DNA of 63,754 nt, from NCBI RefSeq assembly GCF_009618275.1, contig NZ_WIAD01000034.1:1-63754 (forward strand), read 5' to 3'. The notes below the pieces were generated by a model. That model was not told where the DNA came from, searched no databases, and worked only from the letters and a program-made list of their open reading frames with translations. The position numbers were made by a program, and so were the translations under genes. Below are positions 1 to 63,754 of the stretch, piece after piece (positions within the stretch are counted from its first letter, which is position 1; each line of letters begins with the position of its first letter). The stretch comes from Roseimaritima sediminicola (GTDB taxonomy: Bacteria; Planctomycetota; Planctomycetia; Pirellulales; Pirellulaceae).

Positions 1-2
1 AC

Positions 3-359
3 GAAGAACTTCCGCAGGGTGTTCTTCCAGTAGGCCGTTTCGATCTTGCCCGCATCGCTGACGTAAACGATCTCAGGAACGGCATCGGCACGCTCGCCGA
101 CGGCATGGCACCACTTCGCGAGGAGGCTCAAGTTCAAAAGCTGATGAAATTGATCGGCGAGGCACGCGAGCAAAAGCAAACGCCGGTGTTGTCGAGCAGT
201 CGTGATGGTGTCGCGTTGGGACTGGCGCCGTGGAGTTTATTTGAAATGGCGAGCGTCGCTTGTGTGAGCGTCTTGGCCGCCGGCACGAAGCTTGGCACGG
301 TCTACCTTGGCTCGCATCGATTCGCTAACGGGTGGAAGTCGATCTTTCTGGGAGTGTAA
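3..359 (+). pseudogene. Transposase fragment (ISKra4-like), open at the left edge
   Basis: The reading frame is open from the window edge and ends at 359, giving about 118 residues. The segment containing SRDGV, then MASVACVSV, then KLGTVYLG resembles the region of ISKra4-like transposases common in planctomycetes, where SRDGV is followed by an AS-A-SV stretch and LGTVYLG. After LGTVYLG the protein diverges into a short unrelated tail and stops, so it appears truncated. It is probably a dead IS remnant inside the mobile element. Family assignment is from motif memory only. The internal ATG at 105 is probably not a true start. Confidence 0.45.
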
Positions 360-368
360 TTTGAGGCT

Positions 369-377
369 TGTGGATAA
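369..377 (-). promoter_or_regulatory. Consensus DnaA box upstream of radC-like gene
   Basis: TGTGGATAA on the plus strand is the exact complement of the consensus DnaA box TTATCCACA. It lies just upstream of the RadC-like gene and about 3 kb from a second identical box in the RepA origin region. A single 9-mer match may be chance. Confidence 0.35.
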
Positions 378-380
378 GCG

Positions 381-1004
381 TTGGTCGTGAGATTGATTGA
401 GCCGTTTGGGTTGTGTCAATATGAGGTGGTGAAAGAAAAGAGCGATCAAGAACTGTTGTCTATCGTGCTACGAAAGCAGTTCTGCCGTGTTGCTGGCAGG
501 AGCTTTCGCGAGATTGTCCAGGCGGGGAAGTCTGAGTTAGGATTGACGGATATCGCCTATGCCCGCCTTATGGCGGGAATTGAACTTGGGAAGCGAGTTT
601 CAGAGCCGAAGGCGAACTACAACGTCAAGATCACGTCAACGAGTCTAGCGACGCATTTTTGCAGCACGCATTTCGCGAGACTGATTGCAGAGGGCCTGCA
701 AGAGGAATTTCACATCGTCACGCTCGATACGAAGCACCGGATGATCGACTCGCACCGCATCTCGGTCGGAACGCTTGATGCGTCTCTGGTGCATCCCAGG
801 GAAGTCTTCCGCCCCGCGATCAAGGATGCGTCCAGCGCAATTTTGCTTGCGCACAACCACCCGTCGGGAGACCCCACCCCAAGCCGAGAAGACCATATGG
901 TCACGGATCGCCTGATGGAAGCAGGGAAGATGATCGGCATTACCGTCTTAGATCACATCGTGCTTGCCAGAGAAGGCTGTGTCAGCGTTCGGGAACTTGC
1001 GTGA
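381..1004 (+). CDS. RadC-like JAB/MPN domain protein
   Basis: A 207-residue protein of the RadC family (JAMM-fold putative metalloprotease domain), of the kind often carried by plasmids and genomic islands. The C-terminal half (about residues 85-205) has the family motif HNHPSG at 158-163 followed by S and D (S168, D171), the expected metal-binding HxH...D arrangement, and the downstream DHIVLA strand. The N-terminal helix-hairpin-helix-like region of chromosomal RadC is short or absent. The start is uncertain: TTG at 381 gives this length, and a GTG at 387 is equally possible. The biochemical role of RadC proteins is unsettled; the original DNA-repair link is doubtful. It faces away from the partition genes. 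Confidence 0.85.
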   Translation: MVVRLIEPFGLCQYEVVKEKSDQELLSIVLRKQFCRVAGRSFREIVQAGKSELGLTDIAYARLMAGIELGKRVSEPKANYNVKITSTSLATHFCSTHFARLIAEGLQEEFHIVTLDTKHRMIDSHRISVGTLDASLVHPREVFRPAIKDASSAILLAHNHPSGDPTPSREDHMVTDRLMEAGKMIGITVLDHIVLAREGCVSVRELA

Positions 1005-1102
1005 TTCGCGAATAATCTGCTTCGGTATCCCACGTCGACTTCATGAGTTGGGAATGCAGAAACGGATGAAGGCGGACGGTCTCGCAACCGCTGTTTCTCG
1101 AC

Positions 1103-1378
1103 CTAGACTCCATGTTTCTCGAACAGCATGTCGAGCGCTTCATCGATCAGTTCTGGACCGCTTTTGTGACCACGTCCCGCCGCCTTCTGTTTGGCGACTA
1201 GGAGGTGCCACTTGGCCGCCCTGCCCTCTTCGACCTGAAACGCCTTGTTAATGCGTTTGATGACCGCCTTCGGACCACCGGTCGCTGTGTCGTTGACCGC
1301 AGTACCAAGCGACGCTTGCTGCTTGGCACGCGCCGCCTCTTCGGTGAACCAGTCCGGCGTTCCGCTCTTCTTCGTCAT
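1103..1378 (-). CDS. Small partner protein of ParA (putative partition/DNA-binding protein)
   Basis: A 91-residue basic protein whose ATG overlaps the stop of the upstream parA-like gene (ATGA at 1375-1378), so the two are translationally coupled. No domain was recognised. It is lysine/arginine-rich in the middle with a predicted helical C-terminus. In plasmid partition operons the gene after parA normally encodes the centromere-binding protein, so a ParB/ParG-like adaptor is the best guess from context. A longer in-frame start at 1510 lies inside parA and is unlikely. It is much shorter than a chromosomal ParB. Confidence 0.65.
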   Translation of the reverse strand: MTKKSGTPDWFTEEAARAKQQASLGTAVNDTATGGPKAVIKRINKAFQVEEGRAAKWHLLVAKQKAAGRGHKSGPELIDEALDMLFEKHGV

Positions 1379-1986
1379 GCCGCCTCCCCGCCGATCATAG
1401 TGGCTTGGTGTTGGTGATTGAGCACGGCCGTTAGGATCGATGCGAATTCGGCCCGCCTCTCGCCAACCTTGTATGCACCATCGAGACGATGATCGAAGAT
1501 CGTAAGCCACTTCTCTGCCGCCCGGCCGTACACGCCGGATGACCGAAGCTCGAACGCTCCGACCTTACGCATCGCCTCAACCGCGCGTGCATGACTTGCA
1601 CGGTGACCTTGGGCGTCCGTAATCACCGGGATAATTTTCTTCCCAGTCGGTCGCAACATCGATAGTGCGTCCTGGTACGTAGCGATGTCGGACCGATCCG
1701 GCTTGGTCGGCATGATGACGATCGGTGCGTGTGGAATCTGCCAATCACGGGCACCGTGGTCGATTAGCAACAGGTCGGCATCGGGTTTTTGTTCTGGCAG
1801 CGCGTCGATGACGGGAAACGTGAGTTGTCCGCCGCGGTGGAACAGTGTTGCTGTGCCCTGCGGATCATCACAGACGACCAATGGCCGCAGTCCAAAGCTG
1901 ACTGCAGTTGCCGCCAGATTGATTGCAATCAGGCTTTTACCCTGCCCGCCTTTCGGGTTCCAAATCGATACAAGTTGCATGCCCAC
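1375..1986 (-). CDS. parA: ParA-family partition ATPase
   Basis: A 203-residue ParA/MinD-superfamily ATPase, close to the length of short plasmid ParA proteins that lack the N-terminal HTH. The deviant Walker A motif KGGQGKS is at residues 12-18, a DDPQGTAT stretch follows at the switch position near residue 40, and LLLIDHGA is at the Walker B position. Family role: ATP-dependent positioning and segregation of replicons, with a small DNA-binding partner encoded directly downstream. It sits in tandem below repA on the same strand, which is a plasmid-like rep-par arrangement. The region upstream has repeated GTTTCC motifs that could be partner-binding sites. Confidence 0.88.
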   Translation of the reverse strand: MGMQLVSIWNPKGGQGKSLIAINLAATAVSFGLRPLVVCDDPQGTATLFHRGGQLTFPVIDALPEQKPDADLLLIDHGARDWQIPHAPIVIMPTKPDRSDIATYQDALSMLRPTGKKIIPVITDAQGHRASHARAVEAMRKVGAFELRSSGVYGRAAEKWLTIFDHRLDGAYKVGERRAEFASILTAVLNHQHQATMIGGEAA

Positions 1987-2118
1987 CGTCTTTTGTTAGT
2001 TCAATGCGTTTCTTGATTCATAGTGAACGTGGAATCGCGGAAGCGCAAGCACCAAGCAGCACGTAATTGCGGTTACCCACAACCTCACTTCCGCGGAATT
2101 AAGGAACTTCGGGAATGC

Positions 2119-2213
2119 GTTTCCACGGTTCCTTGTATGCAAGTTTCCTCTTTTCCTCTTGCCCCCGCTTCCTCGGTTCAACGCCTTCTTGTTTCCGCGT
2201 TTAGACGGTTTCT
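2119..2213. repeat. GTTTCC repeats between repA and parA (possible centromere/operator)
   Basis: On the plus strand GTTTCC occurs at 2119, 2143 and 2191, and GTTTCT at 2208. The first three are 24 and 48 bp apart, so they share a 24-bp period. The site immediately precedes the minus-strand parA, where plasmid partition operons often carry parS or operator repeats. The motif is short and the interpretation is tentative. Confidence 0.3.
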
Positions 2214-2234
2214 GGTTTGCCCGGTTTCGCACAC

Positions 2235-3284
2235 TCACGGACGGCCTCGCTTCGTGAACCAAGTGCGACAAAACCCAACAAATGCGGCATCTGCATTGCG
2301 TGGCAACTCGCTCATCCAGTCGCGCCATTCGCGTTCCAAGTAATATACGTCCCATCCGGGTGCGGCTCGCCGCGCCTGAGCAAAGGCATCCTCAGAGAGC
2401 GTTACGGAAATCTGCTTCCCAGGGGCTTTTGCCGGAACGTCGGTCATCGTTTTGCGATTGGTAAACGTGACGGAATCCGATTCCCAGTCATAGGACAGGC
2501 GATAGTCGGGCAGGTGGTCGGTCGCGACGATTCCCCTAATGAGTTGGCGAAAGCGTTTGGCGTCGCTTTTTGCGCCGGACTTCTTTTGCAGCAAGATGAT
2601 CGAGCATTTCCACGATCGCTGTCGCCCGCAATGCTTTCTCGCAAGTTCGTAGATTCGACGCTCCAACGGTTTTCGGAGCCTGAAGTAATCACGGTGGAGC
2701 GTTAGGACCTCCTGCTGCCGGATGGCGTTAAACAGCCATTCGGAAAGTTCCAACTCTACCCAAAGCAACCGTCCATCGAGTCCGTGTTTACGGCGCGTCG
2801 CCGCAGCGGAGATCAAAGAGAACGAATCGAATTGCTCTTCGTCGCCCGTGACGATATTCGTTTGAATCATCGTGCCGTTGAGGCGGGAGAGGGCGTCAAC
2901 GAGTGCGGTGTAGTCCTTGCCGCCCGTCCCGCGATTGGTGAAGCGTAGAAAATCATGGCTATTCAACCGCACGCGTCGTCCGATCGGTTCGCCGCGCACC
3001 TGCTTGCCCATCAGTTGAGAAATAGCATAGATCAGGATATCTTTATCGTAGATCGTCGCTTGTCCCAACGCGCTCGGCACGATTCGTATCCATTGATCAC
3101 CATGGCGGTACTCACGCACGTCCCGCTCGGGCTTCTTCGAGAGAGAATAGAACGGGTGCTCCATCTGTGGCATGATGTCTTTGAGCACGGCGTCCGCAAT
3201 GTCGCAGACAAATAGCTCTTCCGTATCGTGCCGCTCGGGAATGAGTGCAGTTTGTGCTGGCGTTCTAATCGCTTCCGTTCGCAT
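2235..3284 (-). CDS. repA: Plasmid replication initiator (RepA / RPA family)
   Basis: A 349-residue protein resembling the replication initiator protein A family of broad-host-range plasmids. Features typical of that family are the N-terminal MEHPFYSLSKKP segment, a middle region with IYDKDILIYAISQL and RVRLNSHDFLRFTNR, and a helical stretch RLRKPLERRIYELARKHCG about two thirds along, consistent with paired winged-helix DNA-binding domains. Its start faces an intergenic region with three exact 22-bp repeats and a DnaA box, the expected iteron origin. It should open the origin and recruit the host helicase. A functional replicon would let the excised element replicate as a plasmid. Confidence 0.88.
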   Translation of the reverse strand: MRTEAIRTPAQTALIPERHDTEELFVCDIADAVLKDIMPQMEHPFYSLSKKPERDVREYRHGDQWIRIVPSALGQATIYDKDILIYAISQLMGKQVRGEPIGRRVRLNSHDFLRFTNRGTGGKDYTALVDALSRLNGTMIQTNIVTGDEEQFDSFSLISAAATRRKHGLDGRLLWVELELSEWLFNAIRQQEVLTLHRDYFRLRKPLERRIYELARKHCGRQRSWKCSIILLQKKSGAKSDAKRFRQLIRGIVATDHLPDYRLSYDWESDSVTFTNRKTMTDVPAKAPGKQISVTLSEDAFAQARRAAPGWDVYYLEREWRDWMSELPRNADAAFVGFCRTWFTKRGRP

Positions 3285-3348
3285 GGTCCCAGTGTTCGGG
3301 GGATTAGGTGCCGCGTCAAGTTTGGCGTGTCATGTGCCGTGTCGTGAC

Positions 3349-3357
3349 TGTGGATAA
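3349..3357 (-). promoter_or_regulatory. Consensus DnaA box in candidate origin
   Basis: TGTGGATAA matches the reverse complement of TTATCCACA with no mismatch. It lies 27 bp from the first iteron and 65 bp upstream of the repA start, the standard composition of a RepA/DnaA-dependent theta origin. Confidence 0.7.
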
Positions 3358-3383
3358 GTTTCGTTGCGCGCGGTCCCATACAT

Positions 3384-3449
3384 TCGGGGTTTCAGGTACT
3401 GGTTTTCGGGGTTTTGGATACCTAAAATCGGGGTAATAGGTACCGGGCG
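3384..3449 (+). repeat. Three tandem 22-bp iterons (candidate oriV)
   Basis: Three direct repeats start at 3384, 3406 and 3428 with an exact 22-bp period. Each begins TCGGGG and carries GGTAC or GATAC at about position 12-16. 22 bp (two helical turns) is the classic iteron length for RepA-type initiators. The array lies between repA (minus) and the Toprim gene (plus). A more AT-rich stretch follows at 3448-3475, and a doubled TTAACACTCA is at 3511-3530, candidate unwinding or control elements. Confidence 0.75.
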
Positions 3450-3538
3450 ATTTGAAAACACAAATGGATTCAAAGCCATGCATCGATTCGTCCACAGCCT
3501 AACACCTTCTTTAACACTCATTAACACTCATCGGGCGA

Positions 3539-4600
3539 GTGGAAAAAATAACAGCGGCGGAGGTGGATGCGAGGTCATCACTTGAGCGAATCAGCAAGCC
3601 GTGGTACTGCTTTCAAATGGTCTCGCGTGCGGAAGAGTTGCAACAGTTTAAACGAATCGATCTGGTTGCGTTTGCAATCAGTCGCGGATTCGAACTCGAC
3701 CGAAAAGCCAGCAGTCGCTCAAGCGTCGCCGTTCGAAACGTGCGTGGTGACAAACTGATCATCGGCAAATCAGACGACGGCACCTACCACTACTTCAACG
3801 CCAAGGGCAGCGATGCCGGAACGATTATTGATCTTGTCCAATCGCTCGACGGAGGATCGCTCGGCGATGTGCGCAAAACGCTCCGTGCTTTCGACCCTGC
3901 AAGCGCCCTGGCGACAACAGCGCAATCCAAGCCTGTTACCGTGGTAGCCCGCTCGGTCGATCGCGTTCAGGTCCAAGCAACATGGGCGAAAGCATTGCCG
4001 CTTCAATCAGAAAACCTCTATCTTTCCCGGTGCCGCATGATTGCCTCATCGACCTATCTCCATCCACGGTTCTACGGTCGGTTTCGGATCGATTCTCGCA
4101 ACAACGTCCTCGCTGCTCATCACGACAAAACCGGGCTGTGCGGATACGAGATGAAAAATGGTACGCGCGAAGGAACCACCTTTACAGGATTCAGCCCCGG
4201 CGGCGTAAAGGGACTGTTTGCCTCACGTCCTGCCGATGGGGACCGCACGATGGTCGTTGCGGAAACATTCATCGACATGCTGTCTGTCGCTGCGCTCAAG
4301 GGAATCGAAGGACGACGGTTTTTTAGCCTGGGAGGACAACCAAGTCCGCTGCAAATCACGTTGCTTCGTGCGGCGGTTGCTCGGATGCCCTGTCGGGCAA
4401 CGATCGAGCTGTGTGTTGATAACGATCAGGGCGGCAAAGCGATCGCGGGGCAGGTCAAGGCGGCCCTAGAAACGGCGGTACACGACGCACAGAAGATAAA
4501 GGTCTGTCCGCCACCAGATACCAGCAAAGACTGGAATGATTATCTCAAATCCGCTCAGGCAACACGGCGCATGACCAAACCGAACTTGGCGCGAGGATAG
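3539..4600 (+). CDS. Toprim-domain primase-like protein
   Basis: A 353-residue protein with an N-terminal primase zinc-ribbon/DUF3991-like region (about residues 35-120, including YHYFNAKGSDAGTIIDLVQ) and a C-terminal Toprim domain. The Toprim acidic residues are visible as E242 in VVAETFIDM and DNDQGG at 294-299. Such proteins serve replication or transfer of plasmids and integrative elements, probably as primase-type enzymes. It is divergent from repA across the iteron region, so both may share promoters there. The GTG at 3539 gives this length; an ATG at 3617 would give 327 residues and also keeps both domains. No full archaeo-eukaryotic primase or helicase domain was seen. Confidence 0.78.
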   Translation: MEKITAAEVDARSSLERISKPWYCFQMVSRAEELQQFKRIDLVAFAISRGFELDRKASSRSSVAVRNVRGDKLIIGKSDDGTYHYFNAKGSDAGTIIDLVQSLDGGSLGDVRKTLRAFDPASALATTAQSKPVTVVARSVDRVQVQATWAKALPLQSENLYLSRCRMIASSTYLHPRFYGRFRIDSRNNVLAAHHDKTGLCGYEMKNGTREGTTFTGFSPGGVKGLFASRPADGDRTMVVAETFIDMLSVAALKGIEGRRFFSLGGQPSPLQITLLRAAVARMPCRATIELCVDNDQGGKAIAGQVKAALETAVHDAQKIKVCPPPDTSKDWNDYLKSAQATRRMTKPNLARG

Positions 4601-4879
4601 AGGTTGCTTCCGGTTTCTGTTCCCCCGAATCACGCTAGCGACTTCTCTTGTGTAAGTGATCGGTTCCAATCGCATACAGTCACCTCGTGATCTACAATGG
4701 ATCGATTCATCCAATCCCGCTCGCGATACTCCAGTTTTTTAGACTGTGATATCAACAAAACCGGAAGACGAAGGTAGGTCGCAATTCAGCTATCCACCGA
4801 TATCTCGAAGAACAATAACTGCAGCGAGGCCAGTCACTACGAATTTGCCTGCTGCAGGCGTGAACGCATTACGCCGATT

Positions 4880-6142
4880 CTAGCTAGAGGCCTGATGCAA
4901 TTGTTTTGGGTTTCGAGCTACATAGTCGCCGTAACACACTGAAAATCTAACGTAACTAGGGAGGGACCGGCTAAAAAGATCGTAATATTCGTTTAGAACG
5001 AAGCAGTATACCTTAAAGCCGATTGTGTCCGCCACCTCGCAAATGTCGTTAATGTACGACAGGAATTCTTCGCAGTCGATTTCAATCAGGTCTGAAATTA
5101 TGTTGTCATTTCGATCACAGCCGAAGAAAATTGCTGACAAGTCCTTGATTCCAATATATAGCTCTGTTGCACCTGAGTCGAAATAACGTTGGAGGAATCT
5201 CGCTGCCGACGGCGTTTCTATGAAGACACCCAGTCGCTTCGGCAATTCTAATTTAGGGGAGACCCTCGCTTCATCCAGGACGTAGCGTGAAAAGATCTCG
5301 ACCTCCCTGCGGCCGCGAACAAAGGGAAGAGAGTATACCACTCTGCCTTTAGTAGACGGAGGAAGTTTGTTCAGCGCTAGAAGTTCGAGTGTTATAAGCT
5401 CTGGCTCGAGCAACGCGTACTGCAGCCCTCGCTGTCCTAGTAGGGGATTCTTCTCCCTCGCTTGTATTTTTCGGTAGTCGAAAAATTCGTCACTATTTAA
5501 GTCAATGCTGCGAAAATTCAAGTCTGCGCCCTTCGGCAAGCGGGCAATGAAGGAAAGTATCTCGTTTGACAGCATGGATGAGGCTTCGTCCATGCCGTTA
5601 GTCTCAATGAAGGCAAAGGGATTTCGATTATTTGCAACGCACCAGAATTCATGCCGTACGAAAACCTGCTTTACGCACGGTAGCAGTGGCCCTTGGTCCG
5701 CAGATAACTGATCGACTGCTACGACCCCTATCTGTAGTTGTCTGCCACCGAAGCCAGGTCGAGGTTCGTTTGCAAGTTCCTCTCGCATGTCCGGTAAAGA
5801 GGGGCATGTGGAAGTAATGGTTCCAGAAGACGTATCGACCGATAGCTCCACCAGAGCCCCAATTTCTTTCGTTGCGTTTGGCAAGCAGACCACGGGAATG
5901 CCGGAGATTCGACAGAGAATAGCGAGATGGCTGATCGCCTCGCCTTGACCGCAGATGACCGCCCTGCATCTAGATATTTGCTGGAAATCTGTTGGGCATA
6001 ATGTGTCTGTCACATAGATTGAGTGTTTGTTGAGTAATGCGGGGTCATGCTGGGTGAGCCCTTGCGCCAGGGGACCTTTTGCAAGAACTGATGCTTTAAA
6101 GAAGATATCCAAGTCAGTTTGCTCCGTATGGGTTCTGTCCAA
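4880..6142 (-). CDS. PEP-utilising enzyme (EI/PEP-synthase-like) without ATP-grasp or HPr-binding domain
   Basis: A 420-residue protein with a phosphohistidine swivel domain and a PEP-binding barrel. The swivel has GEAISHLAILCRISGIPVV with candidate phospho-acceptor H72. Barrel landmarks are RHEF at 163-166, RSIDL at 211-215, NPLLGQRG at 232-239, GVFIETPSA at 305-313 and YIGIKDL at 329-335; C380 sits roughly where the catalytic cysteine is expected. It is shorter than EI (about 575) and PEP synthase (about 790) and lacks both an HPr-binding helical domain and an ATP-grasp domain. The start is TTG at 6142; an in-frame stop lies a few codons upstream. It may pass phosphate from PEP to an unknown acceptor. 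It is on the same strand as the KaiC-like gene. Confidence 0.72.
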   Translation of the reverse strand: MDRTHTEQTDLDIFFKASVLAKGPLAQGLTQHDPALLNKHSIYVTDTLCPTDFQQISRCRAVICGQGEAISHLAILCRISGIPVVCLPNATKEIGALVELSVDTSSGTITSTCPSLPDMREELANEPRPGFGGRQLQIGVVAVDQLSADQGPLLPCVKQVFVRHEFWCVANNRNPFAFIETNGMDEASSMLSNEILSFIARLPKGADLNFRSIDLNSDEFFDYRKIQAREKNPLLGQRGLQYALLEPELITLELLALNKLPPSTKGRVVYSLPFVRGRREVEIFSRYVLDEARVSPKLELPKRLGVFIETPSAARFLQRYFDSGATELYIGIKDLSAIFFGCDRNDNIISDLIEIDCEEFLSYINDICEVADTIGFKVYCFVLNEYYDLFSRSLPSYVRFSVCYGDYVARNPKQLHQASS

Positions 6143-6252
6143 GTATGATCTCTATTGGCCAGAAAACCAAGATGCCGGTTGACTCGATGTGTGTACGCGC
6201 GTATATATGGCGTATGGGGGATTGCGAAACCGGAAGCCGTGAAGCAATAAAG

Positions 6253-6627
6253 ATGGACGCTGCAACGTTAGCGGCCTGCCTCCGCGACACATTGGATTCC
6301 CTCTCACTGAATACAAATGCGGGACGGGCTAAGGGGCGGGTTGTGGCGGGAATCTTGACGGGTATTCAGGCGGGGTATCTGAGCCGAGGCACAATTGTTC
6401 TTTCAGAAGCCCTGGAGTTAATCTTCCTTGCTGAGGCCAAGTGCGACCACCATAGTGCCAGTATCCCAGTGGTTGCCAGCATGATTGAGTGCGTGCATGC
6501 TACCGGATTAGCAAACGCCGATGCCGATTTATTCAGTATTAGAATAGATCCTGCTAACCTTGATTGTTGCGCTCTCATGCTCGATCTCGCGCGAGGCCGA
6601 CCTCTTTCAATGGACTTCGAGATCTGA
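6253..6627 (+). CDS. Hypothetical protein between EI-like and KaiC-like genes
   Basis: A predicted 124-residue mostly helical protein with no recognised domain. It lies on the strand opposite its two neighbours, filling the 464-bp gap between them, and its last 21 bp overlap the end of the KaiC-like gene. The ATG at 6253 is chosen because the protein then starts with a regular helix; the frame is open back to an ATG at 6145. No convincing Shine-Dalgarno is visible. It may be a real accessory component of the cargo module or a spurious ORF in AT-richer DNA. Confidence 0.4.
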   Translation: MDAATLAACLRDTLDSLSLNTNAGRAKGRVVAGILTGIQAGYLSRGTIVLSEALELIFLAEAKCDHHSASIPVVASMIECVHATGLANADADLFSIRIDPANLDCCALMLDLARGRPLSMDFEI

Positions 6628-8334
6628 TTTGTGTATCTTTACGTTGTGGGTTAGTCGCTGGAAGTTTGCTCGCTTAACAATTAGCTGGTATTCCTCGTTT
6701 GCAGGGTCGTAGTCGCAGAAGATCTCGTTAGCGCACAGGCGTGCCGCTAATGGTCTGGCAGAGCTATTTTCTTCGTCGCCCATAGGCCAGTCTATAAGAA
6801 GCGTCGAAACCTCTCTCGATTCAAGAAATCTAGTCAGTACTCGAAGGAAATTCCACTGCTCATCACGCGCTGCCGGGGACTCGTTGAGGTTTTTCAACCC
6901 GAAGAAACCTGATCGTTTCACAGGAGGTATGTTGGGCGTGTCCGTCCACTGGTCAATGCTTCGGACAACCTTCGTCATTGCTGTTGGGATGGTAAAATAT
7001 GGATCCCTCATGTCGACGGTAACTAAACGAGCCAAGATGGCAGATGATAAGTTGTTGTAGCCGACGCTAAGTTGGTTTTTGAGTTGCGGGTCCTTGCTGG
7101 CCTCGTCAATTAGATCCCGCAACACGTTTCTAGGGTCGCGTTTCCAGGTTCCGAATAATACGCTAGAGACCGGGTCTTGACGCCATTGCTCTACGAAAAA
7201 CTTAGCAAGAAGATCGGATTTTCCGGTTCCAGCCTTGCCAAAAACAAGGGTGGTGCTACCGGTGTAGAACTTTGATACCGTGTTTGCTTGGATCGCGTTG
7301 TCTACCGGTGGTACTCCAATTGTTAAAGGGGAGGAGTCTACTGTTGTTGCGGCCTCAGGAGATCGCTCACGCTCTGACTGGAGTGTTTGGGCCCACATTG
7401 GAATGGATGGAGAAACAAAGAGGCCTGTGTGGGAAATTGTCAGGTCGTGATTTCCGGCGTGGTGGCGCTGATGTCTTGCCTTGCGAATCTGAATGGTCCG
7501 AGATCCTAATGCATTGCCATCACATCCAAGGGCGACAATGCCTTGCACTAGGAATTCTTCGGGGAAGGCGTAGTCGTCGCCGGCTTCATAGACAAATACT
7601 GATGAGAAACTTCGTGGCACTGAACCATCGCTATCGTTCGGGGCGTGTCCGATAAGGTAGCGAAAGTCTTCTGATCTGTATGCCCGGCGAGTGGTTGGGT
7701 CCCCAATTTTTGAGCCGTCTTCTATTTCGGCTTTCGCTCTGTCATCTTGAAAAAACTTCATTTGCAGTGAGAGGTTTACCGAGTCCACGATCAAAAGCCG
7801 AACATTAGATTCGCAGTCCTTTCCTACTGAGTCGAGGATTACTAGGCAGGAGCGAATACCCATGAAGTCGGTGTCGTAGGGCAATTGGAAAACTGTAACC
7901 AGATTTCGTTGGAGGGACTGTCTTACTGTCTCCATCACCGCAGGTTCTTCTTTCAGCAAACTCTCCATTGAAACGGGGCAGGCCTGAATGCTGCTTTGAG
8001 CATGTTTTGGGGCGATGCGTCTCATCAGGTCGGCTACTTCGCTCGCACGCTGATCGAGAGTGAAGTATACGGCGGACGCATTGGACGGCCACAGATCACT
8101 TGAGAGATCGTTGTCTTCCGCGAATCTTTTATTTCGAAGCATTGAATGGACGCACAGTTGACAAGCGAATGTTGTCTTGCCTGTTCCCGCTTTGCCATGA
8201 ACGAGTATCGACGTTCCGACACTGCGGCCACTTTCAATCGGAATTTTGAATCCATCGTCTAGCGATTTATTGTATTGAAAAAGAGATGAGAAAAGCGGGT
8301 CACCAGTCGTCAATACCAGTCTCGGTTCAGGCAT
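6607..8334 (-). CDS. Double-domain KaiC-like (RAD55/RecA-superfamily) ATPase
   Basis: A 575-residue protein with two RecA-type P-loop domains in tandem, as in KaiC. Walker A motifs are GKAGTGKTT at 47-55 and GKAGTGKSD at 366-374. Walker B strands are RLLIVDSVN near 179-187 and TLLIDWP near 511-517. The first domain ends with the KaiC-type IRKARH... LTISHTGLFV segment. Where KaiC has a catalytic pair of glutamates after a TF-like strand, domain 1 has D94-Q95 and domain 2 has W397-K398, so catalysis may be altered. KaiC-like proteins act in clock and signalling systems; no KaiA, KaiB or histidine kinase is nearby. The EI-like gene lies downstream on the same strand. Confidence 0.75.
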   Translation of the reverse strand: MPEPRLVLTTGDPLFSSLFQYNKSLDDGFKIPIESGRSVGTSILVHGKAGTGKTTFACQLCVHSMLRNKRFAEDNDLSSDLWPSNASAVYFTLDQRASEVADLMRRIAPKHAQSSIQACPVSMESLLKEEPAVMETVRQSLQRNLVTVFQLPYDTDFMGIRSCLVILDSVGKDCESNVRLLIVDSVNLSLQMKFFQDDRAKAEIEDGSKIGDPTTRRAYRSEDFRYLIGHAPNDSDGSVPRSFSSVFVYEAGDDYAFPEEFLVQGIVALGCDGNALGSRTIQIRKARHQRHHAGNHDLTISHTGLFVSPSIPMWAQTLQSERERSPEAATTVDSSPLTIGVPPVDNAIQANTVSKFYTGSTTLVFGKAGTGKSDLLAKFFVEQWRQDPVSSVLFGTWKRDPRNVLRDLIDEASKDPQLKNQLSVGYNNLSSAILARLVTVDMRDPYFTIPTAMTKVVRSIDQWTDTPNIPPVKRSGFFGLKNLNESPAARDEQWNFLRVLTRFLESREVSTLLIDWPMGDEENSSARPLAARLCANEIFCDYDPANEEYQLIVKRANFQRLTHNVKIHKSDLEVH

Positions 8335-8851
8335 GCTGTTCTCTAGCTAAATGCAGTAAAGTATCCAAAATATTGCAACGTTCGCGTAGTCGTGTGTTGG
8401 TCCCGTCTGTGCAACCCTAGCGCTGCCGAGCCGCAAACCCTTTTTGAAAACACAATTTAATCCCGTAATAGTGTAGCGGGCATGAAGCCCTCGCGGGTGG
8501 CCGGTAGGCAGGGCCGACGCTTGCTCTAGGCAATCTGGGATGACAGGAGAGGCAGTCATTCGGTTTGCGTTTTGCGATCCCTGGTCCCGTCGTGATTGAG
8601 TTTGTTGCGCGAGCCTCCATTTTTCACGATGGTGTTGGTTGAATTCTACCTCAGTTCGCTGTTGATCCCCGCTCGCCGATTGGTGCAGCAAGGATTGGCA
8701 ATTGTAGGGCAATCCGGCAGGTTTCTAAATCCGAGCCTTTCCGTGTCGGTGGGAAGATACAAACTCGAATGCAAGTAAGGATAACAGATTTTATCTTGAC
8801 TAAAGTGGCGGTTTGCGAAAGACTGAATCGGAGAGGCAAAGGAGGTCTTTG
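8335..8851. other. Intergenic, no gene recognised
   Basis: This stretch separates the minus-strand KaiC-like gene from the plus-strand recombinase. Short ORFs here lack domain signatures, ribosome binding sites and plausible composition. It probably holds the divergent promoters; no site could be identified with confidence apart from the recombinase Shine-Dalgarno (AGGAGG) about 10 bp before 8852. Confidence 0.5.
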
Positions 8852-9925
8852 ATGAACACACCTGCACACAAATCTGGCGAACTCGTCCCCGCCGACATGC
8901 TGCCCCCGATCCTGGCCGGGCAGCAGACGCGCACCGTTCAGAAGAAAGTGGAACGGTTCTACCTATCGCTCGAAGAGATGCTGGAGCGATGGATCACCCG
9001 GCGGGAGAGTCCGCATACGCAAAGAGCCTACAGGCAGGACATCGAGAGTTTGCTGAAGTTCATTCCTATCCTATGGCCCCGTGATAGTCTGCGCTTGCTC
9101 GCATTGTCGGTTGCCGATGTCCAGCGATGGCGAAACGCAATGATTGCCGAAGGAAAAGCTCCCAAGACGATCAATCGACGCGTGTCGTCCGTGTCTAGCT
9201 TTTTCAAGTATCTTCAGGGCGCGGCAGCCGAGATGCGTTTACCTGTCACCGTCCCGAATCCTGCTCACGCTCAGTTCATCTCTCGAGCTTCGACGGACCC
9301 CATTCACGAAACAAAATCCCTTTCCGCTACGCGGGCTCGCCAGTTGATGGGGTTACCGGAAGGTGAAGATCTGGTGGCCTATCGGGACCGAGCGATTTTG
9401 AAGTGGTACATCTACTCGGGTGTCCGGCTTTCAACCGCTTGCAAACTCAACAAAGGCGATGTCCATGTTGATGGAGAAGAAACGACGGTACGGATCAGCG
9501 AGAAGGGGGACAAGCACCGGACGATAGGCTTGCATTTCGCTGCGGCCGAAGCGATCGCCCAGTACGTAGAGGCGGCGGACATCCAGCGGGGTGCCCTGTT
9601 CCGGCCACGAAAAGGCCCACGGAGCAGTCAGCTTGGCAACAGACGACTGGGTGAAGCTGGGATGCACAAGATCGTCCGCGGTTACCTCGAAAGACTGCCC
9701 GGCGCGATGATCAGCGAGGAAGATGCCGAGGGAAATGTGTCGCGGCGGTGTCTCTACTCGACGCATAGCCTGCGGGCAACAACCGCTACCCTGCTGCTGG
9801 ATGCGGGTGTTGACATCTGCAAGGTCCAAGAGCTTCTTGGTCACCGACATGTGACCACGACGCAGATCTACGATAAAAGGCGGCGAGCCGCGTCGGATTC
9901 CGCCAGTCATGATGTGCCGATCTGA
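8852..9925 (+). CDS. Tyrosine recombinase (XerC/D-like)
   Basis: A 357-residue phage-integrase-family recombinase. The N-terminal SAM-like core-binding domain covers about residues 35-130. The catalytic domain shows R192 in YSGVRLS, HSLR at 305-308, GHRH at 330-333 with H331, and nucleophile Y340 in TQIYDKRR. The ATG at 8852 follows AGGAGG at good spacing, so it is preferred to the upstream start at 8813. It is not next to a tRNA and its partner site is unknown. It may resolve replicon multimers, or have brought in the adjacent EI-like/KaiC-like cargo. Confidence 0.88.
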   Translation: MNTPAHKSGELVPADMLPPILAGQQTRTVQKKVERFYLSLEEMLERWITRRESPHTQRAYRQDIESLLKFIPILWPRDSLRLLALSVADVQRWRNAMIAEGKAPKTINRRVSSVSSFFKYLQGAAAEMRLPVTVPNPAHAQFISRASTDPIHETKSLSATRARQLMGLPEGEDLVAYRDRAILKWYIYSGVRLSTACKLNKGDVHVDGEETTVRISEKGDKHRTIGLHFAAAEAIAQYVEAADIQRGALFRPRKGPRSSQLGNRRLGEAGMHKIVRGYLERLPGAMISEEDAEGNVSRRCLYSTHSLRATTATLLLDAGVDICKVQELLGHRHVTTTQIYDKRRRAASDSASHDVPI

Positions 9926-10065
9926 AATCCCCGTCCAACAGCAGGGCCGAAGTGAAAGGGCGGTGATCTGAAGCGCTGCATCACCCCAGTTGCCCTTTTC
10001 CAGACAGTAAGAGTTCTGTATTGGCACAAGGGAGGTATCGACTTCTGGGGGGCGTTGCGGTATTC

Positions 10066-10431
10066 CTACTTTGGCTGCCCCGACGTTTTGAACGCCGGGT
10101 TGACGGTCACAAATGACTCTACCGGCGGAAATTGCCACGAAACAATTACGACTTCGGGTCGGTCAGTAGAGTCGCGGATACAGAAGACAGCACCAACCCT
10201 CGGGTAACTGCTGAAGCGGTCAGGAGGGCAGCCGCAGACCGGTAGATACCTCTCAAAAAGAATGGAATTTAGGCTGGAAATTGGTCCAGCCTTCGCTAGC
10301 GGGCTGTCAGCCAGCACGCGATGCATGCAGTCCAGTGTGAAATTGAACAGATCAATCCATTCTTCGGGCAATTCGGAGCTGTAGTCAAACCGGTCCTGCT
10401 CCGCAGGCTCACTCTCTATCACAATAAACAT
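10066..10431 (-). CDS. Hypothetical protein
   Basis: A 121-residue acidic protein with no recognised domain. GGAGGGAG precedes the ATG at 10431 at a suitable distance, which supports a real gene. It lies 95 bp downstream of another small minus-strand gene and may share its transcript, and it is convergent with the tyrosine recombinase. The N-terminus is negatively charged; no signal peptide or membrane segment is evident. Confidence 0.5.
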   Translation of the reverse strand: MFIVIESEPAEQDRFDYSSELPEEWIDLFNFTLDCMHRVLADSPLAKAGPISSLNSILFERYLPVCGCPPDRFSSYPRVGAVFCIRDSTDRPEVVIVSWQFPPVESFVTVNPAFKTSGQPK

Positions 10432-10526
10432 CCCGCTCCCTCCAAGAATCGCCGGAAAATCGGAGTATACCGTTTGTAGCGAGGGGATGCTACTGAAATC
10501 TAGCCCATTGGTACGCTGTCAAAGGT

Positions 10527-10805
10527 TCAAAGGTTGAGTTGTTCGATTCGCTGGTTCAGCTCTCTACGCTCGCAATCAGAGATTTGCCGCGCCCCTACGG
10601 GCGTGAAAAACGCAAAGATGTCTCCATCGCTATCGAGCAATGGCCACTCGACTTCCTGTCCGTTTTGAACCAGTTTCTCGGCGGCTAGCAAGAACACGGC
10701 CTTTAGCAGGTCCCGGTCTTCTCCAATTGCGTCTTCGATGAACTCCTGGGCCTTCTCCATGGCTTTCTTGCCTCCGTTCTTGGGTTCCGTTGCAGCGATA
10801 GCCAT
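10527..10805 (-). CDS. Small acidic hypothetical protein
   Basis: A 92-residue acidic, helical protein without a recognised domain. AGGAG is correctly spaced before the ATG at 10805, making it a credible gene. It probably forms a short operon with the gene ending at 10066. It sits in the element's accessory region between the recombinase and the ArdC gene. No membrane or secretion signal is seen. Confidence 0.55.
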   Translation of the reverse strand: MAIAATEPKNGGKKAMEKAQEFIEDAIGEDRDLLKAVFLLAAEKLVQNGQEVEWPLLDSDGDIFAFFTPVGARQISDCERRELNQRIEQLNL

Positions 10806-11435
10806 TACGCTCTCCTGTGTGTTAAATCGAGCTTCCTTGCTGTTGTTATGCTACCAGCTTCCTCCGTGTAGCATATGGTAGTTCCGGTGTCAATCCCTCT
10901 GGACGGAAACGGCGGAACTCTATTGTTACTTATCCGTGGGATTAAGGCAATAGCTGGGAATGGGCAGTTTGCGCAAAAGTCGTCGTGTCCAGATTAGGCT
11001 GCGAACCTACCGCAAGTCGAGGAGCGTTGTGTTTACTGATATTTCCCTTGGCTCTGTATTCACAGGACTGCCCGCCCGGGTGGGGGGGATCGGCGGAATG
11101 GCCGAAATCGTGTATCTAGTGATCGAATGCGCTCCGCTTTCAATAGAGCGTCGAAGACCTACTGGGCCATCTGGGGTCTAGCTAGTCCGGAAGCCCCAGT
11201 TAGAACCACTCGCTTCATCGCTTGACTTGTCCATGCGGTCATGGCATCGGTTAGTTACCGCTTGGATTCTCTTGGTTCATGGATAACTGTCCAGACACGC
11301 TGCCACGATGAAGCATTCGTCCGCAAGGGGCCGTGTACTCGGCTCTGCCTGCGTGCCGCACCAAACCCCTTGCGGAAGAACACCGCACCGCGGCGGAATC
11401 GCGGTCAGAGTCATCAACAACCAAAGGAGGATCAA
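10806..11435. other. Intergenic, no gene recognised
   Basis: About 630 bp between a minus-strand small gene and the plus-strand gene at 11436. Short ORFs (for example 10960-11181) show no domain, no ribosome binding site and unnatural composition. The divergent promoters presumably lie here; nothing specific can be supported. Confidence 0.5.
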
Positions 11436-11696
11436 ATGACAGAACAAACCAATCAACCAGCCGCAAAAGTCAGCTATCTCGGCGTCGAAGCCGCCATCTG
11501 GGGCAATAGGAAGAAAGATGGGGACGGGGTGCGCTACAGCGTGACCTACAGCCGCAACTACAAGGACGCGGACGATCAATGGCAATCCACGCATTCGCTC
11601 AGTGAACTCGACAATCTGAAGATGGGCGTTCTTCATCTTCGTGTCGCCGACAAGATCAGCGAGCTCAAAGCAAATGATCGCAGCGGTGATCAGTAG
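11436..11696 (+). CDS. Small conserved hypothetical protein upstream of ardC
   Basis: An 86-residue protein with the pattern IWGN...GVRYSVTYSRNYKD...W. It resembles a family of small uncharacterised proteins that I associate with planctomycete and proteobacterial mobile elements, often near ArdC or transfer genes. AAAGGAGG precedes the ATG at 11436 at ideal spacing, so the longer upstream start at 11241 is rejected. It is probably cotranscribed with the ArdC gene 112 bp downstream. Its function is unknown; a single-strand DNA or antirestriction accessory role would be a guess. Confidence 0.7.
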   Translation: MTEQTNQPAAKVSYLGVEAAIWGNRKKDGDGVRYSVTYSRNYKDADDQWQSTHSLSELDNLKMGVLHLRVADKISELKANDRSGDQ

Positions 11697-11808
11697 AACA
11701 ATCCGGGATTCGCGGGCCATTCGCGAGTCCCATCGAAACCAACAAAGAAAGGGCAGTCACATGACACGCATTCAGGAGAAGACCGCCGCCACTGGAAGGT
11801 AGGCGGGC

Positions 11809-12792
11809 ATGGCGAGGAAGAAATCAATCAAACGCCGGGACGTTTATCAGGAAGTCACGGACAAGATCATCGGCTACTTGGAACAGGGAACCGCACCGTG
11901 GCGAAACCCGATTAAACGCGGCACCGGTGACGGATGGCCGAAGAATCTGGATAGCGGCAATCGCTACCGCGGCATCAACGTTTTCTTGCTGGGCCTAACC
12001 GCCTGGGAACGCGGCTACTCATCCGACTACTGGCTGACATTCAAACAAGCTAAGGAGCAGGGCGGCCAGGTGCGCAAACGCGAAAAAGGAAGTCTGGTCG
12101 TTTTCTTCAAGATGTACGCGACCACGGACAAAGAAACCGGCGAGCCGATCGAGATTCCGATGCTTAAGCACTTCACTGCCTTCAACGTGGAGCAGGTCGA
12201 TGGCATCGACGCTCCGGATGCACCGAAAGAAGATCCCGACGCCGCGCCATTTGAGCCATTGGCTGAAGCCGAACGCATTGTTGCCGGCTACAAGTTAAAG
12301 CCAGGCATCAGACATGATGGCGGCCGGCGAGCGTTCTACCGACCACCTACGGACAGCGTTCACATGCCGAAGCAGGAACGCTTTGAAAACCGCGAGACGT
12401 ACTATTCGACGCTGTTTCACGAGCTGACGCACTCGACCGGCCATAGCGATCGATTGAACCGCGGACTGGATACGAACCTTGCTCCGTTCGGTTCACCTGA
12501 CTACAGCCGCGAAGAACTGGTTGCCGAAATGGGAGCTGCGTTCCTTTGTGCCGCCAGCGGGATCAGTCCGCCAACGATCAAACAGTCCGCATCGTATCTG
12601 CAGAGCTGGATCGAAGTCCTGAAAGGAGACAAGCGGCTCGTTGTCGGTGCGGCAAGTGCAGCTCAGAAAGCAGCCGATTTGATTTTGGATGAGGAGTTCA
12701 CGAAAGCCGGCAAGTCCGCTGATACTTCGCCGGAAGTGTCCGTTGGCAAGAACCCCGGTTCACAAGCCGTGTCGCAACTGGATCTGTTCTAG
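11809..12792 (+). CDS. ardC: ArdC-type antirestriction protein with zincin domain
   Basis: A 327-residue protein with the two ArdC modules. The N-terminal ssDNA-binding domain is at about residues 10-130 (DVYQEVTDKIIGYLEQG, then GINVFLLGL). The C-terminal metallopeptidase-like domain has HELTHSTGH at 204-212 and a downstream EELVAEMGAAF helix supplying an acidic ligand. ArdC proteins of plasmids protect incoming single-stranded DNA during conjugation. Its position near a MOBF relaxase locus fits that role. It is full-length for the family. Confidence 0.92.
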   Translation: MARKKSIKRRDVYQEVTDKIIGYLEQGTAPWRNPIKRGTGDGWPKNLDSGNRYRGINVFLLGLTAWERGYSSDYWLTFKQAKEQGGQVRKREKGSLVVFFKMYATTDKETGEPIEIPMLKHFTAFNVEQVDGIDAPDAPKEDPDAAPFEPLAEAERIVAGYKLKPGIRHDGGRRAFYRPPTDSVHMPKQERFENRETYYSTLFHELTHSTGHSDRLNRGLDTNLAPFGSPDYSREELVAEMGAAFLCAASGISPPTIKQSASYLQSWIEVLKGDKRLVVGAASAAQKAADLILDEEFTKAGKSADTSPEVSVGKNPGSQAVSQLDLF

Positions 12793-12886
12793 TTAGTTCT
12801 GCTTGGCGATTCGTTCATGGGCTGGAGATCAGCCGGCGTGTCTGCGTCGCGATCTTCTATGGTCTGCGAAAGGTAAGCGAATTTTC

Positions 12887-12915
12887 TTGACAATATAGGT
12901 CAGCATCTATATGAT
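12887..12915 (+). promoter_or_regulatory. Consensus sigma70-type promoter of the toxin-antitoxin pair
   Basis: TTGACA at 12887-12892 and TATGAT at 12910-12915 are separated by exactly 17 bp. The expected transcription start is about 12922, only a few bases before the ATG at 12925, so the GGAGG at 12916-12920 would lie outside the transcript. The mRNA may be leaderless. Confidence 0.65.
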
Positions 12916-12924
12916 GGAGGTAAG

Positions 12925-13287
12925 ATGGCAAACTGGGATATCGAGTATACCGACGAATTCGAGGTTTGGTGGAACAGCTTAGACGCGAACGAGCAGGATG
13001 CCATCGACAGGAGTGTTCGATTGCTTGCATCGCGAGGGCCGCAGTTATCGCGTCCCCACGCCGACACGGTGCAGGGCTCGAAGTTCGATAACATGAAAGA
13101 GCTTCGTACACAGCACCATGGCCGACCGTATCGAACGTTTTTCGCATTCGATCCGAGACGAACTGCCATTTTGCTAATCGGGGGAGACAAGACAGGCGAC
13201 GATCGGTTTTATGACCGGTTGATCCCATTGGCTGATGCGTTGTTCGAAACCTACCTGGGAGAATTGAAACAAGAAGGAGAAATCTGA
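12925..13287 (+). CDS. higB: HigB/RelE-like toxin (Gp49 family)
   Basis: A 120-residue protein of the HigB/phage-derived Gp49-like toxin family: a WDIEYTDEFEVWWNSL N-terminus, K/R-rich middle (MKELRTQHHGRPYRTFFAFDPRR) and the ILLIGGDKTGDDRFY strand-helix. Such toxins are ribosome-dependent mRNA endonucleases. The stop overlaps the antitoxin start (TGATG at 13285-13289), and toxin-first order is typical of HigBA. It probably stabilises the element. A strong promoter lies directly upstream. Confidence 0.88.
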   Translation: MANWDIEYTDEFEVWWNSLDANEQDAIDRSVRLLASRGPQLSRPHADTVQGSKFDNMKELRTQHHGRPYRTFFAFDPRRTAILLIGGDKTGDDRFYDRLIPLADALFETYLGELKQEGEI

Positions 13288-13628
13288 TGGCTGGACACAA
13301 ACCTTGGTCAACGCTTCAAAGCAAAATGTCTGCGGAGCGACAGCGAGCAAACGCCGAAGCGGCAGAGCGCATGGAAGCGGAGATGGTTTTAGCTGAACTC
13401 CGGAAATACAGCGGCATGACGCAAAAGCAGCTTGCCGACATACTCGGCGTGAGCCAACCGACGCTTTCGAGCCAAGAGCATCAAGACGACATGGAGATCA
13501 GCACACTTTCGCGGTTGATCCAAGCTATGGGCGGACAGCTTGAATTGATCGTTCACATGCCTAAGGGAGATATCCGACTGACGCAATTCGACACTGGGCA
13601 ATCGGCGCAACCCGAAGCGGTAAGGTGA
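13287..13628 (+). CDS. higA: HigA-like XRE antitoxin
   Basis: A 113-residue protein with a Cro/C1-type helix-turn-helix at about residues 35-85 (LRKYSGMTQKQLADILGVSQ, then STLSRLIQAMGGQLEL), the usual architecture of HigA antitoxins paired with Gp49-type toxins. It is translationally coupled to the toxin by a 1-bp overlap. It should neutralise the toxin and repress the shared promoter at 12887-12915. Confidence 0.88.
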   Translation: MAGHKPWSTLQSKMSAERQRANAEAAERMEAEMVLAELRKYSGMTQKQLADILGVSQPTLSSQEHQDDMEISTLSRLIQAMGGQLELIVHMPKGDIRLTQFDTGQSAQPEAVR

Positions 13629-13632
13629 TCTG

Positions 13633-13836
13633 TTGAGCGATCAAGATCACTCGGAGAATGTGGATTGTGACGACGCTCAAGAGGCGCGAGGGCTCGGTTT
13701 GTTCCAGAGATCTGTCAAGCCGGAGCAGGGGTTGGGAAGCCGTATCGCAAAACGCTTTGTAAGCTTCGGTCTCGAAGACGGTGACGTAGAGGAATTGCGG
13801 GGCCAGCTGCCTAATCCTTTGGAACTAGGGCGATGA
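13633..13836 (+). CDS. Possible small protein after the TA pair
   Basis: A 67-residue acidic ORF starting with TTG 4 bp after the antitoxin stop. It has no recognised domain and no clear ribosome binding site. The close spacing suggests a third gene in the TA operon, but the start codon is weak and chance is possible. Confidence 0.25.
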   Translation: MSDQDHSENVDCDDAQEARGLGLFQRSVKPEQGLGSRIAKRFVSFGLEDGDVEELRGQLPNPLELGR

Positions 13837-13900
13837 CTGTTCGCTCAAGACTGGAGTTGGTGGATACCTGGAGACGCAGTTCGGCGTGCCGAGTTGCAGT

Positions 13901-14836
13901 TTATTGATTGGCCTGATCTGACCAAGGCTTGAGGACCATTACGATCTCCCCTGAGCAATCAATCCAGATATCTCCGTAACGCCGATGGGGCAAGCCATTG
14001 ACCCTGACGTCGAAAATGACGTTTTCCCACCGCAGTCTCGGATTGGCGCAAAGCTGAGCCGACGTCGCATATCTCTCTGGCTCCCACTGTGTACCGTTGA
14101 CGCTTCTCCATTGGGTCGCAGCGATTATCTCCGAGAAGTGACGCGGTTCAGTAAGTCTTGGCTGCAAAACTGAGCCGCCATAGCTATCTGTGGAAGGCTT
14201 TGCTGCTCGGTACGTGCGAAGCCGCTGCTGTTCCCTCTCTACTGCGGCAAGACGATCGCAGATCGAATCAATCTTGGTTCTTAGTTCCAGTTCCAAAAGG
14301 TCAATTTTGATCTCGATATCATCTACCCTCTGAAGCTTAGCGTCCGCCTCATCGAACATTTTAGGGATGATTGACTCGCGAAGTTCGCTAAGAGACGTAG
14401 ACATCGAAGCCGTCTCCACGGCTAGGCGTTGAATCCTCAGGCGATCTTCCTGGGTTAGTGCTTCGGTAACTCGCATTCGCTGCAAAATCAGCTTTTGGGT
14501 CTCATCGATTTGACGGTTTTTTTGCTCGACCAAGTCTTTCAGCAGATATTCGAGCTTCTTCATGGTTTCAGGATTGCGAGCGATGAGGGCTGCGTTCAAC
14601 TCGCAAACGGAGAATTGCTGAGCTGATAGCTTGCGAAGCAACCCGATGATGGTCTGATCGCGGACACGTTGAGCATCCTGGCCGTCAAACAAGCGGTTCA
14701 TATCCTTTCGATCACCGTCGATCCACGTCGCAACAGAACGCAGCAGATCTGGGGATATCCGAGGCTCATTAGCCACAGTTGTCTGCTGAATCTGGATGCA
14801 TATAAAGAGCAACACTACCCAAAAACGCTTCTTCAT
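13901..14836 (-). CDS. Exported coiled-coil protein
   Basis: A 311-residue protein with an N-terminal signal peptide (MKKRFWVVLLFICIQIQ, cleavage probably near residue 22) and a long predicted coiled coil over about residues 90-210. A C-terminal globular part has paired tryptophans and a cysteine (IWIDCSGE). No family was recognised. Its ATG overlaps the stop of a 59-residue membrane protein (ATGA at 14833-14836), and it is the last gene of the mobilisation operon. An envelope-spanning or surface role in transfer is an inference from position. Confidence 0.7.
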   Translation of the reverse strand: MKKRFWVVLLFICIQIQQTTVANEPRISPDLLRSVATWIDGDRKDMNRLFDGQDAQRVRDQTIIGLLRKLSAQQFSVCELNAALIARNPETMKKLEYLLKDLVEQKNRQIDETQKLILQRMRVTEALTQEDRLRIQRLAVETASMSTSLSELRESIIPKMFDEADAKLQRVDDIEIKIDLLELELRTKIDSICDRLAAVEREQQRLRTYRAAKPSTDSYGGSVLQPRLTEPRHFSEIIAATQWRSVNGTQWEPERYATSAQLCANPRLRWENVIFDVRVNGLPHRRYGDIWIDCSGEIVMVLKPWSDQANQ

Positions 14837-15012
14837 CTTCGGTTCTCCTGCGATCTCTCGATCGCTTCTCGGATCTCTGGAGAGTCAATTACTGCGGGAG
14901 GCTGTAACCATTGCCAGATCCCGATCAGTGAAGCGATCAGGCCAATGGCTACGATGACTGCCGCGACTGTAGCACGCAGACGAGATTCAGGTTTTGTGTT
15001 TTGTTGCTGCAT
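14833..15012 (-). CDS. Small single-pass membrane protein
   Basis: A 59-residue protein. Residues 1-13 are polar and basic, residues 14-33 form a single hydrophobic helix (ATVAAVIVAIGLIASLIGIW), and the C-terminal 25 residues are charged. Its stop overlaps the start of the exported coiled-coil protein by four bases, a strong sign of a real coupled gene. No family was recognised; its location suggests an inner-membrane component of the transfer apparatus. Confidence 0.7.
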   Translation of the reverse strand: MQQQNTKPESRLRATVAAVIVAIGLIASLIGIWQWLQPPAVIDSPEIREAIERSQENRR

Positions 15013-15108
15013 GCTGAAGCCTTCCTCCCTCTGATGGCTAGCCCTGGATTGTAGCGTTTCTTGCTTTGTTTTGCACTTATGTGTTCGGGAGCCGCGGGCT
15101 GTTCTCGC

Positions 15109-15510
15109 TCAAAAACTCGATGGACCGGTCAGCGTTTCGATCGTGATGGTGTCAATCGCCGGACTGTCTTCGGGATGGTCGAACGTTCGTGGCCCCAGCT
15201 CGGTCATCGACCTGATCCGCCCGAGTTGCAGCAGATCGAATAGCTCGTTGAGGTGCCGACCCTTGATCGTCAGGCGATACTTCTCCATGCCGTAGATCGA
15301 TAGCTCGATGTGGCCCGCATCGCGTTTTTGCATCTCGCGAATGTCCGAGAACGCATAGCTGACGACGCGCCCGTCGTAGAACATCAATTGAAGCATGATC
15401 GGGAGCGGTTCTCCAGCCCGCACTCGTTTCCAGGGGGCTTTGGCCGCTTCAGTTTGTTGCGAGGGAACGGCCGCAACGTTTTCATTGGACGGGAACGGCA
15501 TGTGGGTCAC
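15109..15510 (-). CDS. Hypothetical protein downstream of relaxase
   Basis: A 133-residue soluble protein with a GTG start 3 bp after the relaxase stop, or an ATG three codons later. The central part (LPIMLQLMFYDGRVVSYAFS...) looks like a beta-rich fold; no domain was recognised. Tight spacing places it in the mobilisation operon. It may be an accessory protein of DNA processing. Confidence 0.65.
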   Translation of the reverse strand: MTHMPFPSNENVAAVPSQQTEAAKAPWKRVRAGEPLPIMLQLMFYDGRVVSYAFSDIREMQKRDAGHIELSIYGMEKYRLTIKGRHLNELFDLLQLGRIRSMTELGPRTFDHPEDSPAIDTITIETLTGPSSF

Positions 15511-15513
15511 TGT

Positions 15514-18354
15514 CTAAGTCCTCCCAAGTCCGGGATAGTGCGAGGAATGAGCTCCCAGCGTCGGGGCCCGTGATTGTTGCGATTGCCAGCGAGAGGCATG
15601 AGCACGCCACCAGTCGCGAACGCGATCGAAGAAGAAGCGTTGTTCGTGGCTTTGCCGCAGGCAGGCCGCTTGTTTTTGTCCACCTCCGTCGAGCAGTTCG
15701 GTGGCGGACTGTTGTTCGCCCGCATTCTGAATGGCCCGCCGGACGGCCGCCTTGTCGTCAACGTAAATGGCGACGTTCTTCCGCCCTCGTGATACCGTGA
15801 CGTAGAACTGTTTCGCGTTGACGGCGGGCAGAGACTGACTGCCAATGGCTGCAATCGTCAGGTCGCGGTCTTTACCCTGGCTGGCGTGAGAGGTGATGCA
15901 GTATCCAAGATCGAAATGGCCGTAGTCTTTGGAAACGACCAGCCCACTTTCAAGCACCAGGTTTCCGCGGTCATCGAACGCTTTGATCGTGTCGAGGCGA
16001 CCATTGGTGAGTTTGCGCTTGCCATCGATCGCCGTGCCGCCAAGGCTGAATCGGATCTTGTCCCCTTTGGAGAAGCAGACGGTTTCCTCGCGGTACACCT
16101 CGAAGCGGTCCGGATGCTGCTTTGGCAGCGGTTTGAGAGGTCCGCCACCTACCGCCTGGAGCACCGGTTTGTTCGCTTCACCAAGAGAAACCCGATAGCG
16201 TTCACCCCGCTTGAATCCGCCGGCAACGTTTTGATGGAACTGCACAACCAGGTCTACACCAGCATAGCTCAGGTTCTCCGACTTCTGGGCGTCCGTGAGG
16301 TTCAGCGATCGCAGCTGAAAACAGCCCTGCTCTTCTCTTCCTATTGCCCCGGTTGCGCGAAGGCGTGCGCGAATTGCGGCCGTTACCAGTCGCCCTTCAG
16401 CATGGGTTGGGGAGACGATCAGTGTGGAACGTTTGCGCTTGTGTGCTTTGAGGTAGCGACTAGCAATCACGGCGTGGCGGGATTCTGAAGCAATCTCTTT
16501 GATCTTGCCCATCCGGTCCAGCATGTCGAAACCGGCGAGCATTCCGGTCATCCCTGTTTTGGCGTCAACGACCTCGTCGCCGAGACTGACTGCTTCCACC
16601 GCTTGTTTGTAGCGGCCTTTTTGCCGCTGTACCTCCTGGACGCGTGCGACGTTGATCCCGGCTTCTGTTTCGAGAAGCCGCATCGCTTCTCCGCGTCGCG
16701 GCGAGGAGTGCTGCTTGGTATCGCCGGAAAGGACGACGCGGCAATTCTGGGCTTTGGCGATGTCAAAGATGCCATTCATCGACCGCACGTCGAGCAGGCC
16801 GGATTCGTCAATCCAGACGACTTGGTCTTTCAAACTGGCGTGCAGTTTTTCATTGCGGAGCAGGTGCTCGACAGTTTGAGCATTGGCGAACCCCTTCTCT
16901 TCCAGGACTTCACGGGCGCCGGTGCTTGGCGCAAAGACGAATAGCTCTTTGCCATTGGCTTTGATGCCGCGCGCCGCCTCTTCCATCAAAGAAGACTTGC
17001 CCGTTCCCGCACCGCCGGTAATCGCTGTAACAGTATCTCGGGAGTTCAGAACATGAAGAACGGCTGCTTTCTGTTCTTCATGAAGCCAGGTCTTTTCGAA
17101 TTCGTGCTCCCGCCTCGCTATCGTCATGCGTGTGCCGCGTCCGTCACGAGCAAAAACGATCATCCGGGATTCAGCGTCAAGGACCTCCTGGGTCGTGATG
17201 AACGCTCGCTCCGCTCCGCGAACATCGCGGCTTCGTTGCAGAATCTCGTCTTTCTGCAAAGCCGCTTCGACATCTTCAGGGCGAAGCGTCACGCCGTGTT
17301 CTAAAGCGGTGCCGACAATCGCATGTTTCTCGGCCGTGGACTGCCGGAAGAGGTGATGGTCGAGGGAATAGCGGATTGCCGCTTCAATTCTTTGGGTTTC
17401 GCTTCTATACGATCCCAGCGGTCGCTTCTTAAGATTGGAAAAGACGGCCTTTTCTTCAGCGCTGAGACGGGCATTCCATGAGGTCTGAAGGTCCGCGAGG
17501 TTGACGCCCTTGTCTTTCTTCTCTCGGGTGACCGCCCCAAGCTTCCCTTTTTTCTCTGCATCCGTAATGCCGCGGGCTTGGGCCTCGTTTTCGACCTGTG
17601 TCGTTCTGCGGGAAAACTTTTCGATCGTAGAACGCTCGATTCCCGCTATCTCCCAGCCTTTCTTAAGCCGACCGGACTGGGTGAAAGCCGTACGAGTGAC
17701 CGCATAGCCGAGTTTCTTTTCAAGCTTTCTGGCCAATCTTGCTTCAAAGGCGGCTTGGAGGCTAAGTCGCTGGCGGAAGATCTCTTCGGGCTCGGCCGCG
17801 TAGTGTTTCCCTTCATGCGTGGTGTGATTCATCACGAAGGCATGGATATGAAGGTGAGGATCGGCTACGCCGTCTACAGGGCGGGACGTCTTGTGAAGGA
17901 AGTCCGCATAAACCAGGTTTCCGGTTTTAACGCGGTGCTGGGACGCCGCTTTGACACCGTTTCGCACACGGCGGCACATCAGTGGTTCGACGTCACGTTC
18001 CATGGTTTCGTGAACGGCTTCACGAAGAACTTCTAAGATGGCTTCGTCGTTGTTGATTGCCCAAACCGCCGAAACGCTTTTCGGGACGCTGAACGTCAGG
18101 TCGAAACCAGGGCGTCGGTCTTTGCGCATTCGCTGAGCGAGCTGCTTGTCTGTGATTGGATGACGACCGGAAAGCATCCGCTTGAATTCTTCGCTGATCA
18201 CCGGACTACCAGGTTCGAGACCGAGGATCGCGGTGGCCTTGCCGTTCCAGCTTCCCGATATCTCCGTCCCGGTGTAGTAGTCGCCCTGGGTCAGGACGGT
18301 GTCAAAATACCGGCTGGTTCCGACGATATTCTTGGCTTGGGTGGCGGTCAGCAT
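15514..18354 (-). CDS. trwC: MOBF conjugative relaxase-helicase (TrwC/TraI-like)
   Basis: A 946-residue protein, close to TrwC length (966). The N-terminal relaxase domain has candidate nucleophiles Y16, Y26 and Y27, the GFDLTFSVPKSVS segment at 83-95 and the metal-binding histidine triad HLHIH at 167-171. The C-terminal RecD-like helicase has Walker A GGAGTGKSS at 447-455 and VVWIDESGL as motif II. The protein nicks oriT, stays attached to the transferred strand and unwinds it. The final 60 residues are probably an unstructured tail. The 190-bp gap upstream of the start is the best oriT candidate. Confidence 0.95.
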   Translation of the reverse strand: MLTATQAKNIVGTSRYFDTVLTQGDYYTGTEISGSWNGKATAILGLEPGSPVISEEFKRMLSGRHPITDKQLAQRMRKDRRPGFDLTFSVPKSVSAVWAINNDEAILEVLREAVHETMERDVEPLMCRRVRNGVKAASQHRVKTGNLVYADFLHKTSRPVDGVADPHLHIHAFVMNHTTHEGKHYAAEPEEIFRQRLSLQAAFEARLARKLEKKLGYAVTRTAFTQSGRLKKGWEIAGIERSTIEKFSRRTTQVENEAQARGITDAEKKGKLGAVTREKKDKGVNLADLQTSWNARLSAEEKAVFSNLKKRPLGSYRSETQRIEAAIRYSLDHHLFRQSTAEKHAIVGTALEHGVTLRPEDVEAALQKDEILQRSRDVRGAERAFITTQEVLDAESRMIVFARDGRGTRMTIARREHEFEKTWLHEEQKAAVLHVLNSRDTVTAITGGAGTGKSSLMEEAARGIKANGKELFVFAPSTGAREVLEEKGFANAQTVEHLLRNEKLHASLKDQVVWIDESGLLDVRSMNGIFDIAKAQNCRVVLSGDTKQHSSPRRGEAMRLLETEAGINVARVQEVQRQKGRYKQAVEAVSLGDEVVDAKTGMTGMLAGFDMLDRMGKIKEIASESRHAVIASRYLKAHKRKRSTLIVSPTHAEGRLVTAAIRARLRATGAIGREEQGCFQLRSLNLTDAQKSENLSYAGVDLVVQFHQNVAGGFKRGERYRVSLGEANKPVLQAVGGGPLKPLPKQHPDRFEVYREETVCFSKGDKIRFSLGGTAIDGKRKLTNGRLDTIKAFDDRGNLVLESGLVVSKDYGHFDLGYCITSHASQGKDRDLTIAAIGSQSLPAVNAKQFYVTVSRGRKNVAIYVDDKAAVRRAIQNAGEQQSATELLDGGGQKQAACLRQSHEQRFFFDRVRDWWRAHASRWQSQQSRAPTLGAHSSHYPGLGRT

Positions 18355-18429
18355 AGTCGATCCATCGTTGAGGCAATGACGTTTGGCTGGTTACTCGTAA
18401 TGGGAACTAGAAGTAGATAGGCTTGACTC

Positions 18430-18454
18430 CTAAGCGTGGCTTAGATGGATCCAT
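18430..18454. promoter_or_regulatory. Inverted repeats upstream of relaxase (candidate oriT)
   Basis: A perfect 6-bp inverted repeat with 3-bp loop (CTAAGC GTG GCTTAG, 18430-18444) directly abuts a 10-bp palindrome ATGGATCCAT (18445-18454). Both lie in the 189-bp gap between the relaxase and the preceding gene. MOBF origins have inverted repeats next to the nick site and often lie by the relaxase operon. No nick consensus could be confirmed. Confidence 0.4.
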
Positions 18455-18543
18455 CCTGAGCCGAGTCGGCCCATTTTTGCAACCGTCAATGGCACTCAAC
18501 GCGATTCAATCCACAGGTAAAAACCGCGGCTGGCGACACGTGA

Positions 18544-19008
18544 TCAAGAGCCGGTTTTGACGTGCGGCGCTGCGGTGTCGGCGGACAGGGAAACCAATCC
18601 TTCCGGCGAGATATTGAAGTCCTCAGACCGCAAGCATTCGGACAGTCTCAAGCTGACCCCGCTCAAACTGAAATCCAAGTCTTCGCTAAGCTTGTGCTTT
18701 GCCAGCGATTCCAAATCAGCTTTTGCGATGGGTGCATTGGCTTCGACCAAAGCCAAGCATACCGCGTGCACGTCGGCTTTCTTGGCAAAAGGCTTGCTGG
18801 GCTTGCGGCTGCCTCTGCTTTTCGGCTTCCGGTCGGGAGTGAGGGCTTTTATAGCCGCTTCCAATTGGTCACGCGTTTGCTCGATTGCCGCTAAGCGTTC
18901 TTTTAACGCCGCGGCTTCGCGCTCAACAGGCTCCAACTGCGAAAGCAAGGATTCACGAGCCGCTTCGACAGCAGATGCCGCTTCCAGGACCGGGTTGTGG
19001 GTGGTCAC
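18544..19008 (-). CDS. Coiled-coil hypothetical protein of the mobilisation operon
   Basis: A 154-residue protein. Residues 5-57 form a strong predicted coiled coil (repeated A/L/E heptads), 58-75 is a basic linker, and 76-150 is a compact helical domain. The layout resembles small DNA-binding accessory proteins with an N-terminal oligomerisation helix, but no family was recognised. It lies between the RHH-like protein and the relaxase, as TraY/TrwA-type auxiliary proteins do in plasmids. Confidence 0.65.
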   Translation of the reverse strand: MTTHNPVLEAASAVEAARESLLSQLEPVEREAAALKERLAAIEQTRDQLEAAIKALTPDRKPKSRGSRKPSKPFAKKADVHAVCLALVEANAPIAKADLESLAKHKLSEDLDFSLSGVSLRLSECLRSEDFNISPEGLVSLSADTAAPHVKTGS

Positions 19009-19049
19009 TGCGATGTCCTTTACTAGGAGGATGACTAGACGTTAGAGGG

Positions 19050-19394
19050 TCAATCAGATGAGGACTGCTCTCCGGCTTCGACATGCAGAGCAGAAAAGTC
19101 GAGCGGGTATTCCTCCGCGAGCTCTTCGGCGATCTCGACCCAACGATTAGCGAGATAGGCCACAATGCCGCGAAAGCAGGTGTCGAAAGATTCGCCAGGA
19201 GACAACTGCATTTCTTCAAAGGCGTAGGCAGCCAGCTCGGCGGTTGTGGTTCCTTCCATAATGCGGAGGAACTCGAGATCGTCCCACAGACGGGGCGTCA
19301 TCCGAACCAAGCGGGTCGACCCATCGCCAATATCGATGGGCCGGGTATTGTCTTTGCGGTAGCGGTGTACCGTCTCTTCGTTGATCACGCTCAT
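19050..19394 (-). CDS. Ribbon-helix-helix-like protein
   Basis: A 114-residue acidic protein with a strand-helix-helix pattern at about residues 25-90: TRLVRMTPRLWDDLEFLRIM, a TTTAELAAYAFEEM helix, then FDTCFRGIVAYLANRW. This resembles the RHH_4 type of ribbon-helix-helix domain. In transfer operons such proteins bind oriT or repress transfer promoters. It sits three genes upstream of the relaxase. The family call is moderately sure and the role is inferred from position. Confidence 0.6.
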   Translation of the reverse strand: MSVINEETVHRYRKDNTRPIDIGDGSTRLVRMTPRLWDDLEFLRIMEGTTTAELAAYAFEEMQLSPGESFDTCFRGIVAYLANRWVEIAEELAEEYPLDFSALHVEAGEQSSSD

Positions 19395-19447
19395 TCCCTA
19401 TGGTCTCACGTTACGGATTGTGTTGTCAAATTTGACAAGCGGTCTAC

Positions 19448-19831
19448 CTACATGCTCATCCCGGACGCTTTGTTGAAGGTCTTCTTAATCTGGTTTTTCT
19501 CGCCAAGTTTCACTTTCATCTCTGCTTGCCGCTTTTTGGACAGTATTTGCGTCATCGCTTTGATGGTTTCGGCGATGCGTTTATCACGCTCGGTGTTGAT
19601 CGAACGGCTCACGCTTCCAAAGGGGGTCCGTTCGAGCGTCGCTTTGGGCTGTGACATTTTCCTCCTAAGTGCCGGGAGCTGGTCTCGTGGATCCGCTGCC
19701 CGGTTGAATTTTTCCGTAAGGGTTTCGGGCTTCCTGGAACCGGTATCGATCGCAAGCGGGGTGCCTCCAGGCGGCGACATTCCCGCGGCGGCGAGGTCTT
19801 TCCACTGATTATTTCTCTTGGGTTCGGCCAT
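19448..19831 (-). CDS. Basic hypothetical protein
   Basis: A 127-residue strongly basic protein with a disordered N-terminal half and a lysine-rich helical C-terminus (about residues 80-120). It starts 3 bp after the stop of the upstream membrane protein, so it belongs to the mobilisation operon. No domain was recognised. Its charge suggests nucleic acid binding, which is a guess. Confidence 0.6.
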   Translation of the reverse strand: MAEPKRNNQWKDLAAAGMSPPGGTPLAIDTGSRKPETLTEKFNRAADPRDQLPALRRKMSQPKATLERTPFGSVSRSINTERDKRIAETIKAMTQILSKKRQAEMKVKLGEKNQIKKTFNKASGMSM

Positions 19832-19834
19832 TGT

Positions 19835-20182
19835 TTAGATCCTGGTAAGGGAGAGGGGGGAGAGTCTCTTAGCGAGCGCCGTTAAGTCGATGCACTCGCT
19901 TAAAGGAATGAAGAGCACAAATGGACAACCGTCGTTGCCGTATTGTCCGCTATGAACGTGTTTCCAACCGGTAACGCTGATGTACCAGGCATCGAGTTTG
20001 CGATCGGCAGGCATCCAGCCATGCGATCTCGCTCCGTTGTAGCTGTAGGTGGTTTGCATGTGCGGGACGCCTTTGATCGAGACCACAACAAGCAGGACCA
20101 CGGCTATCAACAACCAGCGTTGGAACTTGCGTTTGTACGCGCGGTAGGCACGTGACATCGGGTCGTTGTCAGAGACGCTCAT
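19835..20182 (-). CDS. Single-pass membrane protein
   Basis: A 115-residue protein with a basic N-terminus, one transmembrane helix at about residues 23-38 (WLLIAVVLLVVVSI) and an outward C-terminal domain containing two cysteines and several tryptophans. It begins 4 bp after the coupling-protein stop. Orientation by the positive-inside rule puts the C-terminus in the periplasm. No family was recognised; it is probably a transfer-apparatus component. Confidence 0.65.
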   Translation of the reverse strand: MSVSDNDPMSRAYRAYKRKFQRWLLIAVVLLVVVSIKGVPHMQTTYSYNGARSHGWMPADRKLDAWYISVTGWKHVHSGQYGNDGCPFVLFIPLSECIDLTALAKRLSPLSLTRI

Positions 20183-20186
20183 GGAC

Positions 20187-21854
20187 CTAACCTCTGTGGT
20201 AGGGAGACGTACCGGTCATCTTTAGCCACTTGGAACGTTCCCAGTAGCGAACTTTGTTCAGCTTTAAAGGGGGAATGCGCCCGCCAACCACCAGGATCTC
20301 TTCCATCATGCGAATGTCTTCGGGCCGCAGCAGCGGGACGCCACGATTGTTGTAGCCACTCGAATGATCCGGAGTCGGGTCCGTCAAGATCGAGCGGTTG
20401 TTGATCGACATGTCCGATATCGCTTCGGTACCGGAGAGTTTGCTAAACATCTCCAGGGTCTCCGGTTCCTGGATGCCCATTGCGACTTTCAATTTGCTCG
20501 CGGACAAGATTTCACGCATTGCGGCTTTGCCATATTTCTTTTCCGCCTGTCCCGACTGGTCCTGCCAGATTAGGACACAGCGCAATCCCATCTTGCGATA
20601 GAAAAGCAAGCTAGAAGCTAGCTTGGGCATGTTTAGAGACCCGACTTCATCAACCAATGCGGTGACGCGTCCCTTTTGGTTGTCCGAGGCGATGGTGTCG
20701 AACAGATAGGTCAGGGTCATGGACATTGGGGCGGCGTAGGCTTCGAAATTCGCGAGCGTGTAGATTAAGAACAGGGCTATTTTCTTCGTTGGGTCCTTGA
20801 GCGACCTTGGATCGAACGTTGATTGGGATGTGTGGCGTCCCAGGTCGGAAAACGCATCGAAGGGGTCCAGGCACATTTCGGCAATCCCGTGACCACCGGC
20901 GTATTGAGGGCCAGCTGTTTGCCGAAGGCCTTCCAGGGATCTTGCCATCTCCGCATAGACGCCCCCGAAGTCCGTTGATTCAAAGGCCTCGGTGTAGAGC
21001 TCGCTGATAGCTTCCGTACCAGTCCACAACTGGGACCGGATTTGCGGCAGACTTGGTTTGCGGCCATGGACAATTTCGCGAAGTCCCAACCAACCCCCAA
21101 TCATGCGACCGTAGCGATAGAAATACTCGCTCTTCTCATCCATGTCCGGTTTGCCAGGCATCACCCAGGTCATCGTCTTGAGGAGCTGCGAGCGGATGCT
21201 CTCTGGTGGCATCGATGGATCAAACGCAGAAAACACATCCAGGCCAACGTCGGTGACGGGCGAATCGATCAGGCTCGAAACCTCGCTGGGAAACGGGGTC
21301 ATCGCGACGACTTCGTAGCCTTGCGCTTCTAAAGCCGGTTTGCAGATGGAATACAGTTCGCCCGATACGTCATTCACGATCAGATTTTGACCGACACCAG
21401 CACACATAGACGGGACAACAATTCCTGTCGATTTGTTTTCACCAGGAGGGGCTATGATGCTGATCGTGGCATCATCGTCGTAAAACACATCGCGGGTTTT
21501 CCTTCGCCCTACCGGCATCGTTCCCAGAAAGATGCCCTTGTGATCCGAGAAGAGATCGGAGCCTGCAACATCGGCCGCAGTCGCAAACCGAGACTTACCA
21601 TGCTTGCCCGCGATTTTGGCGTAGGTCCTGCGGCTGCGCCGGGCATCACGCAGTTTGTCCCAATCCGTCCACGCCTTCGCCACCTGACCAAGAGCGATGA
21701 TTCCTGTGAAGACGCCGCCAATGGTTGCCAGTTCCACCCCGCGTTCTCCGTAGTAAAGCAACTGGTAAGTTACGAACGTCCAGAAGCCGCAAAAGACGAG
21801 GCTTAGGCTCGGCGGGCGAAACGTCTCAGGACGCTGCGAGGTTCCATTGCTCAT
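20187..21854 (-). CDS. Type IV coupling protein (VirD4/TraG-like)
   Basis: A 555-residue protein with two N-terminal membrane segments (about residues 17-35 and 42-60) followed by a VirD4/TraD-type ATPase. The nucleotide-binding loop reads APPGENKST at 135-143, where the canonical glycine before lysine is replaced by N. The Walker B-like strand is VTALVDEVGSL, and LRCVLIWQDQSGQ corresponds to the glutamine motif. Family role: delivers the relaxase-DNA complex to the secretion channel. It is part of the operon with the relaxase. The atypical P-loop may be a lineage feature. Confidence 0.9.
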   Translation of the reverse strand: MSNGTSQRPETFRPPSLSLVFCGFWTFVTYQLLYYGERGVELATIGGVFTGIIALGQVAKAWTDWDKLRDARRSRRTYAKIAGKHGKSRFATAADVAGSDLFSDHKGIFLGTMPVGRRKTRDVFYDDDATISIIAPPGENKSTGIVVPSMCAGVGQNLIVNDVSGELYSICKPALEAQGYEVVAMTPFPSEVSSLIDSPVTDVGLDVFSAFDPSMPPESIRSQLLKTMTWVMPGKPDMDEKSEYFYRYGRMIGGWLGLREIVHGRKPSLPQIRSQLWTGTEAISELYTEAFESTDFGGVYAEMARSLEGLRQTAGPQYAGGHGIAEMCLDPFDAFSDLGRHTSQSTFDPRSLKDPTKKIALFLIYTLANFEAYAAPMSMTLTYLFDTIASDNQKGRVTALVDEVGSLNMPKLASSLLFYRKMGLRCVLIWQDQSGQAEKKYGKAAMREILSASKLKVAMGIQEPETLEMFSKLSGTEAISDMSINNRSILTDPTPDHSSGYNNRGVPLLRPEDIRMMEEILVVGGRIPPLKLNKVRYWERSKWLKMTGTSPYHRG

Positions 21855-21875
21855 TGAAATGCTCGCGATGGACCT

Positions 21876-22226
21876 TTACGGCCCAGGGGAGAGGTCTGGT
21901 AACGGCGCGTAGAGATATGCGTAAAACAGCCAAATCGTCAGTCCCAACAAAATGGCCGGGGGAATACAAACGATCACGACCATGACCAAGTCCGCGGCCA
22001 AGCCATTGGCGTATGCAGCAAGACCAGGGGACCGATAATCTCCGGCCGCTTTTTTCTCCGGACTCGCGAACGGTCTATCGCTGTGACCCGTCTGAGTTGG
22101 TTCGGCGCCTGGGGTAGCAGACGTTGGTGATTGCGTCTTGCGTGGCCGCTTGCCTGGATCTAACCGAGTATTCGGATTGAGGAAATGACCGTCAGGAAGT
22201 TTGGGTTTGGGGTTTGGAGTGGTCAT
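21876..22226 (-). CDS. Proline-rich membrane protein
   Basis: A 116-residue protein with a proline- and threonine-rich disordered N-terminal half and a C-terminal pair of hydrophobic stretches (about residues 77-108). The ATG at 22226 overlaps the VWA-protein stop (TAATG), so it is preferred to a start four codons upstream. It lies 21 bp before the coupling protein. It may be a small membrane partner of the VWA/channel complex or of the coupling protein. Confidence 0.65.
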   Translation of the reverse strand: MTTPNPKPKLPDGHFLNPNTRLDPGKRPRKTQSPTSATPGAEPTQTGHSDRPFASPEKKAAGDYRSPGLAAYANGLAADLVMVVIVCIPPAILLGLTIWLFYAYLYAPLPDLSPGP

Positions 22227-23305
22227 TAAGTTTCCCAAAAGGCCGCGTTGAAGACACTTCGAAACATATCCGCGGAATTGACCGAGAATTCGCTCGGTAG
22301 GTTGACGTCGCCGATCTGCTTGAAGAAGTCATGTGCCCTGGGGTTCGTTCCATCGCCCGTGAAAATAGCCAGGGTTCGCCGATCGGTTCCGCTCGCGTTC
22401 GCCCATGCTCGGACACGGCCTACGACTGCCGCATCGGTTTGCGGAGTGTGGTGTTCCATCTCCTGGCACGATTGATCACCAAGCAAGAACAGCACCTGTC
22501 GCTTGGACTCTCCCGCCCGCGCGAGCATCCCCATGCCCGACTCAAGTGCTTGGTCGACATTTGCGTTTCCGCCGACAGCTTGGAGGCTGTTCACAAACTT
22601 TTGGACGCGGTCAGCGGATGCCCCATAATCCACGGCGTACGGTCTCACAGTGAGTACCGGAAGAACCGCCTGCTTCCCGCCGCGATACGCGACGATTCCG
22701 ATTTGGAACCTCTCCAGTGCCTTAGGCATGGAGTCGACCAATGCCGAGATTGCGGCTTTCAGGTCTGACAGCTCGTCCATTGATTTCGAGCAATCGACGA
22801 CTGCCACAATCACGACGGATTTTGCTGATTTGTACGATTCAATCTCGCCTTCCAAGGCTTCCCGCTGCGTCTCACTTTCGGCCAGGATCGCATTAAGCGA
22901 TTCGCTTTTGCGTTGAGCTGCATCGCGCTCGGTCTCCACTTTTGCAACCTTACGAGCCGTTTCTTCCGCTTCTGCTTGGTACTGCTCTGCCTTTCGATGT
23001 GTCTCATCGAGGGTATCGTGAGTCTTTTTCAACTCTTGCTCAGATCGCGAGATGACGACTTGTTGCTCGCGGTTAATACGTTCGAGTTCGGAAACCATGA
23101 CGGCGGTATCGCCTGCGTTTTTGATGCGCTGCGATACCGCGTAGTCTCGCTGTGCTTTGAGAGCTGCGGTGGCCATATCGCTGGCACGATTGAGCAGCGC
23201 CAAGACGAAAATCACCAGGATCAGGATGCCACTCATCGAGAACAAGAGATCCGTAAACCCGGTTTGAATAGGATCATCTCCGTCGTCATCAGGTAAGACG
23301 TTCAT
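22226..23305 (-). CDS. Membrane-anchored VWA-domain protein, partner of ExbB-like channel
   Basis: A 359-residue protein. An acidic N-terminus is followed by a single transmembrane helix at 17-38 preceded by FTDLLFSMSG, the layout of MotB/TolR/ZorB-type stators. A long coiled coil runs over about 45-158 and a von Willebrand A domain over about 163-345. The VWA MIDAS shows DCSKS at 171-175. The ATG at 23305 follows AGAGGAGG, so the longer upstream start is rejected. MotB-type proteins usually end in a peptidoglycan-binding domain; here a VWA domain takes that place. It probably forms a proton-driven or structural complex with the channel protein encoded just upstream. Confidence 0.8.
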   Translation of the reverse strand: MNVLPDDDGDDPIQTGFTDLLFSMSGILILVIFVLALLNRASDMATAALKAQRDYAVSQRIKNAGDTAVMVSELERINREQQVVISRSEQELKKTHDTLDETHRKAEQYQAEAEETARKVAKVETERDAAQRKSESLNAILAESETQREALEGEIESYKSAKSVVIVAVVDCSKSMDELSDLKAAISALVDSMPKALERFQIGIVAYRGGKQAVLPVLTVRPYAVDYGASADRVQKFVNSLQAVGGNANVDQALESGMGMLARAGESKRQVLFLLGDQSCQEMEHHTPQTDAAVVGRVRAWANASGTDRRTLAIFTGDGTNPRAHDFFKQIGDVNLPSEFSVNSADMFRSVFNAAFWET

Positions 23306-23321
23306 GGTCGATTTTCCTCCT

Positions 23322-24029
23322 CTAATCGCTGCTTTGAGACGGGCTTGGAAACTGCAGCATGGCAAGGTGTCGTTGGGTCTGGCTGATCAGAGCGCGCGAC
23401 TGACTCTTGACGATAGTGCTGATCGGTGCCAGCATCAAAGCACCCGCGAAACAGGCGATCAGCGTGGTATCAAACGCAGTCGATATTCCCTGCAGCGTTG
23501 ACCGCAGCGACGCGATCATTGCGGCGGGATCACTGGTATCCGCCATGCCTTCAGAGATGCTTCCCATCGCGATACTCATCCCATACACCGTTCCCAAAAG
23601 ACCTGTTGCGGGGAGAATCTTTGTTGCGGCAGACAGCAACATGGCGTTGTGATCTAATCTCGCCGCATACGGAGCAAGTTCGACCTCAGCCGCATAGGCC
23701 ATCCCCTGCGCCAGCTGATAGCGTTTGCTAGCCGCGAGATCGGCTAACCAGGAGCGTTTAGGATCCCCAAGCAAGGCATCGAGGTCGGCGTTGTTTCCAT
23801 ACATGATGGTGGCAAAATCGAGCAAGCCGCGGCGGATCTGCCGATCTGTTTGCATGCACAGCCGGAATGCCCAACTGATCGCGCCAATGCCAATGACAGA
23901 GATCAGACCAACGAAAGTTTTTCCCGGGTGTCCCATCACCGTGCCGGTAGCGGATACGGTGATGCAAATCACGACAGCCGCACACCAGATTAACGCTTGG
24001 CCAGTGGCAGTGGAGTGATAGGTGTTCAT
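23322..24029 (-). CDS. MotA/TolQ/ExbB-like proton-channel protein
   Basis: A 235-residue protein with four predicted membrane segments at about 11-32, 37-57, 134-158 and 185-205. The third and fourth flank the typical ExbB/TolQ core (LPATGLLGTVYGMSIAM, then TTLIACFAGALMLAP), where G-L-L-G-T-V-x-G is a hallmark. It is translationally coupled to the upstream lipoprotein (ATGA at 24026-24029) and 16 bp before the VWA protein. Such proteins form the pentameric channel of energised stators. Its presence in a conjugation-type operon is unusual. Confidence 0.88.
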   Translation of the reverse strand: MNTYHSTATGQALIWCAAVVICITVSATGTVMGHPGKTFVGLISVIGIGAISWAFRLCMQTDRQIRRGLLDFATIMYGNNADLDALLGDPKRSWLADLAASKRYQLAQGMAYAAEVELAPYAARLDHNAMLLSAATKILPATGLLGTVYGMSIAMGSISEGMADTSDPAAMIASLRSTLQGISTAFDTTLIACFAGALMLAPISTIVKSQSRALISQTQRHLAMLQFPSPSQSSD

Positions 24030-24958
24030 GCCAGTGCTCCTGCCAAGCCGTCTTCGTTATTGTCCTCTTCTCGCTTGTTGTCGCCAGATTTGGGACCTTC
24101 CAACGACCGCCCCATATCGCGATTGGCAAGTTCAGTGAACAATCGCAGGAAGACCTGGTCGCGTTTATCAAGCCGCTCGTTGATGTCTTCGAACAAGGCG
24201 ATATGCCGCGCGTTGGACCGCCGTCCGACAACAACAGCGCAGATGGCGATGAACCCCAGGCACCCGGACGATGCGGTTCCAATGATCATCCAGGTCTTGG
24301 CGTTGTTTTCGAGGGTGGTTTCCACACGGACCCGGCGAGCGGTCTCGGCAGCCGTTTGTTCACGAGTCTGGGCAACCTTCAGCTCAGTTTCCGCACGCCA
24401 TTTTTCGGTTTTCTCCTCCAGCGCAACCTGGGATTCCTCTTTGGCCTCGGCTGCGCCGCGGACATATCCCGCCTGCTCACCCCGCGCTTCCGCTTCCGCT
24501 GCAACCCTCGCTTTTTCGCTTGCCAATCGTGCCTCCAGATTGGCAAGTTTGGTTTCGTTCGCACGACGGAGGGCCTCGATCTTGGCTTCTGCCTCCTTCC
24601 CTGCTTCTTCCCGGCCCAACAGGCGTCCGGTTTCGAGGGCCCGCTGTTCGATGCGTTCTGCTTCCTCTCTCGTCCGGTCGAGTTCCGCTTCCAGTCGGTT
24701 CGCTTGACTTTCCAGACTGGACACTTGAGGAAGGAACTGTGAGCGAACTTCACGAGCAGCGGCCGAACGCGCATCTTCCTTCTGTTTGGCCAGCTCCTCT
24801 TCGGTGACACAGCCGACGCAGGTCGCGAGGACCATAAGCACCGTCGCGATAGGCAGGTAGTGAAAGACAGGAGAACTAGTCCGCAGCGATGAGCGATTGC
24901 GCTCATGGGCGGGAGTGCGCCAGCAAGTAGATGAAAGTTGAATAGTTTTATTAGTCAC
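24026..24958 (-). CDS. Putative lipoprotein with long coiled coil and C-terminal membrane helix
   Basis: A 310-residue protein. A hydrophobic stretch at about 34-48 leads into candidate lipobox cysteines C47 and C50 (LATCVGC). Residues 52-215 form one long charged coiled coil. A second hydrophobic helix at about 223-245 is followed by a polar tail. It could therefore bridge two membranes or anchor twice. It is the first gene of the mobilisation operon and is coupled to the channel gene. No family was recognised. If C47/C50 is not lipidated, the first hydrophobic stretch would be a signal anchor. Confidence 0.7.
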   Translation of the reverse strand: MTNKTIQLSSTCWRTPAHERNRSSLRTSSPVFHYLPIATVLMVLATCVGCVTEEELAKQKEDARSAAAREVRSQFLPQVSSLESQANRLEAELDRTREEAERIEQRALETGRLLGREEAGKEAEAKIEALRRANETKLANLEARLASEKARVAAEAEARGEQAGYVRGAAEAKEESQVALEEKTEKWRAETELKVAQTREQTAAETARRVRVETTLENNAKTWMIIGTASSGCLGFIAICAVVVGRRSNARHIALFEDINERLDKRDQVFLRLFTELANRDMGRSLEGPKSGDNKREEDNNEDGLAGALA

Positions 24959-25115
24959 GGATTACGTTCCTGAAGTGGAAGGGACGGATTCTTTTCGGAC
25001 ATACCGGCAACCGCAAAGTACGGGGTCCGCTCGTATGTTCTTTAGGCTCCATTCGTGTATGAGATGCTGTGAGATATATGGTCGCTTCTCGATCTCAACG
25101 TGACCTCAGCTCTGG

Positions 25116-25352
25116 TTAGAAATGTTTCTTTTGAGGGGTAACGGCTGCTAGGGCCGTTTGGTGGTGGCGTTCTAGGTAATCAGCGAGGGAACTCACATCG
25201 ATACGGATCTGCCCGCGTAGGCGGTATACAGCAATTTTTCGATCACGAATTTCCCGGTATATAAAGGAAGTGGATGTACCGGTGATCTCAGCGATCTCCG
25301 CGACCGTTCTCAGTCGTTCTGCTGGATTGCTTAATGGATGCGTGTGTGTCAT
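25116..25352 (-). CDS. AlpA/excisionase-family helix-turn-helix protein
   Basis: A 78-residue protein with a MerR-like excisionase-type HTH: RLRTVAEIAEITGTSTSFIY, a basic wing KIAVYRLRGQIRID, then SLADYLERHH. This is the standard pattern of small recombination directionality factors and AlpA-type regulators in integrative elements. The ATG at 25352 is chosen since the domain starts soon after; a longer frame to 25448 adds a tail of atypical composition. It lies 157 bp upstream of the mobilisation operon on the same strand and may control that operon or integrase direction. Confidence 0.82.
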   Translation of the reverse strand: MTHTHPLSNPAERLRTVAEIAEITGTSTSFIYREIRDRKIAVYRLRGQIRIDVSSLADYLERHHQTALAAVTPQKKHF

Positions 25353-25888
25353 TGGGTACGTCGCTGGGGCGGCACGAAGGTATCGCGAGGCGGCATTAAA
25401 GAACGCATTGGCTAATTCCGGGAGATTTAGCGAGGCGGACGGAGCCACAAATTGTCTAAATCCGGCTAATCATTCGGCGAGCTACGACTGGCTCGACAAG
25501 CGTCAAGACAAGTTGGCGTTGCGCGAAGACTTATGGCGTACCCAAGTCGTCTTCATCATCTGCGGTCGGGCTGCAACTCAACTCGCGGCAGGCGCCACTG
25601 TTAGTGCGCGCAACGAAACGTAAGATCTGTGAAAGCACGCGGGCGACAGAACGTCCGCTACGCAAGCAGTTGCCGCAGAGGGGCAACGAAGGTTTCTGCG
25701 AAAGCATGACTCGAATCCCCGTGAAGGTTCGAGTTGGCAATCCATAGCCATCGAGCGAAGAAAGCAACCCAGCTGTCCGCTACAGGCCGCTACCAGTGTC
25801 GCCTATTGCTCTCCCTGGCGGCAGTATCCGCGAGGTAAAAGCGAGTCACCCCTGCGACATCCGTAATTTTACCAGAGAATGCCGGAAG
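25353..25888. other. Intergenic, no gene recognised
   Basis: About 535 bp without a supportable gene. A 7-bp inverted repeat (ACTCGAA ... TTCGAGT, near 25710-25735) lies here and could be a terminator-like or binding hairpin, but no T-run follows. Short ORFs on both strands lack signals. Confidence 0.45.
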
Positions 25889-26959
25889 TCAACAGGGTTC
25901 CGGCTTGTTTTCCGGGAATTCTAGTCTGGGCCATCTGTCGAGCGTGTCGACATTCTTGCGTTTGGCATCGGCGAAACGGAACTCTAGGCCGTGCTTTTTG
26001 GCAGAACTCACGGTAACTGGCTGCCCGTATAACACAACATTTGTGAAGTGTTTTCGCCATCTCTTGGCTAGCAGCTTAATCGCCTCGAGCTTTTCCTGCT
26101 CAAGTGGTTCGCTATTTTCTGTCGGGTTCTCTGCTTTGGCTCGGAATAGGTTTGTAAGAGCGTTGCCATCAACATCAGATGGAGCTGCAATCGAATCAGG
26201 AAACAGTTTTCTAGCGGTGGGAAAGATATCCTCGGCTATTGCACGTCGTCGAACATCCATATCTTGTTCAACCACCTTGAGTCGCTTGATTGCCGCGTCA
26301 CGAATACGGCGGAGAGATCGCTTAGTTAAACTATTGAATCCGCTGCGATGACCTTGCTCAAAATCTTTCGCGAGAAGCAATTCTTGCGTCGGTTGTGCAG
26401 AAGCGGTGGGCTTGGGTAATCGCTTTTTTCCGTTTGATATTTCTTCGGGCCTCCCTCCCTTGTTTTCACTCTGCCCGATTTCGACGGCCTTTGCAAAGTC
26501 ATTTTTGATGGATCTGATAATGGAGTAGCCCCGGGCAGTAAACATCGCGGCGGCCTTCATGCGATCGGAGGAGTAGCCGATCTCCTGCAGATTACCAAGG
26601 TCCTTGAGCAATAGGTGTGATACTCCGAACAATGCTTGCTCGAGTTCATCGCAGACCGGTGTCGGCGAAAACGAACTAGGAAAGCGCCGAAGCAAAGCGA
26701 CAAGCTCTTTCGATACCCGTTCGCTAAGTTGCAGGTAATCAAACGGACGAAGCCGCTTCGCTGTGATGCTATACCGATCTTTCTGCCGTTTGGACTGCTT
26801 GAAAATCCATAGATGGCGTCCCTGTAAAGACGTGAATCGTCCAGGGTAGTAGTCACCTTCGCGGTCCTCAAACTCACCTTCGAAAAGCTTCAGGTCTCGC
26901 GGCTTCGTCCAAGGATATAGATCAGACGCCTCCCATTTAATGTCGCCTATTCGTAGCAC
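25889..26959 (-). CDS. Hypothetical protein, element cargo
   Basis: A 356-residue soluble protein with a GTG start at 26959. The N-terminal 70 residues are rich in aromatic and charged residues (beta-like), the centre is helical, and residues 200-300 are strongly charged helices (RSLRRIRDAAIKRLKVVEQD). No domain was recognised. It shares the strand of the integrase and the gene at 27214, 254 bp away. Position next to the integrase is typical of swapped cargo such as defence genes; there is no direct evidence for that here. Confidence 0.65.
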   Translation of the reverse strand: MLRIGDIKWEASDLYPWTKPRDLKLFEGEFEDREGDYYPGRFTSLQGRHLWIFKQSKRQKDRYSITAKRLRPFDYLQLSERVSKELVALLRRFPSSFSPTPVCDELEQALFGVSHLLLKDLGNLQEIGYSSDRMKAAAMFTARGYSIIRSIKNDFAKAVEIGQSENKGGRPEEISNGKKRLPKPTASAQPTQELLLAKDFEQGHRSGFNSLTKRSLRRIRDAAIKRLKVVEQDMDVRRRAIAEDIFPTARKLFPDSIAAPSDVDGNALTNLFRAKAENPTENSEPLEQEKLEAIKLLAKRWRKHFTNVVLYGQPVTVSSAKKHGLEFRFADAKRKNVDTLDRWPRLEFPENKPEPC

Positions 26960-27213
26960 GGTCGATCGGACAACATGTGGAACAGTTTGTTTTGTTATTT
27001 CATTGAAGACGACATGATAATCCCGGGAGCTAGTGTCAAATATTGCGGTTATGTGATGCTGGCCATAAATAGAATGAACGGGGCCAATGGCTTCAGGGTT
27101 GCCAGGGTTCGTCAGTCGAGACTCATCGCAGAGGCTGTTGTCGATGCGTCTGACATCCCCTTGGCTAATGCCAAAGGACGCCAGCCATTCTTTCTTAGTT
27201 TTAGTGTCGATCG

Positions 27214-28116
27214 CTATCTCCAGCGTTTTGGTCCTTGGTAGAGGAATTTTATGAAGTGCCGCAATGTTCGTCTTCTTCGCGGCGCAAGTTTATATGCGTT
27301 TATGAGATCCAGTGTGAACAACTCAAAGCCGTCGTTGTCAATGAACGGGGGGGTGTGGGCGGAGCTGCTTGAAAATCCCATTCGCTTTGCCATTGGCCAG
27401 CCTGTATATCGTTTAGACAATGGACACATGAGCTTTGGGAATACTGAGTCAGTGTTATCGATCAGGCGTGGTCGATCCAGTGCCTCGTCCCAGGTCATGC
27501 GCGGTAGCATCATCCCAATTTGTTCTGCGAGATCTCGCAGGACTTTAGGGCCCTGCCGCTCTCTGGGCCTACGCCGTGAGTTCGTAAAGGGTTGTCTTAA
27601 CTCCGGCAAGCAAACGCATCCTGTGATGAATAGATGCTTGATAGAATGGGGTTTGTAATGGCTTCTAACGATCGCGTTGGCTGGAACGGACAGCAGCGAG
27701 AACTCTCTATTTAAGTATCGTTCATAGCCCTTCTCGGAGAGTGGGTTCACAGAGCTGAATCCAATGATCGGACCAAAGTCGATCTGTTTTGGCCCGCGTG
27801 CAAGGTTAAGGTTCAAGATCATGCGTTGGTCTGGGTCGCTGGATACGACAAAGCAGTCGGGGCATCGTCGCAGACGTTGCTCCAGTGGCGAGAGGAAGCC
27901 GTCCTCATAGCATTCCTCAAACCCGTATGCGATGTGACGCATTGTGGTTAACAGGTTGCACGCTGTTTTCCAAATAGGAGGATGCTCTTGCCATGTCGTC
28001 CAGTCGATGCTGTATAGCTCATCTGAGGCTGGCAGTAGGCTTCTGCAGGCCTGGAAGTTCTTCCAGATTTCTTGGGCATCATTTCCATCGATCGTAACGA
28101 CCCGCTTGCGAACCAT
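27214..28116 (-). CDS. Hypothetical protein adjacent to integrase
   Basis: A 300-residue protein without a recognised domain. It has a CPDC motif near residue 85 (RRCPDCFVVSSDPDQR), a lone zinc-knuckle-like pair. The C-terminus is basic (APRRRRTLRHF). The ATG at 28116 has GGAG upstream; a TTG at 28140 would overlap the end of the integrase by 8 bp. It lies directly downstream of the integrase on the same strand and is probably cotranscribed. A nucleic-acid role is suggested only by the basic tail. Confidence 0.65.
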   Translation of the reverse strand: MVRKRVVTIDGNDAQEIWKNFQACRSLLPASDELYSIDWTTWQEHPPIWKTACNLLTTMRHIAYGFEECYEDGFLSPLEQRLRRCPDCFVVSSDPDQRMILNLNLARGPKQIDFGPIIGFSSVNPLSEKGYERYLNREFSLLSVPANAIVRSHYKPHSIKHLFITGCVCLPELRQPFTNSRRRPRERQGPKVLRDLAEQIGMMLPRMTWDEALDRPRLIDNTDSVFPKLMCPLSKRYTGWPMAKRMGFSSSSAHTPPFIDNDGFELFTLDLINAYKLAPRRRRTLRHFIKFLYQGPKRWR

Positions 28117-28132
28117 TGTAAATGTCTCCAGC

Positions 28133-29203
28133 TCAGCCAATTGCCCGTTTCGCTTGTAGTCGCAGATGTTCGGGGTTTTTCAGGAGATGCGAGTACGTTC
28201 TCGCGACCATAGTTGTGTCACGATGTCCCATTAATCCGGCTACGGCAGTTGAATCCACGCCGTTTTGAAGTGCATTGGTGGCATAGGTGTGACGAGCACC
28301 ATAAGCCATGACTGGTAGGTCATAGCCAAGTTCTTTTGCCGCTTTCGTTCGGATGCGTTTCATGCGGCAGACAATGGCATCCTTCGTCCAAGGACGGTTT
28401 TTTGTGTTGCGAAACAGGGGGCCGGTTGGCTGTTTGCTTGCCAGGCGATCAAGAATCGCCTTTGCTTCTTCAACTAGATAGATGACCCGTCGCTCGAGCT
28501 GCCCCTTCGAGTTCTTTATTTCAAAGATGACTTGGTCGCCGTGAATGTTCCTCGCTTCCACTTTCCGAGCTTCCGTCGGACGGCAGCCAGTCAGGGCGAG
28601 GAATTGGAGGAAATCCACCAGCGGGCCGGTGGCATGTTTCATGATGGCCTCCCATTCAGCGGGGCTGTAGCAGACGTCGCGTCGCTTTCTTTCCGGTCGC
28701 TTCATGGTCGCAATCGGATTGGCGTCGATGTGCCCGCGTTCGACCGCCCAGCTAAGCATTCGCATGACGGAGCCGGCGGCGTCGCTCTGAGAGGTCGAGC
28801 TGAGTTTTCTGCCCTTCGCTTTCGCGCCATCCTTCTGTGCCTGGGCGATTTCAGCTTTCGTCGGTTCTGCACGCAGTTGCTCATACCATCCGCAAACATG
28901 GTGCCCCTTGAGGTCGCCGGCCTTCATCCGTTTCCCAATGTGCCCAATGAAGGATCGCAGGTAGTGACGTAACTGATCGTACGTCCGCGGGGCGCGATTG
29001 TCCTCGACCCAGTCCAGATAGAGCTGGCACAGATCGTAGAGTGTGGTGCACTGGGCCGCCGCATCGATCGGGCGAGCCATCAGTTCGTGGAACTTCTTGT
29101 CCGCTGCTGCCCGGTCTTTTCCGAGCGGAATTCGGCGGCCATCGATCGTGCAGTAGAACGTGCCGGTTTGCTTGCGGCACCAGACTTTTGGGGGGCGTCC
29201 CAT
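28133..29203 (-). CDS. int: tRNA-proximal tyrosine integrase
   Basis: A 356-residue phage-type integrase. The core-binding domain covers about 50-165 and the catalytic domain 175-350, with R208 in LTGCRPTEAR, YGARHTYAT at 301-309 (Tyr replaces the first catalytic His, as in several planctomycete integrases I recall), H327 in GLMGHRDT and nucleophile Y337. The ATG at 29203 has GGAGATGG upstream and is preferred to the 29251 start. Its promoter side contains a perfect 15-bp inverted repeat and the tRNA-Pro 3' end 111 bp away. It should catalyse integration and, with the HTH protein at 25116, excision. Confidence 0.93.
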   Translation of the reverse strand: MGRPPKVWCRKQTGTFYCTIDGRRIPLGKDRAAADKKFHELMARPIDAAAQCTTLYDLCQLYLDWVEDNRAPRTYDQLRHYLRSFIGHIGKRMKAGDLKGHHVCGWYEQLRAEPTKAEIAQAQKDGAKAKGRKLSSTSQSDAAGSVMRMLSWAVERGHIDANPIATMKRPERKRRDVCYSPAEWEAIMKHATGPLVDFLQFLALTGCRPTEARKVEARNIHGDQVIFEIKNSKGQLERRVIYLVEEAKAILDRLASKQPTGPLFRNTKNRPWTKDAIVCRMKRIRTKAAKELGYDLPVMAYGARHTYATNALQNGVDSTAVAGLMGHRDTTMVARTYSHLLKNPEHLRLQAKRAIG

Positions 29204-29228
29204 CGAACCATCTCCAACGTTTAGTGAC

Positions 29229-29263
29229 GAGTAAAGTGACTTGCGGGTCAAGTCACTTTACTC
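29229..29263. promoter_or_regulatory. Perfect 15-bp inverted repeat between integrase and tRNA
   Basis: Two 15-bp arms (29229-29243 and 29249-29263, arm GAGTAAAGTGACTTG) are perfect inverted copies around a 5-bp spacer CGGGT. The site lies between the integrase start and the att site, so it could be an operator for integrase control, an accessory recombination site or a hairpin in the integrase leader. Confidence 0.6.
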
Positions 29264-29314
29264 ATTGTTGGGGTTCGCGTCGATTGAGTCCAGCTTTTGC
29301 AGGGTTTTTCAAAG

Positions 29315-29388
29315 TCGGGGCGACTGGATTTGAACCAGCGACCTCTGCGTCCCGAACGCAGCGCTCTACCAGGCTGAGCCACGCCCCG
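29315..29388 (-). tRNA. tRNA-Pro (anticodon CGG), integration site
   Basis: The 74-nt minus-strand sequence folds as a tRNA: acceptor stem CGGGGCG/CGCCCCG with discriminator A, D-arm GGCTCAGCCTGGTAGAGC, anticodon stem CTGCG/CGCAG enclosing loop TTCGGGA, and T-arm with GGTTCAAATCC. The anticodon is CGG (proline). The 3' CCA is not encoded (AC then T). The 3' end points towards the integrase, so this is very likely the attachment site, with the intact tRNA restored by the element-end sequence or retained. Confidence 0.95.
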
Positions 29389-29587
29389 TGGCGTCGAGCG
29401 GGATTCTAACAAGCCCCGCCGGCCAGTTGAAGGCCTCTTTTTCGTCGATCCGCCGGGTTTGCCACTTGTGGATTTAACAGGTTGAAAGACGCTAGCGCTG
29501 CGTCAACAGTTGAGTTCAGAGGCTGGCCGTAGCTGAAGTCGCCCTGATTTGGACCTTCTCGCCGCTTCAGTCCAATCTCTGGCGAGA

Positions 29588-30298
29588 TCAGCTACCCGGC
29601 TGTCTGAAAACCTGGTTGGGGAGCGTGACGTGGAGGCTTTGCAGGGGACGGAGCATCCAGGGGTGCCAGTCCCGGGCGTGACACCTGCGGAGTGCTCCCG
29701 CTAGCGCTGCGATCGGCCCGCTGTGGCTGATCGCGATTACGGGGCCCGCTTTCGGCGCCCCGGCGACGTGCTGCTCGAACCACTCCTGCACGCGCCGCTG
29801 CAGCTCGCTGGTCGTTTCGCCGCCTGGCGGCCGGTACGTGTCCGGTCGCTCGATCAATCCGTCAAAGCCCACAGGGTCGCTGTCGTACGCTCGCTGCCAG
29901 CTCCACCCCTGCCACCGCCCAAAGTAACGCTCCTGCAGCCGTTCGTCCGCGATCACGGGGAGGGCTGCAGCGCCGGCCGGCGTGACCGCTCGAGCCGGCG
30001 AACTCGCTTCGGCCGGCGAACTCGCTTCGGCCGACGAACTCGCTTCGGCCGACGAACTTGCTTCGGCTGCTTCGGCCAGTCGTTCGGCCAGGTAACGCGT
30101 GCGCTGCAAACCGCTGTGGTAGATCGCTCGCGGGCGCACCTGCCGGGCGAGCTGGGCGGCGAGCTCCCGCGATTGCGCTTCGCCGCGGTCGCTGAGCGGG
30201 ACGTCGAGGGCTCCGTAACACCGGCCCTGCCACTGGTCGGCCACTTCGCCATGCCGGATCAGAATCAGGTCCGCCCGTTCGCTCACTCGCTCGATCAT
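29588..30298 (-). CDS. cobC: CobC-like phosphatase (alpha-ribazole phosphatase)
   Basis: A 236-residue histidine phosphatase of the phosphoglycerate-mutase fold. The catalytic RHGE is at 15-18, ERYFGRWQG at about 123-131 and SHSGPI near the C-terminus supplies the second histidine. In this locus it should remove the phosphate in the last step of nucleotide-loop assembly. The ATG at 30298 overlaps the cobS stop (ATGA), so the longer frame is rejected. Residues 77-102 are a tandem AEASSS/AEASSP repeat absent from normal family members. It is the last gene of the cobalamin locus. Confidence 0.85.
   Translation of the reverse strand: MIERVSERADLILIRHGEVADQWQGRCYGALDVPLSDRGEAQSRELAAQLARQVRPRAIYHSGLQRTRYLAERLAEAAEASSSAEASSSAEASSPAEASSPARAVTPAGAAALPVIADERLQERYFGRWQGWSWQRAYDSDPVGFDGLIERPDTYRPPGGETTSELQRRVQEWFEQHVAGAPKAGPVIAISHSGPIAALAGALRRCHARDWHPWMLRPLQSLHVTLPNQVFRQPGS
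29996..30067. repeat. 18-bp tandem repeat within cobC
   Basis: Four near-identical 18-bp units (GAACTCGCTTCGGCC plus three bases) encode the AEASSS/AEASSP repeats in frame. Unit length is a multiple of three, so copy-number change would not break the gene. Confidence 0.8.
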
Positions 30299-31080
30299 CG
30301 CAGGGTGGCTCCCAGCAGGACGATGCCCTGCACGACAAAGGCGACGCAGCCCAGCAGGTCGCCGGTCGTACCGCCCACCCGGCGAAGGATCCGCCGGCGG
30401 AATTCCCACAAGAAAACCCCGGTCACCAATAGCGATCCGGTCATGATCGCGGGTTCGAAAAACCAGAACGGCAACCACAGCGCGGCGCTGAACGCGGCCG
30501 CTGCGACGCCTCGACCGATGGGCTGGCGGCCGGCGACGTCGCCCGTTTTGGCTTCGCGCCCCACGGTTGGTGCGGTCGTGACCATCAAGGCCAGGATCGC
30601 CAAGCGACCGGACGCGGCACTACAGACGACGGCCGCCAGAACCCAGGCCGGCGGCTGAGTAAGAATCGTCGCCAGCGCAGCGGCGCGCAGCCCGATCCCG
30701 ATCGTGAGTCCGACCACGCCGTAGGTGCCCAGCCGACTGTCTCGCATGATCTCCAGCACCTGCTCGCGCGTCCAACCGCCGCCCAGCGCGTCGCAGCTGT
30801 CGGCAAGCGCGTCCTCGTGGAAGGCGCCGGTCAACCACGCTTCGCCACCCAGAGCCAACAACGCGGCGATCCACGGGGGAAAGCCCGCCCCAACGGCTGC
30901 GAGCAACATCGCGGCGGTCGCCAAACCGATCAGCCCTCCGACCAGCGGAAAGTACACCACGGCATGCTGCAGCCGGCGAAGGATCTTCTGTGGGTCCTCG
31001 TCGACGGTGACGCCGGGCATGGGCACGGGCAGCCGCGTTAAAAACTGCACAGCGGCGACAAAGTACTGCAGCTCGCTCAT
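30295..31080 (-). CDS. cobS: Adenosylcobinamide-GDP ribazoletransferase
   Basis: A 261-residue integral membrane protein of the CobS (cobalamin-5-phosphate synthase) family. The N-terminus FVAAVQFLTRLPVPMPGV is characteristic, followed by the acidic DALADSCDALGGGW motif and multiple membrane helices. It joins alpha-ribazole to adenosylcobinamide-GDP in the membrane. The ATG at 31080 overlaps the cobT stop by 4 bp. It is not the CobS subunit of cobaltochelatase. Confidence 0.93.
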   Translation of the reverse strand: MSELQYFVAAVQFLTRLPVPMPGVTVDEDPQKILRRLQHAVVYFPLVGGLIGLATAAMLLAAVGAGFPPWIAALLALGGEAWLTGAFHEDALADSCDALGGGWTREQVLEIMRDSRLGTYGVVGLTIGIGLRAAALATILTQPPAWVLAAVVCSAASGRLAILALMVTTAPTVGREAKTGDVAGRQPIGRGVAAAAFSAALWLPFWFFEPAIMTGSLLVTGVFLWEFRRRILRRVGGTTGDLLGCVAFVVQGIVLLGATLR

Positions 31081-32144
31081 CCCAGTTCGTCCAGCGTCGC
31101 CATGTCGGTGATCATCGCGGCGGCCAGGTCCAACAGCGGCAGCGCCGCCAGGGCTCCACTGCCCTCCCCTAGCCGCATGCCCAGATCCAGGACCGGTTCG
31201 AGGCCGAGCCGACTGAGGGCCCACCGGTGAGCCGGTTCGCTGGAACGATGGCCGGCGATCATGGCGTGTCGCGTTCCGGGCCGGATGGCTTCGGCGATCA
31301 AGGCCGCGGCGGTGGCGATCACGCCGTCGACCAGCAGCGTCGCTCGCAGGGCGGCACCGGTCGCAAAAAAACCGGCCAACGCAACGATCTCCAGCCCGCC
31401 GACTTCGCAGGCGATGCGTTTGGGGTCTCGGGTACCAAGCGCCTCGACGCGCTCGATCGCCGTGGCGACCACGCGCCGTTTACGGTCGAGTTGCTCGGGC
31501 GTGGCTCCCGCACCCGGGCCGACCAACGCTTCCGCGCTCTCCACCGCTTCGCCCCCGCTCCGACTGGCCAGCTCGAGCAGCCCGATCAGGCAGCTGGCCG
31601 AGGTCGTATTGCCGATGCCCATCTCGCCGCCGATCAACAACCGGTGGCCGTTTTGACAAGCCGCTTCAGCTCGTGACGCTCCGGTTTGCCAAGCGTGATC
31701 GAAGTCGGCCTCGTCCATTGCGGCTTCGCGCATCAGGTTCGCGGTGCCTCGTCGCGCCGCCGCGTCGATCAACCCCGAAGCGCTGGCCGGCGGCGACAAC
31801 AGACCGACGTCGACGACTTCGTAATCGCACTCCAGCGACCGCGCCCACACGCCGCTGGCCGTCCGTCCCTGTTGCATCACGCCGGCCACGGCGGCCGTGA
31901 CGCTGCTGGGCCACGCGGTCACCCCTTCGTCCACGACGCCATGGTCCGCCGCGAACACGGTCACCTGCCGCGGCCGAGTCTGCGGGGTCAGCGTTTGCTG
32001 GATCAGGCACAGCCGCCGAGCCAGCGCCTCGATCGCTCCGAGGCTGCCCGGCGGTTTACACAGCTGATCCAGCCGGCGATCGACCGCGTCGGGGTCGAAA
32101 GGATCGGTCGCTTGACGTGCGACGGGTTTGCATGGGTCGTTCAT
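31077..32144 (-). CDS. cobT: Nicotinate-nucleotide-dimethylbenzimidazole phosphoribosyltransferase
   Basis: A 355-residue enzyme that activates the lower ligand base to alpha-ribazole phosphate. Family motifs: KPPGSLGAIEALA at 30-42, FAADHGV at 64-70, GEMGIGNTTSA at 173-183, GPGAG at 209-213 and LGEGSGA at 325-331, where E327 is the catalytic base. The length matches the family. It starts with an ATGA overlap after the cobN-like gene. Confidence 0.96.
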   Translation of the reverse strand: MNDPCKPVARQATDPFDPDAVDRRLDQLCKPPGSLGAIEALARRLCLIQQTLTPQTRPRQVTVFAADHGVVDEGVTAWPSSVTAAVAGVMQQGRTASGVWARSLECDYEVVDVGLLSPPASASGLIDAAARRGTANLMREAAMDEADFDHAWQTGASRAEAACQNGHRLLIGGEMGIGNTTSASCLIGLLELASRSGGEAVESAEALVGPGAGATPEQLDRKRRVVATAIERVEALGTRDPKRIACEVGGLEIVALAGFFATGAALRATLLVDGVIATAAALIAEAIRPGTRHAMIAGHRSSEPAHRWALSRLGLEPVLDLGMRLGEGSGALAALPLLDLAAAMITDMATLDELG

Positions 32145-35100
32145 GATGAGCTCTTCAAACGGCGGTGTTGGATCCAGCCACCGATCAACAACAAGCCGAG
32201 CACGCCCAGCAGCATCGTGGTGGTGCGAAGGCGAGCGGCCAGCGGCGAAGACGCGGCGGTGGCAGGTGGTGGAACGGCTTCCATCCGCTGTCCCCGTACC
32301 GGTTGGCTGGGCTGCGACGCGGCGACGGCCGCGGCCGCTTCGGCGGGACTGATTTCGACGGGTTGGTCGACGGATGCCGCGGCGTCGGCGACTGCGTCAT
32401 CGACGGCCAGTGTTGCGGCGAAGCGGGCGACGGCTGCGTTGCTTTCGATCAAGCCGCTGGCATCGCGAGCCCGGCGGTAAGCGGTCGCCAGTTCGGTTTG
32501 CACTTGCGGTTCGGCATCCCAGTAACCCAGCCGCACGGCGTCGAGCATCCGTTCGAGCATCTGTGCCAGAGCCGCTTCGTTGTGCTGGGCGAACCAGTCC
32601 TGCGTGTCCAGGTCGTATTGGTCGCGGATGTACACGTCCATCATGGCTTGCCACTGGTCGTCGCGCACCGTCTGGGGCGCGGTGGCTTGCCAGCCCCACA
32701 GGAACTGGGCGGCTTTCAGGACCTGCAGGGTGCCGCTGTAGCCTTCGGCCTGTTGGGCCCGGATCCACTGGGGATGCAGGTAGCGAGTCTGCAGCTCTTT
32801 GGCGATCGCGCCGGCGGCCGGGTCGATGATGACTTCCTCGCCGTCGCGAAGGTTTTGCACGTACAGCTGGGGTGGTGTTCCCGAAGCGTCCTCGGCCGCC
32901 TGGGCGGCGCGGGCGGCCAGGGCAAAGCCGCCCAGGTAGGCGAACGCATCGTCGCTGGTCAGCACGCCGTAGGTGTGCGAGGAACGCGACAGGAAGGCGG
33001 CGTCAACGCGGGCCAGTCCGGCGGCGAACAGATCCGCGGCGGCCTGGCCATCCAAACCTTCGCCATAAGCAAACCCCATCCGCTGGACGAACAGGTCCGC
33101 CATTTCGGCGTCGCCGCCACCGCGGTTTTGTTCTTGCCAGAGGTCGGTGGCGTAGGCGGCGTGGTTCACGCCGGTACCGTAGCCGCCGGACTGATTCGAG
33201 AACACGCGGATGGTCGCTTGCCGGCGAGCTTTGTCGGCCGGCACACCGGCGGAAATTAATTCTTCCCGAAGGGCGGCGGCGTGGGCGGCGACGGCATTGC
33301 CCGGTTCCTGCAAGTCGGCGACCATCTGCACGGCTCGATCGATGTTGTGCATCAGTTGGGGGAACTGGTCGCGGTACGATCCGGTCACGCTGAGCAGGAC
33401 ATCGATGCGCGGCCGCCCTAATTGTTCCGCCGGTACGATCTCCAGTCCGCTGATCCGGCCGGCTTGGTTCCACACCGGTCGCACGCCCAGGGCGTGCAGG
33501 ATTTGCGCTTCCATCACGCCGTGATGCCGCATCGTTTCGCCGGCCCACAGCGTGAAGCCGAGCTTCTCGGGGAAGGCGTCGTCGTTCTGCTCGCGGTAGG
33601 TTTCCAGCCAACGATCCAGGACACCGGTGCCGATCTGCCAAGCGTGTTCGGTGGGCACTCGCGTGGGATCAAAACCGTACAAGTTCCGCCCGGTGGGCAG
33701 GCTGTCGGGGTTGCGAACCGGATCGCCACCGTAGCTGGACGACACGTGGCGGCCATCGAGCGCAGCGAGCACGGCTTCGAGTTCTTCGTTCTGGGACAGA
33801 GCCTGTTCGAGTTGTTGAGCGCGACGAGCCAACTCGAGCAAACGCTGGGGATCGAGCCGTTGGTCTTCGGCGCGGTTGGGCACCGACGTCTGCTTGCTCT
33901 CGTCCAACGCGTCGACGGCGCGAAGGTCCAGGTGGCTGGCGGCTTCGGCATCCTGCAGAGCCAGCTTCAACCAGCGGGCCGGCCGCGAGTTCATCACCTT
34001 GTCGGAGTCCAACAAAAACACTTCGTCGATGTCTTCGCCGAGGGCTTCGATCAAGGGTTTGCGAAGGATCTGCATGACCATCGCAAAGCGGCGCTCGGGC
34101 GGAGGCACTTGACCCAGGGCCGCCAGACCCTGGGGCTGAGCCGTTTGAGCGATGTCGTCGAGAAACGGGTGGAGGACTTCCATGAAGCCTGCGAAATCAT
34201 CGGCGATTGCCTCCGGCGTCCAGCCCAGGTCGCGATCCAAACCGTGCTCGACGAAACTTTCGACCAGCTGTTGTTCCAGTTCGGCTCGTACCGGTCCTTC
34301 GGCGACGGTTTCCCAGTCGTGCATCCATTCGTGCATCGCGTGCAGGCCGGGGCGGAAACCCGCGGGCCGGAACAGTGGCGGCAGGTGGCTGATCATCACC
34401 GCACGGCCGCGTCGCTTGGCCGTGGTGGCTTCGCCCAGATTGTCCATGATGTAGGGATAGATGTTCGGCAGCGACCCGAGGGCCAGCATCGGATCGTCCT
34501 GCATCGACAGCGCCCGCCGTTTGCCCGGGGCCCATTCCAGCGTGCCGTGGGTGCCAAAATGCACGATGGCGTCCGAGTGCTGGCGGAGGTACAGGTAAGA
34601 GGCCAAGTACTGGTGGCTGAGCGGAACCTGGGAACGATGACCGATGCGTTGCTTCCGCAGTTCGTCCCCGGTCGCGGCGGTCAGCTCGTGCCGCAGCGGT
34701 TGAGGCAGGACGAAGACGTTGCCCAGCCGCACGCCGGGGATCGCAAACCCGGTAAACTCGTTCGTGTTGATGGCGGCGTCCGCAGCCGGTCCCCAGTAGT
34801 CTTCGATGCGCTGCCGCGTCGCTTCGGGCAACCGGTCGAACCACTGCTGGTATGCCTCCAGCGAAAGGAAGGCCGCATCGTGGTCACCGGCCACGGCGCG
34901 CAAACGCTGGGGGTCGTACAGGCAGCGCAGCGCCGCTTGCACGTCGGCCGTCAAAGCCTCTTCGTCGGGAACGCGGGTCGCGTAGCCGGCCTGCTGCATC
35001 GTGGCGAGCAGATTGACGAGACTCTTGGGGACGTTCAAGAACGAAGCTCCGAAGTTGTTCTCGCCCGGTGGGTAGTTGTAAACCAGCATGGCCACGCGGC

Positions 35101-36250
35101 GCTCCGCGGGCGGGCTGCGGCGCAGGCGGCTCAGCGCCGCGGCTTTGGCCGCGACCGCTTCGATCTGTTCGGGAATCGGCAGCAGTCGAGCGGTTTCGGT
35201 ATCGCGGGCGCTGACGAGCACCGGATCGATCATGCCGGCCAATTCACTGGACGCGTAGTAATAGGACAGGTTTTCCAGCGGCAACCCGTCGTCACTGGCT
35301 CGCCACGTCGCCTGGTCGACGTCCAGGGCCGGCAGGGTTTGCAGCACGGGCACGCCGAGGCGATCGAGTTCGGCTTTGCGCTGCTGTGGACGAAAGACCA
35401 AGGCGGCGTTGATGATCACATCCACAACCGGATGCGATGCGTCGGCAAGCGTGGTCAGCTGCGTAAAGCGGTGCTCGTTGGTACGGGGGCCGAAGCAGGC
35501 GTAGGCGTTCAGCTGTTGCTGCTCGAGGGCCGCGATCAGCGCGTCCAGCCACTCGGTGTCGTCGGCCGCCAGGATGCCGGGGTTGATGGCGATCGCCACG
35601 CACGGTCGTTGGTCGTCGGCAAAGTTTTGCAGAGCCGTGGCGACGTCGGTTTCGATCCGCTCCCAGTCCGGATGATACAAACCTTGCTCGGGCAGCACGA
35701 TCGCCGGTGGCAGGTCGTCGGCCGAAGCGGCCGTGTCGGCGCTCAGGGCACGGACCAGCTGGCGCGTGTTCTGGCGGCCACCGAAGCGGTAGTAACGCCG
35801 GATTCGCTCGGCCCAAGCATCCGGCACACCACGCTGCTCCGGCAACGAGCCCGCCGCCAGGGGCTGGCCTTCGCGGATCGCCGCCATGTCGCCGATCAGA
35901 ACGAACGCGGCGGCGGAGTCGGCGAGCGGTTCGGCAACACGATCGACAAAACCTTCGAGCACACTGGCGTGCGGCAAGTCCACCAAGACGAGCGAGGCGT
36001 CGGCGAGGCATTCGTCGAGCGTCTCGGCGTCGAGGGTCTCGAGCGAAATAAATTGCAGCCCCAGTTCCGCGTCCTCGGCGGCTTCGCGCAGCCGCCCGAT
36101 CCGGGCTGGCGGCGTCAGGTAGGTGTGCAGCACCAGCACGCCGCCGGTCGCCGCGTCCTGTACGGCGCTGGCGTGGCGCTGGGTGGGCATCAAGAGGCAG
36201 GCGAGGAACAGTAGCGTAACGAAAGGTCGCAGCGGAGATTCAAGCATCAT
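32141..36250 (-). CDS. cobN: Extracytoplasmic CobN-like chelatase with C-terminal membrane anchor
   Basis: A 1369-residue member of the CobN/BchH magnesium-cobalt chelatase large-subunit family. The conserved cores HFGTHGTLEWAPGKR (about 564-578) and YIMDNLGEATTAKRRG (about 595-610) are present. Unlike cytoplasmic CobN it has a signal peptide (residues 1-30) and a C-terminal transmembrane helix (TMLLGVLGLLLIGGW) with a short basic tail, after a linker rich in A/E/P. No CobS/CobT-type ATPase subunits are near; instead ExbB-like and DUF2149-like genes precede it with ATGA overlaps. A similar CobN-channel association is known for HmuS-type proteins of Bacteroidetes haem loci. It may insert or remove metal from a tetrapyrrole outside the cytoplasm. 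Confidence 0.85.
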   Translation of the reverse strand: MMLESPLRPFVTLLFLACLLMPTQRHASAVQDAATGGVLVLHTYLTPPARIGRLREAAEDAELGLQFISLETLDAETLDECLADASLVLVDLPHASVLEGFVDRVAEPLADSAAAFVLIGDMAAIREGQPLAAGSLPEQRGVPDAWAERIRRYYRFGGRQNTRQLVRALSADTAASADDLPPAIVLPEQGLYHPDWERIETDVATALQNFADDQRPCVAIAINPGILAADDTEWLDALIAALEQQQLNAYACFGPRTNEHRFTQLTTLADASHPVVDVIINAALVFRPQQRKAELDRLGVPVLQTLPALDVDQATWRASDDGLPLENLSYYYASSELAGMIDPVLVSARDTETARLLPIPEQIEAVAAKAAALSRLRRSPPAERRVAMLVYNYPPGENNFGASFLNVPKSLVNLLATMQQAGYATRVPDEEALTADVQAALRCLYDPQRLRAVAGDHDAAFLSLEAYQQWFDRLPEATRQRIEDYWGPAADAAINTNEFTGFAIPGVRLGNVFVLPQPLRHELTAATGDELRKQRIGHRSQVPLSHQYLASYLYLRQHSDAIVHFGTHGTLEWAPGKRRALSMQDDPMLALGSLPNIYPYIMDNLGEATTAKRRGRAVMISHLPPLFRPAGFRPGLHAMHEWMHDWETVAEGPVRAELEQQLVESFVEHGLDRDLGWTPEAIADDFAGFMEVLHPFLDDIAQTAQPQGLAALGQVPPPERRFAMVMQILRKPLIEALGEDIDEVFLLDSDKVMNSRPARWLKLALQDAEAASHLDLRAVDALDESKQTSVPNRAEDQRLDPQRLLELARRAQQLEQALSQNEELEAVLAALDGRHVSSSYGGDPVRNPDSLPTGRNLYGFDPTRVPTEHAWQIGTGVLDRWLETYREQNDDAFPEKLGFTLWAGETMRHHGVMEAQILHALGVRPVWNQAGRISGLEIVPAEQLGRPRIDVLLSVTGSYRDQFPQLMHNIDRAVQMVADLQEPGNAVAAHAAALREELISAGVPADKARRQATIRVFSNQSGGYGTGVNHAAYATDLWQEQNRGGGDAEMADLFVQRMGFAYGEGLDGQAAADLFAAGLARVDAAFLSRSSHTYGVLTSDDAFAYLGGFALAARAAQAAEDASGTPPQLYVQNLRDGEEVIIDPAAGAIAKELQTRYLHPQWIRAQQAEGYSGTLQVLKAAQFLWGWQATAPQTVRDDQWQAMMDVYIRDQYDLDTQDWFAQHNEAALAQMLERMLDAVRLGYWDAEPQVQTELATAYRRARDASGLIESNAAVARFAATLAVDDAVADAAASVDQPVEISPAEAAAAVAASQPSQPVRGQRMEAVPPPATAASSPLAARLRTTTMLLGVLGLLLIGGWIQHRRLKSSS

Positions 36251-36630
36251 TCGGTCGGCTCGGAAGGGCCAGGATCGTGGACGGGAAGAGAGGTTTCGGA
36301 CGGGAGTTGGGATTCGGAGGGAACGTAGACCATCGTGCCGTCGTTCATGCGGTAGGCGGTTCCGGCCAGGGTGCCGTTGCCTTCGGCCGTCGCACCGCTG
36401 GTCCGAAACCGGCTGAGACGCTGGCTTTGTTCGACCACGATTCTCTGCGGCGGGCCGTTTGCCTCGGCGGTGTCGGCCGCCGAAGCCGCGGCAGAGGTTG
36501 CCAGGGTTCGATTGGCAACCGCCGCCATCAGCATGACCATGGCGACGAGGAACACGTCTACCAAGTTGATCGACGACAGCATCGGGTCGCTATCGTCTTC
36601 TTCCAGAACACCAAATCGTCGGGGTCTCAT
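36247..36630 (-). CDS. DUF2149-like membrane protein (ExbD-type position)
   Basis: A 127-residue protein. Residues 10-45 (LEEDDSDPMLSSINLVDVFL then a hydrophobic VAMVMLMAAV) match the DPM...NL-D-V pattern of DUF2149 proteins, which resemble ExbD/TolR with one membrane helix. The rest is a polar periplasmic tail with a conserved-looking GTAYRMNDGTMVYV segment. The ATG at 36630 overlaps the channel gene stop, and its stop overlaps the cobN start. It probably pairs with the ExbB-like protein to energise the CobN-like enzyme. The family call is from memory of the pattern. Confidence 0.7.
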   Translation of the reverse strand: MRPRRFGVLEEDDSDPMLSSINLVDVFLVAMVMLMAAVANRTLATSAAASAADTAEANGPPQRIVVEQSQRLSRFRTSGATAEGNGTLAGTAYRMNDGTMVYVPSESQLPSETSLPVHDPGPSEPTE

Positions 36631-37190
36631 TCGGACGACTCCACGGCAGCGAGGGGTTGCGAAGTCGTAGTGGCGTCCGGCGCGCGATCTCTGGCCGGCG
36701 ACTCGGCCTCCGGCGTGGCCGTTCGCTGGTCCAGCACGGTGTTCAGCTCCTGCAGCAGCCAGCGGCGCCGGACGGTGTGGATGGCGAAGGTCAGCGAGGC
36801 GGCCAGCAGGGCGACGATCACCGCCGCGAAGGCCGCCGCCAGGCTGTCGCCCATCGCTTCGCCGCGACCATTGGACACAGCGACCAAGGCGGGCCCCAGC
36901 GGGATCATCGTCGCGACCAGTCCCAGCATCGGAGCGATTCGGCTGCACAGCCGCAGGCCTTCCAGTTCGCGGAGGACGACCAGTTCCAGGGCTTCGATCG
37001 AATGGTCACCGCCGCGAGGCAGCAGCAACACGGCGCCGGGGCGACGCACCCGGCGGAAGCCTTCGATCACAAACCCGCCTGCCTGCAGCACGGCATAGCC
37101 GAAGACCAACAAAACGGTCACGATCACCGGCCACTGGAACAGCTGAGCCAGTTCGAGCAGGAACGTTTCGACAGAGAGAATGTTTGACAC
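36627..37190 (-). CDS. MotA/TolQ/ExbB-like proton-channel protein (CobN-associated)
   Basis: A 187-residue protein with three predicted membrane segments (about 18-40, 83-104, 113-137). The core RIAPMLGLVATMIPLGPALVAVSNG matches the TolQ/ExbB signature region, and ALAAAFAAVIVALLAASLTFAIH is the last channel helix. It starts with GTG at 37190, directly abutting a heptanucleotide repeat tract, so no Shine-Dalgarno exists. It is coupled to the DUF2149-like gene by ATGA. It is predicted to form a proton-driven channel for the CobN-like system. Confidence 0.85.
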   Translation of the reverse strand: MSNILSVETFLLELAQLFQWPVIVTVLLVFGYAVLQAGGFVIEGFRRVRRPGAVLLLPRGGDHSIEALELVVLRELEGLRLCSRIAPMLGLVATMIPLGPALVAVSNGRGEAMGDSLAAAFAAVIVALLAASLTFAIHTVRRRWLLQELNTVLDQRTATPEAESPARDRAPDATTTSQPLAAVESSE

Positions 37191-37292
37191 TGTTGGTTGT
37201 TGGTTGTTGGTTGTTGGTTGTTGGTTGTTGGTTGTTGGTTGTTGGTTGGTGGTTGTTGGTTGTTGGTTGGTGGTTGGTGGTTGGTGGTTGGT
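37191..37292 (+). repeat. Heptanucleotide repeat tract abutting the exbB-like start
   Basis: About 100 bp of TTGGTTG-type units runs up to the base before the GTG start codon of the exbB-like gene. On the minus strand it is pure C/A and has no stop or start codon in any frame, and it replaces any Shine-Dalgarno. Confidence 0.9.
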
Positions 37293-37341
37293 GTAGCTGA
37301 ACTCGCCAGAGTTTGGTTGGGGATGGAGTTGCGAGTTTGAA

Positions 37342-37374
<33 letters not shown>

Positions 37375-37380
37375 ATTTGA

Positions 37381-38103
37381 GATTTGAAATTTGCTGACTC
37401 CGGCGGATTCTATGTGTGGCTCGGAGCAGTAGAAGACAAAGTTTTCTCCCTTCTCCTCCGCTGCGCCGCGAGCGTCAGCGAGTGAAGCAGGGGTGGGAGA
37501 GGGGCCGGGGGTGAGGGGTCTCGGGTGCAACGCTGTGAATGTTTGCGTACGCCTTTCCGATTCCCGCACCGTATCGAGACACCGCACTGGTGGTGCTGCT
37601 CTGCTGGTCCCCCTCACCCCCAACCCCTCTCCCCCGAAGCCTGACTCGCTTGGGCTCGCCAGGCTTCGGGGGAGAGGGGAGAAAACGGTTCTTTTCATTC
37701 ATGGATTTCGTTAGCGTCAGGAGATTTGAGATTTGAGATTTGAGATTTGAAATTTGCTGACTCCGGCGGATTCTATGTGTGGCTCGGAGCAGTAGAAGAC
37801 AAAGTTTTCTCCCCTCTCCCCCGCTGCGCCGCGAGCGTCAGCGAGTGAAGCAGGGGTGGGAGAGGGGCCGGGGGTGAGGGGGCTCGGGTGCAACGCTGTG
37901 AATGTTTGCGTACGCCTTTCCGATTTCCGCACCGTATCGAAACACCACACTGGTGGTGCTGCTCTGCTGGTCCCCCTCACCCCCAACCCCTCTCCCCCGA
38001 AGCCTGGCGAGCCCAAGCGAGTCAGGCTTCGGGGGAGAGGGAAGAAAACAATTCTTTTTATTCATGGATTTCGTTAGCGTCAGGAGATTTGGGATTTGAG
38101 ATT
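37381..38103. repeat. Tandem duplication of a 363-bp intergenic unit with inverted centre
   Basis: Two copies start at 37381 and 37744. They align with a constant 363-bp offset (for example ATTCATGGATT at 37697 and 38060). Each has palindromic elements with CCCTCACCCCCAACCCC-type flanks. The 32-bp centre of the second palindrome in copy 1 (around 37634-37665) is the exact reverse complement of that in copy 2 (around 38000-38031). The block separates the cobD-like gene (ends 38135) from the exbB-like gene. Confidence 0.85.
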
Positions 38104-38134
38104 TGAGATTTGAAATCGAGGGCTCCAATTCCCT

Positions 38135-39250
38135 TCACCCTTCATTCTTCCCCTTCATCCTTCTGCTTTCCCAGCCTTGGCGTTGGAGTTCAGGAGGATT
38201 GGCGTCCAGGGCGGCGAGCAGCCAGTCGGTGGCCGGTGCATCGCCCACGGCAATGCGGACGTGTCGCTCGACGCCCATCGAAGCGACGTCACGGACCAGG
38301 ACGCGGTGATTGAGCAGTCGGTCGCGAAAACGCTGGGCGTCGGAAACCGGCAACAGCAGAAAACCGGTGTCGGTATCGCGGGGCCGGTAACCCCGTGACC
38401 GCAGCGCCGCGCACAATCGCGACCGTTCGGTGCGCATCCGTTCGCACGCCGCGTCGTAATGCGACTTGGCCGCCAGAGCCGCTACGCCCGCCGCTTGAGC
38501 CAGCGCATTGACCGACCAGGGCAGTTGCCGGTCCCGCATCGGCCGGAGCAGCGATGGCGACGCGACGGCGTAACCCAAACGCACGCCGGCGAGCGCGTAG
38601 TACTTGGTCATCGAGCGCAGCACGATCAAGTTCTCTGCCGCGGCGCCGAGCAACGAAGTCGACGCGGGCGAGAATTCCAGATAGGACTCGTCGACGGCGA
38701 ACACGGTGCGCGGGTAACGGCTAGACCAGTCGCGCAGCCGTTCGACCGGGAACGGTTGTCCCGTGGGATTGTTGGGGCTGCAGATCCAAACCAACGCGTA
38801 GGAATGCGCCGACAGGCATTCCTCGATCGCCTGCCGCGGCGGGCGAAAGCCATCGTCTGCGGTGGCGGTCACCGCGTGCACGTTCGCACCGGCCAAGCGG
38901 CTGGCACGTTCGTATTCTCCAAACGTCGGACCCACAACCAAGACGTCGTCACCGGCATGCAGCAGGCTGGCCGCCAGCAGGTGAACAATCTCGCAGCAGC
39001 CGTTGCCGACAATGATTCGCTCCGCCGCGATACCGTGGTGGCGGGTCAAAGCGTCGCGGAGGCGGCCGCAGTCGCGATCGGGATAGGCGGCGATGTCGGC
39101 GTCGGCGATCGCCTGTCGCACGGCCGGCGCGGGCGGCGTCCAGAGGATATTGCTGCTCAGGTCGACGACGTCTTGCGGATCCACACCGCGCCGTGCCAAT
39201 TCGTCGTAGTCGATGCCTCCGTGCGGCACCGGTCGAATCGCTTCGTTCAT
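38135..39250 (-). CDS. cobD: CobD-like PLP aminotransferase-fold enzyme (threonine-phosphate decarboxylase)
   Basis: A 371-residue fold-type I PLP enzyme related to histidinol-phosphate aminotransferase. The Schiff-base lysine is K216 in RSMTKYYALAGVRLGYA; other landmarks are YPDRDCGRL at 56-64, CSPNNPTGQP at 157-166 and AVDESYLEF at 185-193. In B12 loci this enzyme makes aminopropanol phosphate for the nucleotide loop. The ATG at 39250 overlaps the cbiB stop. Histidinol-phosphate aminotransferase is excluded mainly by context. Confidence 0.87.
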   Translation of the reverse strand: MNEAIRPVPHGGIDYDELARRGVDPQDVVDLSSNILWTPPAPAVRQAIADADIAAYPDRDCGRLRDALTRHHGIAAERIIVGNGCCEIVHLLAASLLHAGDDVLVVGPTFGEYERASRLAGANVHAVTATADDGFRPPRQAIEECLSAHSYALVWICSPNNPTGQPFPVERLRDWSSRYPRTVFAVDESYLEFSPASTSLLGAAAENLIVLRSMTKYYALAGVRLGYAVASPSLLRPMRDRQLPWSVNALAQAAGVAALAAKSHYDAACERMRTERSRLCAALRSRGYRPRDTDTGFLLLPVSDAQRFRDRLLNHRVLVRDVASMGVERHVRIAVGDAPATDWLLAALDANPPELQRQGWESRRMKGKNEG

Positions 39251-40266
39251 CGCCCTGCTCCCAACGTCGACAGGGTCGGAGTCGGCACGTTTGACGCCGG
39301 CAGGTGTGGTCTCAGCAGGATCATCGTCCCGCCGCCCAGCAGCACCAACATCACAGCCAGCAGGATCGTGCGACGATACAGACGCTGCATGCCCTGGATG
39401 TCGGCAGCGGACGGCACTCGGAGGCCTTCGCCCAACAGGTAATGGCCGGATTTGGCCAAGCACACGCCCAGCGCGCCCGCGGCGACGCTCATCGGATGCC
39501 CGCCGTTGGGGCTGGGAGTGCGGCCGTGATCGCGGCGCCAAACCCGGATCGTTCGGCGCACCGTCTCGCCGGCAGGAAGCAGGGCCAGCGTCATCAGCGC
39601 GGCGGTCAGGCGCGCGGGGATGAGGTTCAGCACGTCGTCGGTTCGGGCGGGCACTTTACCCAGCCACCGCAGCGACTCCGTGCGGTAACCCAGCATCGCG
39701 TCCGAGGTGTTCACAAAGCGGTACGCCAGCGCCGCGGGCAGTCCGCCCAGCAGGAAGAAGAACAGCGGTCCGATCACCGAATCCGACGTGTTCTCGGCGA
39801 CCGATTCGATCGTCGCCGCGGAGACTTCGGCGGGGCTGAGACGCTGGACCGGACGGCTGACCAGATGGTAACCCAGCTGGGTTCGCGCCGCGTCCAGATC
39901 GCCATCCGCCAGACAACGCTGGACCTTTCCGGCCGCGGAGGCCAGCGAGCGGACGCCGAGACAGGACTTCAGTACCACGGCCTGCACCGCGGCCGCCGCC
40001 CAAAAACCGACCGCGGATTCGGCGGCAGGCCCGAGCCAGGACTGCGAAAACAACAGCACGACCCAGCCGACGGCCGCCGACACCGCCGCACCGACCAGGA
40101 CGATCGCAGCGCCCCACAGCAGGGCCGCCGCATGACCGACCGGCGCGCGTCGGCGCGCCCAGGCGATTGCCAAACCCATCCAGGCGACCGGGTGAAAGCG
40201 GTTGGGCGGTTCGCCGCACAGCAAGTCGATCAACAGCGCCAGCGACACGACGGCCATCGTCATCAT
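39247..40266 (-). CDS. cbiB: Adenosylcobinamide-phosphate synthase (CbiB/CobD)
   Basis: A 339-residue integral membrane protein. It has the family landmarks LLCGEPPNRFHPVAWMG near the N-terminus, ESVAENTSDSVIGPLFF in the middle and FVNTSDAMLGYRT. It attaches the aminopropanol arm to adenosylcobyric acid. The start at 40266 overlaps the btuD-like stop (TGATG); the longer frame lies antisense-free but inside the ATPase gene and is rejected. The adjacent cobD-like gene makes its substrate. Confidence 0.93.
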   Translation of the reverse strand: MMTMAVVSLALLIDLLCGEPPNRFHPVAWMGLAIAWARRRAPVGHAAALLWGAAIVLVGAAVSAAVGWVVLLFSQSWLGPAAESAVGFWAAAAVQAVVLKSCLGVRSLASAAGKVQRCLADGDLDAARTQLGYHLVSRPVQRLSPAEVSAATIESVAENTSDSVIGPLFFFLLGGLPAALAYRFVNTSDAMLGYRTESLRWLGKVPARTDDVLNLIPARLTAALMTLALLPAGETVRRTIRVWRRDHGRTPSPNGGHPMSVAAGALGVCLAKSGHYLLGEGLRVPSAADIQGMQRLYRRTILLAVMLVLLGGGTMILLRPHLPASNVPTPTLSTLGAGR

Positions 40267-41114
40267 CACGCCTCGCCTCCTGCCCGTGGCGGTTGCGCGT
40301 CGCCCCGCCCGTGTTCGCCCCGCCCGTGTTTCTCTGGACCCAGCGGAACGACCAAGGGGCCGCCGTGCACCGGATGCGGCAGGACGGTCACGTCGATGCC
40401 ATACGCTTGCCGGATTCGCTCGGCCGTCAACACGCTGTGGCTGTCGCCCAGGGCGAGGATTCGGCGGTCGGCCAACAGCGCGATGCGGTCGGCAAACATC
40501 GCCGTCTGTTGCAGGTCGTGCAGCGAGATCACGGCGATCAACCGCTGCTGTTTGACCACACGTCGGACCTCTTCCAAGCACTCGTATTGATGTTTCAGGT
40601 CCAGCCCGGCGGTCGGTTCGTCCAGCAGCAACACCGCCGCGTTCTGGGCCAGCGAGCGGGCCAGCACGACGCGTCGCCACTGGCCGCCCGATAGATGCGT
40701 GACCGGGCGATCGGCCAGCGAGTCCACGCCCATCGCCTGCATCGCCTGCTGGACGCAACGTTCGTCCTCGCCGTCCAGCGTCAGGTACCAACCGCGGTGG
40801 GCGGCGCGGCCCAGTCGCACCACGTCGACGACCGACAGCGGCGTTTCCCGGAGTTCGGCTTGAGGCATCAGGGCCAACCGCTGGGCGATCTCGCGCCGCG
40901 ACCACTGCCGCATCGGAACGTCGTCCAGCCACACCGTACCGCTGTCCGGTTGCAGTTGACCGGCCAGGGTTTTCAGCAGCGTCGTCTTGCCGGCTCCGTT
41001 GGCACCGAGCAGCACCAGCACTTCACCCGGCTGGGGCTGGAGGTCCAGTTCCGAAAAGATCACTGCGTCGGAAGCAAAGGAAAAGGTCAGTCCTTGGGCG
41101 CGGAGGCGGGTCAT
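40266..41114 (-). CDS. btuD: Corrinoid ABC transporter ATP-binding protein (BtuD-like)
   Basis: A 282-residue ABC ATPase of the FecE/BtuD type. Walker A GANGAGKTT is at 37-45, signature LSGGQ at 141-145 and Walker B VLLLDEP at 161-167. It starts with an ATGA overlap on the permease gene. With the permease and lipoprotein of the same cluster it forms a complete vitamin B12 importer. The C-terminal 20 residues are a basic, glycine-rich tail. Confidence 0.92.
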   Translation of the reverse strand: MTRLRAQGLTFSFASDAVIFSELDLQPQPGEVLVLLGANGAGKTTLLKTLAGQLQPDSGTVWLDDVPMRQWSRREIAQRLALMPQAELRETPLSVVDVVRLGRAAHRGWYLTLDGEDERCVQQAMQAMGVDSLADRPVTHLSGGQWRRVVLARSLAQNAAVLLLDEPTAGLDLKHQYECLEEVRRVVKQQRLIAVISLHDLQQTAMFADRIALLADRRILALGDSHSVLTAERIRQAYGIDVTVLPHPVHGGPLVVPLGPEKHGRGEHGRGDAQPPRAGGEA

Positions 41115-42133
41115 GAGGCGGCTCCCGATTGCGTCATGCCGCGGCGGTCGGTCAACAACAGGAACAAAAAGAACGGGCAGCCCAGAATCGCGGTGACGAT
41201 GCCGACGGGCAGTTCCGCCGGCGCGATGATCGTTCGCGCCACGACGTCGGCCAGTACCAGCAGGCCCGCCCCCACCAGAACGCTCATCGGGATCAACACC
41301 GCATGCCGCGGGCCCACCAGAGCGCGGGCGATATGAGGCGAGATCAAACCGACGAATCCGATCACACCCGAGGCGGCCACCGCGGCCGCCGTCGCCATGC
41401 TGGCCGCGGCGATCACCAGCGAGCGAAAACGACGCAGGTCCAGCCCCAACGACTGCGACGCCGTATCGCCCAGCGTAAAAGCGTCCAGCGGCCGAGCCAG
41501 GGCGGCGATGCCCAGGATCCCCAGGCCACCAATCACGCCGACCATGAGTGCCGCCGGCCAGTGCGTGCTGGCCAACGAACCCATCAACCAGGACAGGATG
41601 ACGACGGCCTTCTGATCAAACAGAAACATCAAGGCGGAAACCACGGCGTTGACCATGCAACTGATCACCACGCCGGCCAGCAGCAACGAAATGGTCGACG
41701 TCGTCCGCGCCAGCGCGCCGATCACCAGCACCGTCATCACCACGGCAACCGAACCCAACATCGCCATCAACGTCGTCGCTCCCAGCGACCACAGCGTCGC
41801 CTGCCAACCGGCAACGATCACCACCGCCACGCCCAGCGCCGCACCGCTGGACGCACCGATCACGAAGGGTTCGGCCAGCGGATTTCGGAACAAGCCTTGG
41901 AAGCCCACGCCGGCGGCGGCCAGACAACCGCCCACCAAGGCACCGGCCAAGATCCGCGGCAGCCGCAGTTGCAGCAGGATGACGCGTTCGGTCGAATCGG
42001 CCGCCGATGGGTCGAACAGCGCGGCGATGGCGGTATGCGGTGATATCGCGGTCGCACCGCACAGCGAACTTGCGGCGGCGACCACGATCAACAGCCCGGC
42101 CGCGCCGGCGATCCGGATGACGGGTGATTTCAC
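41111..42133 (-). CDS. btuC: Corrinoid ABC transporter permease (BtuC/FecCD family)
   Basis: A 340-residue permease with about ten membrane helices and FecCD motifs: LRLPRILAGALVGGCLAAAG, GFQGLFRNPLAEPFVIGASSG split across the first third, and GFVGLISPHIAR near the C-terminus, where the coupling helix lies. The GTG at 42133 overlaps the btuF stop (GTGA); the longer frame to 42991 lies inside btuF and is rejected. It transports corrinoids across the inner membrane. Confidence 0.93.
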   Translation of the reverse strand: MKSPVIRIAGAAGLLIVVAAASSLCGATAISPHTAIAALFDPSAADSTERVILLQLRLPRILAGALVGGCLAAAGVGFQGLFRNPLAEPFVIGASSGAALGVAVVIVAGWQATLWSLGATTLMAMLGSVAVVMTVLVIGALARTTSTISLLLAGVVISCMVNAVVSALMFLFDQKAVVILSWLMGSLASTHWPAALMVGVIGGLGILGIAALARPLDAFTLGDTASQSLGLDLRRFRSLVIAAASMATAAAVAASGVIGFVGLISPHIARALVGPRHAVLIPMSVLVGAGLLVLADVVARTIIAPAELPVGIVTAILGCPFFLFLLLTDRRGMTQSGAAS

Positions 42134-43293
42134 CGAGCGTCTCCCCTGGTCGTGTTCGCCGCAGCGCCGAGCTGTTCGGCCGTCAGTTCCGGATAGGCCG
42201 CCAGGATGATTTCGGTCAGGGCGTCCAGCATCCGCGGGCCGCAGCGAGAAACTTCGTCGCCGCTGATCAAATAGATTCGCTCGTCCCGCACGGCCGGGAT
42301 GCGGTCCCAACCCGGACGCCGGGCGATCGAGGCGACGGCGACCGTTTCGAAGTGCGTGGTGGGAGCCAGGATCAGGTCCGGATTGCCGCGGAGCACCGTT
42401 TCGGAACTGATCCGTGGGTAGGCGATGTCGGTATCGTCGATGATGTTCTTCAGGCCGGCCGAACGCAGCATGTCGGCGATGAACGATTCGGGGCCCGCGC
42501 TCATCAGCGGTTCGTCCCAGACCTCGTAGAAGACGGTCAGCGGCGGCGACGGCTTCACCCGCTCGACGGCCTCGAGCAGGGCTTGATGTCGCGCCGTCAT
42601 GCGGTCGATCAAGGCTTCGGCCTGCTGCCGCCGATCGGTGATGCGGCCCAGCCAACGCGTCTGTTCGAACAGTTCTTCCAAGCTCTGCGGACCCACGGCC
42701 AGGGCACGGATGTTTAATCGATCCAGCGATTCGATCAGCGGTTGGTGGTAGTCCCATTTGCACAGCACCAGATCGGGTTTGGCCGCCACGATCGCTTCCC
42801 GGCTGACGCTTTCCAGCGTCCCGGCGCCGACGCGCGGGATCTCGAGCGCCTCCGGTGGGTAGTTGCAGTGCGTGGTGGCGCCGACGACGGCCGGTCCCAG
42901 GTCCAGGGCGAACAGCAGTTCGGTCATGGCCGGCGTCAGGCTGATGATCCGCCGAGCCGGCTCGGCCGCATCGACGCTGCGGTCGAGGCAATCGATGATC
43001 GGTTCGGAGCCCGCGAGCGACGCCGACGTTTGGGGCTGGGATGCTTGAGGCTGGCTGGACGGCGCGGGGGTGATCGCCGAAGCGGCCGCGGGCGGCGTTT
43101 CGGCTTCGGCCACATCCACTCCGCCCGGCGGTTCACAGCCGGCCGCCAACAGCAGCACGATCAGCACGCTGAGATTCCCCGGCCGGCGCCAGAACCACTG
43201 CACACCGGAGAGCCGGGGCGAAAGGCAGCGCCGGGGCTGCGTCTTCGGTGGCCTGCGATCGGCTGGAGGAGCGGCGTGTCGATAACGCGTCAT
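42130..43293 (-). CDS. btuF: Corrinoid-binding lipoprotein (BtuF-like)
   Basis: A 387-residue periplasmic binding protein. It has a basic N-terminus, hydrophobic stretch and lipobox LAAGC with C53, then an A/P/Q-rich linker (about 60-90) and a BtuF/FepB-type two-lobe domain (about 100-375) including RIISLTPAMTELLFAL and AAKPDLVLCKWD. It binds corrinoid for BtuCD. The ATG at 43293 overlaps the cobU stop, supporting the choice. The N-terminal 40 residues before the hydrophobic stretch are unusually long for a lipoprotein leader. Confidence 0.9.
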   Translation of the reverse strand: MTRYRHAAPPADRRPPKTQPRRCLSPRLSGVQWFWRRPGNLSVLIVLLLAAGCEPPGGVDVAEAETPPAAASAITPAPSSQPQASQPQTSASLAGSEPIIDCLDRSVDAAEPARRIISLTPAMTELLFALDLGPAVVGATTHCNYPPEALEIPRVGAGTLESVSREAIVAAKPDLVLCKWDYHQPLIESLDRLNIRALAVGPQSLEELFEQTRWLGRITDRRQQAEALIDRMTARHQALLEAVERVKPSPPLTVFYEVWDEPLMSAGPESFIADMLRSAGLKNIIDDTDIAYPRISSETVLRGNPDLILAPTTHFETVAVASIARRPGWDRIPAVRDERIYLISGDEVSRCGPRMLDALTEIILAAYPELTAEQLGAAANTTRGDAR

Positions 43294-44105
43294 GACTGCA
43301 CCTTGGAGGTTGTCGATTCGGAAGCGATCGCCGCGGCTTGCTCGACCGTCATGGCCAACTGCGTGGCCGGAATGGCCATCCCCGCGACCATCCAGTACGT
43401 CGCCTGGGCGGCGGCCGCCAGACGCTGGTTGGCCAGCCCCAGCAGGTCGCGGAAACTGCGGCCCAACGGATGTTCCGGCACGATGCCACAGCCGACTTCG
43501 CCCGAAACGACGATCAGATGACAAGCCGTTCGCCGCGCGACGGCCAACAACGCTTCGACCTCCGCCAGGACGGCTTGTTGGAGCTGGTCCGCGGTGGCGC
43601 CGGCGGACGCTTCGTCGCACAGCAGGTTGCTGACCAACAGCGTCAAGCAGTCCAGCAAAACGACGCGGGGCGTTTCGGTTTGCCGGGATGAGCTTGTTTG
43701 ACGCCGGGAGTCGGTATCACGGTGTTGCGATTCGGTCTCGCCGCGCAGCGATTCGGTATCACTGCGCAGCGATTCGGTAGCACTGCGCAGGGATTCGGTC
43801 TCACTGTGCAGGGAGGTCAGGTGGCGGAGCACGGCCGGGCCGACGTCCAGCGGTTGTTCCAGCGTCGACCAGGCGGCGGGGCGGTCCGCTTGATGACGCT
43901 TGATCCGCTGGCGCATTTCGTCGTCGCGGGCCTGGGCCGTGGCGACCATCAGCACGCGGTCCTCGCCCAGTTGCTGGGCTAGCGCCTGGCCAAAGCGGCT
44001 CTTGCCGCTGCGCACGCCACCGACGATCAACGTCACCGCGTGACGGTCGGCGGGAGCGGCAGACGTTGGTCCCGTGCCGGCCGCCGCGACCTCGATCTCC
44101 TTCAT
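43290..44105 (-). CDS. cobU: Adenosylcobinamide kinase/guanylyltransferase
   Basis: A 271-residue CobU/CobP enzyme (usually about 180) that phosphorylates adenosylcobinamide and attaches GMP. The P-loop GGVRSGKS is at 29-36, ATAQARDDEMRQRIKRHQADRP at 55-76 carries the guanylyltransferase region, and VVLLDCLTLLVSNLL lies at about 148-162. Extra length comes from a repeat insertion (about 98-136, ETESLRS units) and an N-terminal extension. The start overlaps the cobO stop (TGATG). Confidence 0.92.
   Translation of the reverse strand: MKEIEVAAAGTGPTSAAPADRHAVTLIVGGVRSGKSRFGQALAQQLGEDRVLMVATAQARDDEMRQRIKRHQADRPAAWSTLEQPLDVGPAVLRHLTSLHSETESLRSATESLRSDTESLRGETESQHRDTDSRRQTSSSRQTETPRVVLLDCLTLLVSNLLCDEASAGATADQLQQAVLAEVEALLAVARRTACHLIVVSGEVGCGIVPEHPLGRSFRDLLGLANQRLAAAAQATYWMVAGMAIPATQLAMTVEQAAAIASESTTSKVQS
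43698..43814. repeat. 21-bp tandem repeat within cobU
   Basis: Four or more degenerate 21-bp units (GCGCAGCGATTCGGTATCACT type) encode the ETESLRS-like heptads in frame. They sit in a loop between the guanylyl-site helix and the next strand. Confidence 0.75.
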
Positions 44106-44737
44106 CAGTATTCGACTCCGCGCTGCGGGCTGACGCCGTGGGCATAGGGGTGTTTGATGACTTTCATCTCCGAAACCAAATCGGCGATCTCGATCACTTG
44201 ATCGCTGGCGTTGCGGCCGGTCAGGACGACGTGCAGCATCGGACGCTTGTCCAGCAGCTCGTCGACGACCGTCGTGGCGGGGATGTAATCGTACTTGGTG
44301 GCGATATTAATTTCGTCCAGCACGACCAGGTCGATCGAGGGGTCGCGGATCAGTTCCACGGCTTTGTCCCAGGCCTTCATGGCAACGGCGATATCGCGCT
44401 GGCGATCCTGGGTCTTCCAGGTAAAGCCTTCGCCCAGGGTGTGCATCTGGATCGGCATCCCGGATTCGGCCAGTTGTGCGATCAGATGGCCTTCACCGGT
44501 CGGGATCGCTCCTTTGATGAACTGGACGATTCCCACCTTCATGCCCTGTCCGAGCGCCCGCATGGCCATCCCGAAGGCGGCCGTGGATTTGCCCTTGCCC
44601 GCTCCGGTGTGGACGATGATCAAGCCCTTTTCCTTGTCGGCTTTGGCCAACTGGCGATCTTTGATCTCGTTGATGCGCACCATGCGGCGGCGATGCTGTT
44701 CGTTGATGTCCTGCTGGTCGTTGATGTCCTCAGGCAT
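44105..44737 (-). CDS. cobO: Cob(I)yrinic acid a,c-diamide adenosyltransferase
   Basis: A 210-residue CobO/BtuR-type ATP:corrinoid adenosyltransferase. The P-loop HTGAGKGKST is at 43-52, GIVQFIKGA follows, and LVVLDEINIATKYDYI is the acidic motif. It adds the upper adenosyl ligand. The ATG at 44737 overlaps the cobQ stop by 8 bp; longer frames lie inside cobQ and are rejected. Confidence 0.95.
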   Translation of the reverse strand: MPEDINDQQDINEQHRRRMVRINEIKDRQLAKADKEKGLIIVHTGAGKGKSTAAFGMAMRALGQGMKVGIVQFIKGAIPTGEGHLIAQLAESGMPIQMHTLGEGFTWKTQDRQRDIAVAMKAWDKAVELIRDPSIDLVVLDEINIATKYDYIPATTVVDELLDKRPMLHVVLTGRNASDQVIEIADLVSEMKVIKHPYAHGVSPQRGVEY

Positions 44738-46319
44738 GTTGTGTTTCCGCGATAGGAGAGGGATTGTCGAGCATCTGTAGGACTTGGTCGATCGAGATGT
44801 GCTGGGCAAAGGCGTCGGCCAGACGGTCCAGGGATTGTTGCAGGTGGTCGTTGCTTGAGGACGCCGGTGTCGAGTTTGCGGCGCCGAGCCGGACCAGCCA
44901 GGCGCGACGAAAGGCATCGTTGTGAAACAGGCCGTGCAGGTAGCAGCCCCAGACGCGGCCTTCGCGGGCATAGCAGCCGTCGACCAGCGGCGCGGCACCG
45001 CGGTCGGCTGCGACGGGCGTTTCGGAACAGGACGTTTCGGGACAGGCTTCCAGCCAAGTCGCGGCGGTTGTGCTTTGGCCGCAGTGGATTTCGTAACCGC
45101 CGACCGTTTGGTTCTTTGTGCCCGGGGCGATCGCGTCGTCCAGGATCCGGAAGCGAGCTTGCCGCGTCAGCTTGGCCGGGCCGAACGTCGTGGTGATGTC
45201 CAGCAGTCCCAGGGCTTCGGCGTGGTCGATATTCGCTTCCAGTCGCAATGGGTTGTCGATCCGCCGGCCCAGCATCTGGTAACCGCCGCAGATCCCGACG
45301 ACGTGGGTGCCGGTCTGAGCCGCGTCCCGAATCGACTGGGCCAATCCACAGCGACGAAGCCAGTCCAGGTCGCCCAGGGTGTTCTTCGTGCCCGGCAGGA
45401 TCAGCACATCGGGGCGGCCGAGTTGGTCGGCGTGGCGAACGTAACGCAGGCGGACCGAGGGTTCACTGGCCAGCGGATCGAAATCGTCAAAGTTGGCGAT
45501 GTGCGGCAGGCGGACCACCGCGATGTCCAGCCGGTGGTCCGCAGAGTGCGCGGGGTCGTCACCGGACGGCAGAAGGTCTTTGCCGGCTGGCGTATCGAGC
45601 GCCACGGCGTCCTCTTCGGGCAACCGCAGCGCATCGATCCAGGGCAGCACGCCCAGGACCGGCACCCCGCCTCGCCGGCGGAGGATGTCGATGCCGGAAT
45701 CGAACAGCGACAGGTCGCCGCGAAACTTGTTGACGATCAAACCGCGGACCAGCTCGCGGTCCTCCGGCGGCAGCAACCACAGCGTACCGAGCAGTTGGGC
45801 GAACACGCCGCCGCGTTCGATGTCTCCGACCAGCAAGACGGCGGCGCGGCTGTAGCGAGCGACCGACATATTGACCATTTCGACATCCGCCAAATTTAAT
45901 TCTGCTGGACTGCCCGCCCCTTCGATGACCACGACGTCGACCTGCCGGCGGAGACGATCCAGGGCGGCGGTGACGTGAGGCCACAATTGCTCGCGGCGGG
46001 CGTAGTAGTCGGTCGCGTCAGATGTCTGGTGCGGACGGCCATCGACGATCACTTGGGACCGCGTGTCGCCTTCGGGTTTCAGCAGGATCGGGTTCATGTC
46101 CGCCTGTGGGGCGATGCCCGCGGCGATGGCCTGCAGGGCTTGCGAGCGACCGATTTCGGCGCCGTCGGCACACACCGCCGCGTTGTTGGACATGTTCTGG
46201 GCTTTGAACGGAGCGACGCGAAGGCCGGTTCGAGCCAAGCAGCGGCACAGCGCGGTCGTCAACAGGCTTTTACCTGCCGAGGAACTGGTGCCCATCACCA
46301 TCAGGGTCTTGGCTGTCAT
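44730..46319 (-). CDS. cobQ: Cobyric acid synthase
   Basis: A 529-residue amidotransferase: an N-terminal dethiobiotin-synthetase-like domain with GTSSSAGKS at 10-18 and KAQNMSNNA at 39-47, and a C-terminal glutaminase domain with nucleophile C344 in VGICGGYQMLG. It amidates four side chains of adenosylcobyrinic acid a,c-diamide. It lies 27 bp after the DUF1559 gene in the riboswitch-led transcript. Confidence 0.96.
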   Translation of the reverse strand: MTAKTLMVMGTSSSAGKSLLTTALCRCLARTGLRVAPFKAQNMSNNAAVCADGAEIGRSQALQAIAAGIAPQADMNPILLKPEGDTRSQVIVDGRPHQTSDATDYYARREQLWPHVTAALDRLRRQVDVVVIEGAGSPAELNLADVEMVNMSVARYSRAAVLLVGDIERGGVFAQLLGTLWLLPPEDRELVRGLIVNKFRGDLSLFDSGIDILRRRGGVPVLGVLPWIDALRLPEEDAVALDTPAGKDLLPSGDDPAHSADHRLDIAVVRLPHIANFDDFDPLASEPSVRLRYVRHADQLGRPDVLILPGTKNTLGDLDWLRRCGLAQSIRDAAQTGTHVVGICGGYQMLGRRIDNPLRLEANIDHAEALGLLDITTTFGPAKLTRQARFRILDDAIAPGTKNQTVGGYEIHCGQSTTAATWLEACPETSCSETPVAADRGAAPLVDGCYAREGRVWGCYLHGLFHNDAFRRAWLVRLGAANSTPASSSNDHLQQSLDRLADAFAQHISIDQVLQMLDNPSPIAETQHA

Positions 46320-46346
46320 GTTTCGCGTCCGGTCCGCAGGTGGTTG

Positions 46347-47441
46347 CTATTTGATGGAAACGACTTCGTGGCCATTGCGGCTGACCAACGCGGTCAATTG
46401 TTCGATGGGAATGGTTTCATTCAGAAAGCGAACCGAACCATCGGCCACCAGCATCATGCCACCGCCGGGATGAAACGCGTAGACCTCGTTGTCGTTGCTG
46501 CAGTTGACGCCGCAGAGACCCGGGCGGATCGCCGTGTTGCCGTCGCTCTGTGCGCCGTCGACGACGAAACCTTTGTTATGGCTGGCCCACACGCCCCCGG
46601 TGGGAAAGGGCCGCGTCACGCTGCTCGAACCGCTCCATGTCTTGGGCGAACCGTCGGCCACCTGCCGGCCCATCTGGTACAGGTTGGGGCGGCCCGCGCA
46701 TTCGACAACCAGGGCGGTATTCGACAGGCCATCGGTGATCTCAGCCAGCCGCACCGGAGTTCGTTTCAGCACGCCGCAGTTGCGCGGATCCGACAACTGG
46801 AAGGCCGGCGGCAACACCGCGTTTAACTGAGTGCCCACGCCGCCGACGTTGGCATAGTCGGTGACGGCGCCGGGGTAGAAGTCCCGCGGGGTCAGTGTGT
46901 AGGGAGCGGTGGGGCTGGGGTAATCGACCAGGACGGTCCACTCGAAGCCTTCGCGCTGCGGGGCCGAGGGGCACAGCAGCGTGGGCACGTTGGTTTTGAC
47001 CGCCGACTCGTTGACCGCGTCGTGCCAGTGGTAGTTGTCGTCGAAGGATTGGTACAAGCCGTTCTGTTCATAGAAAGGCAAGACGGCCGTGAACCAGCTG
47101 CCGCGGCGGACCGAGTAGTTCGCACCGGGGCCGGGGGCGGTCGATTGGGCCGGGAAGACGCCGAAGCTGGATTCGTAATTGTGCAGGGACAGCCCGATCT
47201 GTTTCAGATTGTTGCTGCACTGCATCCGCCGAGCGGCTTCGCGAGCGGCTTGGACCGCGGGCAGCAGCAGCCCAACAAGCACGCCGATGATGGCGATCAC
47301 GACCAACAGCTCGACCAGGGTGAACGCCGCCCGGCAGCCAGCGTAGCGGCCCGCCGAACGCGCCGGTGGGAACGAACGCCCTAGTGGGGACAGTGATTTT
47401 CCCTGCCGGGACGGGGAAATACAGGTGCGGAAGGGAGTCAT
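46347..47441 (-). CDS. DUF1559 protein with prepilin-type N-terminus, first gene of B12 operon
   Basis: A 364-residue planctomycete DUF1559 protein. A basic leader ends at A39, followed by FTLVELLVVIAIIGVLVGLLLP with the conserved glutamate at position 5 of the mature chain, then QAAREAARRMQCSNNLKQ, and the C-terminal FHPGGGMMLVADGSVRFL motif. Such proteins are numerous in planctomycetes and form pilin-like surface structures of unclear function. This copy is the first gene after a cobalamin riboswitch and only 27 bp before cobQ. The ATG at 47441 is chosen over an upstream start. Confidence 0.9.
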   Translation of the reverse strand: MTPFRTCISPSRQGKSLSPLGRSFPPARSAGRYAGCRAAFTLVELLVVIAIIGVLVGLLLPAVQAAREAARRMQCSNNLKQIGLSLHNYESSFGVFPAQSTAPGPGANYSVRRGSWFTAVLPFYEQNGLYQSFDDNYHWHDAVNESAVKTNVPTLLCPSAPQREGFEWTVLVDYPSPTAPYTLTPRDFYPGAVTDYANVGGVGTQLNAVLPPAFQLSDPRNCGVLKRTPVRLAEITDGLSNTALVVECAGRPNLYQMGRQVADGSPKTWSGSSSVTRPFPTGGVWASHNKGFVVDGAQSDGNTAIRPGLCGVNCSNDNEVYAFHPGGGMMLVADGSVRFLNETIPIEQLTALVSRNGHEVVSIK

Positions 47442-47612
47442 AGGAATTACCCATGCAGAAATCGCAGGACAAGGTACGTCACGATCGTTCTGCCGAACGA
47501 AGCACCCTGCAGCGAGACAACCGAAAACGGATTTCAACCGACCGTCGGCATTTCCGCTGACCGGCCGATTGCAATGACCGCTCTAACCCGAGAGAGCACG
47601 ATGTCATCTTGC

Positions 47613-47826
47613 GCGAGGTAGGTCTTCTGACTCACCACCCTTTTCCAACGCTCGATCGCCTTCTCGTCCACCTTCGTGGCGGACAATGGCACTTCCAAAG
47701 AAGGAGCGTTAGACGTGACGCGTCTTCGGCGTCACAAGCGGCATACAGCGGCCGGACCGTCCCGGATTTTCACCGGAGTTCCCTGTTCACGCATGGAAGG
47801 AAAACAACATGCGTCACCTGGCACGT
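47613..47826 (-). promoter_or_regulatory. Cobalamin (B12) riboswitch
   Basis: On the minus strand the segment carries the aptamer landmarks in order: AGGTGACGC at the 5' side of P1, CAGGGAACTCCGGTGAAAAT then CCGGGACGGTCCGGCCGCTGTATG (core), a variable hairpin, AAGTGCCATTGTCC, and the B12-box-like GTCAGAAGACCTACCTC closing P1. About 170 nt separates it from the DUF1559 start. It should switch off the operon when adenosylcobalamin is present. Confidence 0.92.
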
Positions 47827-47899
47827 GATTCAAAATAGCAGGGACCCGCAGCCGGTCAAGGCGAAAGCCAGGGATTGGCCTGCGTGGGCTGGCCACCGC

Positions 47900-50617
47900 C
47901 TACCCCGCTAGCAACCTTTCGACTCGCTGCAAGTGTTCGCGATAATCGGCGTCTTCCGGGAAGGACTGCAGCAATTCCTCGAGCAACTGGCGGGCTCGCA
48001 GCAGGTTGTCCAGCCCCGCCTCCAACTCCTCCGCCTCCATTTGTTGCTCGGCCAATGCGAGCCGCGTGACGGCCAGATCGCGGCGATACCGCGGAACGTC
48101 CGCCCCCTGCTGGAGCAAGTCCTCGAACAACTCGATCGCCGTACGCAAGCTGGCCCGTGCGGCGTCCTGACGGCCAGCATCTTCCCGCGCCTTGTCGCTG
48201 GAGGTTGGCTCTGCCGGCGCGGTGTTTGCCGGCGCGGTGTTTGCCGGCGCGGGTGTCTGCAGGGCGTGAGCCAGGTTCAGGTGCGTGGAGGCCAGGGCTG
48301 CGGAAAACTCCGGAACTTCCGGGTTGCGAATCACCAGGGCTTCGAGCGCGGTGATCGCGTGGCGATAGTGCTGGCGAGCGGCCGCGGGGTCGGGCACAGC
48401 CAACAGGCGGTCGGCCAGCAGGCGATGCGTCTCGGCCAGACGCTGCCGCGTTGCCGAGTCGCCGGGCAGGGCGACGAGAACCTCCGCGAACGCCTCGACG
48501 GCGGTGGCCAAGTGACGCTCGCCCGTTTCGCCGTCGCCGTCGCGAAGGGCGAAGACACCCAGGTTGTAGGCGCCCATCCCCAAGTCGCGACGCATCTTGA
48601 CGTGACCCGCCTCGCCGAGCCAGCGGCGGCGAACCTCCTGGGCTTGCTCGAGCAACCGATAGGCTTCGTCGTTGTTTCCCACGATGCGTGTTGTGATCGC
48701 CACGTTCATCAGGCTGTTGGCATACTTCCGCTGGACCTCCGCGTCCTCCGCGGCCGCGGCGGCCAGTTCGCGGCGAATCTGCAGCGCCTGGCCGAACGCC
48801 TCCGCGGCCCGGTCGTACTGTTGCAGTTGTTGTCGGGCTCGCCCGATCGCGTTGATGGTGTCGCTGAGCTCGAGTCGTCGCTGGGCGTCCTGCGGTTTGG
48901 CCTGCACCAGCAGCCGCTGCAGGTTGTAAGCCCGATCGTAGGCTTCCAGCGCCTGCTGGGGTGACTGCAGTTCGCCGGTGATCACGCCGATGCGAAACCA
49001 CGCCAACGCAACGTCGTGACGCAGGCCCGAATCGCGGCCGCGTTCGGTGAGGAACGTCTGGTAGTAATCCAGGGCTTGCTGGAGCAATTCCTGGCGCACC
49101 GGTCGCATTCCCGGCGCGTGCAGCAGGACCTCTTCGCTGACCTGCGTATAGAACTGGTCGACGGCACGGCGGGCGCTGCGAAAGTGCTTCTCGGCTGCGA
49201 CATAATTGTCTTGTGCGGCCCGCCGCGCGTCGGCTTCGCGCTGCCGCGACGCGCTGAGCAGGACCACCGACACGGCCAGGCACAGCAGGGCCACCACGGT
49301 GGCCGCCACGGCGCTGATGACCCAGGTGCGATGCCGCCGCATCCAACGCCCCAGCCGTATCGGCCACGGTTCTCGCCAGGCGCCGACCGGTTCATCGGCC
49401 AAGTAGTGCTGGAGATCGTCGGCCAACAACAGCGGTGAAGCGTAGCGATCGCGGGGGTCGCGAGCCATGGCCTTGCGACAGACGGCGTCGAGCGGACGAG
49501 GGACCGTGGAATCGACCGACCGGGGCGTGGGGAAATCGCCGCGGCGGATTCTCTCCAGCAGGGTCGTCAGGTCTCGATCGCCGAAGGGGGCCCGGCCGGT
49601 GAGCAACTGGTACAGCGTCGCGCCCAAACTGTAGACGTCACTTTCCGGCCCCATTTGTTCCAGGTGCCCGCTGGCCTGTTCCGGTGGCATGTAGGCCGGC
49701 GTTCCCAGCACGCTGCCCCACTCGGTGGCCGTACTACCGCCGGAACCGGAGCGCACTCGCACCACGCGTTCGTGCCGATGCAGGCGGCTTTCCGGACGGC
49801 CGCCGGAGCGAGCCAGGCCCCAGTCGACCACCAGGGTTTCGCCGTAGCGGCCCAGCATGATGTTGGCGGGTTTGAGATCGCGGTGCAGCACGCCTCGGCT
49901 GTGCGCGTATTCGACGGCGTTGCAGACGTCGATAAAGCAGTTCAGCAACCGCCGCAGTTCCAACCGCCGTTGTCCGGGCGTCTGCGGCGAATCGGCCGCA
50001 TGGAAGGCAGCGATCGCCGCTTGCAAGCTTTCGCCCTTGATGAAACGCATCGCATAGAAAGGGCGCCCATCGGCGTGGTGTCCCAATCCGTACACCGGCA
50101 CGATCCCCGGGTGTTCCAGTTGTCCGGTAATCTCGGCTTCGAGTAGGAACCGTTGGCGGCAAAGCGGATCGATCGCTTGGTCGGCTTGCAATTCCTTCAG
50201 CGCGATCTCGCGGGTCAGTTCGCGGTCTTCGGCCAGAAACACTTCGCCGATTCCGCCCCGCGCATGCGGCCGCAGGACGCGGTAGCGACCGCCGTGCACA
50301 CGGGGCCAGTCCGGTTCAAGGGCCGCGTCGGTGGTGGGCAGGATCGTGTGGTCGGAGGCGGCGTCATCGCCGGCCGGTGCGAGCGTGCTCTGCAGACTCG
50401 GCTCGCCGCCGGGGGCGGCTGTCTCCGAGACGCGCTGCGGGACCGGCCCGAGGCCGCATTCGGCGAAGACGGTTTCGATCCGCGTCGCCTCGCCGGGAAA
50501 GTCTCGCAGGTATTCGTCGGGACGCGGATTTTCGCCGTTGGCGAGGCGCCGCTGCAGTTCGGCTCGGAGCCGTTCGACGAACGGGTGGTGGCGGTCCGAA
50601 GCGTCAGGCAGCGTCAT
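47900..50617 (-). CDS. Transmembrane Ser/Thr protein kinase with TPR repeats
   Basis: A 905-residue Hanks-type kinase of the planctomycete Pkn kind. The kinase domain (about 112-390) has ARGGIGEVF (119-127), catalytic lysine K141, HRDLKPAN at 245-252, DWG at 265-267 replacing DFG, and GTPAYMPPEQAS. One transmembrane helix follows at about 435-457 (VISAVAATVVALLCLAV). The C-terminal half (about 480-900) is built of TPR-like helices and has a short PAPANTAPANTAPAE repeat. It is divergent from the gene at 50825; its signal and substrates are unknown. Confidence 0.93.
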   Translation of the reverse strand: MTLPDASDRHHPFVERLRAELQRRLANGENPRPDEYLRDFPGEATRIETVFAECGLGPVPQRVSETAAPGGEPSLQSTLAPAGDDAASDHTILPTTDAALEPDWPRVHGGRYRVLRPHARGGIGEVFLAEDRELTREIALKELQADQAIDPLCRQRFLLEAEITGQLEHPGIVPVYGLGHHADGRPFYAMRFIKGESLQAAIAAFHAADSPQTPGQRRLELRRLLNCFIDVCNAVEYAHSRGVLHRDLKPANIMLGRYGETLVVDWGLARSGGRPESRLHRHERVVRVRSGSGGSTATEWGSVLGTPAYMPPEQASGHLEQMGPESDVYSLGATLYQLLTGRAPFGDRDLTTLLERIRRGDFPTPRSVDSTVPRPLDAVCRKAMARDPRDRYASPLLLADDLQHYLADEPVGAWREPWPIRLGRWMRRHRTWVISAVAATVVALLCLAVSVVLLSASRQREADARRAAQDNYVAAEKHFRSARRAVDQFYTQVSEEVLLHAPGMRPVRQELLQQALDYYQTFLTERGRDSGLRHDVALAWFRIGVITGELQSPQQALEAYDRAYNLQRLLVQAKPQDAQRRLELSDTINAIGRARQQLQQYDRAAEAFGQALQIRRELAAAAAEDAEVQRKYANSLMNVAITTRIVGNNDEAYRLLEQAQEVRRRWLGEAGHVKMRRDLGMGAYNLGVFALRDGDGETGERHLATAVEAFAEVLVALPGDSATRQRLAETHRLLADRLLAVPDPAAARQHYRHAITALEALVIRNPEVPEFSAALASTHLNLAHALQTPAPANTAPANTAPAEPTSSDKAREDAGRQDAARASLRTAIELFEDLLQQGADVPRYRRDLAVTRLALAEQQMEAEELEAGLDNLLRARQLLEELLQSFPEDADYREHLQRVERLLAG

Positions 50618-50824
50618 GTTCGCACATCGATCTGGCGAGCGGATGAACCAGCGGCGGCGAGCCGATCAGCTCGGCCGGAGCGTTTATTGTAATTTGTTGC
50701 CGGCGCCGCTTTCCATTTGCGTCGGCGAATTTGCCGCTGGTCGACCGAAGCGATATGCTGGGAAGCCTTCTCGGGCTCGACCTTCACGTTCCCATCCTGT
50801 CTTCGATTCGACGATCGCTCCACC

Positions 50825-53413
50825 ATGCGGCTTCCGTTCTTGCTGTTTCTGTCGCTGGGGATGCTCTGCCGCTGGGGCCTGGCCCCGACCGGGTTGAAGG
50901 CGGACGAGGCGGCGCCGCCGGTGTATGTGGTCACGGTGGGCAGTCCGGTGGGCTTGAAGGCTTACGCCCCGGGGCGCTGGGGCACGGTCTCGGTGGTTCT
51001 GGGCAATCGCGACGAGCAACCTCATACGGTGCGAGCGACGGTTCATTTGCGGGGCTTCGAGCAGGTGCGTTTTTCGCGCGAGATCTGGTTGCCCGCGAAG
51101 TCGCTGCGGCAGACCACGATCCCGGTCCAGGTGCCCGAAGATTTTCCGACCGATCGGCGGCTGGAGTTCATCGGCCGTGTCGAAAGTCCCGCGGCCGGCC
51201 CGCCGCGGCCACTGGAGCATCCGGCGCCGCTATTGCAGCCGACGGCGATGGCCTTTGTCGACGACCCCCAGCTGCGACCGGCTTCCGCCGATGCCGGCAC
51301 GGATTACGCCTATGAAAGCGCCCTGGCGGTGCGTGCGGCCAGCGGGCTGGACCGTTCGCTGGTGCTGAACAGTGACCGATTTCTGCCGGCTCATTTCCAG
51401 GGCTGGGCGGCAGTCCGCGCGATGGTGCTTTCGGGCGACCGGCTGCAGCAGCACCCCGCCGCACGGCAGGCGCTGCGCGAATGGATCGTCCGCGGAGGGC
51501 GGTTGTGGATCCAGGGCGATCAGACGTCGCTGGCGACGATCGAGCGATTACTGGGCGCGGCCGTCCATCTGGAATTGGTCGATCGGGTGCCGCTGAATTC
51601 GTTTGCGATCCGCTACGCCGGCATGAAGGGCGACAACGAACCGACGCAAGTGGTCGTAGAAGAACCGGTGCAGCTGAAACGTGTCCTGGTCGACGGCGCC
51701 GAGGTGCTGTTCACGATCGATGGCTGGCCGGCGGTGATCGGGATCGACCTGGGGCGGGGGCGTGTGTTGATCAACCTGGTAGACAGCCGGGCGTTGATTC
51801 GCCCCCGCCAATCCAGCGACCGACCGGCTCGCAACGAGCTGCACGATACGGATTTCATCGCTCGCGAACCGCTCCGCGAATTGGCGACGGAGTTGCGCGG
51901 CGAAGCCCCGCCGCCGTCGGTGCCGAGCGATTTGCGGGCTGCCGTCACGGCCCAGCAGATCGGCTACGTCCTGCCATCGCGGACGACGTTGGCCGCGGTG
52001 CTGGGCGGGTTCTGTGCGGTGGTCCTGTTGGCCGCCGGGGGGCTGCATCTGGCGGGGCGCAGGGAACAATTAGTTTGGCTCAGCGGCGGTGCGGCGGTCC
52101 TCGCCACGCTGATTCTGGTGGCGGTGGGTGTGGGCCGCCATTCCCGGGTGGCCGCCTCGACCGCTTCGATGCAGGTGATGCAGTTCCATCCGCAGATGAA
52201 TGAATGGAGCGTCAGCGGATCGCTGGCGTCCTACCAGCAGGATTTGCAGGAGGTGCAAGTCCACGCGACCGAGGGGGCGCGGATGCAAGTCCACTCGCCG
52301 CGCCTGGCCGGTCGCATCCGGCATTTTGTTTGGAGCGACGGGGATCGCTGGCGATTGGAGCAGGCCGTGATGCCGGCCGGCGTTCAGGTGTTTCCCTTCG
52401 AACGGTACCAGACGGGCACCGTACCGGTCACGGCTCGAGCCCGCTTCGCCGCCGACGGATTGAGCGGTCGCGTGGACCTGTCGACCCTGGCACAGGCCCT
52501 GACGGCGGCCGAGCAAACCAGCCCAGCACCCCGCCAAGCGGCGGAGGCGGCGGAGGCAGCGGAGGCGGCGGCCAGCCCGCGCGGCCCGGCGGATGCCGCC
52601 GTACTGAAGGACGCCGTGATCGTGTTTCCCTACGGACGCCCCTTGGCGGCGAACCTCGACGGCGACGGCCGCTTTGTCGCCGGCATCGGAGACGCCCTGG
52701 CGGAGAACGAGTTTTTCAATTCGACGTTCATCGATTCGCTGCAGCGGCAGCGACGACCGATCTACCAGGCTTGGTACGACGCCTATCGACGGCGGTCCGA
52801 CGACAACGCGTATCTGATCGGCTGGAGCGAACGGGCCTCGAGCGGTGTAACCTGGGGCGCCGCGGCGGCAGCCGGCGATGAAGACGCGCTGGTGGTGCTG
52901 CCGCTGGAGATCCTGGGAACACGGCCGGCGATGGACGTGCAGATTCCGGGCGCGGCGGTCGAAGCCGTCACGGTGCAGGCCGACAGCGGACATTCGATCG
53001 TGTTCGACAACCAGACGCATCGCTGGAACCATCCCTACACCCGCCCCACGCGAACGCGTTTGCGTTTCCAGTTGCCATCCTCCGCCCTGCCCTTGCAGCT
53101 GAAGCGGGCGAGCCTGTTTATCGACGGCAATATCCCTTCGCGCACACTGACCATCGACGTGATCGGTGGGACCGACGCGGGCGAGCGGCGCACCGTTTAT
53201 GAACGTTCCAACGCCAGTGGAAAATTCACTGTCGAGCTGCCACCCGAAGCCCTGCAGAGGCTCGATCCCGAAGGCGGGTTAACGCTGGAGTTTATCGTCA
53301 GTGATGTCCGCGGTCCGGCCGATGAGGAAGGCGGTGCGCGGGAAAGCGGTTGGTCGATCCGCGAGACGCGTCTGGATGTTGTCGGCAGCACCCTTCCTTC
53401 GAACGGAAACTGA
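50825..53413 (+). CDS. Exported multi-domain membrane protein, first gene of ABC operon
   Basis: An 862-residue protein with a signal peptide (residues 1-25), an N-terminal beta-rich domain, a region near 195-230 resembling the glutamine-amidotransferase-like fold seen in related membrane proteins (GWAAVRAMVLSGDRL), two transmembrane helices at about 395-430 and 435-455, and a large C-terminal domain. No family was recognised with certainty. The ATG at 50825 starts a clear signal peptide. It ends 9 bp before an ABC ATPase, so it is probably a partner of an ABC-2 export system. Confidence 0.8.
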   Translation: MRLPFLLFLSLGMLCRWGLAPTGLKADEAAPPVYVVTVGSPVGLKAYAPGRWGTVSVVLGNRDEQPHTVRATVHLRGFEQVRFSREIWLPAKSLRQTTIPVQVPEDFPTDRRLEFIGRVESPAAGPPRPLEHPAPLLQPTAMAFVDDPQLRPASADAGTDYAYESALAVRAASGLDRSLVLNSDRFLPAHFQGWAAVRAMVLSGDRLQQHPAARQALREWIVRGGRLWIQGDQTSLATIERLLGAAVHLELVDRVPLNSFAIRYAGMKGDNEPTQVVVEEPVQLKRVLVDGAEVLFTIDGWPAVIGIDLGRGRVLINLVDSRALIRPRQSSDRPARNELHDTDFIAREPLRELATELRGEAPPPSVPSDLRAAVTAQQIGYVLPSRTTLAAVLGGFCAVVLLAAGGLHLAGRREQLVWLSGGAAVLATLILVAVGVGRHSRVAASTASMQVMQFHPQMNEWSVSGSLASYQQDLQEVQVHATEGARMQVHSPRLAGRIRHFVWSDGDRWRLEQAVMPAGVQVFPFERYQTGTVPVTARARFAADGLSGRVDLSTLAQALTAAEQTSPAPRQAAEAAEAAEAAASPRGPADAAVLKDAVIVFPYGRPLAANLDGDGRFVAGIGDALAENEFFNSTFIDSLQRQRRPIYQAWYDAYRRRSDDNAYLIGWSERASSGVTWGAAAAAGDEDALVVLPLEILGTRPAMDVQIPGAAVEAVTVQADSGHSIVFDNQTHRWNHPYTRPTRTRLRFQLPSSALPLQLKRASLFIDGNIPSRTLTIDVIGGTDAGERRTVYERSNASGKFTVELPPEALQRLDPEGGLTLEFIVSDVRGPADEEGGARESGWSIRETRLDVVGSTLPSNGN

Positions 53414-53422
53414 ACCGAACCG

Positions 53423-54391
53423 ATGAGTGACGAACAACCCATCGTTGCGATCCGCAACCTGAGCAAGCGGTACGGCGATTTTCAAGCCCTCGACGACCTC
53501 ACGTTGTCGGTTGCACGCGGCCACATCCTGGGCTTTATCGGTCCCAACGGGGCCGGCAAGACGACCACGATCAAGATCCTGGTGGGTTTGGCCAAACCAA
53601 CGTCCGGCAGCGCGACGATCGCCGGCGTTGACTGCACGCAGCAGTCCTCCGAGATCAAGCGTTTGGTCGGTTACATGCCCGACGGGTTTGGTTCCTACGA
53701 CAACATGCGAGTCCGCGAGTACTTGGATTTCTTCGGCGCCGCGTTCGGCCTGCCTCGCCGCCAACGGATCCGGCGGATCGCCGAAGTGCTGGAGATCACC
53801 TCCAGCACGTACATGCAGGATCGTTACGTGGAAAGCCTCAGCCACGGCATGCAGCAGCGGATCGGGATCGCTCGCACGCTGCTGCACGATCCGGAGGTGT
53901 TGATCTTTGACGAACCGGCCAACGGGCTCGATCCCCAGGCCCGCATCGAGATGCGTGATCTGTTGTTGCAGTTGGCCGCCGCCGGCAAGACCCTGATCGT
54001 CACCAGCCACATCCTGCCGGAGCTTTCGCGGATCTGCGATCAGGTCGCGATCATCACCCACGGACGGTTGCGGGCGGCCGGATCGCTGGAACAGATCATG
54101 CGCGACCTGAGTCAGCGGCGGATGATCGAGATCCAGTTGCCGCCGGGCGAACCGACCGCTGCGGTCCAGGCGACGCTGGAAAAGTTGTTGCAGGACGACG
54201 AGCCGATCACGGTCTCGGCCGCCGAGTCGATGGTCCGTTTTGAAACGGCTCGCGACGAAACGCAGTTGAGCGAGGTGTTGGCGGCGTTGATCCAAGCCGA
54301 CATTCGGATCACTCAGTTCCGCGAACTGCAGGCCAGTTTGGAGGATGCCTTCCTGTCGGTGGTCCAGCAGAATGCGCCGCTGGAGGTTTGA
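53423..54391 (+). CDS. ABC-2 type transporter ATP-binding protein
   Basis: A 322-residue ATPase of the exporter class. Walker A GPNGAGKTT is at 40-48, signature LSHGM at 139-143, Walker B VLIFDEP at 159-165 and D-loop NGLDPQ. The C-terminal 90 residues form the extra domain common to ABC-2 ATPases. It lies in a plus-strand operon with the upstream membrane protein and a permease 474 bp downstream. The gap before the permease is occupied by repeats. Confidence 0.93.
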   Translation: MSDEQPIVAIRNLSKRYGDFQALDDLTLSVARGHILGFIGPNGAGKTTTIKILVGLAKPTSGSATIAGVDCTQQSSEIKRLVGYMPDGFGSYDNMRVREYLDFFGAAFGLPRRQRIRRIAEVLEITSSTYMQDRYVESLSHGMQQRIGIARTLLHDPEVLIFDEPANGLDPQARIEMRDLLLQLAAAGKTLIVTSHILPELSRICDQVAIITHGRLRAAGSLEQIMRDLSQRRMIEIQLPPGEPTAAVQATLEKLLQDDEPITVSAAESMVRFETARDETQLSEVLAALIQADIRITQFRELQASLEDAFLSVVQQNAPLEV

Positions 54392-54511
54392 TGGGAGGTT
54401 TGAGGTTTGGGGTTTGAGGTTTGAGGTTTGGGGTTTGGGGTTTGAGGTTTGAGGTTTGGGGTTTGAGGTTTGAGGTTTGGGGTTTGGGGTTTGAGGTTTG
54501 GGGTTTGAGGG
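54392..54511 (+). repeat. GGTTTGA/GGTTTGG heptanucleotide tract
   Basis: About 17 tandem 7-bp units, alternating GGTTTGA and GGTTTGG, start directly after the ATPase stop. The period equals that of the tract beside the exbB-like gene and of the GATTTGA tracts at about 37725 and 38090. Confidence 0.9.
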
Positions 54512-54545
54512 TTTTAACGGATTCTGTGTACGAATAGAAACGTTT

Positions 54546-54797
54546 ACTCCCCTCTCCCCCCGAAGCCTGGCGAGCCTAAGCGAGTCAGGCTTCGGGGGGA
54601 GAGGGGTTGGGGGTGAGGGGGCAGCACAGCAGTACTGCCCGCATCATCCTTCCTAACTTTGATGCCGGACGCGGCACATGAATCCAGTGCAAGGAGTCAG
54701 ACAGTTGCGCCGGAGGCCCCTCACCCCCAACCCCTCTCCCCGCCGCTCTTGGGCAAGCTCCACTTGCCCAAGAGCGGCGGGGAGAGGGGAGTAAAGG
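54546..54797. repeat. Two palindromic elements with shared flanks
   Basis: The first (54546-54621) has a stem GAAGCCTG...CAGGCTTC inside CCCCTCTCCCC/GGGGAGAGGGG flanks; its centre matches copy 2 of the 38-kb block with one change. The second (about 54716-54797) has a 15-bp perfect stem CCGCTCTTGGGCAAG with a 5-bp loop in the same flanks. Both lie between the ABC ATPase and permease genes. Confidence 0.85.
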
Positions 54798-54865
54798 TCA
54801 GAAGATTTGCGATTTGCGATCTGCGATTTGAGATTGGTTTCGTTTCCCTTGTTTGTTGACCGCTG

Positions 54866-56521
54866 ATGTTTGTCATTCTGCGTCGTGAATGCATGGCCAT
54901 CGCTCGGACTCGCCGGGCCGCGGTGATCCAGTGCTTGCTGGTGCTGGCCTTTGCGGCGCTGATCCTGATCCGCTGGCCGGCCGATGCCCGTGCGGACCTG
55001 GCCGGCGCCAATGCGCAGGACCTGTTCGGCTTGTTCGCCTATGGCTTGTTGGCCTCGGTGGTGTTGCTGTCGCCGATCTTTCCGGCGACATCGATCGTGA
55101 TGGAACGTCGCAGCGGGACGCTGGCGCTGCTGTTGAATTCGCCCTTGAAAGCGCTCTCGATCTACGCGGGCAAGATGTTGGCGGTCCTGGCCTTTGTGGG
55201 CCTGTTGCTCGTGCTCTCGCTGCCCGCGGCGGCGGCCTGTTATGCGATGGGCGGGATCGCGCTACAGGAACAGCTGGTGGTGCTGTACGCGGTGCTGCTG
55301 TTGGTGGCGGTGCAGTACGTGGCCCTGGGGTTGTTGGTCAGCAGTTTTGCGACCAGTGCCGATTCGGCCATGCGCTTGACCTACGGGTATGTGTTCGTGA
55401 CGGCGGTGTTGGTGCTGGGACCTTACTTTCTGTTTCAGGGCGACGCGGGACTGGTCGCCGCGGCCGTGGCTTGGCTGCGCTGTGTTTCCCCGATTCCGGC
55501 GGTGATGACGATTACCGGTCAAGCGGATTTGGGGTCGCAGGAGAGCATGAGCGGCTGGGGTGCGGTCGCACGGTATGTGTTGTTGGCCGGGCTGTCCAGT
55601 TTGGCGATGCTGGCCTGGACCGTGTATCGCTTGCATCGCCGCTGTATGGATCGGCCTCGCAGCCAGGGAACGATCACGGACGATCAAGCCTTGTCGCGGC
55701 GAGTGGTGCGCCGGATGGTTTTCGTCGTGGACCCGAGCCGCCGCAGTCGCGGCATCGGCAACCGCACGAATCCCGTGATGATCAAGGAGTTCCGCACGCG
55801 GCGATTTGGCCGCTCGCACTGGATGATCCGGTTGGTGATGATCTGCGCCGTGCTGTCCTTGTTACTGGCCTTGGCGGTCACCACCGGCAGTATTCGGTTG
55901 CAACTGGAAGCGGTGGGCGGACCGCTGGTGTTGCTGCAGATGGGATTGTTGGTGATGTTCCTGCCGTCGCTGGCGGCCGGCTTGATCAGCAGCGAACGCG
56001 AGAACGGTGCTTGGCCGCTGCTGCGGACCACGCCCTTGTCCGGCGGAGCGATTGTCCGCGGCAAATTGTTCAGTGTGTTCTGGACGATGTTGTTGCTGAT
56101 CGCGTCGACGATTCCCGGTTACCTGGTGATGCTGTACATCCAGCCCACGGTGTGGGTCCAGGTGGTGTACGGATTCGTGAGTTTGTTGCTGGCCGGTTTG
56201 CTCGCTTTGATGATCAGCGCCACGGTGGGCAGTCTGTTCCGCCGTACCGCAGCCGCCACGATCACGGCCTACATCTGCGTGCTGAGTCTGTTCGGCGGGA
56301 CGATGCTGGTGTGGTTGGCTCGCGACGCCCCGTTTGGATTCGCGACCGTCCAGGCGGCTCTGTCGATCAACCCCATGGCGGCCGCGTTGTCGGTGTTTCG
56401 TTTGCCCGGTTTCGAGCAATACGATTTGTTGCCGATGGCTTGGTATGCATCGGGCGTGGCGATCGTCGTGCTGTACCTGGCGATGCGGCTCCGCGTTCAA
56501 CAATTGACCCGACCCGAGTAA
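54866..56521 (+). CDS. ABC-2 type transporter permease
   Basis: A 551-residue membrane protein with about twelve predicted helices in two blocks, split by a hydrophilic loop at about 260-305. The segment SPIFPATSIVMERRSGTLALLLNSPLKAL is typical of ABC-2 permeases, and a second EREN-GAWPLLRTTPLSGGAI copy near 370-390 shows an internal duplication, so it is a fused two-half permease. It probably works with the ATPase ending at 54391. It is 6 bp upstream of the HEAT-repeat gene. Confidence 0.88.
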   Translation: MFVILRRECMAIARTRRAAVIQCLLVLAFAALILIRWPADARADLAGANAQDLFGLFAYGLLASVVLLSPIFPATSIVMERRSGTLALLLNSPLKALSIYAGKMLAVLAFVGLLLVLSLPAAAACYAMGGIALQEQLVVLYAVLLLVAVQYVALGLLVSSFATSADSAMRLTYGYVFVTAVLVLGPYFLFQGDAGLVAAAVAWLRCVSPIPAVMTITGQADLGSQESMSGWGAVARYVLLAGLSSLAMLAWTVYRLHRRCMDRPRSQGTITDDQALSRRVVRRMVFVVDPSRRSRGIGNRTNPVMIKEFRTRRFGRSHWMIRLVMICAVLSLLLALAVTTGSIRLQLEAVGGPLVLLQMGLLVMFLPSLAAGLISSERENGAWPLLRTTPLSGGAIVRGKLFSVFWTMLLLIASTIPGYLVMLYIQPTVWVQVVYGFVSLLLAGLLALMISATVGSLFRRTAAATITAYICVLSLFGGTMLVWLARDAPFGFATVQAALSINPMAAALSVFRLPGFEQYDLLPMAWYASGVAIVVLYLAMRLRVQQLTRPE

Positions 56522-56527
56522 GCACCG

Positions 56528-58369
56528 ATGTTGTCGAGAAAAACCGGAACCGTTTTGTGTCCACTGCCTGTACTGTTCGTCCTCGTGCTGGGGTTGTCGA
56601 TTTCAGCCGCGGGCTGGGCGCAGGGGCCAGGCACCGCGGAGATGTCGTCGCCGGCGGTGGACCCAGCCGCCGGAGATTCGCCAGCGATCTCTTGGCGGTA
56701 TCTCGAACGACCGCACCTGCCCTTGAAAGAAACCGAGTTCGTGTGGTTGGCGTCCCTGCCCGACCGCTGGACACGGTGCTTGCAGGCCGACGAAGCGGAC
56801 CTCAACCGCGACGCGGCCGAAGCGATCGTGCAGGCGGTGGGTTTGGGAATGCCCGTGGCCGAGGACTGGGCGGCGGAACTGCGGCGGTTGGTCCACGATG
56901 GCGGCCGGCCGCTGGAGTGCCGCGTGGCCGCGGCGCAGGCCCTGGTCGCGATGGATCAGCCGATCGACGAAGCCGGCTTTTGGTCGTCGGCAGCGGATTG
57001 GCCGCTGGCGTTGGCGGCCGTCCTGGAACCGGCCGCTGCCGCCTGGGACGTGGGCCGGCTGCGGCCGCTCTGGCTGCGGCGAGTGGAAGCCGCGGCGGCG
57101 ACGCCCCAGCCGAGCGACGCCCCGCATCCCCTGCAGGTTCGCCTGGCGATCGAGGCCTTGGGACAGGTTGCGGCTCCCGCGGCGACCGCGCCCCTAACGC
57201 GTTTGCTCGGCGCGCCCCACGCCTCGCCGGCTCTGCGTTTGCAAGCGGCCACGGCGCTGGGAAGAATCGGTGATCCGGCGGTGGTGGAACTTGCCCAGCA
57301 GCAGTTCGAGGCGGCGGGCGACGACGGGCCGGAGCAGTTGATCGCGATTCGGCTGCTCCGCCGCCAGGACTCGCCGGAGACCGTGGCGTTGCTCGAGCGC
57401 TTTGCCGATTTGCCGGACCGAGCCGTAGCCGGCGAAGGGCTGCGGCAGCTGCGTCGCTTGGCACCCGCGCAGGTCGTGGCCCGAGCCGACCAGAATATCA
57501 CCGACCGCGACGCCAACGTGCGCAGCGTGACGGTTGCCGCGCTGAGCACCGCCGCCGACCGGCGGAGCGTCGGGTTGTTGGCCCAAGCCTTGGACGATCC
57601 GGTTCCCGACACGCGGCACGCCGCTCGAGATTTGCTGTTGGCCTTCGCCCGGCGCGACGAGCTTCGGCCGGCCGTGATCGCAGCGGCCACCGGCGCGGTG
57701 CGCAGCGATCGTTGGCGGGCGCAGGAACAGGGCCTGATGATCGCCACACAGCTGCAGCGTCGCGAGCTGCGCGAGGATGTGTTCGCGTTGCTCGACCACG
57801 AACGCAGCGAAGTGGCGATCACGGCGGCTTGGAGCATCAAGCGGTTGAGTACGCAGGCCTGGGGCGCGGAGGTGCTGCGGCAAACGACGCAGCGATTGGC
57901 CGGCTTGGCCGACCGGTTCGATTCCACCGCAAGCGGCGTGGCCATGCATCTGGTCGAGACCCTGGGAGAACTGGCCTGGCAAGAGGGCGCCGAGCCGCTG
58001 ATGCGGTTGGTTCCCAAGAACGCCCCTTACGAACCCGCGCTGCGGGCCGCCGGCGTGTGGTCGCTGGGCGAGATCTTGAGGGGGCAGCCCGAGCAGAAGG
58101 TCATTACCGCTTTACAGCAACGGCTGGCCGACGCCGGTTCGATGTTGCCCGAGCACATTCTGGTTCGCGGGATGTCGGCTGTCACGCTGGCCAAGATGGG
58201 CTCGGACGACTCTCTGGAACTGCTGCGTCGATTCGAACGCGAAGAATCCTTGAATTCCTTCGTCGGGGCCCGCGCCGCTTGGGCCGTGGCTCAGTTGACC
58301 GGCCAAGCCATGCCCGAAATTCCGGCACCCGAGACGAACCTGGGTGGTTGGTTCGTCCAGCCGCTGTGA
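56528..58369 (+). CDS. Exported HEAT-repeat protein
   Basis: A 613-residue protein with a signal peptide (cleavage near residue 31) and alpha-helical HEAT-like repeats over about 120-600, with recurring patterns such as DPAVVELAQQQF and LRLQAATALGRIGD. Such repeats form protein-binding solenoids. It starts 6 bp after the permease stop, so it is the last gene of the ABC operon. The binding partner is unknown; it ends just before a convergent regulator gene. Confidence 0.85.
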   Translation: MLSRKTGTVLCPLPVLFVLVLGLSISAAGWAQGPGTAEMSSPAVDPAAGDSPAISWRYLERPHLPLKETEFVWLASLPDRWTRCLQADEADLNRDAAEAIVQAVGLGMPVAEDWAAELRRLVHDGGRPLECRVAAAQALVAMDQPIDEAGFWSSAADWPLALAAVLEPAAAAWDVGRLRPLWLRRVEAAAATPQPSDAPHPLQVRLAIEALGQVAAPAATAPLTRLLGAPHASPALRLQAATALGRIGDPAVVELAQQQFEAAGDDGPEQLIAIRLLRRQDSPETVALLERFADLPDRAVAGEGLRQLRRLAPAQVVARADQNITDRDANVRSVTVAALSTAADRRSVGLLAQALDDPVPDTRHAARDLLLAFARRDELRPAVIAAATGAVRSDRWRAQEQGLMIATQLQRRELREDVFALLDHERSEVAITAAWSIKRLSTQAWGAEVLRQTTQRLAGLADRFDSTASGVAMHLVETLGELAWQEGAEPLMRLVPKNAPYEPALRAAGVWSLGEILRGQPEQKVITALQQRLADAGSMLPEHILVRGMSAVTLAKMGSDDSLELLRRFEREESLNSFVGARAAWAVAQLTGQAMPEIPAPETNLGGWFVQPL

Positions 58370-58380
58370 TCCATCGCGGC

Positions 58381-59127
58381 TCAGACGTGAAAGTCGGCGA
58401 AGCCGTTTTCCTGGAAGCGGACCATGGCTTTGGCCAGGTCCAGCGGCGAGTTCAAACCGATGCGTTCGAGCAGATGGTTGCGGCGGTTTTCGACGGTGCG
58501 TTTGGTGATCCCGTGTCGCTCGGCGATCACCATCAGGTTGTCGCCACGGGCCAGCGCGACGGCGATCTCGCGATCGCGGGTGTCCAGCTTCTGAAACCGG
58601 TCCCACTGCTGGGCCAGCGACAATCGCCGCGTTTCCGGATTGCTGTCGGCCCCCACGATCTTGATTAATTTCGCCACACCCAGCATGGCGATGCCGGGAT
58701 TGTGTTTGTCACTAATCACGCGTTTGCCGGTACGAAACAGAAAGCGGCGGCCGCTGCTGTCGGAACCAAAATGATCGAAGATCAAACGATCCGCTCCTTG
58801 GCTGATTAACGCATCGCTGGCATCTGAAATGGCGGCGAGCGAGTCGTCCAGGAAACTGCCACCGACCCGGCCCACCGGAACGCTCTCCTGAGCAAACATC
58901 TGGACGTAGGCGGGGTTGGTGTACAGCAGACGAAAGTCGCCGCCCTTGATGAATACCGGCGTCGTCTCGGCTTCGAGCACGGAGTTGAGTTGACCGTTTT
59001 GGGCTAAGCATGTCGTGACCCGTGAACAAATCTCGTCGACCAAGCGGGCAAAGGCGATCTGGTCTTCAAGTGTAGAACTGTCCGCCGGTGGAATGTCGGG
59101 CGGTGGGGAAGAATCAGGTGATGGCAT
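58381..59127 (-). CDS. PAS-LuxR-type transcriptional regulator
   Basis: A 248-residue regulator. A PAS-like sensor spans about 45-165 (TTPVFIKGGDFRLLYTNPAY and FRTGKRVISDKHNPGI) and a LuxR/GerE helix-turn-helix lies at about 180-240 (LDTRDREIAVALARGDN, then TKRTVENRRNHLLERIGLNS). No receiver domain is present. The ATG at 59127 begins before a proline-rich linker; the longer frame to 59637 is antisense to the sulfatase gene and rejected. It could control the adjacent sulfatases or the ABC operon. Confidence 0.85.
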   Translation of the reverse strand: MPSPDSSPPPDIPPADSSTLEDQIAFARLVDEICSRVTTCLAQNGQLNSVLEAETTPVFIKGGDFRLLYTNPAYVQMFAQESVPVGRVGGSFLDDSLAAISDASDALISQGADRLIFDHFGSDSSGRRFLFRTGKRVISDKHNPGIAMLGVAKLIKIVGADSNPETRRLSLAQQWDRFQKLDTRDREIAVALARGDNLMVIAERHGITKRTVENRRNHLLERIGLNSPLDLAKAMVRFQENGFADFHV

Positions 59128-59159
59128 GAGGAGGTCGCGTGCAATCCGTTGGAGAGAAA

Positions 59160-60980
59160 TTAGGGGACGTCGGCGGGACGGATATAGACGTAGTACGCCC
59201 CACCGAGCGGTTCGCCTTGTTGGTCGTAGAACATCGACGAAATCTTGGTCGGCTCCTGCGTTTGGATGTCCATTTCGAAGGTCGCCGCGGTAGCGTCCGG
59301 ATCGACCTGCTGTTTCTGCTTGCCAACGCCTTCGATCGACAACTCGGCTTGAGCGATCGGGAGGCTTTTGCCTTCCTGCGACCCGCTCTGACCGCCCAGC
59401 GGGCCGCCGTCTTCGCGGGGCCAGCGGCGCAGTTCTATCTGGTAGCGGCCGGGTTTGTCGAAGCGGATCGAGTGGGTGTTGGTGCCTTGGACGGCCGACT
59501 TGACCGCCCGCTGGTGCCAGGGCGACATGTTCGCACCGATCCAGCTGTGCGACATCAACGTCAGATCCGATTCCTTTTCTGGATCGACCACAAAGGGTGG
59601 ATAGGGTTGCCAGTCTTCGCTGATGGCATCCCACCATTGGTCGTAGGCCGCCGACAGCGACTGGACCACTTCGGGGTACTGTTCGGCGAGGTTGTCATCG
59701 GTATCGCGGTCGGCTTGGAAGTCGTACAGCTCGGGATCGGCCTCGGCGGAACTGCGGATCAGCCGCCACTTGTGAACGATTTTGCCGTCGCGCACTTCGT
59801 CCCGCATCACGCAGGCCCGCGACCACTTGTTCAAATCCGCGGTTCGCTGGGTGTCGACCACGATGGTGCGTCCTTGGGGTTCGGCATCGGAATCGAGCAA
59901 CAGCGGCTTGATGCTCATGCCGTGCAGGGGGTGTCCACCCGAAGGTCTTTGCAGATCGAACATGTCCATGAACGTGGGCAACAGGTCCATCGCGGCGGTC
60001 AGGGGCGTGACGTCGCGCGCCGAATCGGGCGAGCCGCCGAGGCCGCCGTTCTTCCAGCGCACAAAGCAGGGCACGTTGTGACCACCGTCGTAGTGGCTGC
60101 CCTTGCGGCCGCGCAGGCCTCCCGTCCGCCGGCCCGTCGTGCCGTTGTCGGTGGTAAAGATCAGCAGCACGTCGTCCTTCAGCCCTTCGGCTGTGAGAAA
60201 CGCGTCCAAGCGGCCCATGTTGTCGTCGACGTTCTCGATCAATCCATCGAAGCCTTCTTTGTAACCGTGCGGCGCGTTGAAGGGACCGTGGGCGGCGTTG
60301 GTGGGAACGTAACAGAAGAACGGTTTTCCTTCGCTGACGGATTGCTTGACGAACCTCTGCGAGCGTTCGAACCACAGGTCCGTGCAGAACTTGTCGGCTT
60401 CGAAGGTTTCACCGTTTTCCCAGTACACGTCGGGGTCGGTCGGGTCGCCTTGGTAGTCGACGCCCGAGTAGTAATCGTTGTTCCAGTAATCGGGACCCTG
60501 CCCCACGCCGCCGCCGCCGTGGACCACGGCCGTATCAAAACCGCGGAAGCGAGGCGAGAAGGGATAGCCATCGCCCAGGTGCCATTTGCCAAAAATGCCC
60601 GTCCGCCAGCCGTTGGCTTGGAACACTTCGGCCATCGTCTGTTCGTCTTCTCGCAGCAGTTCGCGGCCGGCGATCGTGTGCCACACGCCGCCGGCGTTGA
60701 CGCTGCGGCCGGTCATCAAGGAGGCCCGCGTGGGGGCACACGTGGTGCCGACGTGGAAGTCCGTCAGCCGCACGCTCTGCCGATACAGTTTGTCCAGATG
60801 CGGCGTTTCGAGGCTGCTGGGGTACAGCCCGTCGATGTCGCCGTAGCCGATGTCGTCGATCATCACCAGGATTACGCCTTTGGGCACGTCGGCCGCCGAT
60901 AGCGATGCCGTGCAGCACACCAGGGACGCGAGCACAACCAGAAAGCCGGCGGGCTTGTAGCGGAAGGGATTCATGTCCAT
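59160..60980 (-). CDS. Exported type I sulfatase
   Basis: A 606-residue sulfatase. A signal peptide covers about residues 1-29. The metal-binding DD pair is at 42-43 (MIDDIGYGD) and the formylglycine motif CAPTRASLMTGR starts at C81. HWHLG-type motif GKWHLGDGY and the later DNG (TTDNGTTG) complete the active site. It should hydrolyse sulfate esters of algal or host polysaccharides; the substrate is not predictable. The start at 60980 is preferred over 61019. It is divergent from the other sulfatase. Confidence 0.92.
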   Translation of the reverse strand: MDMNPFRYKPAGFLVVLASLVCCTASLSAADVPKGVILVMIDDIGYGDIDGLYPSSLETPHLDKLYRQSVRLTDFHVGTTCAPTRASLMTGRSVNAGGVWHTIAGRELLREDEQTMAEVFQANGWRTGIFGKWHLGDGYPFSPRFRGFDTAVVHGGGGVGQGPDYWNNDYYSGVDYQGDPTDPDVYWENGETFEADKFCTDLWFERSQRFVKQSVSEGKPFFCYVPTNAAHGPFNAPHGYKEGFDGLIENVDDNMGRLDAFLTAEGLKDDVLLIFTTDNGTTGRRTGGLRGRKGSHYDGGHNVPCFVRWKNGGLGGSPDSARDVTPLTAAMDLLPTFMDMFDLQRPSGGHPLHGMSIKPLLLDSDAEPQGRTIVVDTQRTADLNKWSRACVMRDEVRDGKIVHKWRLIRSSAEADPELYDFQADRDTDDNLAEQYPEVVQSLSAAYDQWWDAISEDWQPYPPFVVDPEKESDLTLMSHSWIGANMSPWHQRAVKSAVQGTNTHSIRFDKPGRYQIELRRWPREDGGPLGGQSGSQEGKSLPIAQAELSIEGVGKQKQQVDPDATAATFEMDIQTQEPTKISSMFYDQQGEPLGGAYYVYIRPADVP

Positions 60981-61123
60981 TGGTTTATCCAGAAATGAGA
61001 GGCGTGAGAAGACAATCATAGTTCATCGCCGCAGAGTCATGTTAAAGTAGCGGCAGTACCCACGCGGCAGACGGTGCGTTCGCCGCGGATGATTGTCCGG
61101 CACCTTTGTACCCTAGAATCGTT

Positions 61124-63313
61124 ATGCCAAGTCGACTGTTCGCTGTCTTGTTGTTGTCCCTGGTGGGCGGCTGGGCCTCGGCCGACCAACCGCCCAATAT
61201 CGTCTTCTTCTTTGCCGACGATCAAACGACCAGCACGCTGGGCTGCTATGGCAACCCGATCATTCAAACGCCCAACATCGATGCACTGGCCGCTCGCGGG
61301 ACGCGCTTCGAAAATGCATTCGTCAGCCAGTCGATCTGCTGGGTCAGCCGCACGACCATCCTGACCGGTTTGACCGGACGCAGCTACGGCACGCCGGCCA
61401 ACCCCGACGTGGCCCGGCCCGAGGCGGTGCAGACGCTGTACTCGGACATCCTCCGGCAGCACGGATACCGCACCGGCTACTTCGGGAAATGGCACGCCAA
61501 AATGCCCAAGGGCTACCGCCAACAGGATCATTTCGACCAGTTCGAAGCGATCGGCCGCAACCCGTACTACAAACCGCAACCCGATGGCAGCCTGCGGCAC
61601 GAGACCGAATTGATCGTCGATCGCGGCATCGAGTTTTTGAAATCGCAGCCGGCCGGCAAACCCTTCGCTCTGAACATGTGGTTCAACGCCTGCCACGCCG
61701 AGGACGGCGATCGCCGTCCGGGCATCGGGCATTTCCCCTGGCCCCGAGCCGTCGACGGGATGTACGAAGATGTGCAGATCCCCGAGCCGCGGCTGAATGA
61801 CCCACAGGTCTTTGAAAAACTGCCCGCGTTCCTGAAAACCACGATCAATCGCGAACGTTACTTTTGGCGCTGGAACACCCCGCAGAAGTACCAGACCAAT
61901 ATGCGGGCCTACTACCGCATGGTCAGCGGGATCGACGGGGCGATCGGTCGCTTTCTCGATGCCCTGGAAGAAGCCGGCCTGGCCGACAATACGATCGTCG
62001 TGTATTCGGCCGACAACGGTTACTACATGGCCAACCGCGGGCTGGCCGGCAAGTGGTCGCACTACGAAGAATCCTTGCGAGTGCCGTTGATCATTTCCGA
62101 CCCTCGCGTCGACGCGTCCCAGCGAGGCCAAGTCACCGACGCGGCCGCGCTGAACCTGGACCTGCCGGCCACCTTCCTGGACTGGGCCGGCGCCAGCGTG
62201 CCGGAATCCTATCAGGGCCACAGCCTTCGCGAAATCGTCGCCGAGGGCAAGCCGGACGACTGGCGCACCGAAACTTTCCACGAACACTTTGCCGTCCGCA
62301 ATCGCATCCCGGCCTTCGAAGGCCTCCGCAACGATCGCTTCAAGTACGTGCGCTACATCGATCACGGCAACCACGAGTTCCTGCACGACTTGCACAACGA
62401 TCCCGACGAATTGGTGAATCTGGCGGGCGACCCCGCGCATGCCGAAACCTTGGCGGCGATGCGGCGACGAACCGACCAGCGTGTCGAGCAGCTCGGTGGG
62501 CCGCTGGATCCCCTTCGCGGCAACTTCAACGCGTCCACCGTGCCGCATCCCGAAGCGGCCGCTGCGGTCAGCCACGGCCGCGATGCGGAAGGGTTTACTC
62601 GCATCTTCAATGGCAAGAACCTGGCTCAGTGGGCCGGCGATCCTCGGTACTGGTCGGTCGAAGACGGGGCTCTGACCGGCGCCACCGACGGACGGCTGAA
62701 GATGAATCGCTTTATCAGCTGGAAAGGTTCGACGGTCCAGAATTTTGATCTTCGTGTCAAAGTGAAAGTGACCCCCGGCGGCAACAGCGGGATCCAGTAT
62801 CGCGGTACGTCGCGGCCCGACCTGGGCCTGGACATCGTGACGGGATACCAGTGCGACGTGGTGGCCGATGTGCCCAAGTACAACGGCATGCTGTACGAGG
62901 AAAAGGGACGCCGCATCCTGTCGCACACCGGCGAGAAAGTCGTCGTCGATCCCCAGGGCCAGCCCTGGGTGGTCGATACGTTTCCGGTGAAAACGTTTGC
63001 ACCGAATGTGTGGCACGATTACCGCGTGCTGGTCCGCGGCAACCATCACCAGCACTGGATCGACGGACATCCCACGGCCGATCTAATCGATTTGGACAAA
63101 GCCGGACGCGCGCTCGAAGGCGTGTTGGCGGTACAGGTGCACGTGGGACCCGCGATGAAAATCCAGTACAAGGATTTTCGTATCAAACACCTGCCCGATG
63201 ACCTGCCGTTAGCGACGGCCGAGGATCATCCGATTCCCGCCGATGCCCGTGGCGTGCGGCCCCAAGGCCGGTTGCCCAAGGATTGGCAGCCACCGATCTA
63301 CGGCGAACAGTAA
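61124..63313 (+). CDS. Exported sulfatase fused to a DUF1080 domain
   Basis: A 729-residue protein with a signal peptide (residues 1-20), a sulfatase domain (about 24-440) and a C-terminal DUF1080 (3-keto-disaccharide hydrolase/concanavalin-like) domain (about 490-715; FTRIFNGKNLAQW, GNSGIQYRG). Metal-binding ADD is at 31-33 and ADNG in the middle. The active-site motif reads CWVSR at 72-76, with V where P or A is usual. The ATG at 61124 precedes the signal peptide. The two domains are often separate proteins; fusion suggests action on one sulfated saccharide. Confidence 0.9.
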   Translation: MPSRLFAVLLLSLVGGWASADQPPNIVFFFADDQTTSTLGCYGNPIIQTPNIDALAARGTRFENAFVSQSICWVSRTTILTGLTGRSYGTPANPDVARPEAVQTLYSDILRQHGYRTGYFGKWHAKMPKGYRQQDHFDQFEAIGRNPYYKPQPDGSLRHETELIVDRGIEFLKSQPAGKPFALNMWFNACHAEDGDRRPGIGHFPWPRAVDGMYEDVQIPEPRLNDPQVFEKLPAFLKTTINRERYFWRWNTPQKYQTNMRAYYRMVSGIDGAIGRFLDALEEAGLADNTIVVYSADNGYYMANRGLAGKWSHYEESLRVPLIISDPRVDASQRGQVTDAAALNLDLPATFLDWAGASVPESYQGHSLREIVAEGKPDDWRTETFHEHFAVRNRIPAFEGLRNDRFKYVRYIDHGNHEFLHDLHNDPDELVNLAGDPAHAETLAAMRRRTDQRVEQLGGPLDPLRGNFNASTVPHPEAAAAVSHGRDAEGFTRIFNGKNLAQWAGDPRYWSVEDGALTGATDGRLKMNRFISWKGSTVQNFDLRVKVKVTPGGNSGIQYRGTSRPDLGLDIVTGYQCDVVADVPKYNGMLYEEKGRRILSHTGEKVVVDPQGQPWVVDTFPVKTFAPNVWHDYRVLVRGNHHQHWIDGHPTADLIDLDKAGRALEGVLAVQVHVGPAMKIQYKDFRIKHLPDDLPLATAEDHPIPADARGVRPQGRLPKDWQPPIYGEQ

Positions 63314-63754
63314 CGGTTCGTTCCTCACGACTTTCCCAGAGGGGACTCTTGAAATACTCCTGACTCTAACGGATTCTATGTGTCCCGACGTTTACTCCCC
63401 TCTCCCCGCCGGCCTGGGCAAGTGGTGCTTGCCCTGGTCGGCGGAGAGAGGGGTTGGGGGTGAGGGGCCTCGGGCGCAACTGCATGCAACTCCGTATCGC
63501 GTAGACTAGACGCGTCTGGTATCGCCCGGCAAAACAGAGAAACGTTGCTGCTCTGCTGTCCCCCTCACCCCCGGCCCCTTCTATGAACTCCGGTTTGTCT
63601 AGGGGGCGAAGTAAGGAATTTCGTTTTTTTGCTTACTGCTTTCATTGGCCTTGCCTCGCAGACGCTTCCTGTTCCTGTGATAGCGGACTTTAGGGCACAC
63701 AAAACCAAGCTGAAATCATCGCCTGTATTCGTTAAGGATGCCTGCAGACAACAC
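63314..63754. other. Intergenic with palindromic repeats
   Basis: No gene was recognised. One palindromic element lies at about 63394-63464 (CCCCTCTCCCCGCCGGCC ... GAGAGGGG with a GGGCAAG/CTTGCCC stem), and a partial flank CCCCCTCACCCCCGGCCCC lies at about 63559-63578. Both belong to the family at 37-38 kb and 54.5-54.8 kb. Confidence 0.75.

What the first reader, a model, noticed from the sequence alone, without database searches (positions are those of the whole stretch)
32141..37190. Extracytoplasmic CobN-like chelatase coupled to an ExbB/DUF2149 channel pair
The CobN-like protein has a signal peptide and C-terminal anchor, so its catalytic body should lie outside the cytoplasm, yet it sits in a B12 locus without CobS/CobT chelatase ATPases. 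It is coupled by ATGA overlaps to a proton-channel gene and a DUF2149-like gene. Established knowledge: HmuS-type CobN relatives in Bacteroidetes haem loci. Inference: proton-motive force replaces ATPase subunits to drive metal insertion into, or removal from, a periplasmic corrinoid.
Basis: partly seen in the sequence, partly recalled or inferred. Interest (0 to 1): 0.8.

Follow-up and report, generated by a model that had tools for sequence, protein, structure and literature searches.

The report
Proton-motor-linked CobN chelatase outside cytoplasm
A planctomycete vitamin B12 operon carries a cobalt-chelatase-like protein that appears to sit outside the cytoplasm and is inherited with a two-gene proton-motor-like pair instead of the usual ATP-burning helpers, which suggests a known kind of enzyme that has changed engines.

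Summary
Window 32141-37190 (-) encodes an ExbB-like protein, a DUF2149 protein and a predicted exported, C-terminally anchored CobN homologue, coupled by 4-nt overlaps in an 18-kb minus-strand B12 gene run behind a cobalamin riboswitch. The genome shows no chelatase ATPase and no CbiC.

Surveys show a partner swap. DUF2149 lies beside CobN at 29 of 32 places in 294 Planctomycetota genomes, in 11 of 11 DUF2149 genomes among 299 Pseudomonadota, and on 10 of 10 DUF2149 plasmids. Strong chelatase-ATPase matches (7 Planctomycetota, 12 of 40 named genomes) come with a CobN relative lacking the anchor and DUF2149.

The trio itself is known: HmuS-HmuU-HmuV, PA1923-1925, a Trichlorobacter plasmid. Papers seen assign the ExbB/DUF2149 pair to TonB. 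Four of 32 trio genomes, one a single complete contig, match neither TonB nor TonB-receptor plug, and T. lovleyi carries a separate ExbB-ExbD-TonB beside its trio; but TonB lies within 5 kb of the trio in seven. A direct motor for the chelatase is the better-supported reading, not proven. The active-site pair matches cobaltochelatase rather than haem dechelatase. Reaction direction is unknown.

The parts
36627..37190 (-). ExbB/TolQ/MotA-like proton-channel protein (187 aa)
   Evidence: PF01618 22.7 bits vs cut-off 22.9; aligned with trio ExbB-like proteins incl. HmuU of B. finegoldii and P. nigrescens
36247..36630 (-). DUF2149 protein: one predicted TM helix with an Asp at its start, small C-terminal domain
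   Evidence: PF09919 59.3 bits; Asp and Asn invariant in 47 aligned sequences; AF2 model pLDDT 68
32141..36250 (-). CobN/HmuS-family protein, predicted exported and C-terminally anchored (1369 aa)
   Evidence: PF02514 997.5 bits; ends; residues; clade; motif VRGQRM before the anchor
31077..32144 (-). cobT-type phosphoribosyltransferase, overlaps CobN by ATGA
   Evidence: PF02277
30295..31224 (-). cobS (cobalamin-5-phosphate synthase)
   Evidence: PF02654
29588..30478 (-). histidine phosphatase (CobC-like by position)
   Evidence: PF00300
38135..39541 (-). CobD/CobC-like aminotransferase (by context)
   Evidence: PF00155
39247..40932 (-). cbiB/cobD (frame as listed, start uncertain)
   Evidence: PF03186
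40266..41114 (-). BtuD-like ABC ATPase
   Evidence: PF00005
41111..42991 (-). BtuC-like permease (frame as listed, start uncertain)
   Evidence: PF01032
42130..43620 (-). BtuF-like binding protein (start uncertain)
   Evidence: PF01497
43290..44105 (-). cobU
   Evidence: PF02283
44105..44998 (-). btuR/cobA adenosyltransferase (start uncertain)
   Evidence: PF02572
44730..46319 (-). cbiP/cobQ cobyric acid synthase
   Evidence: PF07685, PF01656
47600..47836 (-). cobalamin riboswitch aptamer upstream of the run
   Evidence: RF00174 76.5 bits

Best explanation
The three genes encode one machine: a periplasmic, inner-membrane-anchored class I chelatase subunit (CobN fold) whose working cycle is driven by a dedicated ExbB/ExbD-type proton motor (ExbB-like plus DUF2149) instead of the cytosolic AAA+ subunits (CobS/CobT, ChlI/ChlD). 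SHOWN by computation: gene coupling, predicted anchor, near-exclusive co-inheritance of DUF2149/ExbB with anchored CobN, absence of chelatase ATPases from these loci, two partner sets that do not mix at any CobN examined, and a conserved peptide motif just before the CobN anchor. INFERRED: that the motor engages CobN (perhaps DUF2149 gripping that motif) and powers handling of a tetrapyrrole or its metal. In this B12 run the substrate is most likely a corrinoid: the active-site pair is His...Asp as in cobaltochelatase, not His...His as in the haem dechelatase, and the run sits behind a B12 riboswitch. The likely purpose is to ready a scavenged corrinoid in the periplasm for BtuFCD uptake and completion by BtuR, CbiP, CbiB, CobU, CobT and CobS.
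For: Coupling. 294 Planctomycetota: CobN in 40, DUF2149 in 30, both in 29; 29 of 32 DUF2149 places within 5.2 kb of CobN on the same strand. Seven genomes have a strong chelatase ATPase; G195 has two CobNs, one per partner set. 299 Pseudomonadota: 11 of 11 DUF2149 genomes have CobN beside it, one of them (G295) being the chosen centre. Plasmids 10 of 10. 40 named trio genomes: 12 have a strong ATPase, and in 12 of 12 a second CobN on the ATPase contig lacks the C-terminal anchor and has no ExbB/DUF2149 within 1.5 kb. C-terminal anchor in 28 of 28 closed trio-type Planctomycetota frames (interrupted L049 left out) and 0 of 7 ATPase-type. ATPase-type sequences form one group, support 1.0. Motif [VIL]xG[LYMFQVIEKHR]x[LMI] in 66 of 87 linkers vs shuffle mean 1.5, and 12 of 18 further sequences vs 0.28. 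Four trio genomes match neither TonB_C nor Plug. T. lovleyi has separate exbB-exbD-tonB beside the trio.
Against: No biochemistry or complex model. TonB_C genes lie within 5 kb of the trio in 7 of 32 genomes (G195, G237, G155, G206, G122, G217, G081), between CobN and DUF2149 in two of them; TonB-receptor genes adjoin many trios. The ExbB-like proteins of the window's own clade lack the Thr that other trio ExbBs and the classical T. lovleyi ExbB have in the last TM helix (AFAAVIVAL vs AFTTTVVGL), so proton conduction is uncertain. DUF2149-ExbD similarity is not significant by profile and the AF2 model is weak. One complete anchored CobN (L118) has no trio partner within about 10 kb. G258 has a DUF2149 fragment beside TonB and no CobN. 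N-terminal hydropathy alone does not separate the two classes. The motif is absent from 3 of 3 HmuS proteins.
Confidence: 0.6

Rival explanations
1. The ExbB/DUF2149 pair energises a TonB-dependent outer-membrane receptor (corrinoid, haem or zinc uptake); CobN is a separate periplasmic enzyme that shares the operon. This is the assignment in the papers seen.
For: Stated for HmuU/HmuV (PMC10100974, PMC12583661) and suggested for PA1924 (PMC4542158). Receptor or TonB genes adjoin many trios; TonB sits between CobN and DUF2149 in G195 and G237.
Against: G238 (single contig, rated 100% complete, two trios), G179, G294 and G305 match neither TonB_C nor Plug. Window genome: its only TonB_C and Plug matches lie together on another contig, C144. 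T. lovleyi has its own exbB-exbD-tonB next to the trio. DUF2149 is nearly always beside CobN. The control genome of the archaeon Methanosarcina acetivorans matches CobN and DUF2149 but is not among the controls matching Plug or TonB_C.
Confidence: 0.2
2. The CobN-like protein is not a catalyst here but a motor-driven corrinoid-binding relay that takes corrinoid from the outer membrane and loads BtuF.
For: Operon with BtuF/BtuC/BtuD and, in relatives, a receptor; B12 riboswitch in the window and in L072, L078, L096, L111.
Against: The superfamily-wide His of HxGxH and the cobaltochelatase-type Asp are kept.
Confidence: 0.12
3. It is a haem dechelatase of the HmuS type that happens to lie in a B12 locus.
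For: Same trio and same predicted topology as hmuS-hmuU-hmuV.
Against: Asp instead of the HmuS second-site His; Leu instead of the haem-ligand His; not in the HmuS clade; no HmuY or HmuT-like gene seen in the listed frames of the window region.
Confidence: 0.05
4. It is an ordinary cytosolic cobaltochelatase subunit, as NCBIfam names it.
For: NF004644 'cobaltochelatase subunit CobN' 1283.8 vs cut-off 1248.
Against: TIGR02257 544.4 vs 822.05; no ATPase partner; no CbiC; predicted signal and anchor.
Confidence: 0.03

Closest known systems
HmuS-HmuT-HmuU-HmuV of Bacteroidota hmu operons (HmuS haem dechelatase, PDB 9D26)
   Same: Anchored CobN-family protein plus ExbB-like plus DUF2149 in one operon
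   Different: No HmuY/HmuT neighbour; corrin-type second-site Asp; His254 replaced by Leu; other clade; B12 riboswitch
Aerobic cobaltochelatase CobNST (CobN structures 9UK9, 7C6O)
   Same: Large-subunit fold; HxGxH; Asp at the HmuS-His1209 position
   Different: ATPase partner, no C-terminal anchor, no ExbB/DUF2149 beside it in the sequences examined; TIGR02257 cut-off not reached
PA1922-PA1925 Zur-regulated cluster of Pseudomonas aeruginosa (PMC4542158, PMC9431628; passages)
   Same: Receptor, CobN-like, ExbD/proton-channel-family protein, DUF2149 co-regulated
   Different: Zinc starvation control; role unsettled in those papers; sequence not compared here
Trichlorobacter (Geobacter) lovleyi plasmid B12 cluster (PMC3403914; passages)
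   Same: Trio among B12 genes; paper notes absence of CobS/CobT
   Different: Paper proposes transport via the adjacent exbB-exbD-tonB; DUF2149/ExbB-like pair not interpreted in the passages seen
BtuS (third CobN-like type, Rodionov 2003, as cited in PMC6460266)
   Same: CobN-like protein linked to B12 loci, thought to act in salvage
   Different: Original paper not held; motor partners not mentioned in the passages seen

Membership tests
HmuS haem dechelatase | LSLDHxxEFMGG with second-site His (His1209) | tested here: not met
   Window LTSDDAFAYLGG; 3 of 3 HmuS have LSLDH
HmuS haem dechelatase | Haem ligand His254 | tested here: not met
   Leu in the window; His in 3 of 3 HmuS, but also in several non-HmuS anchored proteins
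HmuS haem dechelatase | Haem ligand Met79 | tested here: inconclusive
   No column with Met in all three HmuS in my alignment
HmuS haem dechelatase | hmu operon (hmuY, hmuR, hmuT) | tested here: not met
   B12 genes instead
HmuS haem dechelatase | Haem to PPIX activity | not testable with these tools
   Biochemistry
Aerobic cobaltochelatase CobNST | Chelatase ATPase partner (CobS/CobT or ChlI/ChlD) in the genome | tested here: not met
   Best TIGR02442 54.1 bits; TIGR01650/TIGR01651 not searched separately
Aerobic cobaltochelatase CobNST | TIGR02257 cut-off | tested here: not met
   544.4 vs 822.05
Aerobic cobaltochelatase CobNST | Corrin-ring synthesis genes upstream (CbiC/CobH) | tested here: not met
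   No PF02570 match in G000
Aerobic cobaltochelatase CobNST | Active-site His and Asp | tested here: met
   HFGTHG and TSDD as in 9UK9
CobN/ChlH/HmuS superfamily | PF02514 over the whole domain | tested here: met
   997.5 bits, 2-1088/1090
ExbB/ExbD-type proton motor | ExbB-like channel subunit | tested here: inconclusive
   22.7 vs 22.9 bits; relatives above cut-off; last-helix Thr missing
ExbB/ExbD-type proton motor | ExbD-like single-TM subunit with TM Asp | tested here: inconclusive
   Asp invariant in 47 of 47; profile similarity not significant
ExbB/ExbD-type proton motor | Proton conduction | not testable with these tools
   Needs experiment
BtuS (Rodionov 2003) | Original definition | not tested
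   Paper not held; known only through PMC6460266

The most novel reading that the evidence does not exclude
A proton-motive-force-driven cobaltochelatase that inserts cobalt into scavenged metal-free (or wrongly metallated) corrins in the periplasm before import. The gene run starts exactly at the CobN step: it holds CobN and the enzymes after it (BtuR, CbiP, CbiB, CobU, CobT, CobS), while CbiC, needed before it, is absent from this genome and from 34 of 40 named trio genomes.
Probability: 0.2. Interest if true: 0.92.

Novelty: new variant of a known kind. Interest (0 to 1): 0.7.

Why it matters
If the motor reading is right, class I chelatases come in two drive types: AAA+/ATP in the cytosol and ExbB/ExbD-type/proton gradient at the membrane. 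The ExbB/ExbD motor family would gain an enzyme as a client. It would explain why haem, zinc, nickel and B12 loci share one trio, and it would revise the role given to HmuU/HmuV in gut bacteria. The B12 version makes a question testable: do bacteria scavenge metal-free corrins and metallate them before import? It also warns that a protein named cobaltochelatase subunit CobN is not by itself evidence of aerobic B12 synthesis.

Tried and rejected
Rejected: cytosolic cobaltochelatase (anchor, no ATPase, no CbiC) and HmuS membership (residues, clade, operon). Weakened, not excluded: TonB energiser.

Led nowhere: AF2 of DUF2149 gave a weak model (pLDDT 68.2, pTM 0.31), so no fold search was run. 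Profile matches of DUF2149 to TolR or ExbD were not significant (E 1.2; probability 1.3%). HmuS Met79 could not be placed. CobN-DUF2149 contact could not be modelled (single chains only, CobN over the length limit). No cobalamin riboswitch in 7 trio loci (L040, L041, L042, L044, L047, L049, L052), in L061 or L063, or in L075 and L136, so B12 control is not general. An archaeal survey could not be made.

Rows left out or counted as misses: one search is read with the two G179 pieces as one place; the two G049 places (contigs without CobN) and G258 are counted as misses; 72 of 80 loci have both partners; of 8 misses, 7 are at contig ends and L118 is a true miss; 71 of 72 closed CobN frames pass the C-terminal test (L144 fails), 63 of 72 the N-terminal test (the nine failures are frames of 1467-1532 aa that probably start too early); 3 of 28 closed frames (L043, L051, L053) fail the N-terminal test for the same reason. 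Alignment A3 left out near-identical rows and L049, L052, L053, L115. misread the frames of L154, L155 and L157; redid all twelve.
Full report
Observation. The three genes are present and coupled as described. The CobN-like protein has an N-terminal hydrophobic segment ending in ASA and a C-terminal one followed by HRRLK. In order of transcription on the minus strand: cobalamin riboswitch, a DUF1559 gene, cbiP, btuR, cobU, btuF, btuC, btuD, cbiB, an aminotransferase, exbB-like, DUF2149, cobN, cobT, cobS, a histidine phosphatase. That they form one transcript is inferred; a 0.9-kb repeat stretch separates the aminotransferase from exbB-like.

The genome. CobN occurs once. CbiC gives no match. 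Chelatase ATPase TIGR02442 reaches 54.1 bits, and all 294 genomes have some match at E up to 0.001. Its only TonB_C and Plug matches are together on contig C144.

Co-inheritance in Planctomycetota. Of 294 genomes CobN is in 40 and DUF2149 in 30; 29 have both (Fisher p about 6e-30, relatedness not corrected). 29 of 32 DUF2149 places lie within 5.2 kb of CobN on the same strand. Of the 11 CobN genomes without DUF2149, six (G005, G037, G039, G058, G158, G241) have a strong chelatase-ATPase match (above 400 bits) and five (G008, G164, G229, G267, G273) have CobN on a short contig or as a cut piece; G229 has ExbB-like beside CobN before its contig ends. A seventh ATPase genome, G195, has two CobNs, one with each partner set. 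In G058 and G158 the ATPase is on another contig than CobN.

Co-inheritance elsewhere. In 299 Pseudomonadota, drawn around G295 (Polaromonas, itself a trio genome), DUF2149 is in 11, all with CobN within 2.5 kb on the same strand; CobN is in 92. DUF2149 is found on 10 plasmids; eight show CobN within 4 kb in the annotation and the two Pseudoalteromonas records by match positions.

Named relatives. The scan kept the best 80 of 528 confirmed loci, so it is biased to close relatives, mostly Burkholderiales, with Stieleria tagensis, a Pirellula MAG and a Planctomycetaceae MAG. 72 of 80 have both partners beside CobN, 59 of 80 at least two late B12 genes, 0 of 80 a chelatase-ATPase match in the stretch held. 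Of 40 of these genomes, 6 have CbiC and 12 a strong ATPase. In 12 of 12 a second CobN lies on the ATPase contig (10 within 0.5 kb, 2 at about 12 kb), lacks the anchor and has no ExbB/DUF2149 within 1.5 kb. In three genomes with two CobNs but no strong ATPase, G309 and G324 carry a second trio-type or anchored CobN and G319's second copy is cut by its contig end.

Topology and tree. C-terminal hydropathy is -0.04 to 0.43 in 7 ATPase-type Planctomycetota proteins and 1.32 to 2.82 in 28 closed trio-type ones. N-terminal hydropathy does not separate the classes, since body strands of some ATPase-type proteins score as high; the signal is judged by eye. In a FastTree of 54 sequences, 14 ATPase-type ones form one group with support 1.0 (two haloarchaeal ones were so labelled only from a neighbouring VWA gene); rooting is by midpoint and several inner nodes are weak (0.0-0.34). 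The window groups with Stieleria, Pirellula, Polaromonas and Variovorax (1.0), not with three HmuS sequences. Best-segment identity is 51-60% to these, against 29-32% to seven other Planctomycetota anchored CobNs, and three searched members of the window's own family lack CobN: horizontal transfer is likely (inference).

Active site. The second His of HxGxH is kept in 54 of 54. The second-site residue is His in 3 of 3 HmuS (LSLDH), Asp in the window (LTSDD) and in the CobN structure 9UK9 (LDSDD). His also occurs there in Azospirillum, which is near the window's clade, and in several ATPase-type sequences, so the residue is a hint, not a proof, of a corrin substrate.

Juxtamembrane motif. The linker before the anchor is Pro/Ala-rich and variable, yet carries [VIL]xG[LYMFQVIEKHR]x[LMI], 14-33 residues before the helix in all but one case: 66 of 87 non-redundant linkers, shuffle mean 1.5 (maximum 7), 13% of equal windows elsewhere in the same proteins. 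The pattern was written after seeing these; in 18 further sequences it is found in 12, shuffle mean 0.28, maximum 2, and in 0 of 3 HmuS. Docking to DUF2149 is my guess.

What does the pair drive? Against a general TonB role: G238, G179, G294 and G305, of 32 trio genomes searched, match neither Plug nor TonB_C; G238 is one contig rated 100% complete with two trios, the other three are incomplete or MAGs. T. lovleyi keeps exbB-exbD-tonB apart from, and beside, the trio. M. acetivorans, an archaeon without outer membrane (recalled), matches CobN and DUF2149 but not Plug or TonB_C among the controls; adjacency there was not seen. For a TonB role: TonB within 5 kb in seven genomes and receptors beside many trios. 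The pair may serve both in some lineages.

Chemistry. HmuS removes iron from haem (PMC12583661). In zinc (PA1922-1925) and nickel (Runella hyp operon) settings, freeing a scarce metal makes sense. Behind a B12 riboswitch, destroying corrinoid does not, so insertion, exchange or hand-over is likelier; I cannot rank these firmly. The gene set 'CobN and all after it, no ring synthesis before it' is the main hint for insertion.

Literature. Searches. Seen: listings, passages of eleven papers, and of PMC12583661 also the abstract and sections 14 and 23. None of what I saw says that the ExbB/DUF2149 pair drives the chelatase; most subscription papers, and Rodionov 2003, were not held, so this is no proof of absence.

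Noticed in passing
window 37374-38036: Two tandem copies (363-bp spacing, 95% alike) of a roughly 300-bp repeat with 55-bp inverted arms separate the aminotransferase from exbB-like; core copies recur at 54599-54738 and 63446. In Stieleria (L075) the two genes overlap at 8971-8974.
   Followed up: partly
window 22226-24029 (-): A second MotA/ExbB-family gene (PF01618 39.4 bits) next to a von Willebrand A domain protein: an unrelated motor-like pair.
   Followed up: no
window 28133-29388: Tyrosine-recombinase integrase gene beside a tRNA gene just downstream of the B12 run, as for an integrated element.
   Followed up: no
window 46347-47537 (-): A DUF1559/N-methylation pseudopilin-like gene is the first gene behind the cobalamin riboswitch.
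   Followed up: no
L183 (Runella slithyformis plasmid): The trio lies inside a hyp (NiFe-hydrogenase maturation) gene cluster with a TonB receptor and a urease-accessory-type gene, hinting at a nickel version.
   Followed up: no
L128 (Azonexus hydrophilus): Two trio systems of different clades face each other on one contig.
   Followed up: no
L032, L039, L161, L162 and other loci named CobN: NCBIfam NF004644 names the window's anchored protein cobaltochelatase subunit CobN although TIGR02257 is not reached; automatic B12-pathway calls may be misled.
   Followed up: no
G258:C1:1307353-1307837: A DUF2149 fragment next to a TonB gene in a genome without a CobN match: possibly a decayed trio.
   Followed up: no
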